Positions 1 to 64,000 of a DNA stretch of 64,000 bases are shown here, in pieces (position 1 is the first letter of the stretch; each line of letters begins with the position of its first letter). A program made the position numbers and the translations under genes. The notes beneath the pieces were generated by a model. The model ran no database searches. It was not told where the DNA came from and saw only the letters and a list, made by a program, of their open reading frames with translations. The stretch comes from Muribaculaceae bacterium Isolate-110 (HZI) (GTDB lineage: Bacteria; Bacteroidota; Bacteroidia; Bacteroidales; Muribaculaceae). The stretch lies in the NCBI GenBank assembly GCA_003762875.1, contig RIBL01000004.1, positions 62,001 to 126,000 of the forward strand, given 5' to 3'.

Positions 1-1
1 G

Positions 2-91
2 CGGGCCATGGTGAAGACGTCGCTGCGCGAAACGCTCGCGCTCTATGAGGACACGCCTCAGGGCCAGGGTATGTCGGGGACACCCGAGTAG
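2..91 (+). CDS. 3' end of an unrecognised gene (partial)
   Basis: An open frame enters from the left edge and stops at TAG 89-91. It gives about 29 residues, including SLRETLALYEDTPQGQ. Codon choice is plausible for this genome. It would overlap the end of the convergent adenosyltransferase gene by about 34 bases, which is possible but makes the call uncertain. Too little is visible to name a family; it may equally be a chance open frame. Confidence 0.3.
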   Translation, partial: RAMVKTSLRETLALYEDTPQGQGMSGTPE

Positions 92-645
92 TGGTTGAGC
101 CCGCGGGCGAGGATGAAGAGATAGTCACTGAGACGGTTGATGTAGCGCATCACCATGGGGTGGACGTATGCTCCGGTGTCGGCGAGGTCGAGGACTTCGC
201 GCTCGGCACGGCGACATACTGTGCGGGCTACGTGGGCCACGCCGGCTGCTATGGTCCCGCCGGGGAGTATGAAAGTGCGCTGGGGCGGCACGGAGGCATC
301 GAGGCGGTCGATGGCGTGCTCGAGGGCTTCGATGTCGGCCTCGGTGACAGTCGGCTGCTTGAGGTCGGAGGGGAGTGGATCGTCAGGCCCAAGCTGAGGC
401 GAGGGGGTGGCGAGATAGGCTCCGAGGCTGAACATCACGGCATTGACGCGCAACAGGAGTGTGCTGTCCTCGGCTGCGGCATCTATGTCGCGGACGTGGG
501 CCTGGAGGAGTCCGATGTGGGCGTTAAGCTCGTCGACCGAACCGTAGGCTGTGACACGGGGTGAGTTTTTGGCTACGCGCGTGCCGCCGACAAGGGCTGT
601 GGTGCCGTTGTCACCCGTGCGGGTATAAATCATACTTTTCTTCAT
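58..645 (-). CDS. Cob(I)alamin adenosyltransferase, PduO type
   Basis: This enzyme transfers the adenosyl group of ATP to cob(I)alamin to make coenzyme B12, in the cytoplasm. The N-terminus reads IYTRTGDNGTT, the typical PduO-family ATP-binding start. Further on come GSVDELNAHIG, the FILPGG segment and the HVARTVCRRAERE helix, which carries the family's conserved arginines. The length of 195 aa is normal. I start at ATG 645, because the longer frame to 687 adds a non-homologous leader and the family begins just before YTRTGD. A TATTTTTG -7 box lies only about six bases upstream of this ATG, so the message may be nearly leaderless. It stands alone, divergent from riboflavin synthase. Confidence 0.93.
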   Translation of the reverse strand: MKKSMIYTRTGDNGTTALVGGTRVAKNSPRVTAYGSVDELNAHIGLLQAHVRDIDAAAEDSTLLLRVNAVMFSLGAYLATPSPQLGPDDPLPSDLKQPTVTEADIEALEHAIDRLDASVPPQRTFILPGGTIAAGVAHVARTVCRRAEREVLDLADTGAYVHPMVMRYINRLSDYLFILARGLNHYSGVPDIPWP

Positions 646-809
646 GATTGCAAAAATACACCATTTTTTCGTAAATTTGCCAGGCAAGAGAGAGTTTTTT
701 ACTCAGCCCGGCTGACGGTCATGAGCAGTTTTGCCGGCTGGCTCTCTCCGGAGGGCAAGAGATATATAACTGAATTTCAATCAATCATATAACAAACAAC
801 AGAATACAT

Positions 810-1412
810 ATGTTTTCAGGAATAGTAGAAGAAGCCGCCCGCGTGGTGGATGTTGTGAGCCGTGACGGCAATATAGACCTTAAAGTGGCATGCTCGTTTG
901 CCAATGAGCTTCGCATCGACCAGAGCGTGGCCCACAACGGTGTGTGTCTGACAGTGGTAGACCTCCCCGGCGACGGGACTTATACCGTCACTGCCATACA
1001 GGAGACTCTCGACCGCAGCAACCTCGGCCTGCTGCGTCCGGGCGACCGCGTGAATCTCGAGCGGTCGATGCTTATGAACGGACGCCTCGACGGCCATATC
1101 GTGCAGGGCCATGTCGACACCACAGCCGTGTGTGAGAGCGTGGAGGATGTCGAGGGCAGCAAATACTTCAAATTTACCTATGAGGTGAGCCGCGAGATGG
1201 CCCGCCAGGGCTATATGACCGTCGAGAAAGGCTCGGTGACGGTCAACGGCGTGAGCCTCACGGTGTGTGACTCGACCCCGACATCGTTTCGTGTAGCTAT
1301 AATCCCCTACACCTTCGAGCATACCAACTTCAACGCCATCGTGCCGGGGACAAGAGTCAATCTCGAGTTTGACATCATCGGCAAGTATCTCGCCCGTCTG
1401 GCTTCGCTGTAA
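810..1412 (+). CDS. ribE: Riboflavin synthase, alpha subunit
   Basis: This enzyme dismutates two 6,7-dimethyl-8-ribityllumazine molecules to riboflavin and the pyrimidinedione, the last step of riboflavin synthesis. The protein begins MFSGIVEE, the canonical start. It consists of two lumazine-binding beta-barrel repeats: residues 1 to about 95, with AHNGVCLTV, and about 96 to 190, starting GHIVQGHVD with VNGVSLTV. A C-terminal trimerisation helix follows. The 200 aa length is standard. The 120 bases upstream contain no FMN riboswitch that I can recognise. It is not next to other rib genes here. The gene name in this phylum varies between ribC and ribE. Confidence 0.96.
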   Translation: MFSGIVEEAARVVDVVSRDGNIDLKVACSFANELRIDQSVAHNGVCLTVVDLPGDGTYTVTAIQETLDRSNLGLLRPGDRVNLERSMLMNGRLDGHIVQGHVDTTAVCESVEDVEGSKYFKFTYEVSREMARQGYMTVEKGSVTVNGVSLTVCDSTPTSFRVAIIPYTFEHTNFNAIVPGTRVNLEFDIIGKYLARLASL

Positions 1413-1469
1413 ATAAAGCGGGAAAAATCGTGCCCTCGTGTGTCTTATTTCACACATTTACATAAACTT

Positions 1470-1502
1470 TTGGGTATAATTGCAATAAAATTCGTATATT
1501 TG
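1470..1502 (+). promoter_or_regulatory. Bacteroidota-type promoter of secDF
   Basis: TTG at 1470-1472 and TATATTTG at 1495-1502, 22 bases apart, fit the TTG / TAnnTTTG consensus. Transcription would begin near 1508. A GACGGGG/CCCCGTC stem (1515-1521 with 1532-1538) would then lie at the very 5' end of the leader. Confidence 0.75.
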
Positions 1503-1594
1503 CACCTCACAACCGACGGGGTGTGGAGCGTCCCCGTCATGTCAAACCGAAAAATTCAAATACTTAAATCACTTTAATACACTACTTTAACACA

Positions 1595-4483
1595 ATGCAA
1601 AGCAAAGGATCTTTGGGAAGTGTTGTTGCCGGTGTGATAGCCATCTTCATGGTGCTCATCTGCCTCTTCTACCTTTCTTTCACCGTGGTGACCAACCACT
1701 GGGAGGGCAAGGCCGAGGAATATGCAGCCACCGAGGCAGCCAAGGACAACAACTCTCCGGAAACTAAACGTAAAGCCTATAGCGAGTACATCAAGAACAT
1801 CGCTAACGAAAAAGTTTATCTCGGCTACACTTTCAACGAAGTACAGAAACTCGCCGTAGGCCTCGGTCTCGACCTCAAGGGCGGTATGAACGTGACACTT
1901 CAGGTTTCCGTTCCCGACATCCTCCGCTCGATGGCCAACTCGGAAGGCAACCCCTACTTCAACACCGCCATCGCCAACGCCGACTCGGTAGCCCGCGTCA
2001 ACAAGAGTGCCGACTATATCGACATATTCTGCAACGAATACCGCAAGCTCGACCCGCAGGGCGACCTCTCGGTAGTGTTCAAGGACCAGGTGAAACGCGG
2101 CGAGAGCTTTGACGCAGCCAAGAACTCGCTCAAGCAGGAGGTAAAAGACCGCGTGAGCAGCTCGACCAACGTGCTCCGCACCCGTATCGACCAGTTTGGC
2201 GTCGTTGCCCCCAACATCCAGGAGCTTGAAAAGGACGGCCAGATATTGCTCGAACTTCCGGGCGTGAAAGAGCATGACCGTGTGCGCGAGCTTCTGAAAT
2301 CGAGCGCGAACCTCGAGTTTTACGAGACCACCCCGTTCAACGAAATCTCGGGTGTGCTCCAGCAGCTCGACAACACCCTGCGCGCCGACTCGGCCAACAA
2401 CGGCAAGGGCCTCTTTGATTACTTCCTCCAGGTAGGCAGCCCCCGCAGCATCGTAGGTGTGGGCATGGCTTCGGAGACCGCACGCGACACCATCGACGCC
2501 ATCCTGGCATCGCCCGCCGCCAAGCGCATCCTCCCCAACAACCTCAAGCTCGCCTGGGAATTCAAGCCCCAGATCGTGCAGATCGACGACTCGGTACGCG
2601 GCAAGCGCAACCTCGCCATCTATGAGCTCGTGGCCCTCAAGACCACCAACGGCAAGCCCGCCCTCTCAGGCGACGTAATCACCCGCGCCACCAGCGAGTA
2701 TGACCCCCAGCAGGGCGGCAACTATGTGTCGATGACCATGAAGCCCGAGGCCGCTCGCATCTGGGCCCGCCTCACCGCAGCCAACATCGGCAAGCAGATA
2801 GCAATCGTGCTTGACGACCACGTATATTCGGCCCCCAACGTTAACGGTGCCATCGAGGGCGGAAGCTCGTCGATCACCGGCAACTTCTCGACCGACGAGG
2901 CCAAGGACCTTGCCAACGTACTCAAGTCGGGCAAGATGGCCGCCAAGGTCGACATCATCTCCGACACCGTAATCGGTCCGTCGCTCGGCGAACAGGCCAT
3001 CCACGACGGTCTCTGGTCGTTTGTGATAGCCCTGGTGCTCCTGATGGTGTTCATGTGTCTGTTCTACGGACTCATCCCCGGACTCATCGCCAACGTCGCG
3101 TTGATATTCAACATCTTCTTCACCTTCGGCATCCTCGCCTCTTTCCAGGCAGTGCTGACCCTCTCGGGTATCGCAGGTATAGTGCTTGCCCTCGGTATGG
3201 CAGTTGACGCCAACGTGCTCATCTACGAGCGCGCCAAGGAAGAACTCCGCGCCGGCAAGAACATCCGCACCGCCATCGCCGACGGTTATGCCAACGCCTT
3301 CTCGGCCATCTTCGACTCCAACCTCACCTCTATTATCACAGGTGTAATCCTCCTGCTCTTCGGCACAGGCCCCATCAAGGGCTTCGCCACCACCCTTATC
3401 ATCGGTATCATCTGCTCGTTCTTCACCGCCGTCTATCTGACCCGTCTCATCTATATGCTCTGCGGCAAGACCAAGGCGTTTGAGAACCTCACATTCTCGA
3501 CCCCTCTGAGCAATAAGATGTTTACCAACACCAAGTATAACTTCCTTGGCGCACGCAAGGTGAGCTTCACCGTAGTGGGCATATTTGTAGCCGTAATCGT
3601 CATCAGCCTCTTTGCCCGCGGTCTCAACCAGGGCATCGACTTCTCGGGCGGCCGCAACTATGTGGTACAGTTTGACCATCCCGTCAAGACCCACGAACTC
3701 GACGCCAAGCTGACCCCGCTCTTTGACGGCGCACAGCTCAGCGTAATCACCATCGACGATGACACCAAGGTGCGTATCTCGACCAACTACAAAATCGACT
3801 CTGACGAAGAGGGTGTGGACGAGGAAATCACCAAGATACTCTACGAAGGACTCCAGGGCGAGCTCAACGGCATGAGCATGGAAGACTTCTCGACCACCAA
3901 CGAGAATGTCGGCATCATGTCATCGCAGAAAGTAGGCCCGACCGTGGCTAACGATATGCGCACCGACGCCTATATCGCCGTAATCCTCGCGCTCATAGCC
4001 ATGTTCTTCTACATCCTCCTGCGCTTCCGCAACGTAGCCTTCTCGGTAGGCGCGCTTGCAGCTGTAGCGTTCACCGCATTCACCATCGTAGGTTTCTATT
4101 CGCTGTTCTGGGGCGTATTCCCCTTCGCAATGGAGATTGACCAGTCGTTTATCGCCGCTATCCTTACGGTAATCGGTTATCAGATCAACGACACCGTGGT
4201 AGTGTTTGACCGCGTACGCGAGAATGTAGGTCTCTATCCCAAGCAGAGTTTCTTCGAGACCATCAACTCGTCGATTAACTCGACCCTCGGCCGTACAGTG
4301 ATGACCTCGTGCTCGACACTTCTCGTGCTCCTGTGCATCTTCATCCTCGGCGGCGATGCCATCCGCTCGTTTGTATTCGCAATGATATTCGGTGTGATTA
4401 TCGGCACATTCGCCACCATCTACGTGGCCGCTCCCGTAGCCTACCTCACCGATGCCCGCCGCAACAAAGGAGCCAAGGCTTAA
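1595..4483 (+). CDS. secDF: SecDF fusion, protein translocase accessory membrane subunit
   Basis: This protein uses the proton gradient to help complete Sec-dependent export in the inner membrane. SecD and SecF are fused in one 962-aa chain, as is usual in Bacteroidota. The N-terminal membrane segment is near residues 10-32. The SecD motif LGLDLKGGMNV is near residue 90, followed by a large periplasmic part and SecD membrane helices near residues 470-630. The SecF half starts about residue 646 and carries GIDFSGGRNYVVQF. The last helices contain GYQINDTVVVFDRVRE, the SecF signature. A strong promoter lies upstream and a long palindrome follows the stop. It likely supplies the export step used by the T9SS cargo in this window. 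Confidence 0.98.
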   Translation: MQSKGSLGSVVAGVIAIFMVLICLFYLSFTVVTNHWEGKAEEYAATEAAKDNNSPETKRKAYSEYIKNIANEKVYLGYTFNEVQKLAVGLGLDLKGGMNVTLQVSVPDILRSMANSEGNPYFNTAIANADSVARVNKSADYIDIFCNEYRKLDPQGDLSVVFKDQVKRGESFDAAKNSLKQEVKDRVSSSTNVLRTRIDQFGVVAPNIQELEKDGQILLELPGVKEHDRVRELLKSSANLEFYETTPFNEISGVLQQLDNTLRADSANNGKGLFDYFLQVGSPRSIVGVGMASETARDTIDAILASPAAKRILPNNLKLAWEFKPQIVQIDDSVRGKRNLAIYELVALKTTNGKPALSGDVITRATSEYDPQQGGNYVSMTMKPEAARIWARLTAANIGKQIAIVLDDHVYSAPNVNGAIEGGSSSITGNFSTDEAKDLANVLKSGKMAAKVDIISDTVIGPSLGEQAIHDGLWSFVIALVLLMVFMCLFYGLIPGLIANVALIFNIFFTFGILASFQAVLTLSGIAGIVLALGMAVDANVLIYERAKEELRAGKNIRTAIADGYANAFSAIFDSNLTSIITGVILLLFGTGPIKGFATTLIIGIICSFFTAVYLTRLIYMLCGKTKAFENLTFSTPLSNKMFTNTKYNFLGARKVSFTVVGIFVAVIVISLFARGLNQGIDFSGGRNYVVQFDHPVKTHELDAKLTPLFDGAQLSVITIDDDTKVRISTNYKIDSDEEGVDEEITKILYEGLQGELNGMSMEDFSTTNENVGIMSSQKVGPTVANDMRTDAYIAVILALIAMFFYILLRFRNVAFSVGALAAVAFTAFTIVGFYSLFWGVFPFAMEIDQSFIAAILTVIGYQINDTVVVFDRVRENVGLYPKQSFFETINSSINSTLGRTVMTSCSTLLVLLCIFILGGDAIRSFVFAMIFGVIIGTFATIYVAAPVAYLTDARRNKGAKA

Positions 4484-4517
4484 ACAGAAATCGTAAAAAA
4501 CGTATCATAATATAGAA

Positions 4518-4636
4518 GATACAAAAGGTCAAAAGTTTCAAAAGAAACACAGAAGTTTTTAATTAATAGCCACACGAGCTTTACATGCAATTGAAAACTT
4601 CTGTGTTTCTTTTGAAACTTTTGTCCTTTTGTATCT
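4518..4636. repeat. Palindromic repeat family A, copy 1
   Basis: Two arms of about 43 bases are near-perfect reverse complements (4518-4560 and 4594-4636), with a loop of about 33 bases. The outer arm starts GATACAAAAGG and continues with TTTCAAAAGAAACA. The same arm recurs at 42079-42120, 43328-43444 and 57108-57178. It lies just after secDF and could serve as a terminator, but the conserved arm sequence suggests a dispersed element rather than an ordinary hairpin. Confidence 0.85.
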
Positions 4637-4684
4637 CTTCACAAATGATGCAACTCATCGGCAAAATCATCACATCAACAGAGA

Positions 4685-5662
4685 ATGGCTAACTATATCT
4701 TGTCGGACGGCCCGGACATAGGCGCGTTTATCGCAGGGCTTGAGGAAACAAGCCGCATGAAATGGCAACTGCTGTGGAGGGAGGGCCATGCCAATGTGGC
4801 CAAATGGCGCAGAATTGTCAACTATTTCGTGTTTCCGCTAAGGTTTTTACTCGGCCACAGACACATTGGGCACGTGGTGGCATGGCAACAGTTTTACGGC
4901 ATCACCACAGCTTTCTACCACCGCCTGCTTCCACTCCACCGCGACATGCGCATCACAGTCATGACCTTTATATATAAACCAAAGGCAGGTGTGGCCGGAA
5001 AGATATATCATCATTTTGTCGAGACAGCACTCGACAGCAGCAATTTGACCGATGTGATAGTTTTCTCAAAGTCGGAGGTGAAACATTATGCCAAGCTATT
5101 TCCCAAGGCCGCTCACAAGTTCAGATACATGCCTCTCGGCATAGCCGGCATGCCTGACATAGAACCTCGTCATGGTGATTATATATTTACGGCCGGAATA
5201 AGCAACAGGGACTATGACTTCCTGTTCAGAGCCATGAGCGGTACGGACTTTCATGTGAGGATAGCATGCCCAGATGTCAAGGTCCCGGACGGCATGGCCA
5301 ACACAGAGGTACTGGAGAATTGTTATGGCGACGGTATGCTGCGCGAACTGGCCGGTTGCTACGCGGTTGTGATACCGCTAAAAGACCGCAACATCTCTTC
5401 CGGACAACTGATGTTGCTTCAGGCGATGCAGATAGGCAAACCGGTGATTGTGACACGCACCGATGCATTGGCCGAGTATGTGGAAGACGGCTGCACCGCG
5501 ATATTTATCGACAATGAACCTACTCAACTGCGCAACGCATTGCACAGACTGCATGCCGATCCGTCACTTTATGAGGAGATAGTTGAAAACGCGAAGCGAA
5601 AAGTAGCCGATGAGTTCTCGGAACGAAAGCTCGGAGAGCATGTCGGAGCTATTCTCTTATAG
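4685..5662 (+). CDS. Glycosyltransferase, GT4/GT-B-like
   Basis: The protein has 325 aa, no signal peptide and a two-lobed GT-B look. The N-terminal half ends near residue 140 with VIVFSKSEVKHYAKLF, a typical inter-domain region. The C-terminal nucleotide-sugar lobe has the pattern of GT4 enzymes: VIPLKDRNISSGQLMLLQAMQIGKPVI, then YVEDGCTAIFI. In GT4 enzymes the equivalent E-x7-E region binds the donor; here the first Glu is replaced by the SSGQ segment. The acceptor is unknown. The gene is isolated between two long palindromes, and its codon composition is more AT-rich than its neighbours, which hints at separate acquisition. Confidence 0.8.
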   Translation: MANYILSDGPDIGAFIAGLEETSRMKWQLLWREGHANVAKWRRIVNYFVFPLRFLLGHRHIGHVVAWQQFYGITTAFYHRLLPLHRDMRITVMTFIYKPKAGVAGKIYHHFVETALDSSNLTDVIVFSKSEVKHYAKLFPKAAHKFRYMPLGIAGMPDIEPRHGDYIFTAGISNRDYDFLFRAMSGTDFHVRIACPDVKVPDGMANTEVLENCYGDGMLRELAGCYAVVIPLKDRNISSGQLMLLQAMQIGKPVIVTRTDALAEYVEDGCTAIFIDNEPTQLRNALHRLHADPSLYEEIVENAKRKVADEFSERKLGEHVGAILL

Positions 5663-5720
5663 GATAAAAAAGTCAAAGGAGCTTATAATTGTAATTATAA
5701 GCTCCTTTGACTTTTTTATC
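5663..5720. terminator. Bidirectional terminator, perfect 28-bp inverted repeat
   Basis: Arms 5663-5690 and 5693-5720 are exact reverse complements with a 2-base loop. The outer ends are A-rich and T-rich, so on either strand the stem ends in a run of T. It separates the convergent glycosyltransferase and era genes. Confidence 0.85.
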
Positions 5721-5727
5721 TGAATAA

Positions 5728-6624
5728 TTATTCGAGATAGCCGAATGATTTGAGTTTGTTTTCGCGGTTGCGCCAGTTGGGCTCGACTTTGACAAACATT
5801 TCGAGGTAGACGCTCTTGCCGAAGAATTTTTCGATATCTTTGCGGGCTTCAACGCCTACTTTCTTGATCATCGAGCCCTTGTGGCCTATGATGATGCCTT
5901 TCTGCGAGTCTCGCTCTACATAGATGACAGCCATGATGTGGATGGAGTTTTCTTTCTCTTCAAATTTTTCCACTATGACCTCGACGGAGTAAGGTATCTC
6001 CTTGTCATAGAGCAGGAGTATCTTCTCGCGGATGATTTCGGTAACAAAGAAGCGGGCGGGCTTGTCGGTGAGCGCGTCCTTACCGAAGAAAGGTGGCGAG
6101 ACGGGCAGAAGCTCGACAATGCGCAGCATGAGATTGGCAACGTTGAAGTTTTCCTTGGCCGACACTGGAAATATCTCGGCCTTGGGCAATATGGTCTGCC
6201 AGCGAGCGGTAAGCTCTTCGAGCTGAGACTGCTCTTTCACAAGGTCAATCTTGTTGATGACAAGTAGCACGGGGATGTTCTCCTTGGCAACCTTGGCCAG
6301 GTAGTCGGCGTTTTTGGCCGGGTCTTCGACCACATCGGTGACGTAGACGAGCACATCAGCGTCGACGAGCGCGCCTTCGCTGAAGTTGAGCATGCTCTCC
6401 TGGAGCTTGTATTTGGGCGCGAGCACTCCGGGGGTATCGGAAAACACTATCTGATATTCGGGAGTGTTGACTATGCCCATGATGCGGTGACGGGTGGTCT
6501 GGGCCTTGGAGGTGATGATGCTGATGCGCTCGCCCACCAGCAGGTTCATGAGGGTCGACTTGCCTACGTTGGGGTTGCCCACGATGTTGACGAAGCCGGC
6601 TTTATGCTGTTGTTGCTGTTCCAT
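5728..6624 (-). CDS. era: GTPase Era, 16S rRNA/30S assembly factor
   Basis: Era binds the 3' end of 16S rRNA and checks small-subunit maturation. The GTPase motifs are GNPNVGKST (G1, about residue 17), DTPGV (G3), NKID (G4) and SAK (G5). The C-terminal KH RNA-binding domain contains GHKGSMIKKVG. The 298 aa length is normal. It is the last gene of a minus-strand group yceD-rpmF-fabH-era. A hairpin before it may reduce read-through from fabH. Confidence 0.97.
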   Translation of the reverse strand: MEQQQQHKAGFVNIVGNPNVGKSTLMNLLVGERISIITSKAQTTRHRIMGIVNTPEYQIVFSDTPGVLAPKYKLQESMLNFSEGALVDADVLVYVTDVVEDPAKNADYLAKVAKENIPVLLVINKIDLVKEQSQLEELTARWQTILPKAEIFPVSAKENFNVANLMLRIVELLPVSPPFFGKDALTDKPARFFVTEIIREKILLLYDKEIPYSVEVIVEKFEEKENSIHIMAVIYVERDSQKGIIIGHKGSMIKKVGVEARKDIEKFFGKSVYLEMFVKVEPNWRNRENKLKSFGYLE

Positions 6625-6656
6625 ATTGAGAGTTGATTAAACGTTTACCGATAAAA

Positions 6657-6688
6657 CAAAAATAGCACCTGAAAAGATGCTATTTTTG
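6657..6688 (-). terminator. Hairpin between fabH and era
   Basis: An 11-bp inverted repeat (6657-6667 with 6678-6688) with a 10-base loop is followed on the minus strand by TTTTAT. It could be a terminator or attenuator after fabH. Confidence 0.6.
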
Positions 6689-6722
6689 TGTTTTTTATCA
6701 TAGGCAGTTACCATAGGGCCGG

Positions 6723-7706
6723 TTAGAGGTCCCAGATGATATAGAGCGCGCCCCAGGTGAAACCTGCACCGAAAGCCGTGAGTATCAGACGGTCGCCCTT
6801 CTTGATGCGATCGCGGCACTCGTCGAGGCAGAGGGGGATTGAAGCGGCTGAAGTGTTGCCATACTTCTCGATGTTGACCAGCACCTTTTCGTTGTCGATG
6901 CCAAGGCGTGCGCCTACGGCCTCGATGATGCGGAGGTTGGCCTGATGTGAGCAGAACCAGTCGATGTTTTCGACAGTCAGACCGTTCTTCTCCATCACTT
7001 CGAGTGAAGAGTCGAGCATGTCGGTGACAGCGTTTTTGTAGACGTTGCGTCCGTCCTGTATGACATAGTGCTGCTTGGCGTCCACAGTCTCGTGAGAGGC
7101 GGGGAGTGCCGAGCCGCCGGCGGGCATCCAGAGGTGCTCGAGGCCTTCACCGTCGACGTGGAACACGCCGTCGATTATGCCGACATTCTCCTCGGTAGGC
7201 TCCAGGAGCATGGCACCTGCACCGTCGCCGAAGAGGGGACATGTGGCGCGGTCTTCATAGTTGGTCATCGACGACATTTTTTCGGCGGCGACAACCACTA
7301 CCTTTTTACGGAGACCCGAGCGGACATAGGCCGCACCGTCCTGAAGGGCTACGAGAAATCCGGCGCAAGCGGCCTGGACGTCATAGGCGTAGGCGTTCTT
7401 GAGGCCACACTGATGGGCTATGATAGAACCTGTGGAGGGGAAGCGGTAGTCGGGGTTGGAAGTAGCGCAGATGAGCAGGTCGACCTCCTCAGGCTTTGTT
7501 CCGGTGGATTCGAGCAGACGCTCCACACATTTGATGCCCATGAAGGACGAGCCTTTGGAGGGGTCTTTTAAAATACGACGCTCCTTGATGCCTACGCGTG
7601 TGGTGATCCACTCGTCGTTGGTATCAACCATCTGCGAGAGCATGTGGTTGTCGAGGATATCGTCAGGGGCGTAGGAGGAGAGTCCTGATATACGTGCGTT
7701 TACCAT
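6723..7706 (-). CDS. fabH: Beta-ketoacyl-ACP synthase III
   Basis: This enzyme starts fatty-acid synthesis by condensing an acyl-CoA primer with malonyl-ACP. The catalytic Cys is about residue 114 in QAACAGF. The His is in WFCSHQANLRI and the Asn in YGNTSAASIP. The length is 327 aa. The order yceD-rpmF-fabH is a very common bacterial grouping that links ribosome and membrane synthesis. In this phylum the primer may be a branched acyl-CoA, which the sequence alone does not decide. Confidence 0.97.
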   Translation of the reverse strand: MVNARISGLSSYAPDDILDNHMLSQMVDTNDEWITTRVGIKERRILKDPSKGSSFMGIKCVERLLESTGTKPEEVDLLICATSNPDYRFPSTGSIIAHQCGLKNAYAYDVQAACAGFLVALQDGAAYVRSGLRKKVVVVAAEKMSSMTNYEDRATCPLFGDGAGAMLLEPTEENVGIIDGVFHVDGEGLEHLWMPAGGSALPASHETVDAKQHYVIQDGRNVYKNAVTDMLDSSLEVMEKNGLTVENIDWFCSHQANLRIIEAVGARLGIDNEKVLVNIEKYGNTSAASIPLCLDECRDRIKKGDRLILTAFGAGFTWGALYIIWDL

Positions 7707-7805
7707 TGCAAATTTGATTAAATAGAATTTAAGCCTGAGTACCGATTTTTTGGGTTGGTACCAGGCTCTTTAAGTTTCTCTCCCGTGGAGGGGAGAATCG
7801 CGACT

Positions 7806-7991
7806 TTAGACAGCGGCGGTCTTTTCGATAACGATGCGTCCGCGGTAGTAACCGCACTCACCGCATACGGTGTGATAAAGATGCCAAGAACCGCAGTTGG
7901 GGCAGAGTGCCAGTGTGGGGACTACGGCCTTGTCGTGAGTACGACGCTTGGCTGTACGTGTCTTGGATTGCTTTCGTTTAGGATGTGCCAT
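7806..7991 (-). CDS. rpmF: Ribosomal protein L32
   Basis: A 61-aa basic protein starting AHPKRKQSKTRT. It has the zinc-binding form: CPNC near residue 30 and CGEC near residue 45, four cysteines in all. It is part of the 50S subunit. It lies between yceD (54 bases upstream) and fabH (99 bases downstream) on the same strand, the usual arrangement. Confidence 0.97.
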   Translation of the reverse strand: MAHPKRKQSKTRTAKRRTHDKAVVPTLALCPNCGSWHLYHTVCGECGYYRGRIVIEKTAAV

Positions 7992-8045
7992 GACTTATTA
8001 TAAATTTTTTATTTACTTGTTACTATTATCGTCTCGTTGGTGGTC

Positions 8046-8642
8046 TCAACTGTCGCCGTCGGGCAGCTCGGCCGAGAGTTTTTTCAGCCCGTCCCAGCGC
8101 GGGTCGGTGGCGGGGGTTTCGTCTACGTCGTCGGGCATGGCCTCCATCTCACCGATGAGAGTCTCGGCCAGCTCGGCATCCTCGTCGTCCTTGACGGCGC
8201 GGTGCTTGCGCAGAAGTGCGCTCATGGCCCTGTTGCATTTACCCATGGGGTGGACGTGCTTGAGGGGAATGGCGAGCGACACAGTGTCGTATATCATATA
8301 GGATACGTTGAGCGTGAGGTCGGTCTGCGGTATGATCAGCAGCTCGTCAGTCTCGTCGTAGTCGTCGCCATACTTCACTGCGATGTCGTAGGTCACGTCA
8401 ATAGGCAGTATCAGGTCGTCAAGACAACGGTCGCAGATGAGTGTGACCGTGCCGGTGATATGGAACGCAAGATTGTACATATCATGCTTATGCACCACCG
8501 TGAGACGGACCTCAAGGTCGGCGTCGTGCACGTCGGTACTCTCCATATTTACAAAGAATTGCTTATCGAGATGATATGCAAATTCCTGTGTGCCCTCGGG
8601 CATCGTCTTGAGCGGGATGCTGAATATTGATAACTTTCCCAC
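8046..8642 (-). CDS. yceD: YceD/DUF177 family protein, 23S rRNA accumulation factor
   Basis: A 198-aa protein. The DUF177 core has the CDRC pair (ICDRCLDD) near residue 72, and the acidic C-terminus is rich in Asp and Glu. The family sits upstream of rpmF in many bacteria and is linked to 23S rRNA processing or accumulation, though the chemistry is not established. It is the first gene of the operon and is preceded by a good promoter. The start at ATG 8642 (MGKLSIFSIP) is followed directly by family-like sequence. Confidence 0.88.
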   Translation of the reverse strand: MGKLSIFSIPLKTMPEGTQEFAYHLDKQFFVNMESTDVHDADLEVRLTVVHKHDMYNLAFHITGTVTLICDRCLDDLILPIDVTYDIAVKYGDDYDETDELLIIPQTDLTLNVSYMIYDTVSLAIPLKHVHPMGKCNRAMSALLRKHRAVKDDEDAELAETLIGEMEAMPDDVDETPATDPRWDGLKKLSAELPDGDS

Positions 8643-8667
8643 GACAATATTGGTTGAAAAAACTGTG

Positions 8668-8697
8668 CAAAGTTATTGAAAAACTTTTGATTTTCAA
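8668..8697 (-). promoter_or_regulatory. Promoter of the yceD-rpmF-fabH-era operon
   Basis: On the minus strand, TTG (8697-8695) and TAACTTTG (8675-8668) are separated by 19 bases, matching the Bacteroidota consensus. The leader would be about 20 bases. Confidence 0.8.
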
Positions 8698-8727
8698 AAA
8701 ATTCAGCGAAATATTTTGATTATGGGA

Positions 8728-8817
8728 AAGATAATGGGGCTAACGGGGTAATCAACGAGATGACAATGGGCCTAATGAGGCTTAGGAGCCGGATAGGGCC
8801 AAGGATAAATTTCCGGA
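8728..8817. repeat. Degenerate 9-bp repeats (family B) between yceD and xerD
   Basis: Successive 9-base units can be read as ATGGGCCTA, ATGAGGCTT, AGGAGCCGG, ATAGGGCCA. The same kind of repeat occurs at 20860-21075, 32901-32955 and 63902-63938. No gene is seen here. Confidence 0.6.
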
Positions 8818-9741
8818 TTAGGAGCGGTGGTTGCGGGGGTGGTAGGCGAGGATGTCGGAGCGGAGGGTGGTGGTGTCGAGGTGGATATAGATCTGGGTGG
8901 TGGCTATCGATTCATGACCGAGCATCTGCTGGATGGCGCGGAGATTGGCTCCGCCTTCGAGCAGATGGGTGGCGAAAGAGTGACGTAGAGTGTGGGGCGA
9001 GATATTTTTGCGTATGCCGGCGGCCTGTGCGAGCCCTTTGACTATCTGAAAGGCGCGCTGTCGGGTGAGACGGCCTCCCCGCCGGTTGAGAAATAGGATG
9101 TTTTCATCTCCGTGCTTGATTTTTAGCCGCGAGCGGTCGTTCATCCATGCGTCTATCTCCTCAATGGAGGTGTCGGACATGGGCACCATGCGTTCTTTAT
9201 CGCCTTTACCGGTGACCACGAGGAAGCCTTCGCGCGGATAGAGCTTGGAGATCTCGAGGTTGACGAGTTCGCTCACGCGGAGTCCGCATCCGTATAGCAC
9301 CTCCATCATGGCGCGGTCGCGCTGACACTCCTGCTTGGCATAGTCGATGGATGCTATCATGGAATCAATCTCCTCGACGGTGAGCACTTCGGGCAAGTGG
9401 AGGCCGAGACGTGGCGACTCAAGGAGCTCGCCGGGATTCTCATCAAGATAGCCGTCCATCTCGAGATATGCAAAAAAGGAGCGCAACGACGATACTATGC
9501 GCCCGCGTGTGCTCAGCGCGATGCCCACGTCGTTGAGATCGCCCAGATAGAGACGCAGCACATCGGTGGTGACTTCGCGCAGTGTGGAGGCTTCGCCTTT
9601 GCCGTCGGAGAGCCATTTCAGAAACCGCCTGACGTCACGCACGTAGCCTTCGCGGGTATTGGCGGACGCCCCTTTCTCAAGCGTGAGATAAAGGTTGTAG
9701 TCGGCGATCAGACGGTCGATGTCGAGGATGGAACGGGTCAT
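8818..9741 (-). CDS. xerD: Tyrosine recombinase XerD
   Basis: XerD resolves chromosome dimers at dif together with XerC. With the start at ATG 9741 the protein has 307 aa, the usual size; a longer frame to 9861 only reads through the upstream gene. The N-terminal SAM-like core-binding domain covers residues 1-95 and the catalytic domain 115-300. The full catalytic set is visible: R155 (GLRVSEL), K179 (GKGDKER), H250 and R253 (SPHTLRHSF), H276 (LGHESI) and the Tyr nucleophile Y285 (QIYIHL). The start overlaps the preceding stop as ATGA, so translation is probably coupled. A mobile-element integrase is less likely, given length and context. Confidence 0.92.
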   Translation of the reverse strand: MTRSILDIDRLIADYNLYLTLEKGASANTREGYVRDVRRFLKWLSDGKGEASTLREVTTDVLRLYLGDLNDVGIALSTRGRIVSSLRSFFAYLEMDGYLDENPGELLESPRLGLHLPEVLTVEEIDSMIASIDYAKQECQRDRAMMEVLYGCGLRVSELVNLEISKLYPREGFLVVTGKGDKERMVPMSDTSIEEIDAWMNDRSRLKIKHGDENILFLNRRGGRLTRQRAFQIVKGLAQAAGIRKNISPHTLRHSFATHLLEGGANLRAIQQMLGHESIATTQIYIHLDTTTLRSDILAYHPRNHRS

Positions 9742-10235
9742 AGCTGTAAGAAGTTCACTTCGTAATCCTGTCTCGGGAGGTCGTGGCGGATGACAGCTAT
9801 GCCGACGAGCCCGTCGGTAAATGTCATGCCGGATGTCATAGAGGCGAGCAGCGCGGCCCATCGGCTGTCATGGCCGGTGATATTACGCTCGACAAGCACC
9901 TCGACCCCTGGGGCGGTGAGACGTATGCCTGCAAAGGGAATGCCCGTAGTGTCGGCACTGACCTCGACCCTCGAGTCGGCAAGGGCTATGGCCTCGCGCT
10001 CGGTGTCGGTGAGACGCAAGGCGTCGACGCGCGACGGCGCGAACTCACACACCAGCCGGAAGAGCAGCTTGTGCCACCCCGGCGAGGGCATGGCTTCTAT
10101 CCGGGGCCAGGCGTAATATGCCGCCGCCCCGCGCTGCCTCAGCACAGTGGTGATGAAGCGATAGGCAAAGGGTGAGTGCACTCCGTGGCCGCGGCTGCGC
10201 CACCAGCGTCGGATCGCGCGGGCGAGCGGTGTCAT
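9738..10235 (-). CDS. Shrunken class I methyltransferase-like protein
   Basis: A 165-aa protein. Its N-terminus has RGHGVHSPFAYRFI, which is characteristic of a Bacteroidota family annotated as SAM-dependent methyltransferase, and its C-terminus (about residues 125-160) resembles the end of the same family. The expected glycine-rich SAM motif between them is missing and the protein is roughly 70-100 residues short, so it is probably not catalytic. It overlaps yfhO upstream and xerD downstream by 4 bases each (ATGA both times), so it is translated as part of a tight operon. The role is unknown. The family assignment comes from memory of the motif. Confidence 0.7.
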   Translation of the reverse strand: MTPLARAIRRWWRSRGHGVHSPFAYRFITTVLRQRGAAAYYAWPRIEAMPSPGWHKLLFRLVCEFAPSRVDALRLTDTEREAIALADSRVEVSADTTGIPFAGIRLTAPGVEVLVERNITGHDSRWAALLASMTSGMTFTDGLVGIAVIRHDLPRQDYEVNFLQL

Positions 10236-12757
10236 TTAGAGGATGTGACTTTTTTTCGGGCCATATATTTTCTGACAGCAAGACCTATGGCCACGGCTAT
10301 CGCTATATATATAAGTATAATGGCGATGATGGCCACGGTGTCGGCCGTGCGGGTCGACTCGGGGTCGAACGTCATCACGATCTCATGGTCGCCTGCCGGC
10401 ACGCGCAGAGCGCGAAGCACATAGTTGACCCGTCCCAGACGAGCGGGCTGACCGTCAACGGTCGCTGTCCATCCCCATGGGAAATACACCTCGGAGAAGA
10501 CCGCTACGCCCCCCTTGGCCGAGCGGGCGCGATAGGTGAGACGGTCGGGAGCATAGGACGTCTCATAGATGGTGTCGCCGGGAGCCACGGCCGAGCCGTC
10601 GCCAAGCACGTCGCGGAAACTCTTGTCGGCCACGGCCTCGCGTGCGGGGTCAATCTGCGAGAGACGCTCCATCTCGTCATCGGCCCCGTCGGCATAGCTC
10701 ACCGACTCCACCCACCAGGCATTGCCGAGGGCTTCGGGATTGGCGAGCGGCTGACCGTCCATGCCCACGACATAGCGGGCGTTGAGCATATTGAGCACAT
10801 TCCAGTCGGCATCGGTCTGAGAGCCGTTGGTAAAGTGAGAGAGGTGGCGGTCAATGAGGTCCTGATAGCGGGTAAGCTTGGCCGCATGATAGCCTCCGAT
10901 GGCCTTGTGGTAATAGGAAGGGTCGGCACTGAAGAAGCGTGGGATGTCCATCACGCGATAGTTCATGGCAGTGTCGGCGAGTATGGCCTTGTCGGCCTGA
11001 GTCATGGCTATAGGCGGGCCGACAGTCACCTGCTTAGGCACGAAACTGTCGTGACTGAGATAACGCTTGTTGACACCATAGAGGTCGCAGAGCACCAGCA
11101 CGCCTATCACAGCGACAGCGGGCACCATCTTCAGCCGTCCGCGCATGCATGCCACAAGCACCACCGCGCCAACGGCCACGATGATGAAGCTGCGCATGGC
11201 GTCGGCCTCGAGCAGACCGTAACGCAGCGACTCGACAGCCGCATAGATGTCAGGATTGCTCAGCGAGAAGGAGCGGGCCGTGGCGTTGTCATAGCCCTGC
11301 TGCACGAGCGATGAGGTGATGTAACCGTCAATCATGCGGTCGTTGTCGGTAATGGCCGAGCCGTAGACTCCCGGAGCCACCATGCCGATGACGCAGAGAG
11401 CGAGCGTGACGCCGAAACACCACAGAAGCGGACGGCGGTAGCGTGCATAGCTGTCGGGGGTGGTGACAAGCTGCTGCAATGCCATGACGGCGAGCAGAGG
11501 CATGGTAAACTCGGCGATGACGAGTATGCTCTCGACTGCACGAAACTTGGCATACATCGGGGCCACGGCAAGCATGATGTCGGTAAAGACCATGGCGTGC
11601 TTGCCCCAGGCAAGGAGTATGGAGAACACCGTGAGCGCGAGCAGAGCCCACTTCATCGGCCCCTTGACTATCACACACCCCAGCAGGAACATCGCAAAGA
11701 TGAGTGCGCCGACATAGACGGGACCATTGGTGCCCTCGGGGTCGCCGAAATAGTGGCTCATATAGCTGAGATACTGCTGCTCGAGCTGTCCGTAGGAGCG
11801 GGCGTCGTCGAGGTCGGAGAGATTCATAGCAGCCATGCGGCCCTGGGTCGGGCGCACCGATGCGCCACCCTTGATGTCGGGTATGAGCAGCGAGAATGTC
11901 TCGGAGGGCTGATAGCTGTATTGCGTTATATAATCCTTGTCAAGACCTGAGGTTGACTGCGAAGCCGAGGCGGCGGCCTGGGTGAGTTCGGAGTGGCGGC
12001 CGCGCATGGTTTCCTTGGAGTATTCGTAGGTGTTGTAGAGATTGGGCATATTGGCGGCCACGGCAAGCACAGCGGCCACGGCAAGCACTCCGGTAGCCTT
12101 GCCCCACTCTTTCATGGCCTTGGTGCGCCATGCCGTGACGCCACAGGCTATGACGATGCCGAGGATTACGTAGATGAAGTAGTAGGACATCTGGACGTGA
12201 TTGCTCGCTATCTGCATCATGGCAAAGAAAGCCGCCAGGGCTCCCCCCGCGAGATAACGACCGCGATAACACATGATTATGCCCGCTATGGTCGGCGGGA
12301 TATAGGCGAGAGTGACGAATTTCCATATATGTCCGGCACCTATGATTATTATAAAATAGGTGGAGAAACCGTAGGCTATGGCTCCGATAAGAGCTATATA
12401 CCACCTCATATCCATGGCTATGAGGAGGATAAAAAATCCGACCATCATCATGGCTATGAGCGACGAGGGCGAGGGGAGCCCGAGGCCCATCACGGTATTG
12501 ACCCATCCTATGAGCCCCGAAGAGGTGTAGGTGGGTTTGATCTGAAAGGTTGGCATTCCGGAGAAGAGTGAGTTGGTCCAGCGTGACACCTGCCCGGTCT
12601 GCTCCATGTGTTGCATCAGCTCGTGACTGATGGCCACGCCCTGCTGCATGTCATGCTGACGGAGCTCGTTGCCCTGGATTGCATCGGGATAAAAGAAGGC
12701 GAAGGCCACCGCAGCGATGACAGCAAGCCCCGCTATAAAAGTCAGTATTTTTTTCAT
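10232..12757 (-). CDS. YfhO-family multi-pass membrane protein
   Basis: An 841-aa inner-membrane protein. It has an N-terminal helix (residues 4-24), a periplasmic loop with SGMPTFQI, about a dozen hydrophobic segments up to about residue 560, a soluble domain, and a last helix near residues 805-825. YfhO-family proteins have a GT-C-like fold and are linked in Gram-positive bacteria to glycosylation of lipoteichoic acids; in Bacteroidota the substrate is unknown. The soluble C-terminal part, with GYHAAKLTRYQDL and WNVLNMLNARYVV, is typical of the Bacteroidota members. It comes 26 bases after the lipoprotein gene and overlaps the methyltransferase-like gene. Confidence 0.85.
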   Translation of the reverse strand: MKKILTFIAGLAVIAAVAFAFFYPDAIQGNELRQHDMQQGVAISHELMQHMEQTGQVSRWTNSLFSGMPTFQIKPTYTSSGLIGWVNTVMGLGLPSPSSLIAMMMVGFFILLIAMDMRWYIALIGAIAYGFSTYFIIIIGAGHIWKFVTLAYIPPTIAGIIMCYRGRYLAGGALAAFFAMMQIASNHVQMSYYFIYVILGIVIACGVTAWRTKAMKEWGKATGVLAVAAVLAVAANMPNLYNTYEYSKETMRGRHSELTQAAASASQSTSGLDKDYITQYSYQPSETFSLLIPDIKGGASVRPTQGRMAAMNLSDLDDARSYGQLEQQYLSYMSHYFGDPEGTNGPVYVGALIFAMFLLGCVIVKGPMKWALLALTVFSILLAWGKHAMVFTDIMLAVAPMYAKFRAVESILVIAEFTMPLLAVMALQQLVTTPDSYARYRRPLLWCFGVTLALCVIGMVAPGVYGSAITDNDRMIDGYITSSLVQQGYDNATARSFSLSNPDIYAAVESLRYGLLEADAMRSFIIVAVGAVVLVACMRGRLKMVPAVAVIGVLVLCDLYGVNKRYLSHDSFVPKQVTVGPPIAMTQADKAILADTAMNYRVMDIPRFFSADPSYYHKAIGGYHAAKLTRYQDLIDRHLSHFTNGSQTDADWNVLNMLNARYVVGMDGQPLANPEALGNAWWVESVSYADGADDEMERLSQIDPAREAVADKSFRDVLGDGSAVAPGDTIYETSYAPDRLTYRARSAKGGVAVFSEVYFPWGWTATVDGQPARLGRVNYVLRALRVPAGDHEIVMTFDPESTRTADTVAIIAIILIYIAIAVAIGLAVRKYMARKKVTSSK

Positions 12758-12783
12758 AAATCGGATGTAAGGGGATGGGGGGA

Positions 12784-13341
12784 TTACTCGGCCGGACGGA
12801 GCTCGAGGGGTATCTCTTCGGCCACACTGTCGGCGGCGGCCGAGTCGGCGGCAGCGGGCTCGGGGGCGTTCAGCGTGCCATCCTGGATGGCGTCATACTG
12901 CGCGAGCCGCTCGCGAAACATTACAGCTATCGAGTCAAAATCCACCTCGGGATTGATGCGTTTGGCCTTGGCAAACGCCGCGCGGGTGTCTTTGGGATTG
13001 GTGGAAACGGCTATGTCATAGACGTCGATATATTTGCGTATGGTCTCGAGGTCGCGGCGACGCTCCTTGGCTGCCACGGCGTCGTTGTGCACGCTAAGAA
13101 AAGCCATGAGCACCTGCACGGTCTGCTCGGGGGTGAAATCGTCAACAAAAAGCGACATGCTGTCGGCCATAGCCGAGGCGCGGCCTATATTGCCCACGTT
13201 GAGGGCCTCGGCAAGCTGTGTGTTTTGCTCGTCGACGCTTTCGGCGACTGTTTCCGACTCCTCGCCGCTTGTCTTAGACCCGCATGCGGCCATGCAGGAC
13301 ATCAGCACGACAAGGGCGATAAGTGATAGTATATATCTCAT
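12784..13341 (-). CDS. Putative lipoprotein of unknown function
   Basis: A 185-aa protein. The signal peptide MRYILSLIALVVLMSCMAAC ends in a lipobox-like Cys near residue 20. The mature part is acidic, mostly alpha-helical and Ala/Glu-rich at the end, with no motif I recognise. I chose ATG 13341 over TTG 13347 because it starts the signal peptide directly. A TATTTTTG -7 box (13371-13364, minus strand) gives a leader of about 15-20 bases. It probably heads the operon with yfhO, the methyltransferase-like gene and xerD. Confidence 0.7.
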   Translation of the reverse strand: MRYILSLIALVVLMSCMAACGSKTSGEESETVAESVDEQNTQLAEALNVGNIGRASAMADSMSLFVDDFTPEQTVQVLMAFLSVHNDAVAAKERRRDLETIRKYIDVYDIAVSTNPKDTRAAFAKAKRINPEVDFDSIAVMFRERLAQYDAIQDGTLNAPEPAAADSAAADSVAEEIPLELRPAE

Positions 13342-13363
13342 TTCCAAATTGATGTTTTGCGTG

Positions 13364-13371
13364 CAAAAATA
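13364..13371 (-). promoter_or_regulatory. -7 box of the lipoprotein-yfhO-xerD group
   Basis: TATTTTTG on the minus strand, about 22 bases before ATG 13341. I see no clear TTG -33 box at the right distance, so only the -7 element is claimed. Confidence 0.5.
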
Positions 13372-13481
13372 CGGAAAAATATTTAGAGATACAATTCTTA
13401 TGGTTTATAAAAGTTAAAAAGAGGATAACAGTGCCAAACGACAGACAGGAGTTTTTTAGATGGTGTTTAAACAGTAAGAAT

Positions 13482-13512
13482 TTGCATAATCGCATGAATT
13501 TGTATAACTTTG
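13482..13512 (+). promoter_or_regulatory. Promoter of the subtilase gene
   Basis: TTG at 13482-13484 and TAACTTTG at 13505-13512, 20 bases apart, an exact match to the phylum consensus. The predicted leader is about 80 bases. Confidence 0.75.
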
Positions 13513-13597
13513 ACCCCTGACTCCATGACTCTATCATAAGAAGTTGTTTAATAATAACCTCTTAGTCTAAACCAATCAACCAATCATCACCCCATCC

Positions 13598-15640
13598 ATG
13601 AAACTCTTATCGCCCCATCTACTGACTCTCTGTGCGTTAGTCACATGCGCCTCAGTTTCGGCACAGGACATCCCATCACAACTCGACGCCATCCACAACG
13701 GCGAGGGCCTGACGCAGAAATATGACGGCTCAGGAATAACCATCGGCATTCTGGACATTGGTTTCGACCCCAACCATCTGGCGTTCAGCCAGCCGGGTAA
13801 TCCCTCTCAGAGCCGCGTCAAGGCTTTTTATTACATCAAAAACGCCCCAAACTCAAAGGTCGACCTTTCGGGATACACCACCGACGCGGAATCGGCATAT
13901 CATGGAACACACGTAGCCGGCATAGCGGCCGGAGGTTATGACGGAGCGGGCCGATATAACGATGGCTCAGGCACCGCCAACTATGACAGGATGCCGACCT
14001 TCGGCGTAGCACCCAACGCCGACATAGTGATGGGCTCTGCGGGAGCCAATCTGAGTTCCACTACCTTAGGCAACGGTCTCTCGGCTCTGCTCAACGACTA
14101 TGCCCCCGCCTCAGGCAAACCCATAGTCATAAATATCTCGTCGGGCGACATCCAGGGCTCGCGCAGCGGTACGGGTGCAGGTGTGACCGGCTCAATCGTG
14201 GCGGACTATGCCGGCCGAGGAGACATTATCTGCGTGGCCGCAGGCAATGAGGGAGCCTTGCGATGCGCCATGAAGGTGGTTGGCAGCGACAATGCTCCTG
14301 AAGAATATTGCGTAGGCCTCCCCTACACCTCCGAACAAAAGACCACACACGTCTACTCCACCCCGCGACTGAAAGAGGGAGCGACTGGTTTCCCTACAGT
14401 AAGCGGAATGGCCGGACCGGCGCAGGTCGATTTTATCGTCTATGACTCAGATTCGGGCGAAATATGTTTCAGCCGCAATCTCAACGACATCCTTTCGTCA
14501 GTGCAAAAAGCCATAGGCGGCAGCAAAACCGCCAATCAGGGCTGTGAGGTGAACAAGGATTTCGACAAATGGTTTTCAGACGACTCCTACATACGCATCG
14601 CGGACGGCTGGCTCAACGCCACCCGCGAAGGAGCATCAATAGTGCTCTCGGAGAAAAGCGAGTACAGATTTCAGATATTCTCGCGGCTCAAAGGCGGCAA
14701 GGATTCGCGCTACCGCCCCGGCCTGTATGTCAGCTGCCGCAAGGGGGAGAGGGTGTATGGCTACACTATCAACAATACGCTTGACTCATATGGCGTAGGT
14801 GCGGCCTCCAATGCCGACAAGACCAAAACTTATCCTGCATGGCACCAGGGCACCACCGACGGCTCGCTCTGCGGCATCGCCACCATCGATAACATAATAT
14901 CGGTAGGTGCTTGCTCGGCCACTTCACGCACAAGCTATCTCAACGGCAATTCTTATGCGGCTTCAATCAAGCCCGGAGAGATATGGCCGTCGTCATCATA
15001 CGGTCAGAACACCTTCACAGGCGAACGTCTGCCCCACGTCGTGGCTCCGGGCTATAACGTCATCTCGGCGGCAAACCGCTATACCACCCAAAAGATCAAC
15101 AATGACTCTTATGCCTCAGCTTCGGCTCAATATGGCGGCGAGACCTATTACTGGCTTCCACTGACCGGCACTTCGATGGCATCACCTTTCGTGGCTGGCA
15201 CCATCGCCCTGTGGCTCCAGGCCGATCCTAAGCTGACGGTGGCCGACATCAAGGAGGTATTTCGCAACACCAACGTGTATCCCGAGGCAGTGCTCGCTCT
15301 TCCGGAGGATGACGAGAAGCGTCTGCGCTGGGGCGGCGGCATGATACAGCCGCTGGCCGGTCTGAAATATATCATAGAAAAGAATGCTCAGACGAGTATA
15401 GCCAACGTCTCCGCGAGCCGCGAGATTCTCGTGGAACAATCTGACACAGAGGTGTGTGTGTTTGTGGCGGGCGAGTCTCAGTTGCGCGCGCGGCTCGTCT
15501 CTATGACGGGTGCCGCCGTGGCTTCGACGTCGGCCGCCGGAAATGAGATACGCCTCTCGACCGCCGGACTGCCTGGCGGCGTGTATATCCTTGAGCTACA
15601 AGGCTCAGCTTCACGATTTACTCAGAAGATACTATTATAG
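13598..15640 (+). CDS. Subtilisin-like serine protease (S8) with a T9SS sorting domain
   Basis: A 680-aa secreted protease. The signal peptide covers residues 1-22 (ending SVSA before QD). The S8 catalytic triad is Asp53 in GILDIGFD, His102 in YHGTHVAGIA and Ser526 in GTSMASPF. A large insert sits between His and Ser, as in other Bacteroidales subtilases. Residues about 600-680 look like a type A T9SS C-terminal domain: a beta-rich segment with RLVSMTGAAV, then GLPGGVYILEL and a final basic-hydrophobic strand FTQKILL. The protein should therefore cross the inner membrane by Sec and the outer membrane by the T9SS encoded 8-22 kb downstream, and be attached to the cell surface or released. Its substrate is unknown. 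Confidence 0.93.
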   Translation: MKLLSPHLLTLCALVTCASVSAQDIPSQLDAIHNGEGLTQKYDGSGITIGILDIGFDPNHLAFSQPGNPSQSRVKAFYYIKNAPNSKVDLSGYTTDAESAYHGTHVAGIAAGGYDGAGRYNDGSGTANYDRMPTFGVAPNADIVMGSAGANLSSTTLGNGLSALLNDYAPASGKPIVINISSGDIQGSRSGTGAGVTGSIVADYAGRGDIICVAAGNEGALRCAMKVVGSDNAPEEYCVGLPYTSEQKTTHVYSTPRLKEGATGFPTVSGMAGPAQVDFIVYDSDSGEICFSRNLNDILSSVQKAIGGSKTANQGCEVNKDFDKWFSDDSYIRIADGWLNATREGASIVLSEKSEYRFQIFSRLKGGKDSRYRPGLYVSCRKGERVYGYTINNTLDSYGVGAASNADKTKTYPAWHQGTTDGSLCGIATIDNIISVGACSATSRTSYLNGNSYAASIKPGEIWPSSSYGQNTFTGERLPHVVAPGYNVISAANRYTTQKINNDSYASASAQYGGETYYWLPLTGTSMASPFVAGTIALWLQADPKLTVADIKEVFRNTNVYPEAVLALPEDDEKRLRWGGGMIQPLAGLKYIIEKNAQTSIANVSASREILVEQSDTEVCVFVAGESQLRARLVSMTGAAVASTSAAGNEIRLSTAGLPGGVYILELQGSASRFTQKILL

Positions 15641-15653
15641 GTTATTTCTCATA

Positions 15654-15752
15654 GTTTAGAAAGTTAAAGGAGTTTAGAAAGTTAATACAGGGGCACGGAA
15701 GTCAATAAAATGCCCCAGTCTTAACTTTCTAAACTCCTTTAACTTTCTAAAC
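15654..15752. repeat. Inverted repeat, 32-bp arms (family C), after the subtilase gene
   Basis: Arms 15654-15685 and 15721-15752 are exact reverse complements. Each arm is itself a tandem of GTTTAGAAAGTTAA-like units. The loop holds a second small stem, GGGGCA with TGCCCC. It probably acts as a terminator. Confidence 0.8.
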
Positions 15753-15800
15753 CATAAGAGATAAACGGCAGCGTTTGTGTTAACGCTTGTTAAATGATTA

Positions 15801-15830
15801 GGGGGGGGCAAAATTTTTATATTATTTTTG
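15801..15830 (+). promoter_or_regulatory. G8 tract and -7 box upstream of the LruC gene
   Basis: Eight G residues (15801-15808) lie 14 bases before a TATTTTTG -7 box (15823-15830). That puts the tract where the -33 element would be. No separate TTG is seen at normal spacing. A homopolymer here could change promoter strength by slippage; this is inference. Confidence 0.5.
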
Positions 15831-15950
15831 CAAAACTTATCAGACCTGACAGATATCTAATTTATAACCTGATATAGTCACATTTTGATATTACCTAAAC
15901 AATCATTCACTAACCTTCCAATTTATTCACTCAATACATTCACCTAACTT

Positions 15951-18206
15951 ATGCTTAAACACATGAGATACAGGCAACTACTGTCTCTGGCTTTAACGGC
16001 ATCAGTTGGTGCGGCCGTAATCCTGACGGGATGTTCCGCCGAACCGATATTGCCCTCTAAGTCAGAAGAGTACTCCCGCGAGTTCATCAAGAACTTCGGC
16101 GTGTTTGACCGCACCCACGACTGGAACCACGCCACCCGCACCACTGTAGACATCACCACCACCCGCCCGACTGACGTTAAAATCATAGCTGATTATGACG
16201 GCAAACGTTATATATTCGGTTCATACACCAATGTCGACGGCCAAAAAACTCTTGACGTAGACATCCCCAAGGGCGTTACCGACCTCATAGTCCGCGCCAA
16301 CGGCCGCAACTATGCCGTAAAAGCCGGCGGAACAGTAGATTTCAAAACCACAGCCCCGAGCAAATCGCGCGCCTCTCGCACCATCAACGGTGGTACCCGC
16401 ACCACAGGCTCTATCGAGATGACTTTCGGTCAGACCGAGGAGTATAAATACTTCCCGCCCCGCGCCATCCGCGACTTCATCAAACTGGTTCCGGAAAATG
16501 TAAATAATATCACTAAAGTTATACCAAACTTCCATTTCACATCTTTTAAGGACGAAACCATAACTCTGTATCCTTTATATTGGAACACCTCATCATCACA
16601 TGTTCTTGGTGTTTTTTGGCTTGATGATGAAGGAAAGTTCAATTGGATAAATTGTAATGATACTCCAGAACAGCGTCTTGACCGTCATGTTTCGTTCGAG
16701 CAGATGCAAGACCTTTATTGGACGCGAAGCGGAGAACTGACATATTCCGTAAGCAGTTTGAGCAACGACTCATTCCTAAAAGACGGAGTTTTCGATTCCG
16801 ATGCTTTCACAGCACATTACTCCAGCGAAGATAGAGAGTACATGACTGTGGGCAATAACAATGAATCTCTATCAGTAGACACCTCCTCAGGAGCGATACG
16901 TTCAAAAGGCGTAACAGTACGCTTCAATAAGGATGGTGTACGCTTTGGTTTTTATATCAAAGTAAAAGGTTATGCAAACAAACCATTATTAGGAGAGGAT
17001 TTCACTTTCGACGAATTTGGAAATCTAAAATATACCATACTACCGGACAAGGAGCCAAGTTACAAACATGTCATGTTCTCTAACGCATCCCGCAATAGAG
17101 AATATGGTCATATTACAGCTCAATATACGCCCTTTCTATATATGTATGGACCTGACTGGGATTGGAGAGTATGTGAATCAGAGGAAGATATTCCGTTTGA
17201 TGACGATCAGTTGCAAGGATGGTATGGCCCCTCCAATCCAAATAACCGCAACAAATACTATGGCCCTGCAACCAGCGCATGGCAGCTCAAAAATATAAAT
17301 TTCAACTCTGAGATTTATGACAACCCTTGGAGTGATGCGGTTATCGGCATAACATCCGCTTCAACCGAAGAAAATAACGAGCCTCTTAGATATGCCCAAG
17401 CCGCTTTCCTCGAAATCCCAGCCGAAGAGTCTTATGACGGCAAAACACGCAGATATTTTGCATTTGAAGACTGGAAATTGGAAAAGTGCGACCTCAACGA
17501 CCTTATATTCGTTCTTGAATCAACGAAAGTAAAAGTCACAGACGACGAAACAGATGATGACAAAATCATTGAGGATGATCCCGACCCCGATCCCGAAGTC
17601 TGGGAGTGGATTATTGCCTGTGAGGACCTTGGCACGAATGACTTTGACTTTAACGACGTGGTGTTCAGCGTGTCGGGAGCTGTGACCGATGTACAGACCG
17701 AGACCAAGACCGTCAAGGTGAAAGCTCTTGCCGCGGGTGGTACTCTGCCTGTGTACCTATATTATAAGGACAAACAGCTCATGCCCGACGGAGAGGGCGG
17801 TGCAGAGTTTCACGCCTGGTTTGAAGGCAACCACTCGTCGGGTACGGTAATCAATGCCTCGGGTGTGCGCGCAACCGGAAGGACTGCCACTGTAGAGGTG
17901 GACAGCGACTTCACAATGTCGTGCTGCATGACCGCGACCGAAGGAGAGAGCGGCAATATGGGTGGATTTAAGGTAATGGTGGAGCACGCTGACGGCCGCA
18001 CTGTCATCTCGGCCACCAACCCCAATATCGAAAGCATGATAGGCACAGCTCCGCAGATGATATGCGTGCCGGCCACATGGCGGTGGCCCAGGGAGAATGT
18101 GCATATCCGCACAGTGTATCCCGATTTCATCAGATGGTGTGAGAGCGGTCATGACACCACCATCGAATGGCACAACAACCGCAACGGCAACGGGTATTTC
18201 TTATAG
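15951..18206 (+). CDS. LruC-domain (DUF4842) lipoprotein
   Basis: A 751-aa protein. The lipoprotein signal covers residues 1-28, ending ILTGC, followed by SAEP. Residues about 55-110 form a small beta-sandwich-like module (TTVDITTTRPTDVKI onward). The C-terminal LruC/DUF4842 domain starts near residue 545 with WEWIIACEDLGTNDFDFNDVVF, the family hallmark, probably a metal-binding acidic loop. The family occurs in surface and secreted proteins of Bacteroidota, and its function is unknown. The middle (about 16480-17580) is clearly more AT-rich than both ends, suggesting a swapped or fast-evolving surface segment. The preceding G8 tract may make expression variable. Confidence 0.85.
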   Translation: MLKHMRYRQLLSLALTASVGAAVILTGCSAEPILPSKSEEYSREFIKNFGVFDRTHDWNHATRTTVDITTTRPTDVKIIADYDGKRYIFGSYTNVDGQKTLDVDIPKGVTDLIVRANGRNYAVKAGGTVDFKTTAPSKSRASRTINGGTRTTGSIEMTFGQTEEYKYFPPRAIRDFIKLVPENVNNITKVIPNFHFTSFKDETITLYPLYWNTSSSHVLGVFWLDDEGKFNWINCNDTPEQRLDRHVSFEQMQDLYWTRSGELTYSVSSLSNDSFLKDGVFDSDAFTAHYSSEDREYMTVGNNNESLSVDTSSGAIRSKGVTVRFNKDGVRFGFYIKVKGYANKPLLGEDFTFDEFGNLKYTILPDKEPSYKHVMFSNASRNREYGHITAQYTPFLYMYGPDWDWRVCESEEDIPFDDDQLQGWYGPSNPNNRNKYYGPATSAWQLKNINFNSEIYDNPWSDAVIGITSASTEENNEPLRYAQAAFLEIPAEESYDGKTRRYFAFEDWKLEKCDLNDLIFVLESTKVKVTDDETDDDKIIEDDPDPDPEVWEWIIACEDLGTNDFDFNDVVFSVSGAVTDVQTETKTVKVKALAAGGTLPVYLYYKDKQLMPDGEGGAEFHAWFEGNHSSGTVINASGVRATGRTATVEVDSDFTMSCCMTATEGESGNMGGFKVMVEHADGRTVISATNPNIESMIGTAPQMICVPATWRWPRENVHIRTVYPDFIRWCESGHDTTIEWHNNRNGNGYFL

Positions 18207-18258
18207 TTTAAAGAGTTTAGAGAGTTTAAACTATAATAGATAAACTTTGAAACTATAA
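18203..18258. repeat. Family C repeat at the stop codon of the LruC gene
   Basis: TTATAGTTTAAAGAG begins at the stop codon (TAG 18204-18206) and is mirrored by ACTTTGAAACTATAA at 18244-18258. Tandem GAGTTTA units lie between. It is a possible terminator. Confidence 0.6.
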
Positions 18259-18276
18259 GATAAATTGTTAACTTTG
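18247..18276 (+). promoter_or_regulatory. Promoter of gldE
   Basis: TTG 18247-18249 and TAACTTTG 18269-18276 are separated by 19 bases. The ATG follows ten bases after the box, so the leader is extremely short. Confidence 0.75.
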
Positions 18277-18286
18277 CAGTGCTTTA

Positions 18287-19720
18287 ATGCGCAAAGGTGA
18301 CAGTCTGCCGGCGCGTATACTTATTGTTTCACTCATAACCATAGTCTTGGACACAGATCCTTTACCGGCCGTAGAGGCCTTATCAAATCTCGTCAACGGC
18401 TTGGCTTCCATGCCACTGCTCGCCATCCCCGCCATGGATGCGTCGCAGATAGCAGCCCTTGCAATCGCAATTCTGGCCCTCATAGTCTCAGGCTTCGTAT
18501 CGGGCAGCGAGATAGCCTTTTTCTCGCTCACGCCCATGCAATATGACCAGCTCGAGGAAGAGGGCGACCGCGGAGAACGTGTGCTCTCGCTGGTCGGACG
18601 TCCCGAACGGCTGTTGGCCACCATACTCATCGCCAACAATCTGGTCAACGTCACCATAGTAGTATTGTGTAACTTCGCACTCGGCCCGGTGTTTGAGGGC
18701 ATGAGCGAACTGTGGAGCTTTGTGCTGCAGACGATACTGCTGACGTTTCTGATACTCCTGTTCGGAGAGATATTACCCAAACTTTATGCCAACTCCAACA
18801 ATCTGGCGTGGGCCCGCATGGCCACAGGTCCGCTAAGCCTCGCCGTTAAGATGTTTTACCCGCTGTCGTCGGTGCTTGTGAAGAGTTCGGTGATAGTCAA
18901 TAAGGTCGTGCCCAAACACAGCGACTCGGTGACCGCCGACGATCTCTCGCAGGCCCTTGAAATCACGGCCGTGGACTCGGAGCAGGACAAAGGCATACTC
19001 GAGGGCATACTGAAGTTTGGCGACACCACGGCCTCGGAGGTCATGACCCCGCGTGTCGACGTGACGGGACTCGACATGGAGCTTACATTTGCCGAAGTGA
19101 TGAAAGTGGTCATCGACAGCGGCTTTGCCCGCCTGCCGGTCTACGAGGAGACGATGGACAATATCAAGGGCGTGCTCTATTCGCGCGACCTGCTGCCCTA
19201 TGTGGGCAAGACCGAGGCCGCGGGCTTCAAATGGCAGTCGCTCATGCGCGAGGCCTATTATGTGCCCGAGTCGAGGATGATCGACGACCTGCTCGAAGAT
19301 TTCCGCTCGCGGCGTGTACATCTGGCCATAGTGGTCGACGAGTTTGGCGGCACACAGGGCATAGTCACGCTCGAGGATGTGCTCGAAGAGATAGTCGGCG
19401 ACATCGACGACGAGTATGATGAGGAGGAGGAGACCTATCACCGTCAGCCCGACGGATCGTATGTGTTTGAGGGCAAGACGCTTCTCAACGACTTCTTCCG
19501 CGTCACCGGGCTCGACGAGTCGGAATACTCCGACGTGACCGAGGACTGCGAGACTCTCGCCGGCATGCTCCTTGGCATCAAGGGCGACTTCCCCAAAGAT
19601 AAAGAGTCGATAGTCTACGGCCGGTGTCGCTTTCTGGTGCTCTCCGTGCGCCAGCACCGCATAGTCAACGTGCGTGTCAAGGTGATGGGCGAGGTGCAGA
19701 CCGATCAGATAAAACAATGA
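18287..19720 (+). CDS. gldE: GldE, CNNM/CorC-type membrane protein of gliding/T9SS
   Basis: A 477-aa inner-membrane protein. The DUF21/CNNM transmembrane domain spans residues about 60-200 and contains SGSEIAFFSLTP. Two CBS domains follow, about 240-370, with VMTPRVDVTGLD and IVVDEFGGTQGIVTLEDVLEEIVGD (shown here in parts). The last part is a CorC/HlyC transporter-associated domain, about 390-470. Members of this fold are divalent-metal transporters or sensors. GldE is the Bacteroidota form found next to gldD and supports stability of gliding/T9SS lipoproteins. The stop overlaps the gldD start (ATGA). Confidence 0.93.
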   Translation: MRKGDSLPARILIVSLITIVLDTDPLPAVEALSNLVNGLASMPLLAIPAMDASQIAALAIAILALIVSGFVSGSEIAFFSLTPMQYDQLEEEGDRGERVLSLVGRPERLLATILIANNLVNVTIVVLCNFALGPVFEGMSELWSFVLQTILLTFLILLFGEILPKLYANSNNLAWARMATGPLSLAVKMFYPLSSVLVKSSVIVNKVVPKHSDSVTADDLSQALEITAVDSEQDKGILEGILKFGDTTASEVMTPRVDVTGLDMELTFAEVMKVVIDSGFARLPVYEETMDNIKGVLYSRDLLPYVGKTEAAGFKWQSLMREAYYVPESRMIDDLLEDFRSRRVHLAIVVDEFGGTQGIVTLEDVLEEIVGDIDDEYDEEEETYHRQPDGSYVFEGKTLLNDFFRVTGLDESEYSDVTEDCETLAGMLLGIKGDFPKDKESIVYGRCRFLVLSVRQHRIVNVRVKVMGEVQTDQIKQ

Positions 19721-20304
19721 AACGTATAGCGGGCCCCACGGGGCTTACGGCCCTGCTGCTTCTCACTGCCGCCTGTGGCGGAGGGGGAAGCGATGCAGTT
19801 GTGCCGCGCCCAGTGGCCTGGCCGCGCATAGAGATGCCCGACAGCTCCTATGCCGACGTGCATGCCCGCGGGCTGAGGCTAAGGGTCAATAAGAGTGCCG
19901 ATGTCGACGTGTCGCCTGCCGAGAGCGGGACATGGATTGATGTCGGCTATAATGTCATCGGCTCACCGCGCCTCTATCTCACGCTCACCGAGTGTGGCGA
20001 CGGGGAGACAGGAGCCGTGCTTGCCAACCGTCGCGAGCGCGTGATGCTCAATCTGGGCTGGCAGCGGTGTGAGGTCTTGGAGTTTGCCACCCCCGCAGGA
20101 TGGGAGTGCGCCCTGGTGGTGGCCCGCGGGTCGATGACCACCCCTGTGCAGTTGCTGGCCCACGACCGGGACAGGGTGCTGAGCGGCGCGCTCACGCTGT
20201 CGCTGCCCGACTCGCTTGCGGCCGACCCGGCCATGATTGCGCCCGTGGTCGACGCGGTGGAGCGCGACATGACGGTGTTGCTTAAAGGTCTGGATGATGA
20301 ATAA
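19717..20304 (+). CDS. gldD: GldD-like lipoprotein
   Basis: A 195-aa lipoprotein. The signal peptide ends at LTAACG (Cys near residue 19). The mature start has PRPVAWPRIEMP, a version of the PRPxGYxRIxLP motif of GldD, and WIDVGYNVIGSPRLYLTL matches the next conserved strand. GldD is needed for gliding and T9SS function in Flavobacterium, but its biochemistry is unknown. I use ATG 19717, which overlaps the gldE stop as ATGA; a longer frame from 19624 would only read through gldE. The sequence is divergent, so the name rests on motif plus synteny. Confidence 0.85.
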   Translation: MKRIAGPTGLTALLLLTAACGGGGSDAVVPRPVAWPRIEMPDSSYADVHARGLRLRVNKSADVDVSPAESGTWIDVGYNVIGSPRLYLTLTECGDGETGAVLANRRERVMLNLGWQRCEVLEFATPAGWECALVVARGSMTTPVQLLAHDRDRVLSGALTLSLPDSLAADPAMIAPVVDAVERDMTVLLKGLDDE

Positions 20305-20845
20305 CGTGATGATATACCGCAGCGAGCTGCCCGAAGCAGGACGCAGTGCGCGCCGTGAGGCGGAACGCGCGGCCGTGGCGCGGCTTGTGACGAAAGTTTT
20401 CGGGCCGGACGCGACGATAGCCCACAGGGATGACGGTAGCCCCTATATGGAGGGGCGTGACGATGTGTATGTCTCGGTGTCGCATTGTGCCGACGAGTGC
20501 GTGCTCGCGGTGAGCCGACGCCCGGTGGGGATCGACATCGAGACCGCCCGCCAACAACTGACGAGGATAGCGGGAAAGTTTCTCACTCCGGCCGAGGCCG
20601 CGCGCGGACCTCACGGACTCGACGCGCTGCTACACTACTGGACAGCCAAGGAGGCGGTGTTCAAGTGTGGCCGCATGCCCGGCCTGGTCATCTCCGAGAT
20701 AGAGCTCTCTGCCGACCTTACGCGCGCCTACGCACGCGGACGGACGTTTACAGTAGAATATCATATCCCCTCGCCCGGCATACTCATGGCCGTTGCCAGC
20801 AGTGATGAGAATTACCGCAACCGGCAAAAAGGCCTTGAAGGATGA
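20294..20845 (+). CDS. 4'-phosphopantetheinyl transferase, Sfp superfamily
   Basis: This enzyme transfers phosphopantetheine from CoA to a Ser of a carrier protein. The protein has 183 aa. The family motifs are VSVSHCADECVLAV (about residue 60), GIDIE (metal-binding Asp and Glu, about 79) and HYWTAKEAVFKC (about 115). It overlaps gldD by 11 bases, so it is co-translated with gldE-gldD. Other in-frame ATGs at 20297 and 20309 are possible starts. The carrier protein it serves is not in this window. Confidence 0.92.
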   Translation: MMNNVMIYRSELPEAGRSARREAERAAVARLVTKVFGPDATIAHRDDGSPYMEGRDDVYVSVSHCADECVLAVSRRPVGIDIETARQQLTRIAGKFLTPAEAARGPHGLDALLHYWTAKEAVFKCGRMPGLVISEIELSADLTRAYARGRTFTVEYHIPSPGILMAVASSDENYRNRQKGLEG

Positions 20846-20848
20846 TGC

Positions 20849-20857
20849 GGGGGGGGG
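20849..20857. repeat. G9 homopolymer tract after the phosphopantetheinyl transferase
   Basis: Nine G residues start four bases after the stop codon (20843-20845). Because it is outside a reading frame and outside a recognisable promoter, no effect on expression can be predicted. Confidence 0.6.
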
Positions 20858-20859
20858 AA

Positions 20860-21075
20860 TGTCATGGGCCGGATGAGGCCAATGAGCCTAATGGGCCTAA
20901 TAAAGCTGACGATTCTTTGAAAAATATTTGCCCCATTCGGCCCATCCGCCCCATTTGGCTCATTAGCCTCACCCACCGTCAGTGATTTTTTCAAAAAATT
21001 TCATCTTTTTTGGTACATCTACCCCATCCGGCTCATTCGGCCCATTATCCTCATCAGGCCCATTTGGGCCTATTT
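20860..21075. repeat. Degenerate 9-bp repeat array (family B) in inverted halves
   Basis: This stretch of about 390 bases without a gene (20846-21237) holds two facing runs of 9-base units. The left run reads GGGCCGGAT, GAGGCCAAT, GAGCCTAAT, GGGCCTAAT. After a spacer the units turn over: CCCATTCGG, CCCATCCGC, CCCATTTGG, CTCATTAGC. A third run follows at about 21020-21070. Transcribed, the halves could pair imperfectly. I find no open frame. Confidence 0.7.
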
Positions 21076-21162
21076 TCGGCCCGAATCTTACCGCCTTTTC
21101 AACCAATAATTATCCTCTTTAACGGAAAATGCACTTTTTGAGTGATTTTTTTCCTAAAATAT

Positions 21163-21193
21163 TTGCACAGTACTCAAATCTGCTATAACTTTG
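21163..21193 (+). promoter_or_regulatory. Promoter of tRNA-Asp
   Basis: TTG 21163-21165 and TAACTTTG 21186-21193 with 20-base spacing, followed 44 bases later by the tRNA. Confidence 0.8.
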
Positions 21194-21237
21194 CACTCGC
21201 TAAAGGGAACTAACCGATAGCACCTCGATAAAACCTT

Positions 21238-21311
21238 GGTGTGGTAGTTCAGCTGGTTAGAATACCTGCCTGTCACGCAGGGGGTCGCGGGTTCGAGTCC
21301 CGTCCATACCG
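21238..21311 (+). tRNA. tRNA-Asp (GTC)
   Basis: A 74-nt cloverleaf. The acceptor stem GGTGTGG pairs with CCATACC (one G-U). The D arm is GTTCAGCTGGTTAGAAT. The anticodon stem is CCTGC/GCAGG around loop CTGTCAC, with anticodon GTC at 21272-21274. The T arm carries GGTTCGAGTCC. The discriminator is G, as required for Asp identity. The 3' CCA is not encoded. Confidence 0.98.
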
Positions 21312-21325
21312 CTGAGGAGAGAGGA

Positions 21326-21372
21326 GAATGAGTAATTGATAATCTTCGGATTTCGTTACTCATTCTTTTTTT
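21326..21372 (+). terminator. Rho-independent terminator of tRNA-Asp
   Basis: Arms GAATGAGTAA (21326-21335) and TTACTCATTC (21356-21365) pair perfectly and are followed by seven T residues. Confidence 0.85.
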
Positions 21373-21403
21373 GTATACATACCTTTGCAATATCCTCGCG
21401 CGC

Positions 21404-24400
21404 ATGTGCGTTATTACTGCAGTGAGAAACGTAGCCCACATCTTTGTGTCGCGCCCGCAATGGGGCGTGGTGTTAGTGACGGCTGTGGCTTTGGCCATGG
21501 CCCTGTGTGCTTGTTCCCCTAAGAAAAACACTGCCGCCACACGCAACTATCAGGCCTTCATCACACGCTATAACGTATATTTCAACGGCGACGAGCATTA
21601 CAAGGAGACGCTCAAGGAGATGGAGGCGGCTTATGAGGACGATTACACCGGGCCTATGCTCCTGCATCCCGCCGAGGCCTACGGTGTCCCCTCCGCTCCG
21701 AAGCCCTCGGGCTCGTTCATACGCTCAATCGAGAAAGCCCAGAAAGCCATACAGCTCCACAGCATCAAAAAAAGGCCCCGACGCAAGGCCGGCAAGGGTA
21801 ATGACCCGGAATACAAAAAATGGCTCAAACGCGACGAATACAACCCTTTTCTGCACAATGCGTGGATGATGATGGGACGCTCGCAGTATATGAACGGCGA
21901 TTTTCTCGGAGCCGCATCGACATTCTATTACATCAGCAAACATTTCACATGGCTCCCCGCCACTGTCACCGAGGCACGGCTATGGGAAGCGCGAAGTTAC
22001 TGTGCCCTCGGCTGGCTCTATGAGGCCGAGGTAATAATCACTCGCATCAAGGAGGAGCAACTGACGTCGCGACAGCTAAAGGAACTGTATGCCTTCACCG
22101 CGGCCGACTTCTATGTGCGTTCACATGACTATGAGCGCGCCATACCTCAGTTGCGCGAGGCCGCACGGCTTGCGGGCAAGAATCAGAAAGCCCGCATCAA
22201 CTTCATACTCGGACGCGTGTGTGCCGCCGCCGGACGCAATGCCGAGGCCTATGAGGCCTACAAAAAAGCCGGCTCACAGAGCACATCATATCGCGCGAGA
22301 CTCAATGCACGCATCAAGCAGAGCGAGGTCTACGGCGGCGCGGACATCACTCCCGAAGTCAAGGCACTGCGACGCATGACCCGCTATGGCAGCAACCGGG
22401 AGTATCTCGACCAGATATATTATGCCATCGGCAATCTCTATCTCTCGCGCCGCGACACGGCCAACGCCATCACCAACTATGAGCTCGCCGCCAAGCACTC
22501 CACCCGCAACGGTGTGGACAAAGCCATAGCACAGGTGACGCTCGGAGGTCTCTATTATGACCGCGGACGCTATGACAAGGCCCAACCCTGCTATGCCGAG
22601 GGGGTGCCGCAGCTACCCGAGACCTATCCGGGATATGCCGGTATGAAACACCGCTCGGACGTGCTCGACGAACTGTCGGTCTACACGCAGAACGTCGTAC
22701 TCAACGACTCTCTGCTGCGCCTGGCCGCCATGCCCGAGGCCGAGCGGCTCAAGGTAATCGACGGCATAATCGAAGCCCTGAAGAAAAAGGAGCGCGAGGA
22801 GGCCGAGGAGGCACGCCGAGAGGAATACATGGCACAGCGCGAGGCAGAGGGGAGCAACCTCAACACTCCGGCCGGTAGCGCACCGCAGGAGTTTACGCTC
22901 AACACCGACAAATCATGGTATTTCTACAACACCGCCACACGCAACGCCGGACGCACCGAATTCCAGCGCAGGTGGGGCTCGCGCAAACTCGAGGACGACT
23001 GGCGCAGACGCAACAAGGCTTCGTTTGCAGCCATCGACGAGCCCGGCGAAGAGGATGACACAGCCGACACAAGCGACAACACGGAGACCTCCGACGAACC
23101 GGCCGACAGCATCGCGGCTGCCGGCACCTCGTCTCGCGCCTCCGACCCGCATTTTCCAGAATACTATCTCAGGCAGATACCCGCCACCGACGTGCAGAAG
23201 GCTACGGCCAACGAAGTGATACAGGAAGGGCTCTACAACTCGGGGCTCATACTCAAGGACCGCATGGAGGACTTCTCCGCCGCACAGGCCGAATGGGACA
23301 AGCTCATGACACGCTATCCCGACAACGTGTATCGCCTCGACGTATATTACAACCGCTATCTCATGCACATGCGCACGGGGCGCGAAGACCTGGCCGAGCC
23401 GTTCCGGCAACGTATACTCTCGGAGTTTGCCGACTCGAAATACGGCCGGGCCATGAAAGACCCCGCCTATATACAGAAACTGCGCAACATGGAGGCCGAG
23501 CAGGAGTCGCTCTACCGCCGGGCCTATGACGACTATCTCGCCGACCGCAACAGCGAGGTACACGAGATATACCGCCGCGTGGAACGCGACTACCCGCTGT
23601 CGCCGCTGATGCCCAAGTTCATGTTTCTCCACGCGCTGGCCTATGTGACCGACAACAAGGCCGAAGAGTTTGGCGACGTGCTCCGTCAACTGCTCGACCG
23701 TTATCCCGACGCCGACATAGCCCCGCTGGCGGCATCCTGGAGCCGCGGACTCTCGGAGGGTCGCAAGCTCCACTCGTCGGGCTCCAACACCCGCAGCATG
23801 CTGTGGGACATACGTCTGAGCAACGACTCCACGCTACTGGCAGGCGAGGCGGGCGCGCCAGAGTTCACTCTCGCACCCGACGAGCCCCACTATCTCGTGC
23901 TGCTCTTCTCGACCGAAGCCCTGTCGCCCAACCAACTGCTCTACGAGGTGGCGCGTCACAACTTCTCGACCTACGTCGTCAAGGATTTTGACCTCGAGGT
24001 AATGAACTTTGGCCCGCTGGGACTGCTTATAATAAAGGGATTCGACAATCAGGCCGAGCTCAACCACTACCGCTCACTGCTGGCACGCGACGGCACCTTC
24101 ACCATGCCGGCCGAGGTACGCCCCGTCGAGATAAGCAAAAACAACTTCGAGCAACTGCTGAAAGGAGCCGGATCGTTTGACGACTACTTCCGCTTCATCG
24201 GCGAGGAGACTATCCGCGACACCCACGAGTCGGTGCTCCCGCCCGACGAATATCCACCGGCCGAGGAGATGTATCCCCCAGCGCCGGAGGACACGGACAG
24301 CCGGAATGTCATGCCGGATGTCAAACCGGAGACTAAAAACGAGACCAGACCCGAGACTAAACCCGCGACCAAGGCAGAGACCAAAACAGCAACCAAAACA

Positions 24401-24523
24401 GAGCCCCGAAAAGCTGTCAAAAGCACTGACAAGGAACCGGTCAAAGAGCCTGACAAAAAATCGACACCCGTCACCACCCTGCCCGACTATCCTCTCGGAT
24501 CGGAAGGGGACGAGGACGACTGA
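21404..24523 (+). CDS. porW: PorW/SprE, TPR lipoprotein of the type IX secretion system
   Basis: A 1039-aa outer-membrane lipoprotein. The signal ends in MALCAC near residue 37. TPR-like helical pairs run from about residue 150 to 450. The central segment KSWYFYNTATRNAG with RWGSRKLEDDWRRRNK is a hallmark of the SprE/PorW family. In known systems it links the GldKN ring to the Sov/SprA translocon. The C-terminal 100 residues are low complexity, with repeated E-T-K/P units. I start at ATG 21404 because it gives a normal lipoprotein signal; TTG 21371 lies inside the tRNA terminator. porX follows after 53 bases. Confidence 0.92.
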   Translation: MCVITAVRNVAHIFVSRPQWGVVLVTAVALAMALCACSPKKNTAATRNYQAFITRYNVYFNGDEHYKETLKEMEAAYEDDYTGPMLLHPAEAYGVPSAPKPSGSFIRSIEKAQKAIQLHSIKKRPRRKAGKGNDPEYKKWLKRDEYNPFLHNAWMMMGRSQYMNGDFLGAASTFYYISKHFTWLPATVTEARLWEARSYCALGWLYEAEVIITRIKEEQLTSRQLKELYAFTAADFYVRSHDYERAIPQLREAARLAGKNQKARINFILGRVCAAAGRNAEAYEAYKKAGSQSTSYRARLNARIKQSEVYGGADITPEVKALRRMTRYGSNREYLDQIYYAIGNLYLSRRDTANAITNYELAAKHSTRNGVDKAIAQVTLGGLYYDRGRYDKAQPCYAEGVPQLPETYPGYAGMKHRSDVLDELSVYTQNVVLNDSLLRLAAMPEAERLKVIDGIIEALKKKEREEAEEARREEYMAQREAEGSNLNTPAGSAPQEFTLNTDKSWYFYNTATRNAGRTEFQRRWGSRKLEDDWRRRNKASFAAIDEPGEEDDTADTSDNTETSDEPADSIAAAGTSSRASDPHFPEYYLRQIPATDVQKATANEVIQEGLYNSGLILKDRMEDFSAAQAEWDKLMTRYPDNVYRLDVYYNRYLMHMRTGREDLAEPFRQRILSEFADSKYGRAMKDPAYIQKLRNMEAEQESLYRRAYDDYLADRNSEVHEIYRRVERDYPLSPLMPKFMFLHALAYVTDNKAEEFGDVLRQLLDRYPDADIAPLAASWSRGLSEGRKLHSSGSNTRSMLWDIRLSNDSTLLAGEAGAPEFTLAPDEPHYLVLLFSTEALSPNQLLYEVARHNFSTYVVKDFDLEVMNFGPLGLLIIKGFDNQAELNHYRSLLARDGTFTMPAEVRPVEISKNNFEQLLKGAGSFDDYFRFIGEETIRDTHESVLPPDEYPPAEEMYPPAPEDTDSRNVMPDVKPETKNETRPETKPATKAETKTATKTEPRKAVKSTDKEPVKEPDKKSTPVTTLPDYPLGSEGDEDD

Positions 24524-24576
24524 GAATCGCCGCGCAAAACGTTATTACTAACTTTCTAACCACAGACCACCACCCA

Positions 24577-26127
24577 TTGGCAAAGTTATTATGGGCTGAC
24601 GACGAGATAGACCTCCTCAAGCCCCACATAATGTTTCTGAAATCAAAAGGCTACGACATCGCCACCTGCTGCAGCGGTGCCGACGCCCTCGCTATGGCCG
24701 AGGAACAGCCATTTGACCTCATCATACTCGACGAGAACATGCCGGGTCTCACCGGCCTCGAAACTCTCCAGCGCATCAAGCAAGCCTCGCCCCACATCCC
24801 CGTGATAATGATTACCAAGAGCGAGGAAGAGAACATCATGGACCAGGCCGTGGGCAGCAAGATAGCCGACTATCTCATCAAGCCCGTCAACCCCAACCAG
24901 ATACTCTCGTCTATCAAGAAAAACCTCCACAGCGACCGCCTGGTGAGCGAAAAAGCCGCCACCGACTACCGGCAGGACTTCTCGCGCATAGCATCTATGA
25001 TCAACAGTGCCGCATCGATGGACGACTGGATGGAGCTCTACCGCGTGCTCGTGCAGTGGGAGATGCAGCTCTCGGCCACCGACAGCTCGATGGACGAACT
25101 GCTGGCCATGCAGCGCACCGAGGCCGACTCGACGTTCTGCAAATACATATGCCGCAACTACGAGTCATGGATCACCGACCCCAAGCCGGAGGGGCGACCG
25201 ATGTTCTCGCCCGAGGTATTCAAGTCGAGAGTATTCCCGTTGCTCGACGCCGGCGAGAAAGTGTTTTTCATCCTCATCGACAACTTCCGCCTCGACCAAT
25301 GGTCGGCCATCAAGCCGCTGCTGGCCGACAACTTCACATTCAAGGAAGACCTCTACTGCTCCATACTCCCAACCGCGACACAATATGCGCGCAACTCCAT
25401 CTTCTCAGGCCTGATGCCGGTCGACATTGCGCGGATGTTTCCCGACCTGTGGGTCGACGAGGACTCGCCAGAGGGCAAAAACCTCAACGAGTCGCCGCTG
25501 ATAGCCACTCAGTTTGAACGTTACAGGCGCAAATGTCGCTTTTCCTACAACAAGGTCAACGACTCGGCCGCCGGAGAGAAACTGCTCTCCGACTTCGCCA
25601 ATCTCCTCGACAACGACCTCAATGTCATAGTGTTCAACTTTATCGACATGCTGTCACACGCGCGCACCGAGTCGCGCATGATACGCGAGCTGGCCTCGAC
25701 CGACGCCGCCTACCGCTCGCTTACCGAGTCGTGGTTTCGCCACTCGCCGGCCCTGGAGATATTCCGCGCCATCGCGGCCAAGGGTTTCAGGATAGTCCTG
25801 ACCACCGACCACGGCACCGTGCGCGTCGACCGTCCCGTCAAGGTGATAGGCGACCGCAACACCAACACCAACCTCCGCTATAAGGTGGGCAAAAACCTCG
25901 ACTATCCGCGCAAGGAGGTCTACGAAATCAAGTCGCCCACACGTTTCGGCCTCCCCGCCCCCAACGTGTCGTCGACCTACATCTTTGCCACCGGACGCGA
26001 CTTCTTTGCCTATCCCAACAACTACAACCACTACGTGCAGTATTACGACGGCACTTTCCAGCACGGAGGAATATCGCTCCAGGAGATGCTCGTGCCGATA
26101 ATCACACTGATGCCTAAGGAAGTTTAA
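24577..26127 (+). CDS. porX: PorX, T9SS response regulator with PglZ domain
   Basis: A 516-aa two-domain regulator. The receiver domain covers residues 1-120 with the acidic pair in LLWADDE, phosphoacceptor D52 in LDENMPG, and the conserved Lys in IKPVNP. A helical linker follows, then a PglZ (alkaline-phosphatase superfamily) domain from about residue 215. Metal-site residues look intact: LIDNFRLDQW, the Thr in TATQYARN, LTTDHGTVRVD, and FQHGGISLQE near the end. Known PorX proteins control T9SS genes and cleave oligonucleotides. The start is TTG, since no in-frame ATG exists between the porW stop and the receiver domain. The stop codon lies at the first unit of a family C repeat. Confidence 0.95.
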   Translation: MAKLLWADDEIDLLKPHIMFLKSKGYDIATCCSGADALAMAEEQPFDLIILDENMPGLTGLETLQRIKQASPHIPVIMITKSEEENIMDQAVGSKIADYLIKPVNPNQILSSIKKNLHSDRLVSEKAATDYRQDFSRIASMINSAASMDDWMELYRVLVQWEMQLSATDSSMDELLAMQRTEADSTFCKYICRNYESWITDPKPEGRPMFSPEVFKSRVFPLLDAGEKVFFILIDNFRLDQWSAIKPLLADNFTFKEDLYCSILPTATQYARNSIFSGLMPVDIARMFPDLWVDEDSPEGKNLNESPLIATQFERYRRKCRFSYNKVNDSAAGEKLLSDFANLLDNDLNVIVFNFIDMLSHARTESRMIRELASTDAAYRSLTESWFRHSPALEIFRAIAAKGFRIVLTTDHGTVRVDRPVKVIGDRNTNTNLRYKVGKNLDYPRKEVYEIKSPTRFGLPAPNVSSTYIFATGRDFFAYPNNYNHYVQYYDGTFQHGGISLQEMLVPIITLMPKEV

Positions 26128-26186
26128 AAGTTTAAAGTTTAAAAGAGTTTAAAGAGTTTAAAGAGTTTATAAAGTTAAAGAGTTAA
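26125..26186. repeat. Family C tandem repeat at the stop codon of porX
   Basis: Repeated GAGTTTAAA / AGTTTAAAG units start with the TAA stop of porX (26125-26127) and fill the gap up to tsaE. There is no facing inverted half here. Confidence 0.65.
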
Positions 26187-26193
26187 GATAATC

Positions 26194-26613
26194 ATGAAAG
26201 AGATAATAATCCGATCGACCGACGCGCTTGACGAAGCCGCCCGCGAGTTTATGGCGGAGATGGGCGACGAGACCGTCTACACCTTCACCGGCGAGATGGG
26301 TGCCGGCAAGACAACTTTTATCAACGCCCTGTGCCGTGCCCTCGGCGTGGAGGACGACCCGACAGGCTCGCCGACATTTGCCATAGTCAACGAATACCGC
26401 TCCGACACTACGGCCGAACTCATCTATCACTTCGACCTCTACCGCATCGAGAATCTCGAGCAGGCCTTTGACATAGGCATCGAGGACTATCTCGACTCGG
26501 GCGCGCTCTGTTTCATCGAATGGCCCGACCGCATCGACGACATACTCCCCGACGACACTGTCCGCGTCAACATCGAAGTGCTCCCCGACGGCTCGCGCCG
26601 ACTGACTTTCTGA
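26194..26613 (+). CDS. tsaE: TsaE, ATPase for tRNA t6A modification
   Basis: A 139-aa protein with Walker [11 protein letters not shown] near residue 34, followed by [10 protein letters not shown] and the HFDLYRIE motif, all diagnostic of TsaE/YjeE. It works with TsaB and TsaD in making N6-threonylcarbamoyladenosine at position 37 of ANN-decoding tRNAs. It sits between porX and birA on the same strand. The BirA gene starts 15 bases after its stop, so the two are probably cotranscribed. Confidence 0.96.
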
Positions 26614-26628
26614 CACTCCTCCCGCACA

Positions 26629-27360
26629 ATGTTTATCATAAAGGACACTCTGCCCTCGACAAGCAGCTATCTCGCCGGGATAGCCGCCGACGCCCCCCAC
26701 GGCACGGCGGTCATGGCCCGCGAGCAGACAGCCGGACGCGGACAGCGCGGCAACTCGTGGGAAGCCGAGCCGGGATGCAACATCACTCTCTCGCTCTTGC
26801 TGCGTCCCGAGGGGCTGCATCCGGCGCGCCAGTTTGTCATCTCCCAGGCCGTGTCGCTCGCCATCGCCGACCTGGTAAGCCACTTCGTGGCCGCTCCGGT
26901 GAGCATCAAGTGGCCCAACGACATATATGTCGACGACCGCAAGATATGCGGCATCCTTATCGAGAACACCATCACCGGCTCCTCCATCGACCGCACAATA
27001 GTCGGCATCGGACTCAACGTCAACCAGACGGAGTTTCGCTCCGACGCCCCCAACCCCGTGTCGATGCGCCAGCTCATGCCCAAGATAGAGTTTGACGTCG
27101 AATCGCTGGCCCGCGCCATGGTCTCTGACATCCTCGGGCGCGTCGACGCCGCGCTTGCCTCGCCTCAGCAGTCGCTCAGCGGGGAATATTTCAGCCGGCT
27201 GTGGCGCAACCAAGGGTGGCACCCCTTCTATGACCATCAGCGTGGCCACACCATGACCGCCCGCGTCGACTCGGTAGACCCCTCGGGCATCATCACGCTC
27301 ACCGACCGCGCCGACGGCATAGCCCGCACCTATGCCTTTAAAGAAATCTCATGGCTTTAA
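26629..27360 (+). CDS. birA: Biotin--protein ligase without DNA-binding domain
   Basis: This enzyme activates biotin as biotinyl-AMP and attaches it to a Lys of carboxylase carrier domains. The protein has 243 aa and starts directly with the catalytic domain (STSSYL). The biotin loop is GRGQRGNSW near residue 38 and the substrate motif is IKWPNDIYVDDRKICG near residue 95. A C-terminal SH3-like domain is present from about residue 190. There is no helix-turn-helix, so it cannot act as a BirA-type repressor. It overlaps xseA by 10 bases. Confidence 0.95.
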   Translation: MFIIKDTLPSTSSYLAGIAADAPHGTAVMAREQTAGRGQRGNSWEAEPGCNITLSLLLRPEGLHPARQFVISQAVSLAIADLVSHFVAAPVSIKWPNDIYVDDRKICGILIENTITGSSIDRTIVGIGLNVNQTEFRSDAPNPVSMRQLMPKIEFDVESLARAMVSDILGRVDAALASPQQSLSGEYFSRLWRNQGWHPFYDHQRGHTMTARVDSVDPSGIITLTDRADGIARTYAFKEISWL

Positions 27361-28649
27361 CTGAACCTATCACCCTCGAAGAATTTACCTCACGCATAGC
27401 CGGGGCCGTCAACGGCGTGCCCGGGCTGGCTGGCATATGGGTGACGGCCGAGACCTCCGACGTGCGACGCTCGGGCCACTGTTACCTCGAACTGGTGCAG
27501 AAACACCCCCTCACGGGCGAACCCGTGGCCCGCGTACGCGCCACAATATGGCGCAGCACATTTGCCCGCATCGACGCCGCCTTCACCCAAGCCACCGGCC
27601 AGCAGTTTGGCAGCGGCATCAAGGTTCTGGTACGCGTCACGGCCTCGTTTCACCCCGCCTACGGCCTCTCGGCCAACATCACCGAGATTGACCCGTCCTA
27701 CACGCTCGGCGACCTCGTGCGCCGCCGACGGGAAATAATCGCGCGCCTGACGGCCGAAGGCATCATCGACCTCAACCGCAGCCTCATGTGGCCCGAAGTG
27801 CCCCTGCGCATGGCTGTCATCTCGGCACCCGGAGCAGCCGGCTACGGCGATTTTGTCCATCAGCTCTTCACCAACCCCTCGCGGCTCGACTTCCGCGTGC
27901 GTCTCTATCCCGCACTCATGCAGGGTGCGTCGGCCGCCGCCAGCATCATTGCCGCGCTCGAGCAGATAGCGGCCAACGAGGAGATGTGGGACGGTGTGGT
28001 GATAATACGCGGCGGCGGAGCCACAAGCGACCTCGCTGCCTTCGAGAGCTACGAACTGGCCGCCAACATTGCCCAGTTTCCGCTCCCCGTAATCATCGGC
28101 ATAGGCCACGAGCGTGACATCACCGTGCTCGACTCGGTGGCCAACATGCGCGTCAAGACCCCCACGGCAGCCGCCGAGTGGCTCATAGCGCGCGGCGACG
28201 AGGCTCTGGCCACGCTCCACCGTCTTGGCTCGGAAATCTACATGCTGGCCTCCGACCTTCTGGCCGGAAACCGCGAACAGATAGCCCGCATCGGTGCGGC
28301 CCTCCCCCATCTCCCCGACATGGCTCTCCGTAACGCCCGCACACGGCTCGACCGCCTCGCGGTGGCTGTCAGCGACGCGGCCTCGACCTGCCTGCGCCCC
28401 GAGATGTCGCGTCTCGACGTCATGGCCGAACGTCTCACAGCCTCGGCCGAGGGCGTGATAGAGCGTCAGCGGGCCCGTCTCGAGCGCATCGACGGACTCG
28501 TGCAGGTGCTTTCGCCGCAGGCCACTCTCGCGCGCGGCTACTCCATAACCCGCGTCAACGGCCGCGCCGTCACCTCGGCCGCCGACATCCGTCCCGGCGA
28601 CATCATCCACACCACCCTCGCCTCAGGCTCCATCGAGTCAAAAGCCTGA
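27351..28649 (+). CDS. xseA: Exodeoxyribonuclease VII, large subunit
   Basis: A 432-aa nuclease subunit that degrades single-stranded DNA in both directions. The N-terminal OB-fold covers residues 1-110 (VTAETSDVRRSGHCYLEL). The catalytic domain has IRGGGATSDLAAFESYELA and GIGHERDITVLD, with NMRVKTPTAAAEWL after it. A helical region and the terminal LARGYSITRVNG segment complete the family layout. The small subunit gene xseB is not beside it: only about 100 bases separate the stop from porT. Confidence 0.95.
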   Translation: MALTEPITLEEFTSRIAGAVNGVPGLAGIWVTAETSDVRRSGHCYLELVQKHPLTGEPVARVRATIWRSTFARIDAAFTQATGQQFGSGIKVLVRVTASFHPAYGLSANITEIDPSYTLGDLVRRRREIIARLTAEGIIDLNRSLMWPEVPLRMAVISAPGAAGYGDFVHQLFTNPSRLDFRVRLYPALMQGASAAASIIAALEQIAANEEMWDGVVIIRGGGATSDLAAFESYELAANIAQFPLPVIIGIGHERDITVLDSVANMRVKTPTAAAEWLIARGDEALATLHRLGSEIYMLASDLLAGNREQIARIGAALPHLPDMALRNARTRLDRLAVAVSDAASTCLRPEMSRLDVMAERLTASAEGVIERQRARLERIDGLVQVLSPQATLARGYSITRVNGRAVTSAADIRPGDIIHTTLASGSIESKA

Positions 28650-28752
28650 CAGACGCATCTCTCCCGAAGAAAAAATTGCGGGCACGGGTCCTTTTGCATC
28701 ATCCCTTTCGCCGCGATAATGCAATAATCGGGGCGTGGATGCGTTTAAATAG

Positions 28753-29496
28753 ATGATGAATCACGGTGTTATCACATATCTGCGCGTCTGTGTTGCGATG
28801 CTCGTCGCAGCAGTGGCCGGCGTGGGCTTCACGGCCTCGGCCCAGGCTCTCAACGACAAAGTGCTCAACCGTCCGTATGCCGACATGCGCCGCTGGCACC
28901 TCGGCTTCTCGGTGGGCGTGCACACCCAGGACGTAACCTTTGTCCACAACGGTTTTGTCACCGAGCAGGGCGAGCAATGGTATATGGAACAGCCATCGTT
29001 CTCGCCCGGATTTTGCGTCAACGGCCTCATCGACCTGCGGCTCAGCTCTCTGTTCAACCTCCGCTTCACTCCGGGCATGTATTTCGGCAACCGCGACATC
29101 ACAATGCGCGAATATCTGACAGGCGCGGAGCTGAGACAAAATGTCAAGTCGACCTATATCGTGCTCCCCGTCGACCTGAAATTCTCAGGCATGCGCTATC
29201 GCCAGTCGCGCCCCTACATCACCGCCGGAGTGATGCCGTCGATCAATCTCACCCGCAGCAGCGGCGACTATCTCCGTGCCAAGCCTTTCGACATGTATCT
29301 GACTGCCGGATTCGGCTGCGACTTCTATCTGCCTTATTTCAAATTCATACCCGAAGTGAAATTCTGCTTCGGCCTCTCCGATATAATAGACCACGACCGC
29401 CCCGACCTGGAGGACGAGCCTGACAAACTCAAAATCACCCGTTCGCTCAAAAAAGCCCTCTCGCGCATGGTGGTATTCACATTCTATTTTGAATAA
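28753..29496 (+). CDS. porT: PorT-family outer-membrane beta-barrel protein (T9SS)
   Basis: A 247-aa protein with a signal peptide (residues 1-31, ending TASA before QA). The mature part has alternating strands typical of an eight-stranded barrel, for example FNLRFTPGMYFGNRDI and YIVLPVDLKFSG. The C-terminus has the PorT pattern: DHDRPDLEDEPDKL, then LSRMVVFTFYFE ending in an aromatic residue. PorT was the first T9SS component identified in Porphyromonas. Its stop overlaps the next start as TAATG. Confidence 0.92.
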   Translation: MMNHGVITYLRVCVAMLVAAVAGVGFTASAQALNDKVLNRPYADMRRWHLGFSVGVHTQDVTFVHNGFVTEQGEQWYMEQPSFSPGFCVNGLIDLRLSSLFNLRFTPGMYFGNRDITMREYLTGAELRQNVKSTYIVLPVDLKFSGMRYRQSRPYITAGVMPSINLTRSSGDYLRAKPFDMYLTAGFGCDFYLPYFKFIPEVKFCFGLSDIIDHDRPDLEDEPDKLKITRSLKKALSRMVVFTFYFE

Positions 29497-30524
29497 TGCC
29501 CCGCATCCTCCCCCACATACTTCTCAAGGCCATGGCCGTCGCGGCCCTGACCATTGCCGTCGCTCCGCGTCTATCGGCCCAGGGCGACGCCATGCTCACG
29601 CACTACTGGGCCGTGCCAACCTATTACAACCCTGCGGCCGCCGGCGACACCGACAACATACGTCTGCGCGGAGGCGTGCGAGCCCAATGGACAGGCATCG
29701 ACAATGCCCCTCGCACGTTTGTAGGCGCGGCCGACACCCCGTTCAAGTTTCTCGGCAAACGATGGGGCGCGGGAGTGGTGGTGCAGCAGGAGTCATACGG
29801 ACTGTTTCGCAATCTCACGGCCAACACCCAGATAGGCTATAAGCACAAGGCATTGAAGGGCGAATTTACCTTTGCCCTCCAGGCCGGATTTTTCAACGAG
29901 CAGTTCAAGGGCTCGGAAGTCTACATCCCCGACGATGACGACTATCACCAGAGTGCCGACAACGCCCTGCCCGACCGCGACGTGGCCGGCAACGCCTTTG
30001 ACCTCGGCCTCGGTGTCTATTACGTACACAAGCGGTTCAAAGCCGGACTCTCGCTGCTCCATGTCAACAATCCCACCGTTACATTCAGCGACGAAAACAG
30101 CACTCAAGGCTCGGGCGAACTGAGCTCCTCGGGCGACGGCACGGCTAAAAAATACAGTTTTACGGCCAATCGGACGCTCTATTTTAATGCCGAGGGCAAT
30201 ATTCCAGTGAAAAACACGTTATTTGAAGTGCTACCTTCAGTGCTGATAAGGAGCGACTTCTCGTTTACCGACGTGGCCGCCACCGTCCGCGCGAGATACA
30301 ACAAGATGTTTTCGGCCGGCATCGGCTACCGCTACGGCGACGCCGTGTCGCTAATGCTCGGAGCCGAACTCAAGGGGATATTCATCGGCTACAGTTATGA
30401 CTACCACCTGAGCGACATCGCCAAGGCTTCGTCGGGAAGCCACGAGATATTTGCCGGCTACAACCTTAAACTCGACTTCTCAGAGAAAAACCGCAACAAA
30501 CACAAGAGCATACGCATAATGTAA
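29496..30524 (+). CDS. porP: PorP/SprF family T9SS outer-membrane protein
   Basis: A 342-aa protein. The signal peptide ends at about residue 28 (RLSA before QG). The mature start QGDAMLTHYWAVPTYYNPAA is the family signature (shown in full at 20 residues), followed by GGVRAQWTGI and a barrel with VVVQQESYGLF. SprF/PorP proteins help attach GldK-ring complexes or specific adhesins at the outer membrane. It is 3 bases upstream of gldK, the standard porP-porK-porL-porM-porN order. Confidence 0.94.
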   Translation: MPRILPHILLKAMAVAALTIAVAPRLSAQGDAMLTHYWAVPTYYNPAAAGDTDNIRLRGGVRAQWTGIDNAPRTFVGAADTPFKFLGKRWGAGVVVQQESYGLFRNLTANTQIGYKHKALKGEFTFALQAGFFNEQFKGSEVYIPDDDDYHQSADNALPDRDVAGNAFDLGLGVYYVHKRFKAGLSLLHVNNPTVTFSDENSTQGSGELSSSGDGTAKKYSFTANRTLYFNAEGNIPVKNTLFEVLPSVLIRSDFSFTDVAATVRARYNKMFSAGIGYRYGDAVSLMLGAELKGIFIGYSYDYHLSDIAKASSGSHEIFAGYNLKLDFSEKNRNKHKSIRIM

Positions 30525-30527
30525 CTT

Positions 30528-31967
30528 ATGAAAAAGATACTACATATACTCTCCGCACTCCTCCTCGTGGGCATGGCAGTGAGTTGCGCCACAGGCAACC
30601 GCAACTCCATGGGGGGAGAAGTCACCGGCGTGGGGGGCACCTCATGGGCCGAACCGACCCCCTACGGCATGGTACTCGTGAGCCGTGGCTCGGTCAAGAT
30701 GGGCCCGGCCAAGAACGACTCGCTCTGGAACCTCAAGGCCGACCAGCGCGGCGTATCGGTCGACGCTTTCTGGATGGACGAGACCGAAATTACCAACGCC
30801 AAATACAAGCAGTTTGTATTCTGGGTGCGCGACTCCATCATCCGCGAGCGGCTCGCCGACCCCTCCTACGGAGGCAACGAGGAGTATAAAATCGAGGAAG
30901 ACCGCGAGGGCAACCCCGTGACACCCCATCTCAACTGGACCAAGGCCATACCCTGGCGCAACGCCAACGAGGACGAGCAGCGCGCCATCGAGAGCCTCTA
31001 CCGCATCAACCCCATCACCGGCGTCAAGGAACTCGACCCCGAGCAGCTCAACTATCGCTACGAGATATACAACCACACCGAGGCGGCCAAGCGCAAAAAC
31101 CGTCTCAACCCAGCCCGTCGCGAGTATAATACCGACCGTCCCGTCCCCACCGAGCTCCCTCTCATCTCCAAGGACACCGCTTATGTCAACGACGACGGAC
31201 AGATAATACGCGAGACTGTCACCCGCGCACTCACCGGACCCTATGACTTTGTCAACACCTATATCGTCAACGTATATCCCGACACCACGGCATGGATTAA
31301 CGACTTTGACAACGCCTACAACGAGCCTTACGTGCGCATGTATTTCTCTCACGGAGGCTACAGCGACTATCCCGTGGTAGGTGTGAGTTGGGAGCAGGCC
31401 AATGCCTTTGCCAACTGGCGCACCGACTTCCTCCGCCGCTCGCTCGGTCGCGAAGGAGTCTATATCGAACCCTACCGCCTCCCCACCGAAGCCGAGTGGG
31501 AGTATGCAGCACGAGCCGGCAAGAGCGAAAACATGTATCCCTGGGACGGCGACCTGCCCCTCACCGAAGATCAGGGCTGCTTCTACGCCAACTTCAAGCC
31601 GCAGGAGGGTAACTTCGTGCAGGACGGACAGCTCATCACTTCGCGTGTGGGCACATACGCCCCCAACGATTTCGGTCTCTACGACATGGCCGGCAATGTG
31701 AGCGAATGGACATCGACCGCCTACACCGAGAGCGTCGGCAAACTCACCAGCGACCTCAACCCCGAATATCGCTACGACGCCGCTCAGGAAGATCCATACA
31801 GGATGAAGCGCAAAATCGTACGCGGAGGCTCTTGGAAAGACGTGGCCCACAACGTACGCTCCGACCTGCGCATGTGGGAATATCAGAACGAGCAGCGCAG
31901 CTACATAGGTTTCCGCTGCGTGCGCTCGCAGATAGGTTTTGCCAAAGGCACCAAGGCGCGCAAATAG
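30528..31967 (+). CDS. gldK: GldK/PorK, T9SS ring lipoprotein with SUMF1-like fold
   Basis: A 479-aa lipoprotein. The lipobox Cys is about residue 20 (AVSCATG). A formylglycine-generating-enzyme-like (FGE-sulfatase) fold follows: SVDAFWMDETEITNAKYKQF, YRLPTEAEWEYAARAG, FGLYDMAGNVSEW and RGGSWKD, ending YIGFRCVRS. With GldN it forms the large periplasmic ring attached to the outer membrane. The enzyme fold is thought to be structural here. The spacing is tight with porP (3 bases). Confidence 0.95.
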   Translation: MKKILHILSALLLVGMAVSCATGNRNSMGGEVTGVGGTSWAEPTPYGMVLVSRGSVKMGPAKNDSLWNLKADQRGVSVDAFWMDETEITNAKYKQFVFWVRDSIIRERLADPSYGGNEEYKIEEDREGNPVTPHLNWTKAIPWRNANEDEQRAIESLYRINPITGVKELDPEQLNYRYEIYNHTEAAKRKNRLNPARREYNTDRPVPTELPLISKDTAYVNDDGQIIRETVTRALTGPYDFVNTYIVNVYPDTTAWINDFDNAYNEPYVRMYFSHGGYSDYPVVGVSWEQANAFANWRTDFLRRSLGREGVYIEPYRLPTEAEWEYAARAGKSENMYPWDGDLPLTEDQGCFYANFKPQEGNFVQDGQLITSRVGTYAPNDFGLYDMAGNVSEWTSTAYTESVGKLTSDLNPEYRYDAAQEDPYRMKRKIVRGGSWKDVAHNVRSDLRMWEYQNEQRSYIGFRCVRSQIGFAKGTKARK

Positions 31968-32013
31968 TGTTTAGAATTTACAGTTAATATAAAGTTTAGT
32001 GGTCAACAACGCC

Positions 32014-32880
32014 ATGAACATGAATAAAGAAAATATCAAGTCGCGCTACCGCACCATAATGACCTGGGAGGGCGGACAGCGTCTTTTCAACTTTGCCTAC
32101 AGCATCGGAGCCGCCATCGTCATCTGCGGCGCGCTCTTCAAGATATTGCATATACAGGGAGGCGACACCCTCCTGTGTATCGGCATGGGCACGGAGATTG
32201 TGATGTTTATCCTCACGGCCTTCGACCGTCCGCCCAAGGAATATCACTGGGAAGACGTGTTCCCCGAGCTCGACCGCAAGACTGACGGCGAGGGCGATGA
32301 CGCGGAGACTTCGGCCGCTTCACAAGTCATAGCCACACAGGTAGACCGTCAGCCGGCACTCTATGCCGAGCCGTCTGCGGGAATGGCCGGACAAGTGATT
32401 GCCGCAGGCCCCGCAGCACCCCAACCTGTACCCGCAGCCGACGTGGCCTCAGTCTCGCGCGATTATGTCGAGCAGATGTCGGCCATTACAGAGCAGCTCG
32501 CCCAGTTGCGCGAGACCACCCAAAGCCTCAACGCTGTCTCCGCAACGCTCCTGCAGAGCTATCAGGCCATCACCGACAACTCCTCAGCACTCCAGGCCAA
32601 CTCTCACGACTACATATCCCAGATGAGCGACCTCAACCGCAACATCGGCGGCCTCAACACCATCTATGAGATACAGCTCAAGAGCATATCCTCGCAGCTC
32701 GAATCGATCGACCGTGTCAACCGCGGCATCAAGGACATACGCGACATGTATGAAAAAAGCGCGGCGCAGAGTGCCCGCTACTGTGAGGAGACCGAAAAAA
32801 TGGCCCGCTACATGCAACAGCTCAACCAGATATACGAAAAGATGATCCACAACTCGACAGTCTCGATGTATAAAGTATAG
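32014..32880 (+). CDS. gldL: GldL/PorL, T9SS motor stator protein
   Basis: A 288-aa inner-membrane protein. Two helices are close together: residues about 25-46 (FNFAYSIGAAIVICGALF) and about 52-70 (TLLCIGMGTEIVMFILTAF). The acidic Glu61 in the second helix matches the glutamate needed for proton flow in known GldL motors. The cytoplasmic part from about residue 150 is a long coiled coil. GldL forms the stator around GldM and powers the T9SS. I chose ATG 32014; GTG 31999 and ATG 32020 are alternatives. Confidence 0.95.
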   Translation: MNMNKENIKSRYRTIMTWEGGQRLFNFAYSIGAAIVICGALFKILHIQGGDTLLCIGMGTEIVMFILTAFDRPPKEYHWEDVFPELDRKTDGEGDDAETSAASQVIATQVDRQPALYAEPSAGMAGQVIAAGPAAPQPVPAADVASVSRDYVEQMSAITEQLAQLRETTQSLNAVSATLLQSYQAITDNSSALQANSHDYISQMSDLNRNIGGLNTIYEIQLKSISSQLESIDRVNRGIKDIRDMYEKSAAQSARYCEETEKMARYMQQLNQIYEKMIHNSTVSMYKV

Positions 32881-32900
32881 AGATGAAAGCATAGAGTTTA

Positions 32901-32955
32901 AGCCATCCGGCCCATTAGCCCCATCCCCCTCATAACCTTATAACCTCATAACCTT
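32901..32955. repeat. Family B 9-bp repeats between gldL and gldM
   Basis: Units read CCATCCGGC, CCATTAGCC, CCATCCCCC, TCATAACCT, TATAACCTC. The run lies inside the gldKLMN cluster in the 96-base gap before the gldM start. Confidence 0.6.
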
Positions 32956-32976
32956 TGCTCGAAGAGCAAACACCCC

Positions 32977-34542
32977 ATGGCAGAATCAGTAGTAAGGCTC
33001 TCACCAAGGCAGAAGATGATAAACCTCATGTATATCGTCCTCACCGCCATGCTCGCCCTCAACGTGTCGAGCGACGTGCTCGACGGCTTCGTACAGGTCG
33101 AAGACGGGCTGGCACGCACCAATGCCAACATAGGCCGACGCAACGACGCCATATATGGCCAGCTTGAGAGCTTCACTCAGCAAAATCCCGAGAAAGGCAC
33201 CCCGTGGCTCAAGAAAGCCTCGCAGGTACGCAAAAATGCCGCAAGCCTCTACACTCTGGTCGACTCGCTCAAACTCGCCATCGTGCGTCAGGCCGACGGC
33301 GAAGAAGGCTCACCCGACAACATCAACCGCCGCGACGACCTCGACGCGGCCTCAATCGTACTGCTCGGCCCAGGCAAAACACGCGGTCAGCATCTGCGCA
33401 CATCCATCGACACCTATCGCGACTTCGTGACCTCGCTCATATCCGACTCCGTGAAGCGCGCCTCAATCGACGAAGCCCTCTCCACCGCCCCCTACCGCCG
33501 CCCCGGCACAGTGCAGGACCAACTGTGGGAAGAGGCCAAGTTTGAACATCAGCCTGTGGTGGCAGCCGTCACTCTCATGACAAAGCTCCAGAACGACATA
33601 CGCTATGCCGAGGGCGAGGCCCTGGCCGCCCTGCTGGCCGGCGTGGATGCAGGCGACGTGCGCGTCAACGAGCTCAACGCCTTTGTCATCCCCCAGTCGC
33701 GTATGGTGATGCGCGGGGGCAAATACTCCGCAGCCATAGTCCTCGCCGCCGTCGACACCACAGCCCGCCCCGACATATTTGTCGGAGGCAAACCTCTCGG
33801 CAACGACAGGGGCATCTACGAATTTAACACCTCGTCGACAGGCACTTTCGACTACTCGGGCTATATCGAGGTGGCCCACGGCGACGGCTCGTCGACACGC
33901 CACCCATTCAGTTCGTCCTACACCGTCATGGAGCCGACAGCCACCGTATCGGCCACCATGATGAACGTGCTCTATGCCGGCATCAACAACCCCGTGAGCA
34001 TCTCAGTCCCCGGAGTGCCGATGAACGGTGTGTCGGCCACAATGACCAACGGCTCCCTCACCCGTCAGGGCGACTCGTGGATAGCGCGCCCCGCTAAGGT
34101 GGGCGAAAACGCTACCGTGACAGTCACTGCCAATATCGACGGACGCCCGCAGACTGTGGCCACGTCGACATTCCGCGTGCGCAAACTCCCCGACCCGACC
34201 GCGTTCCTCTCGTTCACGGCTCCAAACGGCACCAAAGACCGCTACAAGGGGGGCAGACCTATAGCCAAATCACTCCTGACCACCATACCCGGCATCGAGG
34301 CGGCCATTGATGACGACATGCTCAACATCGACTTCCAGGTGCTCGGATTCGAGACCGTGTTTTTCGACCAGATGGGCAACGCCATCCCCGAAGTGTCGCA
34401 GGGACCGGCCTTCACCCAGCGTCAGCGCGACCAGTTCAAGCGGCTCGCGCGCGGCAAGCGGTTTTACATCTCCCGCATCCGCGCCAAGGGTCCCGACGGC
34501 ATCGAGAGAGTGCTCTCGCCGATGGAAGTCATTGTCAATTAA
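32977..34542 (+). CDS. gldM: GldM/PorM, T9SS motor rotor and periplasmic shaft
   Basis: A 521-aa protein with one N-terminal membrane helix (about residues 14-34, MINLMYIVLTAMLALNVSSD). Basic residues lie just before it, at the site where Arg9 of Flavobacterium GldM contacts the GldL glutamate. The rest is periplasmic: a helical domain to about residue 220, then beta-domains. Domain marks include GTVQDQLWEEAKFEHQPVVA and RSRMVMRGGKYSA-like text (QSRMVMRGGKYSA). It transmits torque from the GldL stator to the GldKN ring. The stop is followed at once by a short family C repeat. Confidence 0.96.
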   Translation: MAESVVRLSPRQKMINLMYIVLTAMLALNVSSDVLDGFVQVEDGLARTNANIGRRNDAIYGQLESFTQQNPEKGTPWLKKASQVRKNAASLYTLVDSLKLAIVRQADGEEGSPDNINRRDDLDAASIVLLGPGKTRGQHLRTSIDTYRDFVTSLISDSVKRASIDEALSTAPYRRPGTVQDQLWEEAKFEHQPVVAAVTLMTKLQNDIRYAEGEALAALLAGVDAGDVRVNELNAFVIPQSRMVMRGGKYSAAIVLAAVDTTARPDIFVGGKPLGNDRGIYEFNTSSTGTFDYSGYIEVAHGDGSSTRHPFSSSYTVMEPTATVSATMMNVLYAGINNPVSISVPGVPMNGVSATMTNGSLTRQGDSWIARPAKVGENATVTVTANIDGRPQTVATSTFRVRKLPDPTAFLSFTAPNGTKDRYKGGRPIAKSLLTTIPGIEAAIDDDMLNIDFQVLGFETVFFDQMGNAIPEVSQGPAFTQRQRDQFKRLARGKRFYISRIRAKGPDGIERVLSPMEVIVN

Positions 34543-34575
34543 TGAGTTTAAAAGTTTGGAGTTTAAAGTTTAGCC
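34543..34575. repeat. Short family C repeat after gldM
   Basis: GAGTTTAAAAGTTTGGAG followed by TTTAAAGTTTAG starts directly after the gldM stop and fills half of the gap before gldN. No inverted partner is seen. Confidence 0.5.
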
Positions 34576-34608
34576 TTCGGGCGCAACATATATACACGTA
34601 ATATATCA

Positions 34609-35751
34609 ATGAAGAAATTTCTTCTCACAGCCATAGCTCTTTTCATCGGGGTCTGCGCCTTCGCGCAGGACGCCTCGTCGAGTTCGTCGGTAGTGCGCCG
34701 CAAGGCTTCCGACCGCAACACAAGGCAAGACTCCCCGGGGGTGACACAGCGCATGCAAAACCGCCTCGAGGGCTCCTCGACCGACGACAGCGAGCTCCAG
34801 TGGATGCGCGTGATGTATCGCAGCCTCGACCTGACCAAAGACGCCAACGGCGCGCTCTACTATCCCGACGAGCCCGTCGAGGGACAGGACAATCTGTTTC
34901 GCATCATCATGAAGCGCATGGCCGACGGCTCACTCCGAGGTTATGAGTATCTCGACGGACGTGAGGTGTTCAGCGACGATTTCAAGGTCAACATGCGCGA
35001 TGTCCTCGACCGCTTCTACATCCTCTACTCCGAGGCCAAAGGCTCGACCGAGAAAAATCCGCGCTTCGCCATCGAGGAGTCCGACATCCCGGCCTCGGAA
35101 GTGCTAAGCTATTACATCATCGAGCGTTGGGAGTTTGACCGTCGCTCCAACCGCATGCGCACACTCGTCGAAGCCATATGCCCCGTGCTCCACCGCGCCG
35201 GCGATTTCGGAGCCGAGGCCATACGCTACCCGATGTTCTGGGTGAGATATGACGACCTCCGTCCCTACATCACCACACAAAACATCTTTACCGACGACGA
35301 CAACAACCTTGCCACATGCACCTATGACGACTATTTCCGTCTCGGGCTCTACGAAGGTGACATCTACAAGACCCGCAATCTGAAAAACAAGTCGCTCATG
35401 CAGCTCTATCCCGATCCCGATGAGCTGGCCCATGCACGCGACAGCATACAGCAGCGTCTCGACAACTACGAGAAAAAGCTATGGGTGCCCTCGCTCGAAG
35501 AGCTTGCCGCCCGACGTGAAGCTGCCGAGAAAGCCGAAGCCCTCGCATCGGGCGATGCCGCAGCAAGCGAAACCTCAGTGGCCGAAGACAGCGTGGAGAA
35601 ACCGGCCTCCACTCGTGCGTCACGCACAAAACGCGGAGCCCAAAAAAGCTCTGCATCCAAGACCAAACCCGCCAAGGTCAAGAAACCCAAGAGCGTGAAG
35701 GCCTCAACACCCTCGTCGGCCACTCGCTCCGTGCGTAACCGCAAACGATAA
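34609..35751 (+). CDS. gldN: GldN/PorN, T9SS ring protein
   Basis: A 380-aa periplasmic protein. The signal peptide covers residues 1-20 (CAFA before QD). Conserved parts include LQWMRVMYRSLDL, VNMRDVLDRFYILY and KNKSLMQLYPDPDEL. It forms the outer ring with GldK at the top of the GldLM motor. The last 75 residues are Lys/Ala/Ser-rich, with repeated AKxKKPKS-like stretches, and lie outside the conserved domain. A glycosyltransferase gene starts 33 bases later. Confidence 0.95.
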   Translation: MKKFLLTAIALFIGVCAFAQDASSSSSVVRRKASDRNTRQDSPGVTQRMQNRLEGSSTDDSELQWMRVMYRSLDLTKDANGALYYPDEPVEGQDNLFRIIMKRMADGSLRGYEYLDGREVFSDDFKVNMRDVLDRFYILYSEAKGSTEKNPRFAIEESDIPASEVLSYYIIERWEFDRRSNRMRTLVEAICPVLHRAGDFGAEAIRYPMFWVRYDDLRPYITTQNIFTDDDNNLATCTYDDYFRLGLYEGDIYKTRNLKNKSLMQLYPDPDELAHARDSIQQRLDNYEKKLWVPSLEELAARREAAEKAEALASGDAAASETSVAEDSVEKPASTRASRTKRGAQKSSASKTKPAKVKKPKSVKASTPSSATRSVRNRKR

Positions 35752-35784
35752 GCCTCTCTCTCCATTTAGTCACATTTTTCACTC

Positions 35785-36756
35785 TTGCATTCGCCAGTCA
35801 CAATAGTTATCCCGGTCTACAACCGCGCGCACACCATCGCGCGCACTCTGCGCAGTATCGATACGCAGACTCTGAGACCGGCTCATGTGATACTGGTCGA
35901 CAACAATTCATCCGACAGTTCAGTGGACGTGATGCGCGCCTGGGCCGACGGCAAGGACTATGTGACTCTACTGTCTCAGCCGCGGGCTGGAGCATGCGCC
36001 GCACGCAACCGCGGACTGGAATGTGTGACCACGGAGTGGACCATGTTTTTTGATTCCGACGACGTGATGGCACCGGAGCACGTCAGCGACTTCTCACGTG
36101 CCATCGACTCCAATCCGCAGGCCGATATAATCGGCCGCGATATCCTCACACGTTTTATCGACGGCTCCATCAGACGGCTATACTTCCTGACAGGGCGCGA
36201 CAACGCCATGTTTCATCACCTGTTCCGCGGCTGCCTGTCGACCCAACGCTATGTAGCCCGCACCTCGCTGTTCCGTGCCGTCGGAGCGTGGGACGAGAAC
36301 CTTAGCGGATGGGTCGATTACGAACTCGGCACCCGGCTGCTCATGCACACCTCAGCAATCCTGCGGCTCTCAGGCACGCCGACCGTCACCACTTTTCAGC
36401 AGGAAGAATCCATCACAGGCACCGGATTCAGCGCGCATCCCGAGCGATGGGAGCACTCGCTCGACACTATACGCGACCATTTCCTGTCACTGCCCGACTC
36501 CGACAACCGCCGACGCAGATGGCTCGACTGGCTTGACGCACGCAGCATGATACTCGCTGCAGCCTACGAGCGTGAAGCCCTCGAAAATACATCGCATGCC
36601 GACCGCGAAAACTATGCTGTCGCCCACTCTCTCTCGACCTCACTCTACGCCAAAGTAATGCAGCGCACCCACCATCCCCGCCGCCAGCGGCTCATCTATC
36701 TCCACAACCTCCATTTACGCCGCCTTACATGGCTCCTGGCCCAAAGCCTCCTGTAA
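35785..36756 (+). CDS. Family 2 glycosyltransferase
   Basis: A 323-aa cytoplasmic GT-A enzyme. The N-terminus is TIVIPVYNRAHTIARTL. NNSSD follows near residue 40, and RAGACAARNRG precedes the metal-binding DXD-type motif FFDSDDV near residue 93. The start is TTG 35785; no ATG is available before the first strand of the fold. It probably belongs to the gldKLMN transcript. T9SS cargo in Porphyromonas is fixed to a surface polysaccharide, so a role in making such a glycan is possible, but nothing in the sequence proves it. Confidence 0.88.
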   Translation: MHSPVTIVIPVYNRAHTIARTLRSIDTQTLRPAHVILVDNNSSDSSVDVMRAWADGKDYVTLLSQPRAGACAARNRGLECVTTEWTMFFDSDDVMAPEHVSDFSRAIDSNPQADIIGRDILTRFIDGSIRRLYFLTGRDNAMFHHLFRGCLSTQRYVARTSLFRAVGAWDENLSGWVDYELGTRLLMHTSAILRLSGTPTVTTFQQEESITGTGFSAHPERWEHSLDTIRDHFLSLPDSDNRRRRWLDWLDARSMILAAAYEREALENTSHADRENYAVAHSLSTSLYAKVMQRTHHPRRQRLIYLHNLHLRRLTWLLAQSLL

Positions 36757-36797
36757 ATAAGAGGGACTTCCGGTTTAATAGGGCGTTTATAACTTGT

Positions 36798-37581
36798 TTA
36801 ATAATCCATTAATATCGGCACACGGTGTTCTTCCGCAAAAGAGACAGCTTGGTATAGCATCGAATAGGCACATTGAGCCAGTTCCTCGGTACGGTATTTC
36901 TCTTTAGGCGTTTTGTCTGACCTGCGGATGAATCCCAAAAGGAGTTTCAGGCTCTTTTTGTTTTACCGGTATATAGTATTTGTCGTTTCTCCAAGAGTGT
37001 ATAGTGGCTTCATCGGCCTTCCATAGCTGCCGGTTTATATTTTCCAGTTCCCGTTTCAGAAGTGAGAGCGTAGATATTGCCCCCACAGTGCCTGCAGGAT
37101 ACTCAGCCACAAAAATAATATCATCCGGAATCGGCAGCCAGAGAGCTGTATCATAAAGCAATGAATTGGCTATTTTCTTCGACATAGCCTCTTTGACTAT
37201 CGGCTCGTCATAGGCATTCCACTTGCTTTCCACATATTCGGGCAACGGGCGATTCAGAGAGAGGCAAGCCTGCAACATCACCAATGCCCCGAAGGCCTCC
37301 CAATCGGGTTTGTCCGTATAATAGTCACATTCGGATGTTTCGTCCCATAACGGTGAAGGCTCCGGCATGTCGATGGTCACGGCGATATTGTCAATCCATT
37401 TGGTCACGGTAGTCCGGATATCCTCTATTTCCGCTTTATCCTCTACGGGTTTTATTTCATTCCCGTCACAGTCTGTCATTACGCACTTTTGTCCGTTTTC
37501 CTCCGCCATCCGCTGTACGATGGTTTTTCAGTTGCGGCTGTAATAGCGAGTCAATTTACCAGAATATATATCCAAGCCCAT
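36798..37581 (-). pseudogene. Broken gene of the MGLDIY family (nonsense mutation plus frameshift)
   Basis: The intact form would start at ATG 37581 with MGLDIYSGKLTRYYSRN, a start I recognise from a family of uncharacterised bacterial proteins. Codon 18 is TGA (37530-37528), where TGG for Trp is expected, because the frame continues as KTIVQRMAEENGQK. A second lesion lies near 36934-36936, where one extra base in a CCC run (plus strand) shifts the frame. The existing frame ends VRQNA at 36904, while the next frame continues coherently for 44 codons (FIRRSDKTPKEKY ... EEHRVPILMDY) to TAA at 36798. Repairing both lesions gives exactly 260 codons plus stop. A shorter product from ATG 37509 (201 aa) could still be made. 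The function of the family is unknown. Confidence 0.82.
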
Positions 37582-37588
37582 ATCGTGT

Positions 37589-37743
37589 AAATAAATAGCG
37601 ATGTAGAAAGGTATTGTACATCAGGATGTCGATATAATAATCATCACCCGACACTTCTATATGACACTGCCGCCCATGAAAGCGAATACGGCTCCCATTT
37701 CAACGAGAAATTTCTCCACATAATTGACAATCCAATCTCCGTC
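37589..37743 (-). pseudogene. Frameshifted fragment of a YhcG/DUF1016 PD-(D/E)XK nuclease
   Basis: Two frames together read DGDWIVNYVEKFLVEMG, then AVFAFMG, then after a 1-base shift RQCHIEVSGDDYYIDILMYN and TFLHRYLF. This matches the C-terminal core of DUF1016 (FLxELGxGFxFxGRQxxLExxGxDYYIDLLFYH). The shift is near 37673-37675, where one base of a C run (plus strand) seems missing. The expected IELK catalytic motif that should follow is absent, because the homology stops at about 37589. The left end meets the sufS stop codon exactly (37742-37744). This is a remnant with no complete domain. Confidence 0.75.
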
Positions 37744-38959
37744 ACTCCAATATAGCGGTGACACGCTTGAGGGCGGCGATAAATGCGTCACACTCCTCGA
37801 GTGTGTTGTAGACGGCAAACGAGGCACGTACCACGCCCTCAACACCGAGCACATGCATCAGCGGCTGGGCACAGTGATGGCCCGTGCGTACCTCCACACC
37901 GAGCTTGTCGAGCAGCATACCCATATCGTAATGATGGATATTGCCGACAAGAAACGAGATAATGGCACATTTGCCCGGGGCCTGTCCGAATATCCTCATG
38001 CCGGGTATCTCCCCAAGCATGCGGCGCGTAGTGTAGTCAAGCAGTTCATGCTCATGGGCGGCTATCTGCTCTACGCCGGTCTCATCCATGAAATCTATGG
38101 CCTTGGCCAACGCCGAGATGCCGATGAAATCGGGCGTGCCGGCCTCAAATTTATAGGGTAGTTCGGCATACGTGGTGCGTTCAAACGACACCGACTCGAT
38201 CATCTCGCCGCCCCCTTGGTAGGGAGGCATCTTTTCGAGCCATTTCTCCTTACCGTAGAGCACCCCCACGCCCGTCGGGCCATACATCTTATGGGCCGAG
38301 AACGCATAGAAGTCCGCGTCGATGTCGCGCACGTCAACCGGTATGTGGGGTGCGGCCTGGGCTCCGTCCACCACCACAGGCACTCCGTGGCCGTGGGCTA
38401 TGGCTGTCATCTCCTTGACGGGATTGACGGTGCCGAGCACGTTGGAGGCATGACACACGCTCACAAGACGCGTGCGCTCGTTAAACATCTCACGATAGGC
38501 GTCCATGTCGAGTTCGCCGACGGCATTGACAGGCACCACGCGTATGGTAAATCCGATGCGGTCGCGCAGCAACTGCCATGGCACGATATTGGCGTGATGC
38601 TCCATCTCAGTGAGTATCAACTCATCACCCTCGCCAAGCATCAAGCCGCCAAACGAGGAAGCCACAAGATTGAGAGCCTCGGTGGTGCCGCGCGTGAATA
38701 TAACCTCGGAAACCGAGGCTGCGTTGATCCACTCCTTCACCCGTCGGCGTGCAGCCTCCTGGAGCTCGGTAGCCTCCTGCGAGAGCGTGTGCACGCCACG
38801 GTGCACATTGGCCTTGGTCGTGGTGTATCCGTCGACCACAGCCTTGACCACCGTGTCGGGGGTCTGTGATGTGGCTGTATTGTCGAGATAGACCAGCGGT
38901 CGGTTATATAGTTTTCGTTCGAGTATCGGAAACCCGGAGCGAATCTTCTCAATATCCAT
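37742..38959 (-). CDS. sufS: Cysteine desulfurase SufS
   Basis: A 405-aa PLP enzyme that takes sulfur from cysteine for Fe-S cluster assembly. The PLP Lys is in FSAHKMYGPTGVG and the active-site Cys is in VRTGHHCAQPLM near residue 365. Other marks are YLDNTATSQTP and HHANIVPW. It is the last gene of sufC-sufD-sufS on the minus strand, 4 bases after sufD. Downstream lies the decayed islet. Confidence 0.97.
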   Translation of the reverse strand: MDIEKIRSGFPILERKLYNRPLVYLDNTATSQTPDTVVKAVVDGYTTTKANVHRGVHTLSQEATELQEAARRRVKEWINAASVSEVIFTRGTTEALNLVASSFGGLMLGEGDELILTEMEHHANIVPWQLLRDRIGFTIRVVPVNAVGELDMDAYREMFNERTRLVSVCHASNVLGTVNPVKEMTAIAHGHGVPVVVDGAQAAPHIPVDVRDIDADFYAFSAHKMYGPTGVGVLYGKEKWLEKMPPYQGGGEMIESVSFERTTYAELPYKFEAGTPDFIGISALAKAIDFMDETGVEQIAAHEHELLDYTTRRMLGEIPGMRIFGQAPGKCAIISFLVGNIHHYDMGMLLDKLGVEVRTGHHCAQPLMHVLGVEGVVRASFAVYNTLEECDAFIAALKRVTAILE

Positions 38960-38963
38960 GTTG

Positions 38964-40307
38964 TTAATTTTTTAGTTCGCACGTCTCGCAGTTGCCGAGC
39001 GTGCCCGAGAAACGGCGGTCGACGAGATGACGCAGACGGTCCTGCAGACCGGGGATATGCACCGAATCGATGACATCGACCATAAACGCCTGCATCAGCA
39101 TCTTGCGGGCCTCGGCTTCGGGTATGCCACGCGAACGCATGTAGAATAGCGCGTCCTCGTCAATCTGACCCGTAGTGGCTCCGTGGCTGCATTTCACCTC
39201 ATCGTTGTTGATAATGAGCTGCGGCTTGCAGTGCATGCGTGCGTTGGTACTTGCAAGTATATTGCGGTTGCTCTGATAAGCCTCGGTGTAGGGAGCGTCG
39301 GGCATCACGGTGATGCTGCCCTCAAAGGCTCCGCTCGACTCGTCGTCCATAACATATTTGAACAATTGGTTGCTGCGACAACGGGGCGCGCGGTGCATCA
39401 CAACCGTGTCATTGTCGATATGCATCCGCTCAGAGCCTATGGCCATGCCGTTGATGTGACACTCGCAATGCTCGCCGAGGAGCTCGATGTCAAAATCGTT
39501 GCGTGTGACGCCACAGGTGAGTGTGGTGTTGTTGACAGTCACGCCGCTCCCCTCCTGCTGTGCGACAAACATGCGCGAGTAGCGCGAGGTATTGGCCGAC
39601 GACTCCTCGATGGAGCACATCTCCAACCGGGCGTTGCGGCCCACGGCTATCTCCGTCACCTGAGATGCGAGATAGTTCTGCGTGCGGTCCTGGGTGTGGT
39701 CACACACGAGCAGTGTCAGCTCGGCGTCCTCCTCGACCACGATGAGCATGCGGCGGAAGGCTGCGAGCGGCGCGGGCGACGAGAAAATGTTGACCAACTG
39801 CAGGGCCTTGTCGGGACGCGTGCCTTTGGCCACATGGATAAACACTCCGTCCTGCACAAGCATGGTGTTGAGCGACACCGAGGCATCGGCAAGCGGAGCC
39901 AGCGAGCCATAATAACGGTCGACTATTTCGGGCATCTCGCGCGAGGCCCTTGCGAGCGACATGAAAGTCACCCCTTCGGGCAGACGCTCGTCGAGCGTGG
40001 CCGAGGGTACAAACTTATCGTTGACCACAGTGGCCTGGAGTGTCGACATATTGGGCACATCACAGCGGAATGTGGCGGCCACATCCACCGGTATGCCCAC
40101 ACGATTGACGTTCACGCCATAGTCGGGCGCAAACATATCCTCAATTGAGGTCTTTTCAAACCCCTCGGTGCGACGGGTCGGGAGCAACTCCAGGTCAAGC
40201 CCGGCACGGGCGGCGGTGCGCAACGCGTTGAGCGGCTCGCCGGTCGATGCATGCACGGCATCGCGCATCGCGTCATAGAGGTCGGTATATTGCTTAATGG
40301 CACTCAT
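38964..40307 (-). CDS. sufD: SufD, Fe-S cluster scaffold subunit
   Basis: A 447-aa protein with the beta-helix SufBD fold. The C-terminal part has CSHGATTGQIDEDALFYMRSRG, the family signature (in parts: SHGATTGQID, YMRSRGI), and ends near the helix EARKMLMQAF. SufD pairs with SufB and SufC in the scaffold. The 111-base gap between sufC and sufD holds a palindromic family D repeat, which may lower expression of sufD and sufS relative to sufC. Confidence 0.96.
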   Translation of the reverse strand: MSAIKQYTDLYDAMRDAVHASTGEPLNALRTAARAGLDLELLPTRRTEGFEKTSIEDMFAPDYGVNVNRVGIPVDVAATFRCDVPNMSTLQATVVNDKFVPSATLDERLPEGVTFMSLARASREMPEIVDRYYGSLAPLADASVSLNTMLVQDGVFIHVAKGTRPDKALQLVNIFSSPAPLAAFRRMLIVVEEDAELTLLVCDHTQDRTQNYLASQVTEIAVGRNARLEMCSIEESSANTSRYSRMFVAQQEGSGVTVNNTTLTCGVTRNDFDIELLGEHCECHINGMAIGSERMHIDNDTVVMHRAPRCRSNQLFKYVMDDESSGAFEGSITVMPDAPYTEAYQSNRNILASTNARMHCKPQLIINNDEVKCSHGATTGQIDEDALFYMRSRGIPEAEARKMLMQAFMVDVIDSVHIPGLQDRLRHLVDRRFSGTLGNCETCELKN

Positions 40308-40332
40308 TTCTTTTCAATCAGCAGCACTTGTT

Positions 40333-40418
40333 CAATTAGTAATTAGTAATTAGTAATTGTTAATTTAATAATTAACTTAAACTAAATTAATTACCAATCA
40401 CTAATTGCCAATTGCTAA

Positions 40419-40428
<10 letters not shown>
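40333..40428. repeat. Family D AT-rich inverted repeat between sufC and sufD
   Basis: The left arm is a 7-base tandem, (AATTAGT)x3 with AATTGTTAATT. The right arm is its degenerate reverse complement, ending TAATTAATAATTGCC. The right arm includes the last codons and the TAA stop of sufC (GGC AAT TAT TAA on the minus strand). The same sequence type is found at 52529-52708. Confidence 0.7.
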
Positions 40429-41180
<752 letters not shown>

Positions 41181-41203
41181 AGTCGTATTCAGAAATTTTG
41201 CTA

Positions 41204-41211
41204 CAAAATTA
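41204..41211 (-). promoter_or_regulatory. -7 box of sufC
   Basis: TAATTTTG on the minus strand, 23 bases before the sufC ATG. No good TTG is present at -33. The upstream 41221-41250 stretch is a short family C repeat. Confidence 0.5.
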
Positions 41212-41220
41212 CTAACTTCT

Positions 41221-41250
41221 TTATAGTTTGGAAAGTTTATAGTTATAAAA
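41221..41250. repeat. Short family C-like repeat at the end of the S24 regulator gene
   Basis: TTATAGTTTGGAAAG followed by TTTATAGTTATAAAAG overlaps the stop codon region of the regulator on the minus strand. It is a weak member of the GTTTA-type family. Confidence 0.4.
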
Positions 41251-41962
41251 GTTCGTAATTAAGCACGGCCTCCACGATGTAAAGGGCGCAGATGTCGGCG
41301 CGAGCCACATCCATGTCGTCATAGGCGGGATTGTCGCTGTGCAGCACCACCATCGAGGGGTCGGAGTGGCGGCGCACATATTTCACCATCCTGTATTCCT
41401 CAAGCTGCACCACATACATCTGGCCCCAGAATATATTGCGGGGGTCACGGATGTGGCGTATGGCCACATATCCGCCGTTGCATATGCGCGGACTCATGCT
41501 GTCACCCCTGACCTTGACGATGTGGGTGTCGGCCGGCAGTTCGGGTATGTTCATCATGCCCACGGGGCGTGTCTCGCTGAATATCTGCTCCAGGCTGCGG
41601 CATCCGGCGGTGACATCGATGTCATACACGGGCACTCCTCCACCGGCCGTCATCAGCCTGGGCGAGCCAGAGAGTGTGATGTCGCGGGCAAGCGACTCTT
41701 TCTCAAACGGCAATCCCTCACCGCTCTTGAGCCACGGCTTTGACACACCGAGGTCGGCCACGATGCGGTTGACAAGCCCCTCGGTAAAAGGCAGTTTGCC
41801 GGTCATCACCTTCGATAGATTTGACGGATCAAGCTTGAGCAGACGGGCCAATGCCCGCTGCGACAGGTGACGGAGCATCATGATATGCTTAAGCCGGCCT
41901 ACAATCCCGTCAGCACCGTCATACACAACCTCCATTACGGTTTTTTCCTGTTGAACATCCAT
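41243..41962 (-). CDS. XRE/S24 LexA-like transcriptional regulator
   Basis: A 239-aa protein. The N-terminal helix-turn-helix lies at about residues 22-75 (LSQRALARLLKLDPSNLSKVMTGK). A C-terminal S24 peptidase domain has Ser155 in VRGDSMSPRI and Lys194 in YRMVKYVRR, the serine-lysine dyad of LexA and phage CI repressors. An Ala-Gly pair at 106-107 (MTAGGG) could be a self-cleavage site, but this is uncertain. Proteins of this layout are common in Bacteroidales chromosomes and may respond to DNA damage. Its targets are unknown. It lies between tRNA-Pro and sufC, all on one strand. Confidence 0.85.
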   Translation of the reverse strand: MDVQQEKTVMEVVYDGADGIVGRLKHIMMLRHLSQRALARLLKLDPSNLSKVMTGKLPFTEGLVNRIVADLGVSKPWLKSGEGLPFEKESLARDITLSGSPRLMTAGGGVPVYDIDVTAGCRSLEQIFSETRPVGMMNIPELPADTHIVKVRGDSMSPRICNGGYVAIRHIRDPRNIFWGQMYVVQLEEYRMVKYVRRHSDPSMVVLHSDNPAYDDMDVARADICALYIVEAVLNYELL

Positions 41963-42033
41963 AATAACAGCATTTTATTGGCAAATATACAATATTATTG
42001 TCATTTAGCCAAACCAAGCCGCAAGATGCATAA

Positions 42034-42120
42034 AAAAGAAAAAGTTTTTCACTCATTGCCCCGAAAGAGGATGAATGAAAAACTTTTGTTTCTTTTGAGA
42101 CTTTTGTCCTTATGTATCTC
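42034..42120. repeat. Palindromic repeat family A, copy 2 (rearranged)
   Basis: One full family A arm (42079-42120, ending GTATCTC) is present. The partner half is replaced by a shorter stem, where GTTTTTCACTCAT pairs with ATGAATGAAAAAC. It lies downstream of tRNA-Pro on the minus strand and may end its transcript. Confidence 0.7.
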
Positions 42121-42156
42121 CTTACGTGCGGGAGGGATGACAGAGCCTCAAGCGGG

Positions 42157-42230
42157 TCGGGGTGACAGGATTCGAACCTGCGACCACCTGGTCCCAAACC
42201 AGGTGCGCTACCGGACTGCGCTACGCCCCG
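42157..42230 (-). tRNA. tRNA-Pro (TGG)
   Basis: A 74-nt cloverleaf on the minus strand. The anticodon loop TTTGGGA has anticodon TGG at 42196-42194, the stem is CCTGG/CCAGG, the T arm is GCAGGTTCGAATCCTGT, and the discriminator is A. CCA is not encoded. The acceptor stem CGGGGCG against CACCCCG leaves one C-A mismatch at positions 6-67; the other six pairs are Watson-Crick. Confidence 0.95.
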
Positions 42231-42260
42231 TGCATTGATGTCATACATCGTAATGCACTG

Positions 42261-42291
42261 CAAAGATAGTGATTTTTTTTGATTCCCACAA
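42261..42291 (-). promoter_or_regulatory. Promoter of tRNA-Pro
   Basis: On the minus strand, TTG (42291-42289) and TATCTTTG (42268-42261) have 20-base spacing, the consensus arrangement, 30 bases before the tRNA. Confidence 0.8.
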
Positions 42292-42369
42292 ATTTCAGCC
42301 AAGAGTTTATGGTTTTAATTTCGACACATCACCCTTTAAGAAACCATCCGGCGGGAAGACACGTTATTC

Positions 42370-43311
42370 ATGATGACAACATCCACAAGTTCAGACATGC
42401 AAAAACCATCCCGATCCTCAGGCGGCTTTCTCATCGGAAACGCCTGCATACTGCTCGCCACCATATTTTGGGGCGTCAACGTATCTGTCACCAAAGCACT
42501 CATCCCCGACTGGATGACAGCCAACGGCATCGCCGCCGTGCGGCTCATAGGCGGAGCCGTGCTGCTGTGGCTTACCTCACTGTTTGTCAGATGTGACCGT
42601 ATAAAGCGCGGCGACTGGCCGAGGCTCGTGCTCGGAGGTGTGGTCGGGCTGTTTCTCTTCATCTTTCTCTTTGTCACCTCGCTGCGCTACGGCAACCCCA
42701 TCGACATATCCATCATCATGACACTCCCGCCCGTGTTCGTGATACTTATCGGCGTCATCTTTCAGCACAGACGGCCGTCGATGCTCGAATATGTCGGCGT
42801 GGCGGTATCTTTTGCCGGCGCGGTGACAGTGATTCTCGCAGGCCAAGGGGGCAAGAACGGCAGCGACAATCTGCTCGGCGATATCCTTGCCGTGGCCTCG
42901 ACTCTGTGTTATGCCTTCTATCTCGTGATACTCGAGCGGCCCTCGGCCACCTACCGTCCAGTGACAATGCTCCGATGGGTGTTTCTCTTCGCGGCCATCC
43001 CGGGACTGCTGTTACTGCCCGGCATGCAGCATTTGCCCATACTCCACACAGCCGAGGCCACGCCATGGATTGAAATCGGCTTCATACTACTGTGTCCGAC
43101 ATTCATAGCCTATTTTCTCGTCCAGCCGGCCATCAAAAACATCGGCTCGGAACTCGTGTCGCTCTACCAGTATCTCCTGCCGGCATTCGCAACCATCTCG
43201 GCCGTACTCATGGGTCTCGACAAACTGAAATGGATACAGGTGCTGGCCATGGCCATTATCATAGCCGGGATGGTTCTCACCAACATCGGCAAACGCCGGA
43301 AACAACATTAA
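42370..43311 (+). CDS. EamA/DMT-superfamily transporter
   Basis: A 313-aa inner-membrane protein with ten predicted helices in two EamA repeats. The first repeat begins GNACILLATIFWGVNVSVTKAL and the second DILAVASTLCYAFYLVILE (both 10-TM DMT hallmarks). The substrate cannot be told from sequence; members export amino acids, nucleotide-sugar-like compounds or drugs. A divergent promoter region separates it from tRNA-Pro. A family A palindrome follows the stop. Confidence 0.9.
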   Translation: MMTTSTSSDMQKPSRSSGGFLIGNACILLATIFWGVNVSVTKALIPDWMTANGIAAVRLIGGAVLLWLTSLFVRCDRIKRGDWPRLVLGGVVGLFLFIFLFVTSLRYGNPIDISIIMTLPPVFVILIGVIFQHRRPSMLEYVGVAVSFAGAVTVILAGQGGKNGSDNLLGDILAVASTLCYAFYLVILERPSATYRPVTMLRWVFLFAAIPGLLLLPGMQHLPILHTAEATPWIEIGFILLCPTFIAYFLVQPAIKNIGSELVSLYQYLLPAFATISAVLMGLDKLKWIQVLAMAIIIAGMVLTNIGKRRKQH

Positions 43312-43327
43312 CCCCATCGGGAAAGGG

Positions 43328-43444
43328 GATACAAAAGGACAAAAGTCTCAAAAGAAACAAAAGTCTTATTTTTATTTGTCAGCATAACAGACAACTAAAA
43401 TAAAAAACTTTTGTTTCTTTTGAGACTTTTGTCCTTTTGTATCC
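43328..43444. repeat. Palindromic repeat family A, copy 3
   Basis: Arms 43328-43366 and about 43403-43444 are near-perfect reverse complements with the core GATACAAAAGGACAAAAGTC. It lies between two convergent genes and can serve as a bidirectional terminator. Confidence 0.85.
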
Positions 43445-43480
43445 CCCTCGAGAGACTTTTGTATTCCCTCCCCGAGAGAT

Positions 43481-44161
43481 TTACTCAGGCAATATTTCTC
43501 GGAGGCGGAGGTAGCTCTTGACCAGCTCGACGATTCTGGGCATGGGCATGAGCGAGGTGTCGATGGTAAGGTCATAGCTTGAGGCGTGACCCCACTCCTT
43601 GTCGGTGAAGAAGTTGTAATAGTCGGCACGCCAGCGGTTGGTACGTTTGGCCATCGCCTCGGCCTTCTCGGGGGTCAGAGCGTCGGCACGCGCCGTGATA
43701 CGTCTGACACACTCCTCCATCGGAGCGTGAAGAAAGATATTGATTACATTAGGACGGTCGCGCAGGATATAATCGGCGGTGCGGCCCACCACAACAAACG
43801 AACGCTTCTCGACCTCCGACCTGAGAAAATCGCTCACAGCCTTATAGAGCGAATCGTCGGTGATGGAGCCGCCTCCGGTGTAGTAACACATCGGGGTCAC
43901 ACCCATTGTAAACGAGAATATACCGTGGAGAAACGACGGGAAACGCTCGTCCTTCTGCTCGAAAAACTCCGGCTCTATGCCGACGAGCCTGGCCGACTCG
44001 ACCAGCAGCTCCTTGTCGTAGTAGGCGATGCCCAGCTCGTCGGCGAGGGCGCGGGCCAGCTCGCGCCCTCCGCTGCCAAACTCGCGTCCGACGGTGATTA
44101 CAAACGGCTTGCCGTCACGGGCCATAGCGGTCGGCATGGTGTCTATATCGGTAGGTTTCAT
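43481..44161 (-). CDS. Cytidylate-kinase-like family protein
   Basis: A 226-aa P-loop protein. Walker-type GREFGSGGRELARALAD lies near residue 25, followed by YYDKELLVESA. VVGRTADYILRDRPNVINIFLHA in the middle is typical of the Cytidylate_kin2 family (shown in short: VVGRTADYIL). These proteins resemble CMP kinases, but most have no proven substrate. I start at ATG 44161, after the -7 box; a longer frame to 44248 would include the promoter. The gene is alone and convergent with the EamA transporter. Confidence 0.88.
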   Translation of the reverse strand: MKPTDIDTMPTAMARDGKPFVITVGREFGSGGRELARALADELGIAYYDKELLVESARLVGIEPEFFEQKDERFPSFLHGIFSFTMGVTPMCYYTGGGSITDDSLYKAVSDFLRSEVEKRSFVVVGRTADYILRDRPNVINIFLHAPMEECVRRITARADALTPEKAEAMAKRTNRWRADYYNFFTDKEWGHASSYDLTIDTSLMPMPRIVELVKSYLRLREILPE

Positions 44162-44185
44162 AGTCCAATTATCTTTTATTAAGAC

Positions 44186-44216
44186 CAAAAATATAAAAAA
44201 AATCCCACGCGTCCAA
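44186..44216 (-). promoter_or_regulatory. Promoter of the cytidylate-kinase-like gene
   Basis: On the minus strand, TTG (44216-44214) and TATTTTTG (44193-44186) have 20-base spacing. The position argues against the longer upstream reading frame. Confidence 0.75.
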
Positions 44217-44226
44217 GAATTTTTCG

Positions 44227-44234
44227 TAACTTTG
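44227..44234 (+). promoter_or_regulatory. -7 box of the parvulin-mutL operon
   Basis: TAACTTTG at 44227-44234, about 43 bases before the GTG start. The -33 element is not clear. It is divergent from the promoter at 44186-44216. Confidence 0.55.
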
Positions 44235-44277
44235 AAGCCAAATTGCATAATTCATAACTCTAACACCGCCAACACAC

Positions 44278-45669
44278 GTGAAAGTCAAGAATATAATACT
44301 TTTAGGCATAGTGTCGCTCCTGAGCATATCGTATGCCGTAGCCGCCATTGACAATTCGGCAGAGGAAGTAGCCTGGGTTGTGGGCGATCAGCCCATCTGG
44401 AAGTCTGACATCGAGGAGGCTTACCAGTCCATGCTCTATGAGAAGACCCCAATCAACGGCGATCCCTACTGTGTGATACCCGAGCAGCTCGCCATCGAGA
44501 AGCTCTATCTCCACCAGGCCGAGCTTGACACTATCGAGGTGTCGGAGTCAATGGTGATGCAGCAGGTCGAGATGACCATTAACAACTATGTGGCCCAGCT
44601 TGGCTCGCAGGAGAAAGTCGAGCAGATGTTCAACAAGTCGCTCCCCGCCATCCGCGACATGCTCCACGAGATGATTTCCAACCGCTCGAGAGTGCAGCAG
44701 GTGCAGCAGAGTCTTGTCAAGGATATCAAGGCCACTCCGTCAGACGTGCGCCGCTATTTCGACAAGATGCCCGAGGACTCCATACCCTACGTGCCCCGCA
44801 AGGTGGAGGTGCAGATACTCACCGCAGCCCCGGCCATTCCCCGCGAGGAAATCGACAATGTCAAGGCCCGTCTGCGCGACTACACCGACCGCATCAACAA
44901 GGGCGAGAGCGATTTCTCGACCCTCGCCATCCTCTATAGCGAAGACCCCGGCTCGGCGGCCCGAGGCGGCGAGCTCGGCTTTGCAGGCCGCTCGACCTAC
45001 GTGCCCGAATTTGCAGCCGTAGCCTTTAACCTCAACGACCCCAAGAAGGTGTCGAAGATTGTCGAGACCGAGTATGGCTACCACATAATCCAGCTCATCG
45101 AGAAGCGCGGCGACCGCATCAACGTGCGCCACATACTGCTGCGTCCTCGCGTGGCCGAGAAAGACCTCACCGACGCCGTGTTGCGCCTCGACTCGCTCCG
45201 CACCGACCTCATCGACAAGAAAATACCCTTTGAGGAGGCCGTAGCCGTGCTCTCCAACGACAAGGACACCCGCAACAACCGCGGCGTGATGGTCAACTCC
45301 AACATGAACTCGGACGACTACAACACCGCCCGCTTCCAGATGTCGGAACTCCCCCAGGAAATAGCCAAGGAGGTCAACAACATGCAGCCCGGCGACATCT
45401 CGCAGGCTTTCATCATGAAAGACCCCAAGACCAACCAGGACATCGTGGCACTGGTCAGGCTCACCGCCCGCATCGAGGGTCACCGCGCCAACCTCTCGGA
45501 CGACTATCAGCTCATCAAGAACCTCTGCGAGCAGTCGCACCGCCAGCAGTTGCTCGAAAAGTGGCTCGACAAGAAGATTGCCGACACATACACACGCATC
45601 GAGGACGGATGGCGTGACTGCGAGTTCTCTCACAAAGGCTGGATCAAAACAGGCACATCTGACAAATGA
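44278..45669 (+). CDS. SurA-like periplasmic peptidyl-prolyl isomerase
   Basis: A 463-aa chaperone. The signal peptide covers residues 1-23 (SYAVA before AI). A SurA-like N-domain follows, with WVVGDQPIWKSDIEEAY. Two parvulin domains lie at about 180-285 (SDFSTLAILYSEDPGSAARG, GGELGF) and about 285-390 (INVRHILLRP). It should escort outer-membrane proteins across the periplasm. The start codon is GTG. The stop overlaps the next ATG (ATGA). It heads a five-gene run to 52541. Confidence 0.93.
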   Translation: MKVKNIILLGIVSLLSISYAVAAIDNSAEEVAWVVGDQPIWKSDIEEAYQSMLYEKTPINGDPYCVIPEQLAIEKLYLHQAELDTIEVSESMVMQQVEMTINNYVAQLGSQEKVEQMFNKSLPAIRDMLHEMISNRSRVQQVQQSLVKDIKATPSDVRRYFDKMPEDSIPYVPRKVEVQILTAAPAIPREEIDNVKARLRDYTDRINKGESDFSTLAILYSEDPGSAARGGELGFAGRSTYVPEFAAVAFNLNDPKKVSKIVETEYGYHIIQLIEKRGDRINVRHILLRPRVAEKDLTDAVLRLDSLRTDLIDKKIPFEEAVAVLSNDKDTRNNRGVMVNSNMNSDDYNTARFQMSELPQEIAKEVNNMQPGDISQAFIMKDPKTNQDIVALVRLTARIEGHRANLSDDYQLIKNLCEQSHRQQLLEKWLDKKIADTYTRIEDGWRDCEFSHKGWIKTGTSDK

Positions 45670-47720
45670 GAGCTCCGGTCGCAGCCATTGTGGCCGTAGC
45701 ACTCGTTTCGCTCCCGGCCATGCTCGCCCAGACGCCCAAGAACGGCTCGGCCAAGGCTCCGGCAGCTAAGGAGAAGAGCGCGGCACGTGACCGCAAACCA
45801 GTCATACGCCCCACCATACCCCAGGCCGACCGCCACGAGCCCGGCAAGGTGTTTGTCGAATATGCCGAAGTACTCGACAAGCCGCTCGGCACCGACGTAC
45901 AGATACTCGTGGGCAACGTGCAGTTCAGAAAGGGCGACATGTTCATGTATTGCGACTCGGCCCGCTTCTATGAGGAGTCATCCTCGCTCGAGGCCTACAG
46001 CAACGTGAGGATGGAGCAGGGCGACACACTCTTTGTCTACGGCGACGAACTCTATTATGACGGCACGACCGAAGTGGCCGAGTTGCGCGCCTATCCCGGC
46101 CGCGACGTGAGACTCATCAACCGCGACGTCACTCTCACCACACCGGTGTTTTTCTACGACATGCCCCAGGACATGGGCTACTATATGGTCGGAGGAAGAC
46201 TCGACGACAAGACCAACACCCTGACCTCCGAGCAGGGTTTCTATTACCCGTCGACCAAGGACGCGTTCTTCTATCTCAACGTCGAGCTCACAGGACCCGA
46301 CAAGAACGATACGCTCAAGATGTATACCGACTCGCTCACCTACAACACCAACACTGCCATAGCGCAGCTCATGTGCGAGACACTCATCACGAGCAAGGAC
46401 GGAGAAATCAACTCTACCTCGGGATATTACGACACACGCACCGGCATCGCCGACCTCTACGAGCGGTCGAAGGTCCACATGAAGCGTGGCAACACCCTCA
46501 CGGGCGACACGCTCTTCTATGACCGCGACGGCGGTTTCGGCGAAGCGTTCGGCAACATGATACTCACCGACTCGGCCCGTCAGTCGTCCATACTTGGCGA
46601 CTACGGTTACTATGACGAGCTGATAGACAGCGCGTTTGTCACCGGCAACGCCCTGGCCATGGAGTATTCCCGCTCCGACACCCTCTATCTCCACGGCGAC
46701 ACCATCACCGCATGCATGGACCCCTCCGACTCGACCAAGATCACCAACGTCTATCACCGCGTGCGCTTCTTCCGCAACGACATCCAGGGTCTGTGCGACT
46801 CCATGAGCATGGTGGAGCGCGACTCTATATTATATATGTATTACAATCCCATTGTCTGGAACGGCGACAAGCAGGTGGTGGGCAACGTCATATGGGTGCA
46901 TCTCTCCGACTCGACCGCCGACTGGGCGCGACTCCCCGAGATGGGACTCATGTCGCAACACATCGGCGAGGACTGCTATAACCAGCTCTCGGCCTCCGAC
47001 ATGACCGTGTGGATGGCCGATTCGACCATAAGCCGGCTCTATGCCGAGGGCAACGTGCAGACCATAATGTTTCCGATGGAAAACGACTCGACCTACAACA
47101 AGTTTTCCTACACCGAGAGCTCCTACATGGACGCTTACTTTGAGGACAACACTCTGCGCCGTCTCATCATGTGGCCCGAGACCACCGGCAAGGTCACTCC
47201 GCTCTATCTGGCCAAGCGCAACAGCTATTACCTGCCAAAATTCCGCTGGTATGAGCCGCTGCGCCCCATGTCGCCGGCCGAAGTCTTTGAATATCCCGCC
47301 GAAATGGCCGAACTGGCCCGACAGAACATACTCGGACGCATGAGCAAGACCGCTCTCACCGCCCGAGGCCAAGCCACAGGCAAACCGGCCCCGCAGGTGC
47401 CGGTGACCCAACCCGACATCCCGGCACAGCCGGCCGACTCGGCCGCCGTGACAGCCGACTCCCTCACGGTCAACGGCGACTCGATACACATGACACTGCC
47501 CGACTCCGTAGCCGTGGCAGCCGACTCGCTCACTCTGCGGCCCGACTCCATAGCCGCTCACCCCGAGACAGTCGTGCCCGATAGTGACGGCAACGTGACT
47601 CCCGACGGCAGTGACAGTCCCGACCCGTCAGGCGATCCCGACGGCGACCCTGCGGCTGCAACACCCACCTCCTCCTCGACCACCGTAACCAAGCAAGAAG
47701 AGGAGGATAACGATGAGTGA
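45666..47720 (+). CDS. OstA-like (LptA/LptD N-terminal-like) periplasmic protein
   Basis: A 684-aa protein with a signal peptide (to about residue 21, MLA before QT). Repeated beta-jellyroll units of the OstA type follow: VLVGNVQFRKGDMFMYCDSA-type repeats (short form NVQFRKGDMFMYCD), GDTLFYDRDGG and YAEGNVQTIMF. It is probably involved in lipopolysaccharide transport to the outer membrane. The C-terminal 130 residues are low complexity, with repeated ADSLTV/PDSIAA units. It lies between the parvulin gene (4-base overlap) and mutL (8-base overlap). Confidence 0.88.
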   Translation: MRAPVAAIVAVALVSLPAMLAQTPKNGSAKAPAAKEKSAARDRKPVIRPTIPQADRHEPGKVFVEYAEVLDKPLGTDVQILVGNVQFRKGDMFMYCDSARFYEESSSLEAYSNVRMEQGDTLFVYGDELYYDGTTEVAELRAYPGRDVRLINRDVTLTTPVFFYDMPQDMGYYMVGGRLDDKTNTLTSEQGFYYPSTKDAFFYLNVELTGPDKNDTLKMYTDSLTYNTNTAIAQLMCETLITSKDGEINSTSGYYDTRTGIADLYERSKVHMKRGNTLTGDTLFYDRDGGFGEAFGNMILTDSARQSSILGDYGYYDELIDSAFVTGNALAMEYSRSDTLYLHGDTITACMDPSDSTKITNVYHRVRFFRNDIQGLCDSMSMVERDSILYMYYNPIVWNGDKQVVGNVIWVHLSDSTADWARLPEMGLMSQHIGEDCYNQLSASDMTVWMADSTISRLYAEGNVQTIMFPMENDSTYNKFSYTESSYMDAYFEDNTLRRLIMWPETTGKVTPLYLAKRNSYYLPKFRWYEPLRPMSPAEVFEYPAEMAELARQNILGRMSKTALTARGQATGKPAPQVPVTQPDIPAQPADSAAVTADSLTVNGDSIHMTLPDSVAVAADSLTLRPDSIAAHPETVVPDSDGNVTPDGSDSPDPSGDPDGDPAAATPTSSSTTVTKQEEEDNDE

Positions 47721-49659
47721 CATTATACGCCTTCTGCCTGACTCCGTAGCCAACCAGATAGCGGCCGGAGAAGTGATACAACGCCCTGCTTCGGTAATCA
47801 AAGAGCTCGTCGAAAACTCGATAGACGCCGGAGCCACGGCCATCACCATAATACTCAAGGACGCCGGACGCACGCTCATACAGGTAATCGACAACGGTTC
47901 GGGCATGAGCGACACCGACGCGCGTCTGGCCTTCGAGCGTCATGCCACGAGCAAGATAGCCAAGGCCGACGACCTGTTTGCTCTCAACACCATGGGATTT
48001 CGCGGCGAGGCCCTGGCCTCGATAGCCGCCATCGCTCATGTCGACCTGCGCACCATGCTTCATGATGCCCAGTTAGGCACACGGCTCGTCATCAACGGCT
48101 CAAAGGTCGAGAGTCAGGAACCCGAGGCCTGTGCTCCGGGCTCCAACATGATGGTCAAAAACCTGTTTTTCAACACCCCGGCCCGACGCAAGTTTCTCAA
48201 GAAGGACTCGGTCGAGATGAGTGCCATCATGAGAGAGTTTGAACGTCTCGCGCTTGTCAACATCGGCGTGGACTTCACCCTCATAAGCAACGACACCACT
48301 CTCCACTCGCTCATGCATGGGTCGATGAAGAAGAGAATATGCGACCTCTTCGGCAAAAATCTCGACAAGCAGCTCATACCAATCGAGACCGACACGTCGA
48401 TAGTGAGCGTCAACGGATTCATCGGTCTGCCCGAAAACGCACGCCGCCGTAATCAGTTGCAATATTTCATGGTCAACGGCCGCAACATGCGTCACCCTTA
48501 CTTTCACAAGGCCGTGATGCAGTGTTACGAAAAGCTCATTCCGGCCGACGCGCAGCCCAACTATTTCATCAATCTGCACGTCGACCCCGAGACCATCGAC
48601 GTAAACATACATCCGACCAAAAACGAGATCAAGTTTGAAAACGAGCAGGCCATATGGCAGATACTCACCGCAGCCATACGCGACTCGCTTGGCCGCTTCA
48701 ATGTAGGCCCCGTGCTCGACTTTGACCAGGAGGACGCACCCGAGATACCCGTGTTCAATCCCGAGACCGAGCGCATGCCCGAACTCGTGATTGACAACGA
48801 GTACAACCCCTTCAGAGAACCGGTGCCCCTCCCCTCCGACATCCTCGGACCCGAATTTTCCCGCCCCGTGTCACACACGGCCCGGCGCGAGGCCTCGCAG
48901 TCGTTCCGCCAGTCAGGACGCGACGTCTCGACAGGCTCACGCGCCTCAGTGGCCACCGACTGGGCCAAACTCTATGACGACTTCATGCGCAAGCGCGACG
49001 AGGGACTCGCAGCCGCGCCCGAGACCACAGCAGAGTCGTCACAGCCGGCTCCCGCGCCGCTCCCCATCGAGACCGGGCGCACCATGCACTCCCACTTCGA
49101 AGGCAACGCCTACCAGTATAAGGACTCATATATCCTCACCCCCTCGCGCGACGGACTCATGATCATCGACCAGCACCGTGCCCACCTGCGCGTGCTCTAT
49201 GACTCATATATCGCCAAGGCCGGCGAACAGGAGTATGTAGCCCAAGCCACGATGTTTCCCGACGTGCTCGAGCTCTCCGCAGCCCAGAGCACAGTGCTGG
49301 CCGACATACGCACACGCATGTCGGAACTCGGTTTTGTCATCACACCGCGTGGCGGCAACACCTGGAGCATCGACGGCATCCCATCGCAGATGGCCGACAC
49401 GCCCGCGCGCGACATGGTGCTCGCCATGATCGACAACATCTCCTCGACAGGGCTCGACCCGGCGTCGGCCATGTATGAGCAGTTTGCCCTCTCCATGGCC
49501 CGCGCCGGAGCCATACGCCGCGGCCAGCCGCTGACTGCCGACGACATCGACCGCCTGCTCAGCGACCTCTTCCGCTCCTCCTCGCCGTCGTTCACCCCCG
49601 ACGGCAAGAAAATCTTCGCCATCATATCCACCGACTATATAACCCGCCTCCTGGGCTGA
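47713..49659 (+). CDS. mutL: DNA mismatch repair protein MutL
   Basis: A 648-aa protein. The GHKL ATPase motifs are ELVENSIDAGA, DNGSGM and GFRGEALASI in residues 30-110. A disordered linker spans about 340-450. The C-terminal dimerisation domain starts near residue 455. The usual endonuclease motif DQHAxxExxxxE reads DQHRAHLRVLYD, lacking both Glu residues. The terminal CPHGRP-type motif appears as TPDGKK. Both changes suggest loss of the latent nickase. It overlaps the OstA-like gene. Confidence 0.96.
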   Translation: MSDIIRLLPDSVANQIAAGEVIQRPASVIKELVENSIDAGATAITIILKDAGRTLIQVIDNGSGMSDTDARLAFERHATSKIAKADDLFALNTMGFRGEALASIAAIAHVDLRTMLHDAQLGTRLVINGSKVESQEPEACAPGSNMMVKNLFFNTPARRKFLKKDSVEMSAIMREFERLALVNIGVDFTLISNDTTLHSLMHGSMKKRICDLFGKNLDKQLIPIETDTSIVSVNGFIGLPENARRRNQLQYFMVNGRNMRHPYFHKAVMQCYEKLIPADAQPNYFINLHVDPETIDVNIHPTKNEIKFENEQAIWQILTAAIRDSLGRFNVGPVLDFDQEDAPEIPVFNPETERMPELVIDNEYNPFREPVPLPSDILGPEFSRPVSHTARREASQSFRQSGRDVSTGSRASVATDWAKLYDDFMRKRDEGLAAAPETTAESSQPAPAPLPIETGRTMHSHFEGNAYQYKDSYILTPSRDGLMIIDQHRAHLRVLYDSYIAKAGEQEYVAQATMFPDVLELSAAQSTVLADIRTRMSELGFVITPRGGNTWSIDGIPSQMADTPARDMVLAMIDNISSTGLDPASAMYEQFALSMARAGAIRRGQPLTADDIDRLLSDLFRSSSPSFTPDGKKIFAIISTDYITRLLG

Positions 49660-49671
49660 CCTCCCACACCG

Positions 49672-50883
49672 ATGCTGCGCTGTCTGTTAATAACATTTAC
49701 CATACTCCTGTCGCTCCGTGCGGAAGCCTCCGACACCGCCGTGGTGTCGCTGCTGACATGCAGCGAAGGGCGGGAAATCTACGAGCTGGAGGGACACACC
49801 GGACTGAGAATACAACACCCCCTGTATGGCGACTTTACAGTCAACTGGGGAGTGTTTGACTTCGACTCGCCCGGCTTTGTCTACCGATTTGTCAAAGGCG
49901 AGACCGACTATATAGCCGCAGCCGTGTCGACCGACCGCTTTCTCGAAGCCTACCGCCGTCAAGGACGTACGGTGCGGGAGCAGACTCTCCGTCTCACCCC
50001 CGCCCAGACCGACCGCCTCGTCGACATGATAATGACCAACATACGGCCCGAAAACCGTGTGTATCGCTACAACTACGTGCTTGACAACTGTGCCACGCGT
50101 CCGCTCATGATGATCGAGAAGGCCATAGGCGACACCGTGACACTCGGCAGCAAAGCTCTTGAGGGAAGAGATGCCACGACATTCCGTAACGTCATGCGCC
50201 ACCATCACCGCAACTATCCTTGGTATCAGTTTGGCATCGACACCGCCCTCGGCTCAGGCATCGACCGCCCCATCTCACAGCGCGAGACAGGCTTTGCCCC
50301 CGTGGTGCTCGCCGACATGATAGCCGGAGCCACAACACCCGGCGGTGAACAATTGACCCTCTCTGACGGTTATCTGATTGGGTCGTCGGCCACACCTCCC
50401 GCCCCGGCGGGCCCGACACCGTGGGCACTCACCCCGATGTTCTGGGCCTCGGTCTTATTTCTGCTCGCCATATGGGTAAGCATCAGGCAAAAACAAGGCC
50501 ATGCCAAGGCCGCGCGATGGTTTGACACCCTCTACTTCTCGTTCTGCGGAACGGAAGGTCTTCTCCTCACATTTCTCATCTTCGTGTCAGTCCACGAGGC
50601 CACCTCGCCCAACTGGCTCTATCTCTGGCTCAACCCGCTCTGCTTTGTCGGCGCGGTATCTCCCTGGCTAAAAAGGGGAAAAGGCTTGGAGATATGCTAT
50701 CAAAGTATTAACTTTGCATGCCTGATTGCACTGGCAGCTATATTTTTAGCCGGCGTGCAGTCGCCCAATCCGGCCTTCTGGCCACTCATGATAGCTTCGG
50801 CTGTCAGAAGCATCACTAACATTCTCACAATAAAATCACGCCACAACACGTGTCCGACCGCCGACACCGGCAACAATAAATGA
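49672..50883 (+). CDS. DUF4105 membrane protein
   Basis: A 403-aa protein. The signal peptide covers residues 1-19. The DUF4105 (Lnb-like) domain, residues about 20-190, has the family's cysteine and histidine-rich features: SLLTCSEGREIYELEGHTGLRI, FDFDSPGFVYRF and YNYVLDNCATRPL. The C-terminal half has about four to five membrane helices. The family occurs next to lipoprotein-processing genes in some bacteria, but its function is not settled. It is 12 bases after mutL and overlaps the next start by 4 bases. Confidence 0.85.
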   Translation: MLRCLLITFTILLSLRAEASDTAVVSLLTCSEGREIYELEGHTGLRIQHPLYGDFTVNWGVFDFDSPGFVYRFVKGETDYIAAAVSTDRFLEAYRRQGRTVREQTLRLTPAQTDRLVDMIMTNIRPENRVYRYNYVLDNCATRPLMMIEKAIGDTVTLGSKALEGRDATTFRNVMRHHHRNYPWYQFGIDTALGSGIDRPISQRETGFAPVVLADMIAGATTPGGEQLTLSDGYLIGSSATPPAPAGPTPWALTPMFWASVLFLLAIWVSIRQKQGHAKAARWFDTLYFSFCGTEGLLLTFLIFVSVHEATSPNWLYLWLNPLCFVGAVSPWLKRGKGLEICYQSINFACLIALAAIFLAGVQSPNPAFWPLMIASAVRSITNILTIKSRHNTCPTADTGNNK

Positions 50884-52541
50884 AACGCAAAGACCTTTCA
50901 CTCAACACGCGCATAGTCTGCGCCCTCGTGGCCTCGATGGTATCCATCGCCGCCGTGGGCGCACGTCCCGGAGCCAAAGCCCCGGCCCCGCGTCCCACTT
51001 TGGTGGTGGGAATATTTGTGGAGGGTCTGACCGCCGAGTATGTCGACCTGCTGAGGTCCAACTTCACCGACGGCGGCTTCGAGCGGCTCATATCTGACGG
51101 CGTGACCTTACGCAACGTCGACTACGGCCCCGGCATGGACGCCACAGCCGCCACGGCTGTAATAGTCTCGGGTGCGGCCCCGGTGGTCAACGGTGTGCCC
51201 TCGGCCAAGGCCTGGGACATCACCACTCGGCGTGAATATCCCATACTTCTCGACCCCAAGCTGGCCGGCAGCTACTCTGAGCAGCAGCTAACCCCCGCCC
51301 CGCTTCTGGTGTCGACCCTCAGCGACGAGATACGCATCAGCGACGGCGGTCTCGGGCAGGTCCATTCCATAGCCCCCGACCCGCAGATAGCACTCCTCCT
51401 GGCCGGACACGCCGGCAACAGCAGCTTCTGGATAAGCGACGTCAACGGCAAGTGGACTACCTCGAGCCACTTCCGCGAGACTCCCACCCCCATAGCACGG
51501 CGCAACGTGGGACTCACACTCGCCTCGCGCCTCGACACCATGGCTTGGGAGCCTTCGATATCGCTTGACCGCTATCCCGATCTTCCCGAATACAAGAAAC
51601 TTTACCCCTTCCGCCATACATTCCCCTCGCGCGACACCGACCGCTTCAAGATATTCAAGACGTCGGCCATATCCAACCGCGAGGTGGCTACGACCGCGGC
51701 CGAGTATATCTCGACACTCTCGCTGGGCAAGCGCGGCGTCACCGACATGCTCAGCATCGGCGTGAACGTCAGCCCCTATCTCTACGGACGAGAGGCCGAC
51801 AACCGCATCGAGACCATGGACGCCCTGCTCCGCCTCGACCGCGACATCGCCTCGATAGTCAAGGCCGTGGAGAACGGCCCCGGCATGGCCAACACCCTGC
51901 TCTTCGTCGCCGGAACTCCGGCCCCCTCGGGTGGCAAACGCGACGAGGAACGTTGGGGCATACCGTCGGGCGAATTTTCGCCCCGCAAGGCCGTGTCGCT
52001 GCTCAACATGTATCTCATGGCACTGCACGGCAACGGTGAGTGGGTAAGCGGTTATCACAACGGATTTTTCTATCTCAACCGCTCGCTCATCAAGGAGCGC
52101 GGCATGAACGACGCCGACCTGCGCCGCGAGGGCGCGGAGTTTCTGGCTCGCATGAGCGGCGTGAGCGACGTATATACACTTGACGACATTATCGCACGCC
52201 GTGCCGGCGACGACCCCACCGCACTCCACCGCAACATCTCGGCCAACCATGCCGGCGACCTGCTCGTGATGGTCAACCCGGGCTGGGAAGTCACCGACGG
52301 CGAAGAATACGAGTCGGTCAAGACAGCCGAGGAGCGCGCTCAGCTCCCCGTAGTGCGCTGGCAAGCCACCACGTCGCCGGTCTACATACTTTCACCAGGC
52401 CTCGACGCCTCCGAAATCATCGAACGCATCGACGCACGTGCCATCGCCCCGACCCTGGCACGCATACTGCGCATACGTTCACCCAATGCTGCCTCCGCCG
52501 CCCCGATTCAGTCAATCCTCTTTAATCAAATTAGCAATTAA
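50880..52541 (+). CDS. Alkaline-phosphatase-superfamily protein, PafA-like
   Basis: A 553-aa secreted protein. The signal peptide runs to about residue 26. The fold starts TLVVGIFVEGLTAEYVDLL, in the place of the VVDQMRxDYL of PafA-type phosphatases. The nucleophile region is DATAATAVIVSG, where Thr is the likely nucleophile. The expected first metal Asp (VVDQ) is Glu here (FVEG). The C-terminal metal sites (DHG-type) are not obvious, so activity is doubtful. The last codons and the stop lie within a family D repeat. It precedes secA by 190 bases. Confidence 0.82.
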   Translation: MKRKDLSLNTRIVCALVASMVSIAAVGARPGAKAPAPRPTLVVGIFVEGLTAEYVDLLRSNFTDGGFERLISDGVTLRNVDYGPGMDATAATAVIVSGAAPVVNGVPSAKAWDITTRREYPILLDPKLAGSYSEQQLTPAPLLVSTLSDEIRISDGGLGQVHSIAPDPQIALLLAGHAGNSSFWISDVNGKWTTSSHFRETPTPIARRNVGLTLASRLDTMAWEPSISLDRYPDLPEYKKLYPFRHTFPSRDTDRFKIFKTSAISNREVATTAAEYISTLSLGKRGVTDMLSIGVNVSPYLYGREADNRIETMDALLRLDRDIASIVKAVENGPGMANTLLFVAGTPAPSGGKRDEERWGIPSGEFSPRKAVSLLNMYLMALHGNGEWVSGYHNGFFYLNRSLIKERGMNDADLRREGAEFLARMSGVSDVYTLDDIIARRAGDDPTALHRNISANHAGDLLVMVNPGWEVTDGEEYESVKTAEERAQLPVVRWQATTSPVYILSPGLDASEIIERIDARAIAPTLARILRIRSPNAASAAPIQSILFNQISN

Positions 52542-52708
52542 TAATTAGCAATTTACTATTTACAGGCTGACTGACTCAGACTCTTCATTAGGTGGCGATT
52601 CACCCCTCACGTTTTGGCAAATCCAGCCTCCATCGGGCCTATGATGCCAACAAAAATCAAAACAACAAAATCACCCAACCACGCAATTACTAATTGCTAA
52701 TTAGTATT
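52529..52708. repeat. Family D repeat pair before secA
   Basis: Left arm 52529-52554 (AATTAGCAATTAATAATTAG) includes the TAA stop of the phosphatase-like gene. Right arm 52684-52708 (CAATTACTAATTGCTAATTA) is its reverse complement in degenerate form. About 130 bases without a gene lie between them; I see no function there. Confidence 0.65.
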
Positions 52709-52731
52709 AGGATTGCATATAAATATAAGGT

Positions 52732-55700
52732 ATGTCATTCACATCATTTATCACCAAGCTGTTCGGCAACAAGTCGACCCGCGACCTCAAGGAGATCGAG
52801 CCGATAGTAAAGCAGATCGAGGCCCTCGAGCCCGAGGTGAAATCACTCAATATAGACCAGTTGCGCGACCGCATCACCGAGATTCGCGCCGACATAAAGA
52901 AAGCAGTCTCAGCCGAGCAGGAAGAGAACGAACGTCTCCGTCTTGAAGTCGAGGAACTCCCCTTTGACGAACGTCAGCCCGTGTGGGACAAAATCGACCG
53001 CAACGAGAAGACCATGCTCGACACCATCGAAGAGCGTCTCAACCACCACCTACCCATGGTGTTTGCAGTAGTGCGCGAGACAGCCGCCCGCTTTGCAGCC
53101 AACGAGACAATCACCGTCAAAGCCACTCAGCTCGACCGCGAGCTCGCCGCACAAGGCAAAGATTTCGTCACCATCGACGGCGACAACGCCATATGGAAAA
53201 ACCACTGGATGGCCGGCGGCAACGAAGTCACCTGGGACATGGTGCACTATCGCGTGCAGCTCATCGGCGGCATCGTGCTTCATCAGGGCAAAATCGCCGA
53301 GATGGCCACCGGCGAGGGTAAGACTCTCGTGGCCACACTCCCCGTGTTTCTCCGCTCGCTCTCGGGCCGCGGCGTCCACGTGGTGACTGTCAACGACTAC
53401 CTCTCCAAGCGTGACTCGGAATGGATGGGCCCGCTCTACATGTTCCACGGCTCTACAGTCGACTGCATCGACAAGCATCAGCCCAACACCCCTCAGCGTC
53501 GCGCCGCCTATATGTGTGACATCACATTCGGCACCAACAACGAGTTTGGTTTCGACTACCTGCGCGACAACATGGCCATGACCCCCGGCGACATGGTGCA
53601 GCGCAAACACTACTATGCCATCGTCGACGAGGTCGACTCGGTGCTCATCGACGACGCCCGTACACCTCTTATTATATCCGGCCCCGTGCCCAAGGGCGAC
53701 GACCAGCTCTTTGACCAGTATCGCGCCAACGTCGAGAAAGTCTACGAAGCCCAGCGTCGTCTCGTCACCAAAATCCTCGCCGAAGCCAAGACCAAGATTG
53801 CTTCCGACGACAAGGAGACTCGCAAGGAGGGCGCGCTGCTGCTCTTCCGCGCCTTCAAAGGCCTCCCCAAAAACGGCGCGCTCATCAAGTTTCTCTCGCA
53901 GGACGGCATGAAGAATCTCATGCTCGAGACCGAAGCCTATTATCTTCAGGACAACCAGCGCGAGATGCCGACCGTCACCGACCCGCTCTACTTTGTCATC
54001 GACGAGAAAAACCGCAGCGTAGAACTTACCGACAAAGGCATCGACGAGCTCACCGGCAAGAGCGACGACCCGCAGTTCTTCGTGCTCCCCGACATAGCCT
54101 CACAGCTCTCCGAAGCCGAGACCATCGAGGACCCCGCCGAGCGCGCACGCCGCAAGGATGAACTCATGCAGGACTATGCAGTCAAGGCCGAGCGCGTCCA
54201 CACCGTCACACAGCTCCTCAAGGCCTACACTCTCTTTGAGAAGGATGTGGAATATGTGATTGACGAGGGCAAAATCAAGATTGTCGACGAGCAGACCGGC
54301 CGCATCATGGAGGGCCGCCGCTACTCCGACGGTCTCCACCAGGCCATCGAGGCCAAGGAGCACGTCAAGGTCGAGGCCGCCACTCAGACATTCGCCACCA
54401 TCACGCTCCAGAACTACTTCCGCATGTATCACAAGCTGGCCGGTATGACCGGTACAGCCGAGACCGAGGCAGGCGAGCTCTGGGACATCTACAAACTCGA
54501 CGTGGTGACCATCCCGACCAACCGTCCCGTGGCCCGCATCGACATGGACGACCGCGTCTACAAGACCAAGAAAGAAAAATACGCCGCCGTAATCGACGAA
54601 ATCCAGGCCATGGTCGAGCAGGGACGCCCCGTGCTCGTGGGCACCACTTCGGTCGAAATCTCCGAGCTTCTCAGCCGCATGCTCACCATGCGCCACATAC
54701 CCCACAACGTGCTCAACGCCAAGCTCCACCAGAAGGAGGCCGAAATCGTGGCCCACGCCGGCAAGCAGGGCATGGTGACCATAGCCACCAACATGGCCGG
54801 CCGCGGTACCGACATCAAGCTCACCCCCGAGGTCAAGGCCGCCGGAGGTCTCGCCATCATCGGCACCGAGCGTCACGAAAGCCGTCGCGTCGACCGCCAG
54901 TTGCGTGGACGTGCCGGACGTCAGGGCGACCCGGGCTCGTCAGTGTTCTACGTATCCTTCGAGGACCAGCTCATGCGCCTCTTCGCCACCGACCGCGTCA
55001 TGAAGATGCTCGACACTCTCGGACTTCAGGAGGGCGAGCGCATCGAGAGCCGCATGGTCACCAACGCCATCGGCAACGCCCAGAAACGCGTCGAGGAAAA
55101 CAACTTCGGCATCCGTAAACGCCTGCTCGAGTATGACGACGTGATGAACAAGCAGCGTACCTACATCTACAACCGCCGCCACCATGCTCTCCTCGGCGAG
55201 CGCATCGGCATCGACATCGCCAACATGATGTGGGACGTCATCGAGAACTTTGTCAACAACACCTACCCCGCCGGCTACCAGGATCTCGCCATGGACCTCT
55301 TCCGCACCCTCACCATCGAGGCTCCCTTCACCGAAGATGAGTTCCGCAACATGAGCAAGGAGGACGCCATCGAGAAGATCCACGCCGCAGCCAACGAGGC
55401 TTTCGACCGCAAGCGCGACCGCATCATCGAAGTTGCAATGCCCGTAGTCACCGACTGCGTCGAAAACCGTGGCTTCAAGGGCCGTATCGCCGTGCCCATG
55501 ACCGACGGCAAACGATTCTTCAACCTCGTGGTCGACATCGACGAGGCCTATCGCACCGGCTGCAAGTCGATTGTCAAGGAGTGGCACAAAGCAGTGCTCC
55601 TCGTCACCATCGACGAGCTGTGGAAAGAACACCTCCGCGAACTCGACCAGTTGCGCCAGAGCGTTCAGAATGCTTCCTACGAGCAGAAAGACCCGCTGGT

Positions 55701-56151
55701 AATCTATAAGGTAGAGTCGTTCCATCTCTTCGAGGCTATGCTCAACCAGCTCAACATCAAAGCCATGTCGACCCTCATGCGCGGCCAGATCTACGTGCAG
55801 CAGGCTCCCCCGATGCCCCGTCCCCAGGCTCCCGCCCAGCCCGCACCCGAGGCTGCCGAAGGCTCTGAAGAGACTCCCGAGGAGGAAACTCCCGCTCAGC
55901 CCGCTCCCGAAGCACCCAAACCTCAGCCCGAGATCAAACGTGCCGCACCCGAGCGTCGCGAGGACTACTCTAAATATCAGACCTCGCGCGAGAACCTCCC
56001 CGGCGAAGCAGCCCAGCGCGCAGCCTCACAGGGAGCCTCGGCCAAGCAGCCCGTACAGCCCGCCAAGGCCGGTCCCCGCATCAACCGCAACGACCCCTGC
56101 CCCTGCGGCTCAGGCAAAAAATACAAAAACTGCCACGGCAAAGGTCTCTGA
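52732..56151 (+). CDS. secA: SecA, preprotein translocase ATPase
   Basis: A 1139-aa motor that pushes preproteins through SecYEG. Walker A is [13 protein letters not shown] (about residue 200) and the DEAD-type box is [25 protein letters not shown] and [16 protein letters not shown] are helicase motifs of the second lobe. The helical scaffold follows. The C-terminal linker (about 1025-1110) is Pro/Ala/Glu-rich and the tail ends in the SEC-C zinc motif [16 protein letters not shown]. The extra length compared with E. coli (901 aa) is typical of the phylum. Confidence 0.98.
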
Positions 56152-56169
56152 TACTTTCTATAAAGTTTA

Positions 56170-56260
56170 AAGAGTCAATATAGTCAAAAAGTCAGGACAA
56201 TAGTACCGGAATATTCACCTCCCGTACGACAGTCCTGACTTTTTGACTATATTGACTCTT
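56170..56260. terminator. Terminator of secA, perfect 29-bp inverted repeat
   Basis: Arms 56170-56198 and 56232-56260 are exact reverse complements with a 33-base loop. Internal AGTCAATATAGTCAAAAAGT shows short direct repeats of AGTCA. The remaining 200 bases to the next gene are AT-rich with no further element I can name. Confidence 0.8.
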
Positions 56261-56459
56261 AAAACTAACCCCATTGCAATTTTCGACTTCCCCCACCCTA
56301 CATCCCTCGCACCCATAACTTTACGACACACAAAGCATCAACCCACCCTCCGAATGTTAAAATTATAAAATAAACATCATTATACTTGAAATCACTGAAT
56401 TATTTAACTATCTTGCAACCGATAACAAATATTTTCAACCATTTATTAGTAGCCAACCT

Positions 56460-57065
56460 ATGAAATTACTCCTCCAATGTATTCTACTGCTTACCATAGC
56501 GATCTCCCAATACGCATACGGAGAGACCAAGCCCTATCGGCAGGAGGCTCCTAAACGTGTCTATTATTCACCCGAGAAAGAGAAACAAATTATTGACGAT
56601 GCGAAAAAAGTATGTGCCCGGATGACCGATTATGACATCAGCACACTCACGCCCCTTATCTTTTCTGTTCCGAAATCTCCACTCCCACATCCTGTAATTG
56701 GTGACCGCCCGCTGATTGCAGTCAAATTCATGAAAGACACCACCGATTATGTCGATTGTCGTATTTTCTATCGTGAGACAAACGAAACTGTGACCCTTCG
56801 AAAACCCAATGCCATTATCGGTATATGGATATTTGCTGATACATTTCAACCGGCAGCAATAGAAGCAAAAAATCAAGAATCTTACATCAAAATATTTGAC
56901 CCCGACTACACGGAATTTTGCAAGCAAAATCCTGACTATAAAGCACCAGTCAAAGAATACGAGACCCCTGAATGGATGAAAAACATCCGTAGCATAAACG
57001 AAATCACGAAAGAGGAACTGGAAGCTAAAGGCTATAAAGTGACAATCGGCAAAGCCGAATACTAA
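56460..57065 (+). CDS. Secreted protein of unknown function
   Basis: A 201-aa protein with a clear signal peptide (residues 1-21, ending YAYG before ET). The mature part looks like one compact alpha/beta domain, with IIGIWIFADTFQPAAIE in the middle and a C-terminal helix EEWMK-like stretch (PEWMKNIRSINEITKEEL). I recognise no family. The gene is more AT-rich than its neighbours and has no operon partner, which fits a gene acquired separately or a lineage-specific one. A family A repeat follows. Confidence 0.7.
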   Translation: MKLLLQCILLLTIAISQYAYGETKPYRQEAPKRVYYSPEKEKQIIDDAKKVCARMTDYDISTLTPLIFSVPKSPLPHPVIGDRPLIAVKFMKDTTDYVDCRIFYRETNETVTLRKPNAIIGIWIFADTFQPAAIEAKNQESYIKIFDPDYTEFCKQNPDYKAPVKEYETPEWMKNIRSINEITKEELEAKGYKVTIGKAEY

Positions 57066-57107
57066 TAACCGACATCTCCTCTACACAACAGACTCTATCC
57101 GTAATTT

Positions 57108-57178
57108 GATACAAAAGGACAAAAGCCTCAAAAGAAACATAAGTTTTCAAGTCATGTTTCTTTTGAGGTTTTTGTAAT
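57108..57178. repeat. Palindromic repeat family A, copy 4 (short)
   Basis: The left arm GATACAAAAGGACAAAAGCC is followed by TCAAAAGAAACAT, and the right arm is ATGTTTCTTTTGAGG. The outer part of the right arm (GTCCTTTTGTATC) is missing. It lies in a 323-base gap without a gene (57066-57388). The rest of that gap has a lone ACTCCTGTACTCCTGTC at about 57265-57283 and the maeB -7 box. Confidence 0.75.
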
Positions 57179-57347
57179 TCCCGACAGGGCCACCGCCTTA
57201 CCACTCATTCCCACACTCTGACACAGAGCTTTCGCGGCTTATTCCGTGCCCAAGTCTTAAAATATATACTCCTGTACTCCTGTCTTTTAAAATCACTATT
57301 TTTATGTCAAATTATACTAAAATTTCACACTTTTGCCGATAAATTGT

Positions 57348-57355
57348 TAACTTTG
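57348..57355 (+). promoter_or_regulatory. -7 box of maeB
   Basis: TAACTTTG at 57348-57355, 34 bases before the ATG. The only TTG nearby (57333-57335) is too close to be a normal -33 box. Confidence 0.5.
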
Positions 57356-57388
57356 TAATTCAAAAAGCAGAATAAACACATACCCAAC

Positions 57389-59662
<2,274 letters not shown>

Positions 59663-59725
59663 TTTCCCCGAATCCTTAAACGGCAGGAATATTCAATCGT
59701 AAGAACCCGGATAACATAAATCAGC

Positions 59726-59765
59726 GACAGGAGTACAGGAGCATTAAAAACCTCCGTACTCCTGT
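59726..59765 (+). terminator. Terminator of maeB
   Basis: GACAGGAGTACAGGAG (59726-59741) pairs with CTCCGTACTCCTGTC (59751-59765), followed by CTTGTTTT. The next 165 bases to the end of the convergent envC gene contain no gene; GTTGCAAAACTCTCG at about 59783 is unexplained. Confidence 0.75.
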
Positions 59766-59931
59766 CCTTGTTTTAGATAGTGTTGCAAAACTCTCGAAAA
59801 CAGACAGTTTGTAGCCTTTTGTGGCAAAAAAAGGCCTGTGGGTCCTTTCCTTGTCAAAACAGACTAATAAGAGGCCGTTTAATAACATCCCTGAGCGGGG
59901 ACAAAGGGCAGACGGGACTTTGGGATGGAGG

Positions 59932-61296
59932 TTATTTTACCCAGAGGATGGGATTGAGCTTTTGTCGTTCGTCGCGGACTTCGAAGTGGAGTATGGTGCG
60001 GTTGTCGTCGGCGGGGTCGGAGTGGATGGAGCCGAGGAGGTGACCGGCTTTGATGTGCTGGCCCTGACGGACATTGCAGGCTGAGAGGCCGGCGTAGACG
60101 GTGAGGTATTTGCCGTGGCGGAGCATGACGATGGTGTTGAAACCGTCTTGCCGGAAGATGGCTGAGACTGTGCCGTCAAAGACGGCGCGGGCGGAGGTGC
60201 CGGTGGGGACTTCGATGTCGATGCCTGAGTTGTCGGTGACGACGTGTCGCTGTGTGGGATGGGGCTGGCGGCCGAACTGACGTACGATTTTGTAACGTCC
60301 GCTTACTGGGAAGAGGAGCTGTCCTTTGTTGGCCGAGAAGGAGCCTGAGAGCTGTGTGGCTGAGGTGGTGGCTGCTGAACGGGTCTCGGCGCGGGATGAT
60401 GCTATGGCGCGTGCAGAGGGGGTGTCGGATGATGTCGTTCGGGTGGTGGTTTTGGTGTTTTTGGCTTCTTTGGCTTTGCGGGCGGCTTCTTCGCGGGCTA
60501 TGCGCTGCTGCTCGGCTGCGATGATGCGGTCGAGCTCGCGGTCGAGGGCTTGGGCCTGTTTTTTCTGACGGGCGAGTTCGGCTTTAAGCTGTGTGCCTTG
60601 TCGGCGCAGGTTGGTGACGAGCTTTTCGGATTCGTTTTGTTTTAGAGAGAGTGAGCGACGTGCTTCTTCGGCCTGTCGGCAGGCTTTGTCCTGCTGATGG
60701 CGCAGGCCGGTGAGGTGTTGGCGTCGTTGGGATATGCGGTCGATGGCTTGGTCGATGTCGGCTGCTTTGCGTCTGCGCCATTCGCTGAAACGGTTGAGGT
60801 AGCGCACGCGGCTGTAGGCTTCGCTGAAGCTGCCTGCGGAGAATACGAATGCTATGGCGTCCATTTCACCTGCGGAGGGCTGGAGGCTGCGGAGAGCTTT
60901 GGCATAGGCTGTGCGTAGGTCGTTGAGGTTGCTCTCGAGGATGGCGATGGAGTCGGAGGTGGATGTTATGGCTGTGCCGAGCGAGTCGATGTGGGTGCGG
61001 AGCCGGTGCACTGTGGCATCCTGCTGGCGGATGTCAGCGTTGAGAGAGTTGAGCGAGTTGAGCTGTCGTTTGAGCTCTTTGTCAGTGGTGGTTATGCGCT
61101 TGGATGTCTCGGAGATTTTGCGCTGAGTGGTGGATTGTTCTTTTTTTATTTTGTCGGCCGAGCGGGTGGTTGTGGTGGTCTGGCGACGTCGTTGGGTGGT
61201 CTTGCGTTTCTGTGATGCGGCTTCGGCATCAAGGCTCATTGCCACAGTCAGTATTATGGCGGAGAGAATGTAGGATATGCGGCGAAGGAGCGTCAT
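59932..61296 (-). CDS. EnvC-like murein hydrolase activator (LytM/M23 domain)
   Basis: A 454-aa secreted protein. The signal peptide runs to about residue 26. A long coiled coil covers about 45-280 (Gln/Arg/Lys-rich). The LytM domain covers about 345-450. The zinc ligands of active M23 peptidases are incomplete: the first His is replaced in NSGIDIEVPTGT, while LRHGKYLTVYAG and LHFEVR remain. It thus looks like EnvC, which activates amidases at the division site rather than cutting itself. It is the last gene of dut-TPR-DUF4292-envC. Confidence 0.9.
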   Translation of the reverse strand: MTLLRRISYILSAIILTVAMSLDAEAASQKRKTTQRRRQTTTTTRSADKIKKEQSTTQRKISETSKRITTTDKELKRQLNSLNSLNADIRQQDATVHRLRTHIDSLGTAITSTSDSIAILESNLNDLRTAYAKALRSLQPSAGEMDAIAFVFSAGSFSEAYSRVRYLNRFSEWRRRKAADIDQAIDRISQRRQHLTGLRHQQDKACRQAEEARRSLSLKQNESEKLVTNLRRQGTQLKAELARQKKQAQALDRELDRIIAAEQQRIAREEAARKAKEAKNTKTTTRTTSSDTPSARAIASSRAETRSAATTSATQLSGSFSANKGQLLFPVSGRYKIVRQFGRQPHPTQRHVVTDNSGIDIEVPTGTSARAVFDGTVSAIFRQDGFNTIVMLRHGKYLTVYAGLSACNVRQGQHIKAGHLLGSIHSDPADDNRTILHFEVRDERQKLNPILWVK

Positions 61297-61363
61297 AGTG
61301 ATGATGGAAGGTCGTGAGGTTTAAGTGGATGTAGGTTTGTATATTATAGCGAGAGAGTCCGCG

Positions 61364-62095
61364 CTATAGTCTGAGTGACTTGAGCAAGGCTGCGGCGTCG
61401 ATGCGCCGGTAGCCGGCGGGAATCGAGAAGTTTTTTGACGCACCGGTGTCGGCCTTGGCCCGGCCCCAGTCGTAGCTTAGCGATGCTGCCAGCTGTCGGC
61501 CGGAGGTGGTGGCGGAGATGTCGACTTGCGAAGCGAGCTGTGTGTTATGCTGCGGTGTGTATGTTATGTGGGCTTTGCGCCCGGAGGGTGTGGTCAGGGA
61601 AATGTCGAGGGGCTGGCCGGTGGTGTCGGAGGTGATGATGTCGACCGAGGTGCCGGCTCCGGGCGACGGCAGTGTGAGGGGCGCGCCTATAAGCAGCGAC
61701 TGGAGGTCGCTGATGTCGGCGTCGAGACCTCCGAGCAGACGGCTGATGCTCTCGGCGACATATACGCGCTGGAGCTTGGCATAGGCGTAGAGTGAGTCGG
61801 AGGTGATGTAGGCGGCTCCGACTTCAAATCCGAGCATGCGCATGGATATGTGTATGTCTTTGCCGTTGACCATGGTCATTGTCCCGCTTACGCGCAGGGA
61901 TGCGGGGCGGGTTACACTGACGGTGACAGGCAGGCTGAGGTCGGCCCATGCAAGCTGCTGCGAGGCGGGCGGTGAAGAAGTCTCGCCGGGAGTGTAGGAG
62001 CCTGTGGCCGGGGTGTTTTTACGCGAGGAACTGCATGATGCCGCGAGGGCTGAGAGAATGGTGATGAGGAGGAGCCTTGTGATTAGTCTTGTCAT
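61364..62095 (-). CDS. DUF4292 lipoprotein
   Basis: A 243-aa protein. The lipobox is LAASC (Cys near residue 21). The mature part starts after a Ser/Thr/Pro-rich linker and has beta strands typical of an LolB/LolA-like half-barrel: GTMTMVNGKDIHISMRMLGFEVG and KLQRVYVAESIS (in parts). DUF4292 is a Bacteroidota family located in this same gene order and is thought to act at the outer membrane; this is not proved. It starts 21 bases after the TPR gene ends. Confidence 0.88.
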   Translation of the reverse strand: MTRLITRLLLITILSALAASCSSSRKNTPATGSYTPGETSSPPASQQLAWADLSLPVTVSVTRPASLRVSGTMTMVNGKDIHISMRMLGFEVGAAYITSDSLYAYAKLQRVYVAESISRLLGGLDADISDLQSLLIGAPLTLPSPGAGTSVDIITSDTTGQPLDISLTTPSGRKAHITYTPQHNTQLASQVDISATTSGRQLAASLSYDWGRAKADTGASKNFSIPAGYRRIDAAALLKSLRL

Positions 62096-62116
62096 TAGCG
62101 GTGGGGTGAAGTCGTG

Positions 62117-63874
62117 TCACTTGAAGTAATAGGATTTGTTCCTGACCTTGCGTTGTAGCAGCTCGTTGTCGGGGGTGAGCTTCAGGGCTTCTTTCCAGAA
62201 GTAGAGGGCTTTGTCGGGCTCGCCGTCCATGAAGTAAATGTCGCCGGCATGCTCGAGGACGTCGGCCGACATGTCGTCCTCGCCTGTCAGCTCAAGGGTG
62301 CGGTCGATGGCCTCGCGGGCTTTGGCGTAGTCTTTGCGTTTGAACAGGACCCATGCATAGGTGTCAAGCGAGGTGGGATTGTCGGTCTCGCTCTTCATGA
62401 CGGTCTCGATCATACGCAGGGCTTCGTCAAGGTCTTTGCCTTCGCATGCCATGTGGTAGGCACAATTGTTGAGGGCAAGGGTATTGGTCGGGTCGTAGGT
62501 GATTGCTTTTGAGTAGTAGACATAGGAGCTGTCGGGAAGCTGCTGCTGATACATGTTGTCGCCCATGGAGGTGTAGATGCGCGAGATGAGTTCCACATCC
62601 TCGGCCGGAGTAAGCTTAAGGGCCTTGTCGAGCTGAGCCATGCAACTGTCGTTGTCGCCGCGCATGCCGTAGATGGAGCCGAGCACGAGGTGCTGGCGGG
62701 GGTTGTCGGGATAATAGTGGAGCGAGCGTATGATGGCGTCCTCGGCTTTGTCAAGATCTTCGGTCTGGAGATAGAGCGACGAGAGCATCTCCCAGCCTTC
62801 GGGGTCGGCGGGGTTGAGGCCGAGGGTCTGTTCCTCCTGCTCGGCGGCGGCTTCATAGTCGCGCACCACTATGAGGTAGCGGGCATAGTAGTCGTGGATG
62901 TCGTGCTCGAGGGGGTGTTGCACGATGAGTGTGTCGAATAGCTGTCGTATGCGCGGCTGCTGGAGCGAATCGGTGTACATCTCCTGTATGTATCCCCTTA
63001 GGATGGAGAGCTTGGTGTCGACGTCGAGGCTGTTCTGACGCAGGGCGTTGAAGACCTCGCGGTCATAGCCGACAGAGTCGTTGATGGAGTTGTAGTATTC
63101 AGCCTTGGAGTAGTAGGCGAGCCCGCTGGAGGGGTCGAGCTCACAGGCGCGGTCAAAGAAGCGGAGAGCCTCGTCGCCCCGGCCGAACATGGAGTAGACT
63201 TTGCCCGAGAAGACCTGAAAATCAGCGTTGCCGGGCGAGGCCTGTCGCAGACGGTCGGCCTCTGAGAGCACGGCTGCGGTGTCGTTTTCGTTGAAATAGA
63301 GCTGTATCTTGTTGCTCGACAGAGCGAGGCTCGGGCCTTCGACGGCTTCGATGGAGTCATAGATGGCTATGGCCCTGGAGCGGTCGGCGTTGTCGCCGCC
63401 CCGTGAGAGAGCGTCGGCGAGCTGAAAGGCTATCTCGACCTTGTCGGGATAGATGTCATGAAGAGTGTCCCAGACTCTGATGGCTTCATCGCGGTCGAGC
63501 ATTCGCTGTACAAGAAGTCCATATTTGACCCCGGTGTAATAGTCGGAGGGGTTGGCGTCCCAATAGTCGCGAAGGCGGGCTATGCCTTCGGCCAGACCTG
63601 TGGTGTCGGAGGGATCAGAGGCGAGCAGCAATATGAAATTGGAGAGCTCGAGGCCTGTCTCCTTGTCGGAAGGGTTGAGCTCGGCGGCTCTTGAGAGCAG
63701 AGCATAGGCCGCGTCATAGTTGCCCTGCGACTTGGCGCGCAGGGCTTCGAGATACATATAGTCGGCTTTGTCACTGTCGCCTGATTGCGTGGCGGGCTTG
63801 CGTGCCCGTCCTGTGGCACTGAAGGCGGCGACGAGCAGTAACAGGGGGAGTAATATCAGTGGTAAACGCTTCAC
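62117..63874 (-). CDS. Tetratricopeptide-repeat protein
   Basis: A 585-aa secreted protein with a signal peptide (residues about 1-23) and at least ten TPR units from about residue 35 to 570, for example NPSDKETGLELSNFILLLA, GLAYYSKAEYYNSINDSVG and PTNTLALNNCAYHMA. The start codon is GTG 63874. The order dut-TPR-DUF4292-envC is widespread in Bacteroidales, so the TPR protein is likely part of an envelope-assembly group. The partner protein is unknown. Confidence 0.9.
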   Translation of the reverse strand: MKRLPLILLPLLLLVAAFSATGRARKPATQSGDSDKADYMYLEALRAKSQGNYDAAYALLSRAAELNPSDKETGLELSNFILLLASDPSDTTGLAEGIARLRDYWDANPSDYYTGVKYGLLVQRMLDRDEAIRVWDTLHDIYPDKVEIAFQLADALSRGGDNADRSRAIAIYDSIEAVEGPSLALSSNKIQLYFNENDTAAVLSEADRLRQASPGNADFQVFSGKVYSMFGRGDEALRFFDRACELDPSSGLAYYSKAEYYNSINDSVGYDREVFNALRQNSLDVDTKLSILRGYIQEMYTDSLQQPRIRQLFDTLIVQHPLEHDIHDYYARYLIVVRDYEAAAEQEEQTLGLNPADPEGWEMLSSLYLQTEDLDKAEDAIIRSLHYYPDNPRQHLVLGSIYGMRGDNDSCMAQLDKALKLTPAEDVELISRIYTSMGDNMYQQQLPDSSYVYYSKAITYDPTNTLALNNCAYHMACEGKDLDEALRMIETVMKSETDNPTSLDTYAWVLFKRKDYAKAREAIDRTLELTGEDDMSADVLEHAGDIYFMDGEPDKALYFWKEALKLTPDNELLQRKVRNKSYYFK

Positions 63875-63901
63875 GATAGTGGATAATTAGAGGATTGCAG
63901 G

Positions 63902-63938
63902 CCTGACCGGGCTGATGGGACTGATGGGGGGCGGGGAC
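63902..63938. repeat. Family B repeat between dut and the TPR gene
   Basis: GGGCTGAT, GGGACTGAT and a G-rich tail form a short run of the 9-base repeat type, in the 72-base gap between dut and the TPR gene. Confidence 0.5.
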
Positions 63939-63946
63939 TTTAAAGC

Positions 63947-64000
63947 TTATTCAGTGCCCGTGTGGCCGAAGCCTCCGTCACCGCGCTCGGTCTCGTCGAT
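63947..64000 (-). CDS. dut: dUTPase, C-terminal end (partial)
   Basis: The last 17 codons of dUTP diphosphatase. IDETERGDGGFGHTGTE contains motif V of trimeric dUTPases (RGxGGFGxTG), which closes over the substrate bound in a neighbouring subunit. The gene begins beyond the right edge. It leads the TPR-DUF4292-envC operon. Confidence 0.93.
   Translation of the reverse strand: MDETERGDGGFGHTGTE

Follow-up and report, generated by a model that had tools for sequence, protein, structure and literature searches.

In the available portions of Zhang et al. (2012; PMC3482391), heterogeneous polyimmunity loci have been described that in several cases adjoin recombinases, SUKH, SuFu and Imm32 are named as immunity families, and firmicute proteins are reported to carry up to 10 immunity domains; the terms DUF4261, DUF4304, DUF4253 and UPF0167 are absent from those portions. 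Orphan immunity genes of the rAID type are the other close parallel, and the accessible part of the rAID paper makes no mention of a pseudogene, frameshift, decay or Muribaculaceae. The locus compared here with these systems lies in the genome of Muribaculaceae bacterium Isolate-110 (HZI), in a stretch of 64,000 nucleotides (contig RIBL01000004.1, positions 62,001 to 126,000) that is called the window. It holds a broken gene of the MGLDIY family, which on balance is probably an orphan immunity gene against the toxins of rival bacteria, acquired horizontally and inactivated not long ago; we infer the immunity role from the gene context of a clostridial homologue. The features of the locus, in window coordinates, are:

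35785-36756, plus strand: glycosyltransferase-like gene, left flank of the slot (named from the look of the sequence)
36757-37741, no strand: insertion slot of 985 bp between the convergent sufS and glycosyltransferase-like genes (from the gaps in relatives)
36798-37581, minus strand: MGLDIY-family pseudogene (tblastn with the Duncaniella muris homologue, both frames)
36904-37509, minus strand: mechanical open reading frame (ORF) of 201 aa, lacking the conserved first 24 and last 49 or so homologous residues (ORF list, comparison with homologues)
36945-36951, minus strand: approximate switch of homology from frame one to frame two (translations against the homologue alignment, by eye)
37528-37530, minus strand: in-frame TGA at codon 18, Trp in 10/10 intact homologues (sequence and alignment)
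37592-37737, minus strand: remnant of a YhcG/DUF1016-type PDDEXK nuclease gene, truncated, spread over two frames and immediately upstream of the pseudogene (PF06250 and frame searches)
37742-38959, minus strand: sufS, right flank of the slot, ending in TGA (named from the appearance of the sequence and from neighbouring SUF genes)

Read on the minus strand, the gene opens with ATG at 37581 and continues as MGLDIYSGKLTRYYSRN to the TGA at 37530-37528, past which the same frame reopens and runs to a stop at 36904-36906. A second frame is open as far as a TAA at 36798-36800, and the intact length is about 260 aa. The nearest named homologue comes from Duncaniella muris DSM 103720 (L009:5929-6708, 260 aa, 75-77% protein identity). 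In tblastn its residues 1-217 matched frame one at 77% identity, with one stop, and its residues 216-260 matched frame two at 87%. Since one protein is homologous to both frames, the feature is a broken gene and not a chance resemblance. The first-pass annotation had read the start, the TGA, the frame beyond it and the second frame open to 36798 from the letters, and all are present. It had also described a 201-aa protein with false ends, which was recovered as the mechanical ORF; a gene caller would report this ORF in place of the gene of about 260 aa. Its frame change near the 3' end stands as well, but not the place given for it, the run at 36934-36936. Intact homologues read KEPKLLLGF or KEPKLILGF at this site, and frame two already reads KLLLGFIRR near 36945-36951, like the intact copies, and matches them from about 36947 (by eye), so that the switch lies about four codons earlier than that run.

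Ten intact homologues were aligned, namely the eight intact Muribaculaceae copies and those on the records L012 and L011. They are 257-261 aa long and have a highly conserved start, MGLDIYxGxLxRYY...WK. All ten have Trp at residue 18 as well as L258 and Y260, and nine have D259; the tryptophan and an ILLDY-like end had both been predicted for full-length homologues. The window copy retains 58 of the 62 residues that are invariant across the ten, the four exceptions being the stop at W18, Q24R, L182I and L258M, with M at residue 258. In leave-one-out comparisons, intact members break 0 to 6 of 62-68 invariant columns. Comparison of the window codons with D. muris gave dN 0.131 and dS 1.0, a ratio of 0.13, and intact Muribaculaceae pairs gave ratios of 0.055-0.185 where dS was computable, many pairs being saturated. 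With this ratio and the 58 residues kept, the copy looks recently broken, or broken in the assembly alone. Low dN/dS cannot tell recent loss from sequence error, and the feature is a recent pseudogene or a sequence error. Recent loss with the rest well preserved, as proposed from the sequence at the outset, fits these values; the earlier observation is confirmed and its interpretation supported.

The MGLDIY protein found nothing above the curated cut-off in Pfam, where the rows below it (DUF5940 at 0.0068, WHEP-TRS, MutS_IV and others) were taken as chance, and no match in NCBIfam, PHROGs or PADLOC. The PDB gave one row by sequence (E 0.83) and none by profile, thus no usable relative, and AlphaFold predictions for three sequences were of low confidence (pLDDT 35.4). 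A literature search for MGLDIY found no paper, and the family is, as the first-pass annotation had it, an uncharacterised one. The host genome (3.4 Mb, 100 contigs, estimated 99.99% complete) contains no second copy at E <= 1. In genome samples that overlap one another, matches were found in 7/198 relatives and 11/397 genomes of the family, own genome included in both, in 3/393 genomes of the order, one of them weak (E 5e-4, five stops), and in 1/296 genomes of the phylum, the own genome. A search of genome contigs gave two loci. The phage and plasmid collections gave one record each, the plasmid record being recovered with two other queries, and three pattern scans of viral contigs gave 10, 71 and 6 stretches, none confirmed as MGLDIY. 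The genome that carries the D. muris homologue (G012, taken to be D. muris, 100% match) ranked in the same genus as the window genome, and the host is therefore taken to be a Duncaniella commensal of the gut.

The pseudogene lies between two genes whose names we assume from the look of their sequences and, for sufS, also from its SUF neighbours. sufS is present in 25/27 genus genomes, own included. At 8 of the 24 other sufS loci the glycosyltransferase gene was visible in the fetched flank and the gap could be counted; one locus with a weak partial match (L055, 65 residues, 32%) was kept out. In seven of these eight relatives the gap is about 27-96 bp between alignment ends, against 985 bp in the window. 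In the eighth, G010 (L043), it is 786 bp, and an unrelated thioredoxin-like ORF occupies it (L043:2716-3501), so that the slot accepts different cargo. The G012 slot is nearly empty (about 36 bp), and the MGLDIY copy of that genome sits elsewhere between other neighbours. The GC content of the pseudogene is 0.463 versus 0.562 for the window, and its GC3 is 0.53, with 0.70 for sufS and 0.74 for sufD. Compared with D. muris it has a dS of about 1.0, versus 2.1 for sufS, a value near saturation; the lower dS suggests that the gene copies separated later than the genomes. Between G012 and G019 the dS of the gene and that of sufS agree (0.25 and 0.21). The closest genomes by SufS (G009, G013 and G010) have no MGLDIY copy, two of the three being only 86% complete. 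By these sequence comparisons, the pseudogene is best regarded as foreign cargo in the sufS-glycosyltransferase slot. On slot gap, composition and dS, vertical descent alongside the core genome is a less likely history than transfer, the sufS value of about 2 being near saturation.

The second relic in the slot matches PF06250 (YhcG_C) at 37592-37696 with E 5.8e-6 and 27.3 bits, below the cut-off of 32.5. Its two frames were searched apart against 30 fetched loci and L015, and both find intact YhcG genes in Duncaniella genomes. The longer piece is most similar (54% over 35 residues) to a YhcG gene in G005 (L015), which lies 0.7 kb from an intact MGLDIY gene. These two cases, which differ in orientation, do no more than suggest that the YhcG and MGLDIY genes travelled together.

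Among the 11 carriers in the 397 family genomes, eight copies are intact and three are broken, by three routes: point lesions, insertion and truncation. The G003 copy is split between two contigs (L018 and L019), one half covering residues 1-110 and the other 109-260. Both halves run up to a shared inverted repeat end, and 5-7 bp of the target seem to be repeated (by eye). The 18-bp repeat end occurs at five places in G003, all five near a scaffold gap or contig end, which is the pattern expected of a multi-copy insertion sequence; an exact search for it found none in the window's genome or G012. The G003 element itself, insertion-sequence-like as judged from its repeat ends, has its body in assembly gaps. 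In G596 (L037), only residues of about 202-260 are left, adjoining a variant of the same repeat end. The neighbours of the Muribaculaceae copies include YhcG nuclease, HTH, RhuM, GNAT, GrpB, radical-SAM, UDG and PLD-like genes and others. They recur only at a shared site (L013/L014), in the pair L015/L036 and in two weak cases (L015/L017, 39%; L034/L036, 22%). The blocks L015:8551-10928 and L036:6865-10132, from two Muribaculaceae genera, have the same flanking radical-SAM-type gene (90%) and share CarboxypepD_reg-like genes (69-77%), a common cargo block. No immunity family was found in the 23 proteins scanned, at E limits of 0.1 and 0.001, of the 86 ORFs around the eight intact Muribaculaceae copies.

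Distant homologues, 43% identical to the D. muris protein, are found on L012, which is the Subdoligranulum variabile record OY725843 (filed among plasmids and typed as non-mobilizable), and on L011 (MT835765, phage by label only). The L012 homologue lies on the same strand as a 1437-aa protein with SUKH, DUF4261, SUFU, DUF7832 and DUF4253, and as further genes of the UPF0167, Imm32, SMI1_KNR4, DUF4304, SF0329 and DUF4261 types, with a few family-less ORFs between them. We take DUF4261, DUF4253, DUF4304 and DUF7832 to be immunity-like, the first two and the last because they are fused with SUKH and SUFU in that one protein; a literature search found nothing on DUF4261 as an immunity protein. 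The UPF0167 gene scored 183.6 of 300 bits against the NCBIfam colicin-E2-tolerance family CbrC, below the cut-off. Beyond the array lie genes for a WYL regulator, M78-peptidase-like, PemK-type and HTH_17 proteins and a phage-type integrase. The stretch L012:2-11612 is thus a polyimmunity-type array on an integrase-bearing record that is without annotation in the collection. L011 shares with L012 two neighbour types, UPF0167 and DUF4261; the two are related elements, and the array context therefore counts about once. The association with one array lineage is moderate support for immunity. The MGLDIY protein itself matched none of the Imm, SUKH or SuFu families above the curated cut-off, and a location in a run of immunity genes was seen for the L012 homologue, not in the window slot nor among the Muribaculaceae neighbours scanned. 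In the scanned neighbours, several of which are without a family, no polymorphic toxin could be recognised; orphan immunity genes need none. The type VI marker TssD had no match in 27 genomes, nor in 14 controls, and its absence from the controls makes this result uninformative.

That the lesions are sequencing or assembly errors, and that the cell itself has an unbroken gene, appears unlikely. The assembly is a draft in 100 contigs, the frame change falls within a stretch of short single-base runs, and dN/dS and invariant residues resemble those of a working gene. Such errors would, however, have to account for two separate lesions of different kinds within 0.8 kb of a genome estimated to be almost wholly complete, a second gene remnant adjoins the pseudogene, and two other carriers were broken by unrelated routes. 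Far less probable still is a product made by recoding, through TGA readthrough and ribosomal frameshifting, or a working shortened protein of 201 aa. Both frames are still well preserved, as such readings would have it, but the adjacent sufS ends in TGA and relatives match it over residues 1-404/405, two unlinked recoding events would be needed, and the ten aligned homologues require neither; the short ORF lacks the conserved start as well as the conserved end. Recoding was rejected on the sufS stop, the two events needed and the intact homologues.

A stronger competitor, which we still think doubtful, accepts the pseudogene and holds that the family is other mobile cargo, with phage-defence or stress functions for example, captured by the clostridial array by chance. 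The scanned neighbours in Muribaculaceae are non-immunity genes such as YhcG nuclease, HTH, RhuM, GNAT and GrpB, and a YhcG remnant adjoins the window copy too. The family has, however, no PADLOC or PHROGs match, its neighbours rarely recur, and its sole long multi-gene context is an immunity array. Under the orphan immunity reading that we prefer, an intact protein of the family, about 260 aa long, would reside in the cytoplasm, bind the toxin domain that a rival bacterium delivers and so neutralise it. One clostridial member sits within a polyimmunity array whose record also bears an integrase, and in Muribaculaceae the gene would move as small cargo, retained while the matching toxin is about and lost afterwards, presumably when the threat has vanished. 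It may also be, at somewhat less than even odds, that MGLDIY is an unnamed immunity family which small cargo has carried between Clostridia and Muribaculaceae, its quick acquisition and the repeated breakage (3/11 carriers) recording the comings and goings of one toxin type among gut bacteria.

That a commensal should carry one broken gene is nothing unusual, and the event seen here is the recent loss of a gene that was probably horizontally acquired. What is gained is a candidate function for a family that has no name, together with evidence of repeated copy loss; cargo acquired horizontally, further broken carriers and the toxin-immunity context of one homologue go beyond the first-pass annotation. 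If the family does confer immunity, it would add an unrecognised marker of warfare by toxins in the gut, the broken copies would be evidence that antibacterial defences are shed as well as gained, and gene callers would be turning such relics into short proteins with false ends.

Compared with known systems, the window copy resembles the D. muris homologue in sequence and length and differs from it in that the latter is intact and has other neighbours. It may be likened to the rAID orphan immunity genes in being immunity-like, toxin-less as far as recognised, horizontally acquired and from gut Bacteroidales, a likeness that we infer. It differs in that its slot holds a single gene with no array and no recombinase, and the abstract of the rAID paper deals with SUKH-domain proteins; in place of a rAID-type immunity array with a recombinase, the pseudogene and the YhcG remnant alone were recognised in the 985 bp. 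From the polyimmunity loci, as described in the available part of PMC3482391, the family differs in that it matches no named Imm family and its Muribaculaceae copies lie outside arrays (23/86 ORFs scanned). It is like them in its L012 homologue, which stands among SUKH, SuFu, Imm32 and DUF genes, with an integrase further on.
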